The notes under the pieces are model-generated. The model saw only the letters and a program-made list of their open reading frames with translations, was not told the origin of the DNA and did not search any database. The position numbers and the translations under genes are program-made. This document shows positions 1 to 20,157 of a stretch of 20,157 bases of DNA, piece after piece (the first letter of the stretch is position 1; every line of letters begins with the position of its first letter). This stretch comes from a virus, in IMG/VR virus record IMGVR_UViG_3300040806_000323, positions 1 to 20,157 of that record. One strand, given 5' to 3'.

Positions 1-2
1 AG

Positions 3-116
3 TACGTTCAACTCCAAGCTGCACAGGATATTCTGGATCGCGCTGGGTATAAGCCGATTGATCGTAGCCAAGTGCAGGTGGCTGGCGATATCAGGGTGTC
101 GATTGATCTGGGCTAA
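3..116 (+). CDS. C-terminal end of a putative small terminase / helix-turn-helix phage protein (partial)
   Basis: The left edge cuts this gene, so only the last 37 codons are visible, ending at TAA 114-116. The tail contains AAQDILDRAGYKP followed by a short beta-like ending rich in Val, Ile and Asp. From memory, 'QDILDRAGxKP' followed by a short hydrophobic strand is common at the C-terminus of small-terminase-like helix-turn-helix proteins (phBC6A51 type), and a position upstream of the large terminase fits. With the N-terminal DNA-binding part missing this is a resemblance only; another DNA-binding protein is possible. The first repeat unit of the downstream array starts at the last two bases of the stop codon. 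Confidence 0.5.
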   Translation, partial: YVQLQAAQDILDRAGYKPIDRSQVQVAGDIRVSIDLG

Positions 117-282
117 CTGGACTTATCCTTCCAGCGAATTCATCTGGACTTAGAGCAACTGGACTTATCGACGAAGTGAATTCGTTCTCAGCCAAGCCAA
201 CTGGACTTATCCCTCAAACGAATTCGTCTGGACTTAGAGCAACTGGACTTATCCTTCCAACGAATTCACGGATGATAGCTCT
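115..282. repeat. Four-unit 42-bp tandem (iteron-like) array with EcoRI palindromes
   Basis: AACTGGACTTATC recurs at 115, 157, 199 and 241, exactly 42 bp apart. GAATTC sits at the same place in each unit (136, 178, 220, 262), also exactly 42 bp apart. The core CTGGACTTA occurs six times (117, 144, 159, 201, 228, 243), with spacings 27, 15, 42, 27, 15, so the array also reads as two 84-bp super-units. Unit 3 contains the 10-bp palindrome ACGAATTCGT. Units 1 and 3 are closest over their full length; units 2 and 4 diverge in their second half. The array sits in non-coding DNA just upstream of the virion operon. Candidate roles are a protein-binding iteron, a replication origin or a packaging signal; the sequence does not decide between them. 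Confidence 0.9.
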
Positions 283-308
283 CTCGCCCGAAGGGCCCTA
301 GCGAGCTA
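276..308 (+). terminator. Stem-loop after the repeat array, possible terminator or processing site
   Basis: TAGCTC (276-281) can pair with GAGCTA (303-308), and GCCC (286-289) with GGGC (293-296) around a GAA loop, giving an imperfect hairpin with an internal loop. No T tract follows, so it is a poor intrinsic terminator. It could equally be an RNA processing site or part of the structured non-coding region. Confidence 0.3.
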
Positions 309-361
309 CCACTAGAGTAACCCCTATCTGCTGGGGAAATAACTCTCGGTATGTGACCCCC

Positions 362-429
362 GGGGAGGGGGGGTAGGGGGAAAATCTAGGAGATACCTGT
401 TACTATATGTCCCTCCCCCGTATTTTTTT
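362..429 (+). terminator. Weak candidate intrinsic terminator
   Basis: GGGGAGGG (362-369) is complementary to CCCTCCCC (411-418), and a run of seven T (423-429) follows four bases after the C-rich arm. The 41-nt loop is unusually long for an intrinsic terminator, so the call is weak. The G-rich arm could instead form a G-quadruplex. Confidence 0.25.
391..410 (+). promoter_or_regulatory. Weak T7-type phage promoter-like sequence
   Basis: AGATACCTGTTACTATATG aligned to the T7 class III promoter matches at about 12 of 19-21 positions, including ATAC and the ACTATA core. The initiating G triplet is replaced by TGT. It is the only ACTATA-containing intergenic site I found, and no phage RNA polymerase gene is in the window. 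Chance resemblance is a serious alternative. Confidence 0.15.
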
Positions 430-484
430 CCTAAAAACCACGCTACACTTCTGTCTGAATTTTTTGGTCTGTTGGAGGTTTGTG

Positions 485-577
485 ATGAACAATGCGCAGA
501 TGATAGCTCGTGTTCAGGTGAAGTATGGCAAGTTGCCTGAGGTTTGGGTTGCGAGGGTGATTGGTGATGGCTCGTAG
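485..577 (+). CDS. 30-residue microprotein or leader peptide
   Basis: ATG 485 follows a strong Shine-Dalgarno (GGAGG, 474-478) at six-base spacing and opens 30 codons ending TAG 575-577. The product begins MNNAQMIARV and contains the mildly amphipathic KYGKLPEVWVARVIGDG. It overlaps the next start (ATG 567) by 11 bases, so ribosomes ending here are well placed to start the next gene. I do not recognise a family. The good ribosome-binding site and the coupling argue for real translation, either as a functional microprotein or as a leader that delivers ribosomes to the next gene. Confidence 0.55.
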   Translation: MNNAQMIARVQVKYGKLPEVWVARVIGDGS

Positions 578-875
578 TCCTGCTTGGCAGCGGAAGGCTG
601 GGAAGAATCCGTCTGGTGGATTGAATGAGGCTGGTCGTCGCAGTTATGAGCGGGAGAACCCGGGTAGTAACTTGAGGGCTCCTGTGAAGAGTGGTGACAA
701 TCCTAGGCGTGCTTCGTTTTTGGCTCGGATGGGGAATATGTCTGGGCCTGAGCGTGATGAGAAGGGTCGTCCGACTAGGTTGCTGAAGAGTTTGCAGGCT
801 TGGGGTGCGAGTAGTAAGGCTGATGCTAGAGCTAAGGCTCGTGCGATTTCTCGTAGGAACAGGGGGAAGGACTGA
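567..875 (+). CDS. Conserved basic phage protein (DUF6321-like), unknown function
   Basis: I chose ATG 567 over TTG 561 because it gives a clean MARSPAWQRKAG start with GAGGG (553-557) upstream. The 102-residue product is very basic and rich in Gly, Arg and Ser. Its recognisable pattern is SPAWQRKAGKNPSGGLN near the N-terminus, then LRAPVKSGDNPRRASFLARM, then WGASSKADARAKARAISRR at the end. From memory this matches a small family of unknown function (DUF6321-like) common in marine podoviruses and myoviruses. The N-terminus resembles the KxGKNPxGGLN signature of that family. The basic charge suggests nucleic-acid or DNA-packaging contact, which is inference. The gene overlaps 485-577 and is coupled to the next gene by TGATG at 873-877. 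Confidence 0.8.
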   Translation: MARSPAWQRKAGKNPSGGLNEAGRRSYERENPGSNLRAPVKSGDNPRRASFLARMGNMSGPERDEKGRPTRLLKSLQAWGASSKADARAKARAISRRNRGKD

Positions 876-1054
876 TGTGTTTTGGTGGTGGTAGCGTGAG
901 TTATGAGAAGCCTGACTTTGGGCCTCTTCCTTCTCTGCGCGAGGATGATTCTTATTCGTCTCAGACTCCGGTTTATCGGGGTGCTGATCGGAGGACTGGA
1001 ATGCGGACTGGGACTGCGGCACGCACGTTCTTTGTTCCGAGGAGGGATGGTTGA
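875..1054 (+). CDS. Small CFG-motif phage protein, unknown function
   Basis: ATG 875 overlaps the preceding TGA (873-875) with GGAAGG just upstream. The 59-residue product starts MCFGGGS, has an acidic Ser/Tyr-rich middle, and ends RTGMRTGTAARTFFVPRR. The N-terminal cysteine-phenylalanine-glycine followed by a C-terminal basic Gly/Arg segment is shared with the 75-residue protein at 2979-3206, on the other side of the terminase gene. I do not know its function; small virion or packaging-accessory proteins with an MCFG start are familiar in podoviruses. Its stop overlaps the next start (TGATG 1052-1056). Confidence 0.7.
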   Translation: MCFGGGSVSYEKPDFGPLPSLREDDSYSSQTPVYRGADRRTGMRTGTAARTFFVPRRDG

Positions 1055-1251
1055 TGGCTTGGAAGATTGCGAACACGGATGAGATGTATGATGGGCCCAC
1101 GCATTTCTTGGCTGGTGTGACTTACACTGGGAAGACGCGCACTGCGGAGTCTCGCAGGTTGGTCTTTGTTTCTGAGCCCAAGGTGGAGCCTAAGAAGCGC
1201 GGTCGTCCTAGGAAGGTGCGGAATGTTTCTAAACAGTCTCAGTCAAAGTGA
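1054..1251 (+). CDS. Small AT-hook protein
   Basis: ATG 1054 overlaps the upstream stop, with GAGGAGGG about seven bases before it. The 65-residue product has an N-terminal half containing HFLAGVTYTGKT and SRRLVFV, and a basic tail with the AT-hook core RGRPRK (residues 49-54) flanked by Lys and Arg. AT-hooks insert Arg-Gly-Arg-Pro into the minor groove of A/T-rich DNA, so DNA binding is the likely activity. The position, after the gene-free region and before the terminase, would suit a packaging or regulatory accessory, but this is inference. The rest of the protein does not match a family I can name. Confidence 0.7.
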   Translation: MAWKIANTDEMYDGPTHFLAGVTYTGKTRTAESRRLVFVSEPKVEPKKRGRPRKVRNVSKQSQSK

Positions 1252-1414
1252 TCGGGATGTGTTGAGGGCTGTAGTGAAGAAGGTTCACATGCAGCATCAT
1301 CCCAAGGATTTTGTTACCAACTATGAGGCTGACAAGATCATTGAGGTTCTTGGCCCTGAGGTTGCTTTTGGCATGATCAAGGCTGGCAAGGATCGGCAGG
1401 TGTTGGATTGGTAG
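1223..1414 (+). CDS. Small conserved phage protein preceding the terminase
   Basis: ATG 1223 lies inside the end of the previous gene, after GGAAGGTG at 1211-1218, giving a 63-residue product. It contains SDRDVLRAVVKKVHMQHHPK, then the acidic helical segment NYEADKIIEVLGPEVA. The pattern 'DRDVLRxVVxKVHxxHxP...xxYEADxIIExxxPE' recurs, from memory, in short hypothetical proteins directly upstream of phage large terminases. No catalytic motif is seen. An earlier in-frame ATG at 1166 would add 19 residues but has no better ribosome site and lies deep in the previous gene. Its TAG (1412-1414) overlaps the terminase start at 1408, implying coupled expression. Confidence 0.7.
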   Translation: MFLNSLSQSDRDVLRAVVKKVHMQHHPKDFVTNYEADKIIEVLGPEVAFGMIKAGKDRQVLDW

Positions 1415-2934
1415 ACTTTCGCTACAAGCCTGACGGTGAGGTTCTCAAGCAGTTCATGCGCGATGAGGCGTTCTTTCGTGGCATTCGTGGTCCTGTTGGT
1501 AGCGGCAAGTCGGTTGTTTGCTGCGTTGAGGTGTTCCGCAGGGCTTTGGCGCAAGAGAAGAATGAGGATGGTAAGCGAAGAAGCCGGTGGTCAATCATTC
1601 GTAATACCAATCCGCAGCTGAGAACGACGACAATCAAGACTTGGTTGGATTGGTTTCCAGAGAATGACTGGGGCAAGTTCACTTGGTCGGTGCCTTACAC
1701 CCACCACATCAAGAAGGGTGAGCTTGACCTTGAGGTGATCTTCTTGGCCCTTGATCGCCCTGAGGATGTGAAGAAGCTGCTGTCTTTGGAATTGACTGGC
1801 ATCTGGATTAACGAAGCTAGGGAAATACCCAAGAGTATTATCGACGCCTGTACCATGCGTGTTGGTCGCTTTCCTTCTATGCGAGAGGGAGGCCCTAGCT
1901 GGACCGGCGTCATTGCGGATACGAACGCACCTGAGGAAGATCACTGGTGGCCGATCATGGCTGGTGAGGTTCCGATCCCTGATCACATTCCGCGTGAACA
2001 AGCAAAGATGCTGGTGAAGCCTGACAACTGGCGCTTCTTTACTCAGCCTGCCGGGATGGTTGAGGTCAAGAATGGCGACAATGAGATTGAGGGATACGAA
2101 CCCAACAAGGCTGCTGAGAATCAGCGCAACATGATGAAGTCGTATTACCCGAACCTGATTCAAGGTAAGACGAAGTCATGGATTGATGTGTACGTGATGA
2201 ACCGACTTGGCATGATTCAGGATGGCAAGCCGGTGTATCCTGAGTTCTCTGCGCCTGCACACATCGCTGAGGAAGAGGTTCCGATTGCGGCAAACATGCC
2301 GGTTTATGTTGGGCTCGACTTTGGCCTCACGCCTTCTGCGGTCTTTGGTCAAAAGATCAGAGGGCGCTGGCTGATACAGGCTGAGATCGTTGCTGTTGAT
2401 ATGGGGATCGTTAGGTTTGCTGAGGTGTTGAGGAACGAGCTGGCTACTCGTTTCCATGCTTGCTCTGATACAATCATCTATGGCGATCCGGCTGGTGACT
2501 TCCGCGCTCAGACTGATGAGTCCACGCCGTTTCAAATCCTTCGCGGAGCTGGCCTTAGGGCATTCCCTGCACCGTCTAACTCTGTTGATCTTAGACTTGA
2601 GTCGGTCTCTTCTCAGCTGAGCAAGATGTATGAAGGCAAGCCTGCGTTCTTGATTGACCGCCGTTGTTCTATGCTGATCAAAGGCTTTGAGGGCGGCTAC
2701 TCTTACAAGAGGATGGAGGTTAGCGGAGAGCGATACGCTGACAAGCCAGACAAGAACATGTTTTCTCATGTGCATGATGCGCTGCAATACATGATGCTTG
2801 GCGCTGGTGAGGGTAGGGCGCTGCTGAATAGTCAGAAGCCAGCCATGCCAACCGTTGCCAAACGCGACTTCGATGTGTTTGCGCGCAAGCCAAAGCAGAA
2901 GAAGGAATCGCTTTGGCAAAGATTGTCGCGTTAG
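1408..2934 (+). CDS. terL: Terminase large subunit (packaging ATPase-nuclease)
   Basis: This is the DNA-packaging motor: an N-terminal ATPase translocates DNA through the portal and a C-terminal RNase H-like nuclease cuts the concatemer. Walker A is GPVGSGKS at residues 28-35, and Walker B is GIWINE at about 131-136 with Glu136 as candidate catalytic base. The nuclease domain shows GLDFG (Asp304), YGDPAG (Asp360) and HVHDAL (Asp457), the expected three acidic residues. The 508-residue length is normal for the family. No ATG or GTG starts the frame upstream, so TTG 1408, with AGG at 1398-1400, is the likely start; it overlaps the preceding stop. It lies upstream of the portal, unlike T7 gene 19. 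Confidence 0.95.
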   Translation: MVDFRYKPDGEVLKQFMRDEAFFRGIRGPVGSGKSVVCCVEVFRRALAQEKNEDGKRRSRWSIIRNTNPQLRTTTIKTWLDWFPENDWGKFTWSVPYTHHIKKGELDLEVIFLALDRPEDVKKLLSLELTGIWINEAREIPKSIIDACTMRVGRFPSMREGGPSWTGVIADTNAPEEDHWWPIMAGEVPIPDHIPREQAKMLVKPDNWRFFTQPAGMVEVKNGDNEIEGYEPNKAAENQRNMMKSYYPNLIQGKTKSWIDVYVMNRLGMIQDGKPVYPEFSAPAHIAEEEVPIAANMPVYVGLDFGLTPSAVFGQKIRGRWLIQAEIVAVDMGIVRFAEVLRNELATRFHACSDTIIYGDPAGDFRAQTDESTPFQILRGAGLRAFPAPSNSVDLRLESVSSQLSKMYEGKPAFLIDRRCSMLIKGFEGGYSYKRMEVSGERYADKPDKNMFSHVHDALQYMMLGAGEGRALLNSQKPAMPTVAKRDFDVFARKPKQKKESLWQRLSR

Positions 2935-2978
2935 CGCGAGTTATGGTTTATGTTTCTGCAAAAGCTATGGAGGCTATC

Positions 2979-3206
2979 ATGTGTTTTGGACCATCTGCTG
3001 CTGAGCGTGCAGCTGCACGCGCACAAAGGGAAGCTGCTGAGCAAGAAAAGCGTCAGCAAATCGAAGAGCGCGCACAAGAGAAACGCTCTGATATTACTGA
3101 GGCGTTGAGCGCGTCGACTGAACGCCGTGGCCGCGCTGGCGGTGCCGGCCGCCGATCGCTCTTCACCTCTTCGTCTGGTGGAGCTGGCTATGCAAGCAGG
3201 TTCTAA
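2979..3206 (+). CDS. Small CFG-motif coiled-coil phage protein
   Basis: ATG 2979 has an excellent Shine-Dalgarno (GGAGG 2969-2973, five-base spacing) and gives a 75-residue product; a longer frame from TTG 2913 would overlap the terminase without such a site. It begins MCFGPSA, continues as a highly charged Ala/Arg/Glu helix (about residues 6-50) that should form a coiled coil, and ends GRRSLFTSSSGGAGYASRF. That ending, from memory, is conserved in small proteins between terminase and portal or near the portal in podoviruses. The function is unknown; a minor virion or portal-associated role is plausible. It shares the MCFG start and Gly/Arg-rich end with the protein at 875-1054. It overlaps the portal start by 17 bases. 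Confidence 0.8.
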   Translation: MCFGPSAAERAAARAQREAAEQEKRQQIEERAQEKRSDITEALSASTERRGRAGGAGRRSLFTSSSGGAGYASRF

Positions 3207-4725
3207 GGTCGCCAAGTATTACTTGGAGCGATATAACAAGGCCAAGGCTCATCGAGAGAATTGGGTTCCGCTGTTTGAGGAGTGCTATGAGTACGCCCTT
3301 CCTCAGCGTGAGTCATTCTACTATGAGACGCCGGGTCAACGGCGGGATCAGCGCATCTTTGATGAGTCTGCTGTAGTCGGGGTGCAAGAGTTTGCATCCC
3401 GTTTGCAGTCTGGCCTTGTGCCAAACTTTGCGCGCTGGGCTGACCTGACTTCTGGCTCTGAGGTTCCGCCGGATCAGCGAGATGGCATCGACAATGCGCT
3501 TGATGAAGTCACTGACTATGTGTTTGAGGTGATCCAGAACTCGAACTTTGGTCAGGAAGTGCATGAGTCATTCATGGACTTGGCCGTTGGGACTGGCGTT
3601 TTGGCTGTGGAGGAAGGGGATTCAATCAATCCGATTGTCTTCTCTGCCATTCCGCTTCCGCATGTCGTCCTCGACACTGGCCCTGATGACAAGATCGACC
3701 ACGTTTACCGTGAGCGAAAGCATATTCGATACGATCAGATTCATATTCTCTATCCGAAAGCAGAGCTTCCAGAGAAGGTGAAGGCAAAGGTTACATCGAA
3801 CGACACAACCAACATCCTTGAGGTTGTGTGCCGAGACTACTCGGTGAAGAACGAAGAGGCATACAAGAGCTACGCAATCTGCATGACGACTGAGAGCGTC
3901 CTGTATGAGCGGACCATGCGCGGCATTGGCTCCAATCCTTTTGTTTGCTTTCGTTGGAGCAAGTGCGCGGGTGAGGTTTACGGACGCGGCCCGCTTCTCA
4001 ATGCCCTGTCTGCAATCAAGACAACCAACCTGACTGTGGAGTTGATCCTTGAGAACGCGCAAATGTCGATCTCTGGCATCTATCAAATGGAAGATGATGG
4101 TGTGATCAACCCTGACACGATCCAGCTTGTGCCGGGTTCAATCATTCCGAAAGCAATGGGCAGTCAGGGCTTGCAGCCAATCAACGCTGCCGGCCGGTTT
4201 GACGTTGCTCAGCTAATTCTCAGCGATATGCGGCTCAACATTAAGCGCGCACTTTACAACGACATGCTTGGCGATCCCGATAAAACGCCCGCGACTGCGA
4301 CTGAAATTGCAGAGAGGATGGCCGATCTGTCCCGTCGCATTGGCTCTGCGTTTGGTCGCTTGCAGGTTGAGCTCGTGCAGCCCGTACTTCAAAGGGTGAT
4401 CTATATCCTGAAGAAGCAGGGCCGCATTGATCTTCCTACAGTCAATGGCCGGGAGGTCAAGATACGCTCTGTCTCTCCGCTGGCTCAGGCTCAGGCCAAT
4501 CAGGATATCTCTTCGATTGCGCGTTACTTGCAGCTTATTGGCGGCACCTTCGGCCCGGAAATGCTGAACCTTCTCATTGATCAAGAGAAGACTTCTGTTG
4601 AGCTTGCCAAGAAGTTTGGTGTTCCTGAGAGCTTGATTCGGGACGAGCAACAGCGTAATCAGCTAGTTGCAGCAATGCAACAAATGCAGCAGCAGCAAGG
4701 AGCCCAACTTGCCCCCCAAGGCTAA
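3190..4725 (+). CDS. Portal (head-tail connector) protein, T7 gp8-like
   Basis: Twelve copies should form the ring at the capsid vertex through which DNA is pumped and to which the tail adaptor binds. I chose ATG 3190 because GGAG (3180-3183) lies six bases upstream, giving 511 residues, close to the 536 of T7 gp8. Family-typical features in order are the helical N-terminus with AHRENWVPLFEECYEYALPQ, the RWADLTSG segment around Trp83, VYGRGPLLNALSAIKTTN in the middle, and the TPATATEIAERM segment at residues 366-377 before long helices. The C-terminus is a Gln-rich tail (QQMQQQQ). It overlaps both neighbours, consistent with coupled expression. Confidence 0.95.
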   Translation: MQAGSKVAKYYLERYNKAKAHRENWVPLFEECYEYALPQRESFYYETPGQRRDQRIFDESAVVGVQEFASRLQSGLVPNFARWADLTSGSEVPPDQRDGIDNALDEVTDYVFEVIQNSNFGQEVHESFMDLAVGTGVLAVEEGDSINPIVFSAIPLPHVVLDTGPDDKIDHVYRERKHIRYDQIHILYPKAELPEKVKAKVTSNDTTNILEVVCRDYSVKNEEAYKSYAICMTTESVLYERTMRGIGSNPFVCFRWSKCAGEVYGRGPLLNALSAIKTTNLTVELILENAQMSISGIYQMEDDGVINPDTIQLVPGSIIPKAMGSQGLQPINAAGRFDVAQLILSDMRLNIKRALYNDMLGDPDKTPATATEIAERMADLSRRIGSAFGRLQVELVQPVLQRVIYILKKQGRIDLPTVNGREVKIRSVSPLAQAQANQDISSIARYLQLIGGTFGPEMLNLLIDQEKTSVELAKKFGVPESLIRDEQQRNQLVAAMQQMQQQQGAQLAPQG

Positions 4726-4972
4726 CATTGGAATTGATGGCTTTCAGCGTTCCAAGGCTGAGGATGATCGAATCAGTCAGAACATTGCTGAAGTGTTTAG
4801 CAGTCCAACCGGGGCTGAGGTTCTTCGCTACTTGCGTTCGGTGACTATTGAGATGGTCAGTGGACCGGCTGTTACCTCAAATGAACTGATGCACATGGAA
4901 GGTCAGCGATATCTCGTTGGCCTTCTTGAACGTCGAATCGCGCATGGACGCAGGAGTAAGAACAATGGCTGA
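4709..4972 (+). CDS. Small conserved phage protein between portal and scaffold
   Basis: TTG 4709 is preferred because AAGGAG lies at 4697-4702 with six-base spacing and no ATG or GTG has comparable signals; the product is 87 residues. The recognisable core is GAEVLRYLRSVTIEM, followed by LMHMEGQRYLVGLLERRI. I recall similar 'LRxLRxxTIE...LxHxEGQRYLVxxIexRI' proteins in this position in marine T7-like phages, with unknown function. It overlaps the portal by 17 bases and the scaffold start by eight. A role at the portal or in assembly is inferred from position only. Confidence 0.75.
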   Translation: MPPKANIGIDGFQRSKAEDDRISQNIAEVFSSPTGAEVLRYLRSVTIEMVSGPAVTSNELMHMEGQRYLVGLLERRIAHGRRSKNNG

Positions 4973-5711
4973 TAGCCTGATTGATTCCGCAGCACCGGAG
5001 CAACCTGAAACCCCGGAGCAACCGGAAACTCAAGAGCGTGATTTCAAGGTTGATGAAGCGCCTGAGCGACCTGAGTGGCTTCCCGAAAAGTACAAGTCGC
5101 CTGAGGATTTGGCAAAAGCTTATAAGGAGCTTGAGTCAAAGATTGGTCAGCGCGAGGAAACTCTGCGCGAACAGATCGTCAAGGAGCTTGAAGAGAAGGC
5201 ATACGAAGGTCGCCCTGAGTCCAGCGGCGATTACAAGTTGCCTGAGTATGTCGATGAGTCGATGGCCGTTGACAACGATCTTCTCAAGTGGTGGTCAGAT
5301 CATGCCTTTGAGAATGGCTTTTCTCAGGAAGAGTTTGAGCGCGGCATTGAGATGTATGCCAATGCCAATCAGGCTTCTCAGCCTGACCTTGAAGCTGAGG
5401 CAAAGAAGCTCGGGGACAACGCGAATGATCGCATTCAGGCTGCGAATATGTTTGCCAACAAGTTCTTCCCGCAGGATGCTTTGCCTGCAATCGCGCGAAT
5501 GTGCGAGAGCCATGAGGGCATCATTGCGCTTGAGGCCATCATGGAGGCTGTTCGTGATGGTGGTTATAGCGAAAGCAGCGGCGCACCGGGCGGCGTAACT
5601 GAGGACTCATTGCGCGAGATGATGCAGGATGAGCGTTACTGGAACCCGGCAAAGCGAGACTCTGGTTACATCAAGCAGGTGAACGATGGGTTTGCCAAGC
5701 TCTATGGGTAA
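4965..5711 (+). CDS. Capsid assembly scaffolding protein, T7 gp9-like
   Basis: Scaffolding proteins template the procapsid and leave before or during packaging. ATG 4965 follows AGGAG (4952-4956) at eight-base spacing and gives 248 residues; T7 gp9 has 307. The product is strongly acidic and helical. It has an N-terminal Pro/Glu/Gln repeat (PEQPETPEQPET, residues 11-22) and then the family-typical RPEWLPEKYKSPEDLAKAY (residues 35-53). A charged coiled-coil-like stretch and a C-terminal segment ending in a Gly- and Lys-rich helix follow. It lies between portal and capsid genes, as expected. It overlaps the GNAT-like gene downstream by about 26 bases. Confidence 0.9.
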   Translation: MADSLIDSAAPEQPETPEQPETQERDFKVDEAPERPEWLPEKYKSPEDLAKAYKELESKIGQREETLREQIVKELEEKAYEGRPESSGDYKLPEYVDESMAVDNDLLKWWSDHAFENGFSQEEFERGIEMYANANQASQPDLEAEAKKLGDNANDRIQAANMFANKFFPQDALPAIARMCESHEGIIALEAIMEAVRDGGYSESSGAPGGVTEDSLREMMQDERYWNPAKRDSGYIKQVNDGFAKLYG

Positions 5712-6210
5712 GCCTGTTCTCAAGAGCCGCGGCCTTTTGCTTGAGCCGATTACCGTTCGGCATGTTGATCTCTTCATGGCTGACATATCTGTCGAGACAG
5801 CCATTGAGTTTGATCGGGTTTACAATGTCGAGCCGCTTCAAGCCCTGCTTGATTTGGTTGGCGTTGAAGGTCAGTACGCTGTCACAAGAAATGGCAGCGT
5901 TCTTTGCCTCACTGGCATTTGGGAAGAGGATGAAGGCGGCCTCATGTGGGCCGTCTTTACCAATGAGATGAAGCGAAACTTTGTACGCTTTGCCAGAGCA
6001 TCCACTGATCTCATTGATTTCTACATGATGGGCAAAGCGTTCTTGGCCTGCGACGTTTGGGTAAAGAGCGGCATGATCATGCAATGGCTTGCGATGCTGG
6101 AGTTCAAGCCTCACTCTGAATACTGGCGCAATGAAGAGCGGCTAATTCGTTTCTGTTGCAATGAACGGAACATTGATTTACCTTCCGGGCAACGGCCCGT
6201 AATTCACTGA
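5686..6210 (+). CDS. GNAT-like phage protein (T7 gp13 / DUF2833-type)
   Basis: ATG 5686 has AGGTGA (5677-5682) upstream; ATG 5704 is an alternative with a weaker site. The 174-residue product has the order of a degenerate GNAT acetyltransferase: an N-terminal PITVRHVDLF segment, a central YAVTRNGSVLCLTGIW strand pair, and a C-terminal VWVKSGMIMQWLAMLEFKP. The last resembles the 'N..A..WL..LGF' acceptor-side motif. Phage proteins of this type (T7 gp13 / DUF2833) are virion-assembly or unknown proteins. The acetyl-CoA loop Q/RxxGxG/A is not evident, so catalysis is doubtful. In T7 gp13 lies after gp12; here the gene precedes the capsid gene. Confidence 0.6.
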   Translation: MGLPSSMGKPVLKSRGLLLEPITVRHVDLFMADISVETAIEFDRVYNVEPLQALLDLVGVEGQYAVTRNGSVLCLTGIWEEDEGGLMWAVFTNEMKRNFVRFARASTDLIDFYMMGKAFLACDVWVKSGMIMQWLAMLEFKPHSEYWRNEERLIRFCCNERNIDLPSGQRPVIH

Positions 6211-6282
6211 GCGGCCCCTTACCGAAGGGACACCCGCGTTGAAGATGAAAGGCGGACACCCGGAGATCAACTTCAACAAGGA
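6211..6282 (+). promoter_or_regulatory. Structured leader of the major capsid gene with Shine-Dalgarno
   Basis: Two adjacent hairpins lie between the stop of the preceding gene and the capsid start. The first has CCCTT/AAGGG (6216-6220 / 6225-6229, loop ACCG), closed by GCGG/CCGC (6211-6214 / 6234-6237). The second pairs GTTGAAG (6238-6244) with CTTCAAC (6271-6277). GGACACCCG is repeated at 6228 and 6254. The Shine-Dalgarno AAGGA (6278-6282) directly follows the second stem, eight bases from ATG 6291. Such a leader may stabilise the message or be processed by RNase III; function is inferred. Confidence 0.45.
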
Positions 6283-6290
6283 CCGCTAAA

Positions 6291-7100
6291 ATGGCTAACA
6301 CTATCGACCAAGCCTTTATCAAGCAGTTCGAGACCGAAGTTCACATGGCGTATCAGCGCATGGGCTCCAAGCTCCGCAACACTGTTCGCTCTTCCAATGT
6401 GACTGGCTCGACTGCGCGATTCCAGAAAATCGGCACTGGCTCTGCCACCACCAAGTCCCGCAACGGCAATGTCACTCCCATGGAGCTGACCCACAGCTAC
6501 GTCGAAGTCACGATGGCTGACTACTATGCAGCCGAATACATCGACAAGCTGGATGAGCTGAAGATCAACATCAACGAGCGTCAAGCTGTTGCACAGTCGG
6601 CTGCTGCCGCTCTGGGCCGCAAGACCGATGAGCTGTTGACTACGGCTATGGACGCTGGCGCGAACGCAACCCAGATCGCTGACACCTCTGGTGCTCTCGT
6701 CAAGGCTGACATGCTCACCCTGTTCGAGACCTTTGGTTCGGCAGACATTCCGGAAGATGGTCAACGCTATCTCGCAATGTCGCCTGCTGGTTTTGCTGAC
6801 CTGTTCAACATCACCGAGTTTGCAAGCTCGGATTATGTTGGTCCGCAGAACCTGCCCTTCGCTGGTGGCATGACCATGAAGGAGTTTCTGGGCTTCAAAA
6901 TCTTCTCGACCTCTGCGGTTGCTGGCGGCAAGAACTTTGCCTACCACACCACCGCTGTTGGCCTTGGTGTGAACGCTGACGTTCAGACCGAACTCAACTA
7001 TGTGCCGGAGAAGGTTTCGCACCTCGCAACCTCGATGATGAGCATGGGGGCCACTGTCATTGACAGCAACGGCGTCTATGAAGTCCTCGACAACAACTAA
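6291..7100 (+). CDS. Major capsid protein (HK97-fold type)
   Basis: This is the shell subunit: the next structural gene after scaffold, with a good Shine-Dalgarno and strong C-ending codon preference (AAC, ATC, GAC, TTC), typical of very highly expressed phage genes. At 269 residues it is compact; T7 gp10A has 345. It begins MANTIDQAFIKQFETEVHMA, followed by RFQKIGTGSATTKSRNGN, an ADYYAAEYIDKLDELKIN spine region and a C-terminal half with KIFSTSAVAGGKNFAYH. These match, from memory, the short capsid proteins of marine podoviruses. There is no obvious slippery site at the 3' end for a T7-like 10A/10B frameshift. The stop is followed by AAGGAG for the next gene. Confidence 0.9.
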   Translation: MANTIDQAFIKQFETEVHMAYQRMGSKLRNTVRSSNVTGSTARFQKIGTGSATTKSRNGNVTPMELTHSYVEVTMADYYAAEYIDKLDELKININERQAVAQSAAAALGRKTDELLTTAMDAGANATQIADTSGALVKADMLTLFETFGSADIPEDGQRYLAMSPAGFADLFNITEFASSDYVGPQNLPFAGGMTMKEFLGFKIFSTSAVAGGKNFAYHTTAVGLGVNADVQTELNYVPEKVSHLATSMMSMGATVIDSNGVYEVLDNN

Positions 7101-7112
7101 GGAGAGTGACTC

Positions 7113-7376
7113 ATGGCTTTCTCTGCTGCTAACCTGACGCGTCTCGCTGGTGGTTCTGGTGTCGCTCTTTGGCACTACACTTCGGCTGACGCGATTGCGA
7201 CGGTCAACACTGCCGGTTACTTCAACGACGCAGCGAACATGCTGAACGTCCGCGATGTGATCATTGTTGTTGACTCGAACACTCCGACGACCAACCTCGT
7301 CAATGTTCTGTCCAACGACGGTTCGACGGTTGACGTGTCCGATGGCACGGCAATTGTTGAGACCGACAGCGACTAA
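7113..7376 (+). CDS. Small beta-rich protein after the capsid gene, possible head decoration
   Basis: ATG 7113 follows TAAGGAGAG, which carries both the capsid stop and the Shine-Dalgarno. The 87-residue product begins MAFSAANLTRLAGGSG and contains LWHYTSADAIATVNTAGYFN, followed by a short beta-rich segment (RDVIIVVDS) and an acidic end. 'WHYxxxDxxxTVxxxGYFNxAxxxLxxxDxI' is a familiar pattern in short proteins just after phage capsid genes. Codon use is like the capsid gene, suggesting abundant product. A decoration or capsid-stabilising role is plausible but inferred from position and size. Confidence 0.7.
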   Translation: MAFSAANLTRLAGGSGVALWHYTSADAIATVNTAGYFNDAANMLNVRDVIIVVDSNTPTTNLVNVLSNDGSTVDVSDGTAIVETDSD

Positions 7377-7411
7377 GGAGAGGGGGGCTTCGGCCCCCCT
7401 TAACCAATATG
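7375..7411 (+). promoter_or_regulatory. Shine-Dalgarno separated from its AUG by a hairpin
   Basis: AAGGAG (7375-7380) ends immediately before the 20-base hairpin 7381-7400, and the tail tubular A start ATG is at 7409. Linear spacing is 28 bases, but folding the hairpin leaves only eight (7401-7408), an ideal distance. No other Shine-Dalgarno-like sequence is present near 7409. A comparable hairpin-bridged site is described for phage T4 gene 38. Confidence 0.5.
7381..7400 (+). terminator. UUCG-capped perfect hairpin after the capsid block
   Basis: A perfect eight-pair stem, AGGGGGGC/GCCCCCCT, closes the exceptionally stable C(UUCG)G tetraloop. It sits just after the capsid-decoration gene, where T7-like phages place a partial terminator (T7 Tphi follows gene 10). 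Only two T follow the stem before A, so strong intrinsic termination is doubtful. Attenuation of tail-gene expression, protection of the upstream message or translational bridging are all possible. Confidence 0.75.
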
Positions 7412-7987
7412 CCAGCAAACACACCGATCAAGATTTGCTCGCGCGCGCTGATCCTTATTGGGGATGAGCCGCTTTCTTCGTTTGAAGATGGCACCGCCGC
7501 TTCTGACGTTGCTGATGCAATGTATGAGGACATTGCTCGCGCCTGTTTGGTAAACACTCGCTGGCGCTTTGCGACCAAGCAGGAGCAACTGTCGCGCTTG
7601 GTTTCTGCGCCCACTGGCCGTTTTGATGCGGCCTATCAGCTTCCTTCTGACAACCTCATGGTCAACGCTGTCACGGTTAATGACCATCCGATTGTCTATG
7701 ACATATACGGCGACAAGGTGTTCTGCGATGCGTCCGAAAACGAGACGCTGATCGCTGATTACATCTACCGTGCTGATGAGGCTGACTGGCCTCCATACTT
7801 CACTATCGCTGTTGAGTATGCGATGGCCGTTGTCTTTGCCACATCTGTAGCGCGCGACTCGTCTATGTCTCAGCTTATGGAGCGGCGCGCAGCTGTCCAG
7901 ATGATGCAAGCGCGTCGGCTCGACGCTCAGCAACAAACGACTCGCAAGCTCAACACTTCGAGGTTTATCGCTCAAAGGCTTAGCTGA
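7409..7987 (+). CDS. Tail tubular protein A (adaptor), T7 gp11-like
   Basis: This protein should form the ring joining the portal to the nozzle. The 192-residue length matches T7 gp11 (196). Family-typical segments are IKICSRALILIGDEPLSSF near the start, AMYEDIARACLVNTRWRFAT (residues about 32-51), the RFDAAYQLPSDNL segment, and DYIYRADEADWPPYFTIAVE before a helical C-terminus rich in Ala, Gln and Arg. The start ATG 7409 lacks an adjacent Shine-Dalgarno and depends on the hairpin-bridged site. The stop overlaps the next start (TGATG 7985-7989), coupling it to tail tubular B. Confidence 0.93.
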   Translation: MPANTPIKICSRALILIGDEPLSSFEDGTAASDVADAMYEDIARACLVNTRWRFATKQEQLSRLVSAPTGRFDAAYQLPSDNLMVNAVTVNDHPIVYDIYGDKVFCDASENETLIADYIYRADEADWPPYFTIAVEYAMAVVFATSVARDSSMSQLMERRAAVQMMQARRLDAQQQTTRKLNTSRFIAQRLS

Positions 7988-10203
7988 TGCAGAAGATTCG
8001 CATTCCTGTAACCAACTTTGCATTTGGCGAGGTCAGCGAATCTACATTGATGCGCACTGATACGCCTATCTATCAGTCGTCCGCTCAATCAATCACAAAC
8101 ATGATGATCCTGTCTGAGGGTGGTTTGAAGCGTCGGCCCGGATTTAAGGTGCTTGATAAGCTGGACCTTCATTCTGATGCGGCTCGTGACACTACGGTCA
8201 CTTCTCAGGCCCGCTTGTTCCCGTTTATTTTCTCAGGTGATGAACAGTATCTCGTCGGGATATGCGATGCGTATCTATACTTTTGGCGCTATGATCCTTC
8301 TGATGGCAGCACCACCTATCTGATGAGTCTGTCTCAGGACGTTGATACAAATGCCCTGCCCTTCGATAAGGATTATCTTCACGAATACACCTATGCCCAG
8401 TATGGCGATGTGATGTTTGTGGCGCACCCGCTCTTCATGGTTCGTCAAATTGTGCGCACCAGCCTGACTACGTTTGAAGTCAGGACTATGACCTTCGATG
8501 AGCGCAATGATGGGGCTCTAACCTATCAGCCATACAGTTCCTTTCAGTCGTCTAGCACTACGCTTTCTGGATCAGGCACGACTGGCACTATCACATTGAC
8601 CACGAGTGTCGACTATTTCGACACAACTGGCCTGCATGATGGCGTCATTCTTCGCTACCACGATACTGAGGTTCAAATCACTTCGGTTACAAACGCAACA
8701 ACCGCAACGGGCGTTGTGAACGGAACGCTTCGTCAAAGACTTTCCATCTTGAACCCATTCAGAACCATAGACGGATCATCGACCGTTGAGGTTACGCACC
8801 TTAATCATGGGTTTTCTGGCGGTGAGACGATTGTATTCGAGGAGGCGTCTGCTGTTGGCGGGATCAATAGTAGCAGACTGAATGGTTCTCGCACGATCTC
8901 ATCTATCATTGATGAGAACACATACACTTTTACTGCTGGCGACACTGCCAATAGCGCGGAAGATGGGGGCGGCTATGTAAAGGTCGTTACCTCAGCGGCA
9001 ACAACAGTTTGGGAAGAGCAATCCTTCTCTGCGCTTCGGGGTTATCCTGCCGCCGTTTGCTTCCATGAAAATCGCCTTGTGTTTGGTGGAACGATTTCGC
9101 AGCCGGATGCAATCTGGATGAGCAAGAGTGGCGTCTTTTACAACTTTGAAGTTGGGGAAGCTGCTGACGCGGACGCAATCAATCTCGTCGGAGCAAACAG
9201 CGAAGTCCATGAGATCAGGCATATCAAGTCAAACCGCGACTTGCTTGTCTTTACTGCGACCTCTGAGCTCTATGTTCCGACCTACCTCAATCAGGCAATC
9301 ACTCCGAGCAATGCTCAGATCAGGCGGCAAACTCCGTATGGCTCTATGTTCATTGAGCCGCATTCACTTGATGGGGCTACGCTGTTTGCTCAAATCGGCG
9401 GGCGTGTGATTAGGGAATATATCTACACGGATGCTGAGGATGCTTACAGCGCCACTGCTGTTTCGACTATCGCATCGCACCTCATCACCAATCCGAAGTC
9501 TCTGACGGTGTGTCACGGCGCATTCAATGGCGCTGAATCCTATGCTGCATTTCCCTGCACTTGCGGCAGGCTAACCATGTTTTCGTCAAACAGGGCTGAG
9601 AGGCGCGCTGGCTGGTTCAAGTTCTTAACCGATGGGTTCTTCTACGATGCTGCGTCTCTGGATGATCAGCTTTTTGTTCTTGCTTGGATTGATACTGGCG
9701 CTGGTTATGAGCTGGTTCTTGGTCAGTTTGACAATGATTATCTTTTAGATTGCTCTGATACTTATACTGCGACTGCTGGTGTCGCTGATGTGTCTGCGAT
9801 CTGGGATGATGGGGCTGAGCTTTCCGTCATTGATGCTGATGGAAACTACCTTGGCGAGTTTACGGTTGCGTCTGGTGATATTGATATTGGCGACGCCGGT
9901 TACACCGATGATCTTCAGATCGGCTTGAAGTTTGATATCGAGATCAAGACAAACCCTATCGACGCAACGATTGCCAATGGACCGCAAACTGGAGAGATTC
10001 GCGGCATCGTGACTGTTGTGTTGGACTTGGTTGACTCTCGCTCAGTTAGCGTGAACGGAAGGGTTACTCCGTTTAGCTCAACCATATCTGGCAAGAAGGA
10101 AGTCAGGTTGCTTGGATATGGGCGCGATCCTTCTGTGACAATAACTCAATCAAGCCCACTTGCCCTGCAAGTCAATGGCATCATCGCTGAGGTGGTAGTC
10201 TGA
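7987..10203 (+). CDS. Tail tubular protein B (nozzle), T7 gp12-like
   Basis: Six copies should form the tail nozzle that contacts the fibres and closes the DNA channel. The 738-residue length is near T7 gp12 (794). The N-terminus VTNFAFGEVSES, followed by NMMILSEGGLKRRPGFKVLD, is the classic start of the family. AVCFHENRLVFGG and the FTATSELYV region are conserved further on, with a beta-rich C-terminus. Residues about 267-333 (VTHLNHGFSGGETIVF, then NTYTF) look like an extra beta domain common in phage tail proteins and inserted in the nozzle. It overlaps tail tubular A and the next gene by TGATG-type junctions. Confidence 0.93.
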   Translation: MQKIRIPVTNFAFGEVSESTLMRTDTPIYQSSAQSITNMMILSEGGLKRRPGFKVLDKLDLHSDAARDTTVTSQARLFPFIFSGDEQYLVGICDAYLYFWRYDPSDGSTTYLMSLSQDVDTNALPFDKDYLHEYTYAQYGDVMFVAHPLFMVRQIVRTSLTTFEVRTMTFDERNDGALTYQPYSSFQSSSTTLSGSGTTGTITLTTSVDYFDTTGLHDGVILRYHDTEVQITSVTNATTATGVVNGTLRQRLSILNPFRTIDGSSTVEVTHLNHGFSGGETIVFEEASAVGGINSSRLNGSRTISSIIDENTYTFTAGDTANSAEDGGGYVKVVTSAATTVWEEQSFSALRGYPAAVCFHENRLVFGGTISQPDAIWMSKSGVFYNFEVGEAADADAINLVGANSEVHEIRHIKSNRDLLVFTATSELYVPTYLNQAITPSNAQIRRQTPYGSMFIEPHSLDGATLFAQIGGRVIREYIYTDAEDAYSATAVSTIASHLITNPKSLTVCHGAFNGAESYAAFPCTCGRLTMFSSNRAERRAGWFKFLTDGFFYDAASLDDQLFVLAWIDTGAGYELVLGQFDNDYLLDCSDTYTATAGVADVSAIWDDGAELSVIDADGNYLGEFTVASGDIDIGDAGYTDDLQIGLKFDIEIKTNPIDATIANGPQTGEIRGIVTVVLDLVDSRSVSVNGRVTPFSSTISGKKEVRLLGYGRDPSVTITQSSPLALQVNGIIAEVVV

Positions 10204-10664
10204 TGTTCCCTGCACTCTTTATCGCAAGCTCTCTTGTTTCGACTGTAGGTGGCTTTGCAGGCGCTCAGGGGCAGGCAGCTTCTGCTGAGCTCAATGCCTT
10301 TAACATAGAGACGCAGAAGGTTCGCAATGAAGGGCTGGCCCTTCAACGAGCCAATGATAGATATCGTCAGTTCAAACTTGCCGAGTCGGCCAATAGGGCT
10401 CTCTTGTCTGGCGCAATGGGTCGAGATATTGGCGGCGCCGATCGCTCTGTTGCCGCATTCCTTCAGCGCAACCGGGAGACCGCCTATCGTGATCTGGACC
10501 GTATGGAGTCGCAGAAAGAGATGGAGTCGCTCAACTACGAAATCCAAGCGGCAAGCGAGCGTCGTCGTGCAAGTGATGTTCGCACCAGCGGTTTCGTCAA
10601 CGCATTTACTAGCGTAACAAGCACTCTGATGCGTTACGAACAAATCCGTATGCCGGGAGGGTAA
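10203..10664 (+). CDS. Internal virion protein, T7 gp14-like
   Basis: ATG 10203 overlaps the previous TGA (10201-10203). The 153-residue product begins with a hydrophobic, Gly/Ala-rich segment, MFPALFIASSLVSTVGGF, that could insert into a membrane. It continues as Ala/Gln/Arg-rich helices (LALQRANDRYRQFKLAESAN, then AYRDLDRMESQKEMESLNYE). This layout and the position directly after the nozzle gene match T7 gp14 (196 residues), which leaves the virion first and forms a pore in the outer membrane. Sequence conservation in this family is low, so the call leans on position and architecture. Confidence 0.8.
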   Translation: MFPALFIASSLVSTVGGFAGAQGQAASAELNAFNIETQKVRNEGLALQRANDRYRQFKLAESANRALLSGAMGRDIGGADRSVAAFLQRNRETAYRDLDRMESQKEMESLNYEIQAASERRRASDVRTSGFVNAFTSVTSTLMRYEQIRMPGG

Positions 10665-10665
10665 C

Positions 10666-13600
10666 ATGGCTATCACTGCGCCTCGCGTTTTCACTGAGAG
10701 CACTCAGTACCAGAACCAGAACATTGGCGTGGCGCGTGTCTACGAGGGGGCTCAGACCGCAAGCGCCATTGTCAACGGTGCCAATGAGATTGCTGGCATT
10801 GCCTTCCGCTATGCTGCTGAGGATGCAGAACAGCAAGGGACTGAGATGGCTCAGTCAATGGAGCTTGCTGAGGTTATGGCTATTGATCCCAGTACGGGTG
10901 AGCCGGTGGCTCTTAACCAGATGGGTGGAATGGGCCGCATTGGTAGCCAAGCCTATCGCAATGTGATCAATGCCCGCTTTCAGCAAAGCATCGAAGAGGA
11001 AATCCGCAATCAAGCTCAGGTTCTCTCTGCCCAGTATGAGCAGAGCGCTGATGGTGTTGCCCTCTATAGCGATGCGATGGCGGGCTATATCTCGTCTATG
11101 TCTGAGAATGCGACTGGCCAATGGCGCACGTTCATTGAGGACACTGGCACTACCTACCTGAACAGAACGCGCACGGCTCTTGCTGTTCGGCAAATGCGAG
11201 CTCAACGCTCTGCTATGGCATCTCAGGCCCGGGCGGCAAATAGTCAGGCCGCGTCCGCAATACAAGCTGCGGTTGCTCAGGGAGGGCTCTCTGCCCTTGG
11301 CATTCCGCCTGCGCAGACTGAGTTCCGTAGCGTTGAGACCGCACTCTCTGCGCCTCTTAGCATGGGCTCTGGCGGCTTGTCATTTGGTGGCGCTTCGCCA
11401 ATGGCGCTTCAAGCAGGGAATGATAGTCAGCCCGCTCTTAGCTATGGCGATCTTGGGCCTGCTGGCGCGATTGCTTACGATGTTGCCGTTGGTATCAGCG
11501 ACAATGTTGAAGCTGATATCCTTCCGCCCACGGCGTATGAGGGGTGGAGCCAAGCAACTCGTGAGGCTGTGCTCAATGGCTATACCGAGCACTTCCTTGG
11601 CAACATTGATCTTACCGATCCGAATGCTGAGGATCAGCTTGACGCTCTGCGCTTTGCTATCAATTCGCGGAACATTCCTGCGGTTCTGCAAGTTGCTCCT
11701 GAGTTCACGCCATTCGCAAGCATGATGATCAACGATCCAGCTCTGATGGACGAATGGGATGGATACGCTAACCGACTCTTGCAGAACGCTGCTGATCTAT
11801 CGAACATTCAAAGCGCTCCTGCCCGCAATGCTCAGCAAGCTGCCGATGCTTTGGCCGCTGCAAACATTGGCCTTGATACGAACGAGATTGCTGGGAATGT
11901 TCAAGCTGGCGTTCGCTATGATGCGGCTCGTGGCGAATATTCTCGCACTGGTGCTGATGGTATCTCTGGCGCTCTTTCGCTTGTCCAATACTCATTCAAC
12001 ACTGCAAGGGAAGAGCTTGATCCAGATCGGCGGGCTGCGCTTATTGAGCGTGGAGAGGCTGCGATTGATGCAACTCTTCGCGGGCTGGCAAGCGGTGTTG
12101 CGTCTCGCCTGACTTCTGACGAAATTGGATCGCTCCGCTCTGGGATTGCTTCTGGAAATTATGCCGCTTCTGATGATGCCAGGAGCATTTCTGCGCTTCT
12201 TAACGACTTCATTCCGTTTGATGGGGAAGTTTTCTCAACATTTGACAACCTTCTAAGCGACCTTCAAGATTCAACATCTTATGGGCAGAACCAGCTTGAG
12301 TATTCTGCTGCGCAAGAAGTTCGGGATCGCATTGTTCCCGCGATGGATGAGTTGCCATTCCTTGATGGGGTGGCTCTAACTTCATCCGTTGGGGAAATCA
12401 TCACATCCATTGCGGCAACGCCTAACCTTCCAGAAAGTGATCGTCTTCGTTTCACCAATCAGGCATATACGCTTGCTGCACAAGGCGCGATCAATGCCGC
12501 GTTCACGGGCTTGGACAACCTGAATGACGTTTCTCTAGCTCAACAATACGCAGCAAACCCGCAGCTTGATGCGACCAGTTTGCCACAAGAAGTTCGGGAC
12601 AGCATTGATCTTGCGCGCGAGTATGCAGGTCAGGCAGGTCAAGAACGCCTTGTCACCACCTCCGCAAATACCGCTGCCGATCTTAACCGTCGCAACATTC
12701 GAGCCCGAATGGAACGGGAAGAGCAAAACCGTATCGCAGCCGAGGCTATGCTTGGGATAAACCCTGAAGGAAGCGATGCTGCTGTTCTTCAGATGGTCAA
12801 TGCAACGCTTGTGTCTCAGGGTGAACCCCCTCTGGAAGAACTTGGTGCAGCCTTTTTCCTTAGCCCAACGAGCATGTCTCGCTTTGGAAATGTGTTTAAC
12901 GAAATCTACAACCGGCCCGGACTTGAGCCCCCCGGTTTGCTCGACGTATTCTCTGCTGCGGCGAACGGTGGCGGATTGAATTACACGGTCCTTTCTCACT
13001 GGGAAAACTATCGAACGATTGAGACTTCTTCCGGTGTGTTCCCTCGTGCCATTCAAGGAATGAGCGACACTGAGATTGCTCGCCTTGACCTCATGCTTGA
13101 GCTGTCACGCATCATGCCGCTTGGCGACTTGGATGCTGCATCTCAAACAGCGAGAACTTACCTGAATGAAAACAGAGGGCAGATTGAATTTGATGGCCGG
13201 TCGATCCCAGACATTGTGTCTGGGGCTTCGGGCTTTTCTGATCTTGGCCCTTTGCAGCGGCAAGCTATGACAGCTTTTGCTGAGTATTCAGCGGCAATGG
13301 CAAATACTGCACCCGGTTCGATTAACAGTCGAGATCAGCTTAGAAGGGTTGTTGAGCGCGCGATTGAGGCGAATTACCCTGAAGGCGATGGCAACGTCCA
13401 CGATGTAAATGCTGATGGACGTCTTGTGCGCAGGACGCCATACGATCCTAACCGCTATCTTGGTGAGCACACGTCCGATTGGTACAACATTGTTCGTCGT
13501 GAATTGCAGGAGCAAACGAACGCCCCCGTTGTTTTCGCCGGGGAAGTTGACATGAACCTTAGGGAATTGCAGCGCTTTCCCCCTGATGTTCGCTCAGCTG

Positions 13601-14097
13601 TAAGTCGGGATTTGGTTGATGGCACAAGTTATGTGACGCTGGTTCCAGTTGGCCCTGATAGCCTTGGTGGGATTAGCTACATGGTTTATCAGGTAAATCG
13701 AGATACTCTTGAGATGGAGCCTGTCATTCATCAAAGCGGTGAGCTTGAGGGCTTGGCATTTCAGGTCAGCACTGCTGAGGAATCTATCCTTAACGTGATA
13801 CAGCTTGATCAAGCATCCCAAGCTCAACGCGATATGGAGTATGGTCAGATGATTGGAGGCGTTATCGAGCAACCTATGGAGCTCGCCCCGAGCCTTTCTC
13901 GTGCGGTTGGCGAAGCAATGACTGCTGATTTTGTTCCAGATGAGGGACAGATTGCCGACCTTGAAGATGAGCTTTCTATTCTTAGGAATGCGGCTTCTCA
14001 GGTAAGAAGCACTGGCGGGCTTAGGCTAATCCAGCGCGATATAAGAGAGCTAGAGGCGACTCGCCTTGAGTGGCTTCGTCAATACAATAGCAGGTAA
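10666..14097 (+). CDS. Internal virion (ejection) protein, T7 gp15-like, enlarged
   Basis: ATG 10666 follows GGGAGG with good spacing. The 1143-residue product is much longer than T7 gp15 (747). It is helical and rich in Ala, Gln, Ser and Asn, beginning MAITAPRVFTEST. A helix-rich middle includes ARMEREEQNRIAAEAM. Near the C-terminus there is a beta-rich segment (DGTSYVTLVPVGPDS, then ISYMVYQVNRD) and an acidic coiled coil at about residues 1094-1140 (IADLEDELSILRNAASQ). Position between the gp14- and gp16-like genes supports a role in the internal core and periplasmic ejection tube. No transglycosylase or protease signature was seen. The extra length has no identified function. Confidence 0.78.
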   Translation: MAITAPRVFTESTQYQNQNIGVARVYEGAQTASAIVNGANEIAGIAFRYAAEDAEQQGTEMAQSMELAEVMAIDPSTGEPVALNQMGGMGRIGSQAYRNVINARFQQSIEEEIRNQAQVLSAQYEQSADGVALYSDAMAGYISSMSENATGQWRTFIEDTGTTYLNRTRTALAVRQMRAQRSAMASQARAANSQAASAIQAAVAQGGLSALGIPPAQTEFRSVETALSAPLSMGSGGLSFGGASPMALQAGNDSQPALSYGDLGPAGAIAYDVAVGISDNVEADILPPTAYEGWSQATREAVLNGYTEHFLGNIDLTDPNAEDQLDALRFAINSRNIPAVLQVAPEFTPFASMMINDPALMDEWDGYANRLLQNAADLSNIQSAPARNAQQAADALAAANIGLDTNEIAGNVQAGVRYDAARGEYSRTGADGISGALSLVQYSFNTAREELDPDRRAALIERGEAAIDATLRGLASGVASRLTSDEIGSLRSGIASGNYAASDDARSISALLNDFIPFDGEVFSTFDNLLSDLQDSTSYGQNQLEYSAAQEVRDRIVPAMDELPFLDGVALTSSVGEIITSIAATPNLPESDRLRFTNQAYTLAAQGAINAAFTGLDNLNDVSLAQQYAANPQLDATSLPQEVRDSIDLAREYAGQAGQERLVTTSANTAADLNRRNIRARMEREEQNRIAAEAMLGINPEGSDAAVLQMVNATLVSQGEPPLEELGAAFFLSPTSMSRFGNVFNEIYNRPGLEPPGLLDVFSAAANGGGLNYTVLSHWENYRTIETSSGVFPRAIQGMSDTEIARLDLMLELSRIMPLGDLDAASQTARTYLNENRGQIEFDGRSIPDIVSGASGFSDLGPLQRQAMTAFAEYSAAMANTAPGSINSRDQLRRVVERAIEANYPEGDGNVHDVNADGRLVRRTPYDPNRYLGEHTSDWYNIVRRELQEQTNAPVVFAGEVDMNLRELQRFPPDVRSAVSRDLVDGTSYVTLVPVGPDSLGGISYMVYQVNRDTLEMEPVIHQSGELEGLAFQVSTAEESILNVIQLDQASQAQRDMEYGQMIGGVIEQPMELAPSLSRAVGEAMTADFVPDEGQIADLEDELSILRNAASQVRSTGGLRLIQRDIRELEATRLEWLRQYNSR

Positions 14098-14108
14098 GGG
14101 GACGATTC

Positions 14109-17100
14109 ATGGTTGTTGATCCAAGAACCGTTGGCCCTGCGCCCCTTGTGGGTGGTCAGTCTGTTAACTTTTCTCGGCCCACCTTTGGGGAAAGTTGGTC
14201 TGCGTCTACTGGGTTTTATCTTGATCCAATCGCTGAGCGGTTTCGTAATGTCTCTCAGTACGGCCTAACACCTGACCCTGACTATGACTGGCGGTCTGGT
14301 ATTCCTGAGGGAATGAGCCAGTTTGCTGGTGCCTATGCCAGAGCTGTGAACGCAGATCATGCGGCCGAAATTACTAGGGCAATCAATGAGTCTCTGAACC
14401 GACGCGATGTGATGGCTCGGGCTCCGTTCGCTCAACAATTTGCTGCTGAAATGCTCAACCCAATCAACCTTGTTGGCCTTCCTGTAGCGGGCCCTGCATC
14501 CGCCGGTATTCGTGGTATTGGTGGCGCAGCCCTTCGTGGTGGCGTTGCCGCTGGTGCTACTGAGGCTTTGCTGTCTGGTGTGGCTAGTGTTTCCGATCCG
14601 ACAATCACTGGATCGGAGATTGCGGTCAATTCGCTATTCACTGGCTTGTTTGGTGGTGCGCTGACGGGTGGTGCATCTATTCCTGCGGCTCGTCGTCTTG
14701 GCGTTCAACAGCAAATGCAAGCTCAGTTTTCAATGATGGATCGCCTTGCCACCTTGGCTGGTCGTCGTGGCAATGTTGACTTTGAGGCGCTTGCCTCGGC
14801 CCCTGCGCGTGAGAACCGGGCTCTCGGTCAGGATGATACTGTTGAGACTGTTCATGCCGAGTTTGAACAAAGAGCAGCGGCTTTGCAGCGTGAGCTTAAT
14901 CAGCTTGAGCCCGGCTCCGGCGAGTCTCGCATTGTTCAGGATCAACTTGATGAGCTGAGGGCGCAGCAACAGCCGTACAGTCAAGAATTGTACCTTCGTG
15001 ATATTGAGGCTGAGGGCCTTAATGTCAGCGACTTGTATCGCCCTTCTGCTGGAGGTGATAACTGGTTCTTGAACTGGGTAAGCACCCCCATGCGCAGAGC
15101 CTACACTTCCAACTGGGGCAATGAGGTTAAGCGCACGTTTCATCTGCTGGCAGGTGACGGCGGAACTCAACTCAATCTGCACCTTGCTGGTCAAACGGAT
15201 GGCCTGTCTGTCTATCAAAGGTCTGCCACTGAGATGGGTCAGTATGCCAATGTCCATCTTCGCGTTCTTCAATCTTGGGCTGATGATACTAACGCTCCTT
15301 CGATTGGTAGCTCTCGACTGGCTGGCACTGACTTGAATACAACAAGCATGGCTCGCCGCCTTCAAAATACTGGGGATGACTTTGCTTCGTGGATCACTGA
15401 GGTCAACCGTCGTCGCGTGATGGGCGAGGAAATGTCAGAGGCTCAAGCCGCTGCCGCTGCTGAGATTGATCGCTACTTCACGTCTTGGGAACAGCGCCTT
15501 ATTGAGACTGGTCAGATTCGCACCAGAGAAAACATGGGGCGTCAGATCAATCGCCTTGAGGATGAGATAAGCGCGCTTGAGTCTGAGCTTGCTCGCGCTG
15601 AGGCTGGTGCTCGCACTGACCGTCCTGTTGCTGCAATGGAGGGAACGCTTCGCTCTCGTCAGGAGCTCTTGGCTGAGCTTCAATTTGAACTTGAGAACTT
15701 GCCTTCTGGTCAGAGCGTTGAACCATACAACCCGCGCTACTGGAACACTGGTGAGATTAGGCGTAACCGTGATCGCTTTGCTCAGATTCTCAGAGAGCAC
15801 TATGAAGAGAGCCCATATATCTTCACCTACAATAAGCAGGCTCGAAAGTGGGAGCGCACCCGGCTTTCCACTGATCCCGACGCAATCAATGCTCGTGTTG
15901 AAAACACTATCGACACTATCCTTGGTCAGCGTCAGGACGTGGTAGAAGTTTCTGAGCTTTACGTTGGTTCTGGTCGTGGCGGCAATATCCGCGCGCGTCA
16001 GCTCGACATTCCAAACTCTCGGGTCTGGGAGTTTATCGAACAGAACCCAATGGTCACCTTGCGGAACTATGCTGCAAGGACTGCGCCTCAGTATCACTTC
16101 CGCAAAACCTTTGGTGGCAAGACGCGTCAACAGGTTGTTGATCAGTTTCGCAATCAAATGAGGCAGGATGGTCGGAGCGCAAAGGAAATCGCTCGCGCTA
16201 CTCGTGACTTCAACCACATGTACGATCGCGTTGTGGGCGCTGTTCTGCGCGATCCTGAGTCATGGGATCAGCGTGTTGCTGAGGTTCTTCGCTTCGCCGC
16301 ATCGACCACTTACCTTGGCGGCGCTGGTCTTGCCGCTGTTGCGGATGCCGGCCGTTTGATCATGGACACTGACATGGGCGTGTTAGCTCGCGCCATGCCT
16401 GCGTTTTTTGATAGGTCTCTTCGTCAGACTTCTGTGCGGGAAACTCGACTTGCTGGTGCGGCCCTTGAGCTTTTGCTTGGCTCTGCTGGTCAGCGTGTTG
16501 TTGATGATCAGATGTTCAACTTTATGAACAGCGGCAGGATGGATCGCATTCAAAGCGCGTTCCATATTATGAACGGTCTTGGCCCCGTGACTGTCTTTAC
16601 CAAACAGTTTGCTGGTATGACTGGCGCGCACATGATTATTGAGGCTTCTCAGCGTGTTCGTGCTGGTGATGCTACTGCGTTTGATCGCGCCTTCCTTGCT
16701 CGTCTTGGCGTTGATGAAGATGCTGCCGGTAGGATTTCAGATGCACCTTGGCAGGCGGATGTTGAGAGTGGCCTTATCCTGCCCAACACTGAGGCTTGGT
16801 CGAATGGATATACCATTCCCAGAACTGAGGCCGGCCGTGTTAATGTGATTGAGGCTGGCGATGAGGCTTACATCAGTAAGCTGTCTCGTGGTGGTGAAGA
16901 GGTTGCGGCTCGCTACGACCCAACAGCAAACACTATCTACTTCAATAGGGAACTGATTGAAGGTGAGATGTTTGATCGTCGCGCGTGGACTTCGCCGCGA
17001 ATGGAGGGCGTTGATCCTCTTCCCGACAATGCGTTTTCAACTCCGCGTGAGTTTTCCAACTTTGTTATGTGGCATGAGATCATGCACACTCGCTTCTCTG

Positions 17101-17903
17101 CTGATGATCTTGGCTTGCCACCTCAAAGCGCAGTATATGAAAACCGCATTAACCAGATGGCTATGGAACAGCATCGCAACTCAATGCAGGTTGCAGATGA
17201 AACCGTCGAGATTTTTCGCGGCGCGTTGAACACTCACATCAACAACACGATCATCACGGCAACGCCCGCAGATAAGCCAATCATCATGGACGGCGTTGTC
17301 TATGTGCCGGATCACATTGGTGCCCGCTTTGGCTTGGAGCCTGATACTCGCAATCCCGGATACTCTCGTGTCGAGAACGGCCTCTTGGCTCTGCCGTTCC
17401 AGTTCTATTCCTTCTCTTTGGCAAACGTGAACAAGACTGTTGGCCTTATGATGCAGGGCGCTGTTCGCAATCGACTGATGGGCGTAGCAGCCATGATGGC
17501 TATGGGTTACATGGTGACTGCAATCAGAACGCCTGACTACGTTTGGGATAATATGAGCCCTCAGGATAAGCTGGCTCGGTCCTTTGACATGTCTGGCGTT
17601 GCCGCGCTTTACAGTGACCTGATGTACACCACGATGCAGACCACGCTTGCGATGGGTGGGCCAAATCTGACCGGCGGCATTCTGCAACCTCGCTATCCTC
17701 AACAGCCAAGCGCGGTTGACGCAATAACCAATGTGACTGGCGCTGCAAGCGGGTGGACTGCGGACATGATCATGTCGATGATGACTTTTGCCGGGGGTGA
17801 CTACGGCGAAGGCGCGTCCCAATTCATTCGCAATCTGCCGTTTTCTAATCTATGGTTCCTCAAGAATGATGTGAACCAGCTTGGTCGCTACATCTCTGGC
17901 TAA
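14109..17903 (+). CDS. Internal virion (ejection) protein, T7 gp16-like, with predicted zinc metalloprotease domain
   Basis: The 1264-residue size is close to T7 gp16 (1318), the inner-membrane part of the ejection conduit. A Gly/Ala-rich hydrophobic stretch (about 117-195) could contact membrane. Coiled coils lie at about 249-294 and 474-532 (INRLEDEISALESELARAE). The C-terminus has a Met-rich hydrophobic helix (LMGVAAMMAMGYMVT) and the family-like ending FSNLWFLKNDVNQLGRYI. I see no lytic-transglycosylase motif at the N-terminus, unlike T7 gp16. Instead, residues about 935-1040 carry RYDPTANTIYFN, the zinc motif HEIMH (His989, Glu990, His993) and YENRINQMA with Glu1011 as a third-ligand candidate. 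Start ATG 14109 follows AAGGGG. Confidence 0.85.
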   Translation: MVVDPRTVGPAPLVGGQSVNFSRPTFGESWSASTGFYLDPIAERFRNVSQYGLTPDPDYDWRSGIPEGMSQFAGAYARAVNADHAAEITRAINESLNRRDVMARAPFAQQFAAEMLNPINLVGLPVAGPASAGIRGIGGAALRGGVAAGATEALLSGVASVSDPTITGSEIAVNSLFTGLFGGALTGGASIPAARRLGVQQQMQAQFSMMDRLATLAGRRGNVDFEALASAPARENRALGQDDTVETVHAEFEQRAAALQRELNQLEPGSGESRIVQDQLDELRAQQQPYSQELYLRDIEAEGLNVSDLYRPSAGGDNWFLNWVSTPMRRAYTSNWGNEVKRTFHLLAGDGGTQLNLHLAGQTDGLSVYQRSATEMGQYANVHLRVLQSWADDTNAPSIGSSRLAGTDLNTTSMARRLQNTGDDFASWITEVNRRRVMGEEMSEAQAAAAAEIDRYFTSWEQRLIETGQIRTRENMGRQINRLEDEISALESELARAEAGARTDRPVAAMEGTLRSRQELLAELQFELENLPSGQSVEPYNPRYWNTGEIRRNRDRFAQILREHYEESPYIFTYNKQARKWERTRLSTDPDAINARVENTIDTILGQRQDVVEVSELYVGSGRGGNIRARQLDIPNSRVWEFIEQNPMVTLRNYAARTAPQYHFRKTFGGKTRQQVVDQFRNQMRQDGRSAKEIARATRDFNHMYDRVVGAVLRDPESWDQRVAEVLRFAASTTYLGGAGLAAVADAGRLIMDTDMGVLARAMPAFFDRSLRQTSVRETRLAGAALELLLGSAGQRVVDDQMFNFMNSGRMDRIQSAFHIMNGLGPVTVFTKQFAGMTGAHMIIEASQRVRAGDATAFDRAFLARLGVDEDAAGRISDAPWQADVESGLILPNTEAWSNGYTIPRTEAGRVNVIEAGDEAYISKLSRGGEEVAARYDPTANTIYFNRELIEGEMFDRRAWTSPRMEGVDPLPDNAFSTPREFSNFVMWHEIMHTRFSADDLGLPPQSAVYENRINQMAMEQHRNSMQVADETVEIFRGALNTHINNTIITATPADKPIIMDGVVYVPDHIGARFGLEPDTRNPGYSRVENGLLALPFQFYSFSLANVNKTVGLMMQGAVRNRLMGVAAMMAMGYMVTAIRTPDYVWDNMSPQDKLARSFDMSGVAALYSDLMYTTMQTTLAMGGPNLTGGILQPRYPQQPSAVDAITNVTGAASGWTADMIMSMMTFAGGDYGEGASQFIRNLPFSNLWFLKNDVNQLGRYISG

Positions 17904-17977
17904 GGACCAGTAAATTACATTCTCCAATCCAAGACTTTATGTTATGTTGAAGATGCCCGAAATGAACGGAGGCCAAC
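17904..17977 (+). promoter_or_regulatory. Intergenic gap before the fibre genes, weak promoter candidate
   Basis: This is the largest gap between genes in the right half. It holds TTACAT and TATGTT separated by 17 bases (about 17915-17943), a poor sigma-70 match, and the Shine-Dalgarno GGAGG at 17968-17972. GTTGAAGATG (about 17946) also occurs in the capsid leader at 6238. No convincing terminator is present. Confidence 0.2.
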
Positions 17978-18259
17978 ATGGCTCAATACACAGATATCGT
18001 CCTCACTGCCGATGACTGGACTCAGCTTACAGACGCTGACGTGACTACGATCACTTTCCAGAACAAGGGAACCTACCACATCCTTGTGAAGGGGACGACC
18101 GACGCAACCAAACCCACTAATGATGATGGCGCGATTCGCTACAATCCCGGTCAAGGTGAGCTCAACACTGCTCTTTCTGACTTGTTCCCCGGCATTTCTG
18201 CGGCTCGCGTTTGGGCTTATGCCGACAAATCGCTAGGGGTTATGGTTGGTCATGCGTGA
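17978..18259 (+). CDS. Small beta-rich phage protein upstream of the fibre
   Basis: ATG 17978 has GGAGG five bases upstream. The 93-residue product begins MAQYTDIVLTADDWTQLTDA and continues ITFQNKGTYHILVKGT, then AIRYNPGQGELNTALSDLFP. It ends with a segment containing RVWAYADKSLGVMVGHA. This is a compact beta-sandwich-like pattern that I recall in short hypothetical proteins next to tail fibres in marine podoviruses. A structural role at the tail, for example as an adaptor or receptor-side accessory, is inferred from position. Its end overlaps the fibre start at 18252. Confidence 0.7.
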   Translation: MAQYTDIVLTADDWTQLTDADVTTITFQNKGTYHILVKGTTDATKPTNDDGAIRYNPGQGELNTALSDLFPGISAARVWAYADKSLGVMVGHA

Positions 18260-20157
18260 GATTGTTTCTCCCCTGAGCGGTATCCGCAGCCCCTTTGGGC
18301 AGCGGCGTGATCTGTACAAGGTTCTTGGCTTCAAGCCGGGGCTGGTTGCGGACTTCGGGGCCGAATACTACCGCGCGACCGGGCGCACCACGTTTGCCAA
18401 TGCGATCACCCACGCAGCCACCACCAACGCAACGATGGTTGACAGTGACGGGCTGCTCAAGTGGCGTCCCCATAACTTGCTGACGTATAGCGAGGACTTC
18501 ACGAACGCGGCTTGGGGTAAAACAAGCGTCACTGTTTCAGCGGCTGCTGCTACCGCTCCAAATGGATCAACTACGGCAGATTTGGTCGAGTTAGTTGGCG
18601 CTGCGGGGAATAATCAAACTATTTTTACGTTCTACACAATTTCAGCAAATATGACTTATGGTCTTTGGGTCAAAGCCATTACTACTGCTGATGTCGGAAA
18701 AACTATTCGCCTTGACAGCACGGGTGGCGGCGCAGTTGCAAAAACTGTATCTTTGACGGCTGATTGGCAATTTGTATTCATTAGCCCGTCCCCAAATGGT
18801 TATGCGCAATACCGGCTTATTTCTGTTCCCGGCTCAACAGCGACTCAGTTTTACCTCTGGGGCGCTCACCTCTACCGCTCTGACCTAGGCGGCATGGTCA
18901 ACAACCCTGACACCGGCGACAGCTACGTTCCCACAACCTCTGCTGCTGTGTATCTCCCCCGGAGAAACCACCACGTCTGGAACGGCTCTGCATGGGTGAA
19001 CGAGGGCCTGCTGCATGAGAGCGAAGCGCGGACGAACCTGACCACGTATTCAAATGACTTCTCTCAGGCTTATTGGTCGGATCAAAATGCAACTAGAGCC
19101 ACGACCACTGACGATTTTACCACCATAACACCCACCGGCGCTTCATCTGCCATAAGGTTTTCAGGTAACGAGGCTGTATCAGGATCAACTTCGTACGTCT
19201 TTACCGCTGATTTTCGGCAGAACGGCGCTGATTTTGGTTTCGTTCAATTGAACTCGAATGGGGGGACACTTCGCGCAACATCGACCTACATAGACTTTTC
19301 TGACGGTTCCATAACGGTACTTAGCGAGGCTGGCGGTGGGTATTCCGCCCAAGAAGGATTTGTAGAACAGGTTGGGAGCGGTATCTATCGTGTGTCTCTG
19401 GTCGTGACCACTGACGCCGATCACACTGGTTTGAAGGGTTACATTGGGGCAGCTACAGCAGTCGGCACAAAAACATCTTCTGGGGCCGATACCATTGACG
19501 TTCGGTACTCACAGTTCGAAGAAGGCTCCACCCCCTCCAGCTACATCCCCACCAATGGCTCCACAGCCACCCGTGCAGCCGAGACACTGACCATTCCTGC
19601 CGCAACCCTGATCGACGCAGGGATCATCAAGCAAGGGCCGGAGGCGGTCACGAATGGGACGTTCGATACTGACAGTGATTGGACGAAGGGAACCAACGCG
19701 ACCATCTCGGGCGGGCTGCTAACTTACGCCGGAGGGTCTGGGAATACTGATACCTTCCAGCCACTTTCTAACGGAACGATTGAAAGCGGTAAGGTTGTTA
19801 AGGTCACATACACAATTTCAGGGCGCACAGGTGGGTCTGCTACGGTCAGACTAGGTGCTACCTCTGGCACAGCTAGGTCGGCTGATGGGACATATACCGA
19901 TTATCTGGTTTCGCCCGGTTCTGGCACCCTATATGCAGACATTTCTTCTAACTTCGTCGGTTCCATCGACAACATCTCCGTCAAAGAACTCTCCATGCCC
20001 GGTGAGGTGGTCATCGGTGATGAACTAGTCACGAATGGGACGTTTGATACGGATAGCGATTGGACGAAGGGAACCGGTTGGACGATCAGTGGTGTTGCGA
20101 CAGCAACTTCTGCAACTTCTGGCCTTTACCAAGCACTGAGCCTCGTAGCCGGAAACA
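18252..20157 (+). CDS. Modular tail fibre / receptor-binding protein (3' end beyond window)
   Basis: An uninterrupted frame from ATG 18252 runs off the right edge, giving at least 635 residues. It begins REIVSPLSGIRSPFGQR, an N-terminal tag that I recall from tail fibres of alphaproteobacterial phages and that probably docks to the tail. Two related beta modules follow: residues about 75-240 (NLLTYSEDFTNAAW to DSYVPTTSAAVYLP) and 262-440 (NLTTYSNDFSQAYW to GSTPSSYIPTNGS). Then come carbohydrate-binding-like modules starting VTNGTFDTDSDWTKGT at residues 466 and 593, 127 residues apart. This is a receptor-binding architecture for a surface glycan. The Shine-Dalgarno is weak and the start overlaps the previous gene by eight bases, so coupling is likely. 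Confidence 0.85.
   Translation, partial: MREIVSPLSGIRSPFGQRRDLYKVLGFKPGLVADFGAEYYRATGRTTFANAITHAATTNATMVDSDGLLKWRPHNLLTYSEDFTNAAWGKTSVTVSAAAATAPNGSTTADLVELVGAAGNNQTIFTFYTISANMTYGLWVKAITTADVGKTIRLDSTGGGAVAKTVSLTADWQFVFISPSPNGYAQYRLISVPGSTATQFYLWGAHLYRSDLGGMVNNPDTGDSYVPTTSAAVYLPRRNHHVWNGSAWVNEGLLHESEARTNLTTYSNDFSQAYWSDQNATRATTTDDFTTITPTGASSAIRFSGNEAVSGSTSYVFTADFRQNGADFGFVQLNSNGGTLRATSTYIDFSDGSITVLSEAGGGYSAQEGFVEQVGSGIYRVSLVVTTDADHTGLKGYIGAATAVGTKTSSGADTIDVRYSQFEEGSTPSSYIPTNGSTATRAAETLTIPAATLIDAGIIKQGPEAVTNGTFDTDSDWTKGTNATISGGLLTYAGGSGNTDTFQPLSNGTIESGKVVKVTYTISGRTGGSATVRLGATSGTARSADGTYTDYLVSPGSGTLYADISSNFVGSIDNISVKELSMPGEVVIGDELVTNGTFDTDSDWTKGTGWTISGVATATSATSGLYQALSLVAGN
19647..19694 (+). repeat. 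Fibre module repeat, first copy
   Basis: This 48-base segment encodes VTNGTFDTDSDWTKGT and recurs at 20028-20075, 381 bases downstream and in the same frame. The copies differ at four bases, all synonymous, so the 16 residues are identical. Confidence 0.9.
20028..20075 (+). repeat. Fibre module repeat, second copy
   Basis: This is the second copy of the 48-base segment at 19647, with four synonymous differences. It marks the start of another module that continues beyond the window. Confidence 0.9.

What the first reader, a model, noticed from the sequence alone, without database searches (positions are those of the whole stretch)
16911..17230. Zinc-metalloprotease motif inside a T7 gp16-like ejection protein
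Seen: HEIMH at residues 989-993, preceded by a hydrophobic helix (EFSNFVMW) and a strand-like RYDPTANTIYFN, and followed 18 residues later by YENRINQMA with a candidate third ligand, Glu1011. Known: HExxH plus a downstream Glu is the zincin metal-binding pattern, and 'ExxxA'-type helices occur in ImmA/IrrE-like phage peptidases. T7 gp16 carries a lytic transglycosylase at its N-terminus, which I cannot find here. Inference: the virion may inject a protease with the ejection proteins, either to cross the envelope or to act on host or phage proteins early in infection, as proposed for injected polyvalent proteins.
Basis: partly seen in the sequence, partly recalled or inferred. Interest (0 to 1): 0.72.

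Follow-up and report, generated by a model that had tools for sequence, protein, structure and literature searches.

The report
Swappable protease domain in phage ejection protein

Summary
In detail: HEIMH is residues 989-993 (nt 17073-17087) and Glu1011 lies 18 residues on, in a 1264-aa T7 gp16-like ejection protein. The motif alone could be chance (1% of shuffles; an unrelated HEIRH sits in the window's nozzle protein), but its conservation is not. Of 77 relatives found through a different part of the protein, 72 keep HExxH at this site and five lack the whole module cleanly. HExxH is invariant in 31 clusters (80% identity), and the Glu helix is kept. AlphaFold2 (pTM 0.82) gives a zincin-like core; structural neighbours are largely zincins (YbeY, IrrE/PprI, selecase, jannalysin, ArdC, lethal factor), with modest scores. 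The module (about residues 898-1030) sits where T7 gp16 is modelled as cytoplasmic, before its second membrane segment. It behaves as a cassette: types A and B replace each other in backbones 94-97% identical, degenerate A copies coexist with an active B copy, and ADP-ribosyltransferase-like domains are nested in some. No Pfam, PHROG or NCBIfam family matches it. Best reading: a metalloprotease delivered with the DNA, most likely acting on host proteins. Zincin identity is well supported; activity, delivery and substrate are inferred. New variant of the known zincin-in-injected-protein theme.

The parts
14109..17903 (+). gp16-like ejection (internal virion D-like) protein, 1264 aa
   Evidence: phrog_342 E 2.3e-35; hhalign to T7-like gp16s, T7 224-1309, prob 97.6
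16800..17198 (+). zincin module (type A), about residues 898-1030; absent as a unit from five homologues at this site
   Evidence: module-less homologues match only profile positions 1-26 and 160-182 of A8, which lie adjacent in them
16842..16944 (+). three predicted beta-strands of the zincin sheet (residues 912-916, 934-937, 942-945)
   Evidence: AlphaFold2 model mebc866d23413
17043..17093 (+). active-site helix (residues 979-995)
   Evidence: AlphaFold2 model, local pLDDT about 95
17073..17087 (+). HEIMH, residues 989-993: two His ligands and catalytic Glu990
   Evidence: HExxH invariant in 31 of 31 clusters at 80% identity
17130..17213 (+). second helix (residues 1008-1035), bearing the third ligand
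   Evidence: AlphaFold2 model
17139..17141 (+). Glu1011, proposed third zinc ligand (YENRINQMA)
   Evidence: Y1010, E1011, N1012, N1015, A1018 invariant in 41 aligned type A modules
10666..14097 (+). gp15-position protein (by gene order); no recognised enzymatic domain
   Evidence: no Pfam hit
10203..10664 (+). gp14-position internal virion protein
   Evidence: phrog_418 internal virion protein E 1.4e-6

Best explanation
Residues about 898-1030 are a compact zincin metallopeptidase domain (three-stranded sheet, HExxH helix, Glu helix) inserted into the cytoplasm-facing part of a T7 gp16-like ejection protein, just before its second membrane-inserting region. Most likely the protein leaves the virion ahead of or with the DNA, spans the inner membrane as in T7, and presents the domain to the host cytoplasm. 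There His989, His993 and Glu1011 hold zinc, Glu990 activates water, and the domain cleaves host proteins (a defence or regulatory factor) at the start of infection. Shown by computation: homology to gp16, the conserved ligands, the predicted fold, purifying selection, and cassette exchange. Inferred: zinc binding, catalysis, ejection, cytoplasmic placement, host substrate.
For: (1) HExxH kept in 72 of 77 homologues found independently of the motif, and the other 5 lack the whole module. (2) HExxH invariant in 31/31 clusters although the flanks diverge; the Glu helix is kept. (3) dN/dS of the module 0.02-0.18 in 14 of 15 measurable pairs. (4) AlphaFold2 pTM 0.82, core pLDDT 91-96; Foldseek's first nine PDB hits are all selecase or jannalysin; VIA neighbours include YbeY, IrrE/PprI, DPP III, SPRTN, ERAP1, ArdC, CapP, Wss1 and lethal factor. 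(5) The site maps to about T7 residue 1062, inside gp16-C 411-1118, modelled in the cytoplasm before TMH II 1119-1290 (PMC8954989). (6) Effector-like evolution: at least 14 changes of module state on the backbone tree; L115 (type B) and L112 (type A) have backbones 94-97% identical. (7) Nested inserts: that of L011 weakly matches ART-PolyVal (E 0.1); those of L027 and L092 are 65% identical although the backbones are 33% identical, and they keep His, Tyr and Asp as in the H-Y-D ARTs of PMC5512222. ARTs need NAD+, which points to the cytoplasm.
Against: No activity, metal content, virion proteomics or injection data exist for this phage or its clade; all but one relative of the clade are uncultured contigs. 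Foldseek E-values against PDB are not significant (best 0.15) and VIA Z is at most 6.3, with unrelated AAA-protein helices interspersed, so the fold assignment rests on the pattern of hits plus the conserved residues. No coordinates were available to check ligand geometry. No substrate is known. The T7 placement of gp16-C is itself a composite model. Cassette exchange would also fit a self-processing protease whose cleavage site co-evolves.
Confidence: 0.55

Rival explanations
1. Self-processing protease: the domain cuts its own gp16 chain or neighbouring ejection proteins, in the head or after ejection, to release or remodel domains.
For: Iyer et al. propose this for zincins of polyvalent proteins and cite processing of P1 DdrB (PMC5512222). 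The domain is in cis in a large multidomain protein. Proteins with a degenerate type A copy (L095 'NKEIL', L002) carry an active type B copy, so one active copy seems to be wanted.
Against: Five homologues and the Vibrio phage relatives have the same backbone without any module, so processing is not needed for the backbone to work. Wholesale exchange of A for B within near-identical backbones is less expected if the module must recognise its own protein.
Confidence: 0.2
2. Envelope-crossing enzyme: the zincin replaces T7's lytic transglycosylase by cutting peptidoglycan cross-bridges or periplasmic proteins.
For: No SLT in the window or 15 related records; the N-terminal 223 residues of T7 gp16 have no counterpart.
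Against: Records without the module at this site also lack an SLT, so presence of the module does not track its loss. The site maps to the cytoplasmic rather than the periplasmic part of T7 gp16. The nearest fold neighbours are not peptidoglycan hydrolases.
Confidence: 0.1
3. Inactive zincin fold: the domain binds metal or a partner but no longer cleaves, serving as structure or adaptor.
For: Degenerate copies without HExxH exist (Hodr KEVYR at another site of its gp16; 'NKEIL' in L095), so the fold can persist without catalysis.
Against: At this site HExxH, including the general-base Glu, is intact in all 31 clusters; a purely structural metal site would not need that Glu.
Confidence: 0.12
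4. Chance motif in a helical protein.
For: HExxH arises in 1% of shuffles of the protein, and an HEIRH occurs in the nozzle protein.
Against: Conservation in 72 of 77 independently found homologues, predicted fold and purifying selection.
Confidence: 0.01

Closest known systems
Zincin-like MPTase domains of phage and plasmid polyvalent proteins (Iyer et al. 2017, PMC5512222), including N4 virion RNA polymerase domain C1 (PMC12633501)
   Same: Three-stranded sheet plus HExxH helix and Glu helix; sits in a large injected-type phage protein; variable inserts between the two helices; company with ART domains; fold neighbour ArdC belongs to that set.
   Different: Host protein is a T7 gp16-type ejection protein with no polymerase. 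No sequence similarity to the N4 domain beyond the motif. Not matched by Pfam, PHROGs or NCBIfam. Exchanged as a cassette at one fixed site.
Minigluzincins: selecase, jannalysin, abylysin (4qhj, 4jix, 4jiu)
   Same: Very small zincin scaffolds; selecase and jannalysin are the top Foldseek hits; HExxH.
   Different: Free-standing small archaeal proteins; no significant sequence match; Foldseek E 0.15 at best.
IrrE/PprI and ImmA-type peptidases (3dti, 8sln), and CapP (7t5t)
   Same: VIA Z 5.4 over 82 residues, 21% identity, aligned range reaching through the Glu helix; HExxH plus downstream Glu; known members cleave regulators (own knowledge).
   Different: No DNA-binding or sensor domain seen here; no family hit by profile; Z below 8, so a shared fold only.
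T7 gp16 (internal virion protein D)
   Same: Backbone homologous over T7 residues 224-1309; same place in the gene order.
   Different: T7 has an N-terminal transglycosylase and no zincin; this protein has the reverse.
T4 Alt and ART-PolyVal (PF18760)
   Same: Virion-borne, injected or injected-type enzymes; some relatives of this protein carry nested ART-like domains.
   Different: The window's own copy has no such insert; the ART assignment in relatives is weak (E 0.1) or by motif only.

Membership tests
Zincin metallopeptidases (clan-level fold) | HExxH with two His ligands and a general-base Glu | tested here: met
   Residues 989-993; invariant in 31/31 clusters
Zincin metallopeptidases (clan-level fold) | Third ligand on a following helix (Glu in gluzincins) | tested here: met
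   Glu1011 invariant in 41 type A modules; kept in type B; L038 alignable only by eye
Zincin metallopeptidases (clan-level fold) | Three-stranded sheet, active-site helix, Glu helix | tested here: met
   AlphaFold2 pTM 0.82; strands 912-916, 934-937, 942-945; helices 979-995 and 1008-1035
Zincin metallopeptidases (clan-level fold) | Structural match to solved zincins | tested here: inconclusive
   Nearest chains are largely zincins, but VIA Z is at most 6.3 and Foldseek E at best 0.15
Zincin metallopeptidases (clan-level fold) | Zinc binding and proteolysis | not testable with these tools
   needs protein
ImmA/IrrE (M78) family | Significant family profile match | tested here: not met
   No Pfam hit for the module with E up to 10 and no relevant NCBIfam hit; structural similarity only
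[quoted passage not shown]
   Inserts of about 90-240 residues in L011, L027, L028, L052, L059, L092
Polyvalent-protein MPTase clades | Sequence relation to one of the 12 published clades | tested here: inconclusive
   Only the N4 member was compared: no similarity beyond the motif; the other clade alignments were not available
Polyvalent proteins | Several unrelated enzymatic domains in one injected chain | tested here: not met
   One enzymatic domain found in the window's protein; some relatives have a nested ART-like domain
T7 gp16-type ejection proteins | Homologous backbone and gene position | tested here: met
   phrog_342 E 2.3e-35; hhalign prob 97.6, E 3.5e-12
T7 gp16-type ejection proteins | N-terminal lytic transglycosylase (phage-specific, not universal) | tested here: not met
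   No PF01464 in 16 records
T7 gp16-type ejection proteins | Ejected into the host | not testable with these tools
   inferred from homology

The most novel reading that the evidence does not exclude
T7-type ejection proteins of a marine phage clade contain a payload slot at a fixed cytoplasm-facing site. The slot holds an exchangeable metalloprotease cassette, sometimes with a nested ADP-ribosyltransferase, that is delivered as part of the DNA channel itself and acts on host targets in an arms race.
Probability: 0.45. Interest if true: 0.82.

Novelty: new variant of a known kind. Interest (0 to 1): 0.63.

Why it matters
gp16-type ejection proteins are described as channel and DNA-binding parts with, in some phages, a cell-wall enzyme. 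An intact, selected and swappable protease in the cytoplasmic part would make the DNA ejectosome a delivery device for early effectors, as argued for N4 polymerase and polyvalent proteins but, in the open-access literature searched, not reported for T7-type gp16. It also gives a defined domain of about 130 residues, with natural module-less relatives as controls, on which the question 'what do zincins in injected phage proteins cut?' can be tested.

Tried and rejected
Pfam, PHROGs, NCBIfam and PADLOC searches of the module: nothing relevant. PDB by sequence and by profile: nothing relevant. Type A in 84,980 prokaryote genomes: no relative; type B there: the alignment was too diverse to scan. 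GenBank phages: only Hodr, with a degenerate copy at another site. Comparison with the N4 vRNAP zincin domain: no similarity beyond the motif. PDB profile search with the L027/L092 insert: only DARPin chance hits; the ART reading rests on the H-Y-D residues and on a weak Pfam match for a different insert (L011). The first conservation estimate, from motif-selected loci, was set aside as biased and replaced by the C-terminal scan. T7 gp16 as a single sequence gave no alignment; a set of eight T7-like proteins did. One dN/dS pair (L083/L124, 0.65) is an outlier, perhaps through module exchange or misalignment. Considered and dropped: chance motif, and a transglycosylase in the N-terminus. The backbone tree is a quick FastTree with several long branches, so its count of changes is approximate; the L115/L112 pair does not depend on it.

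Full report
Observation. The ORF at 14109-17903 (+) encodes 1264 residues. HEIMH is residues 989-993 (nt 17073-17087) and Glu1011 is 18 residues further. The gene lies in an ordinary podovirus structural module: portal (PF12236, E 9.5e-97), capsid (PF19821, E 1.3e-63), nozzle (PF25675, E 1.2e-9), then the gp14-, gp15- and gp16-position proteins and a tail fibre. HExxH by itself is weak evidence: shuffles of the protein contain it in 1% of cases and the nozzle protein has an HEIRH of its own.

Host protein. It matches phrog_342 (internal virion protein with endolysin domain) from profile position 223 on. A profile of its relatives aligns with eight T7-like gp16s over T7 residues 224-1309, probability 97.6, E 3.5e-12. 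The transglycosylase of T7 gp16 has no counterpart, and PF01464 is absent from 16 records of the clade and its relatives, with or without the module.

Conservation, tested without circularity. A first scan by domain patterns found 25 loci, all with the motif, which is biased. A second scan used only the C-terminal 185 residues: 323 relatives, 80 kept. Three are too truncated to read; of the other 77, 72 have HExxH at the site and 5 (L061, L069, L071, L073, L090) have neither motif nor module. In those five, the sequence before the module (profile 1-26) runs straight into the sequence after it (profile 160-182). No protein was found with a full-length module and a broken HExxH at this site as its only copy. 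Across 31 clusters at 80% identity, His, Glu and His are invariant while most neighbours vary; the Tyr-Glu helix is kept as well (L038 only by eye). dN/dS in the module is 0.02-0.18 in 14 of 15 measurable pairs.

Fold. A first AlphaFold2 model (18 sequences) had core pLDDT near 90. A trimmed model with 41 sequences reached mean pLDDT 85.9 and pTM 0.82: strands 912-916, 934-937 and 942-945, a helix 947-956, the HExxH helix 979-995 and the Glu helix 1008-1035. That is the core described for zincin MPTases of polyvalent proteins (PMC5512222). Foldseek's first nine PDB hits are all selecase or jannalysin, though none is significant (best E 0.15). VIA-align gives YbeY Z 6.3 (100 residues, 3.3 A), IrrE 5.4 (82 residues, 3.0 A), jannalysin 5.1, SPRTN 4.9, ArdC 4.6, with proteasomal AAA helices mixed in. 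I read this as a zincin fold, probable rather than proven by fold alone, and made firm by the conserved residues. Against viral models, four large phage proteins match at E below 0.001 and a phage protein named metallopeptidase at 0.04.

A cassette. Two types occupy the same site. Type A is the window's. Type B has a different upstream half (DRIITDPxIV) but the same HExxH and YExRID core, and profiles of each detect the other. On a tree of 69 backbones with the module left out, the state of the site changes at least 14 times. The clearest case does not depend on the tree: L115 (B) and L112 (A) are 94% and 97% identical on either side of entirely different modules. In L002, L038, L043 and L095 a degenerate type A copy without HExxH lies next to a type B copy with it. 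In the cultured Pelagibacter phage Hodr a degenerate A copy (KEVYR for HEIMH) lies elsewhere in its gp16 and the usual site is empty. Cultured Vibrio phage relatives have the backbone without a module. All modules found lie in gp16-like proteins, and type A has no relative in 84,980 prokaryote genomes.

Nested domains. Several relatives carry inserts between the HExxH helix and the Glu helix. That of L011 weakly matches ART-PolyVal (E 0.1). Those of L027 and L092 are 65% identical although their backbones share only 33%, so the insert has moved between lineages. They keep a His, a Tyr and an Asp in the order of the H-Y-D ADP-ribosyltransferases reported in polyvalent proteins. This is a motif-level reading. 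The window's own copy has no insert.

Mechanism. In T7, gp16 residues 411-1118 are modelled in the host cytoplasm and 1119-1290 as a membrane segment (PMC8954989). The module's site corresponds to about T7 1062. The domain would thus face the cytoplasm after ejection. Loss, gain and exchange of a module with strictly kept catalytic residues on a conserved backbone, with nested ART-like domains, is what one expects of a host-directed effector. I put zincin identity at about 0.9, catalytic activity at about 0.8, and a host protein as main substrate at about 0.5-0.6. Self-processing (0.2), an inert fold (0.12) and envelope crossing (0.1) remain. Zinc, activity, ejection and substrate are not shown.

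Comparison and novelty. Zincins in injected phage proteins are known in principle (N4 virion polymerase, PMC12633501 and PMC5512222). New here are the host protein (T7 gp16 type), a family absent from Pfam, PHROGs and NCBIfam, and its behaviour as an exchangeable cassette at one site. The literature searches covered only open-access PMC and found no earlier report for gp16. I therefore call it a new variant of a known kind.

Noticed in passing
window 9208-9222 (+): HEIRH in the nozzle (tail tubular B-like) protein, residues 408-412; apparently unrelated to a protease and a reminder that the motif alone is weak.
   Followed up: no
L027 5833-7197, L092 4879-6006, L011 6148-6600: ADP-ribosyltransferase-like domains nested inside the zincin module between its two helices; the L027 and L092 inserts are 65% identical on 33% identical backbones.
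   Followed up: partly
L028, L052, L059 (inserts after HExxH): Other inserts of roughly 90-120 residues at the same loop, with no relevant family match where searched (L052, L059).
   Followed up: partly
L003 (Pelagibacter phage Hodr gp16-like), residues about 276-360: Degenerate copy of the module at a different site of the same protein, KEVYR in place of HEIMH.
   Followed up: partly
L147 854-2995, Vibrio phage 121E34-1: In these relatives the gene in gp15 position is annotated as a putative lytic transglycosylase, so the cell-wall enzyme may sit in a different ejection protein.
   Followed up: no
window 19647-19694 and 20028-20075 (+): A 48-nt direct repeat (92% identical, 381 nt apart) coding for VTNGTFDTDSDWTKGT in the tail fibre, possibly a repeated carbohydrate-binding-like unit.
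   Followed up: no
L083/L124 module: One pair shows dN/dS 0.65 in the type B module against 0.17 in the backbone; could be module exchange, misalignment or rapid evolution.
   Followed up: no
16 records of the clade and relatives; L002 11187-11780: No SLT in any of 16 records and no Amidase_2 in 11; the related contig L002 has an ORF that reads like an N-acetylmuramoyl-L-alanine amidase by eye. Which enzyme opens the cell wall at entry is open.
   Followed up: partly
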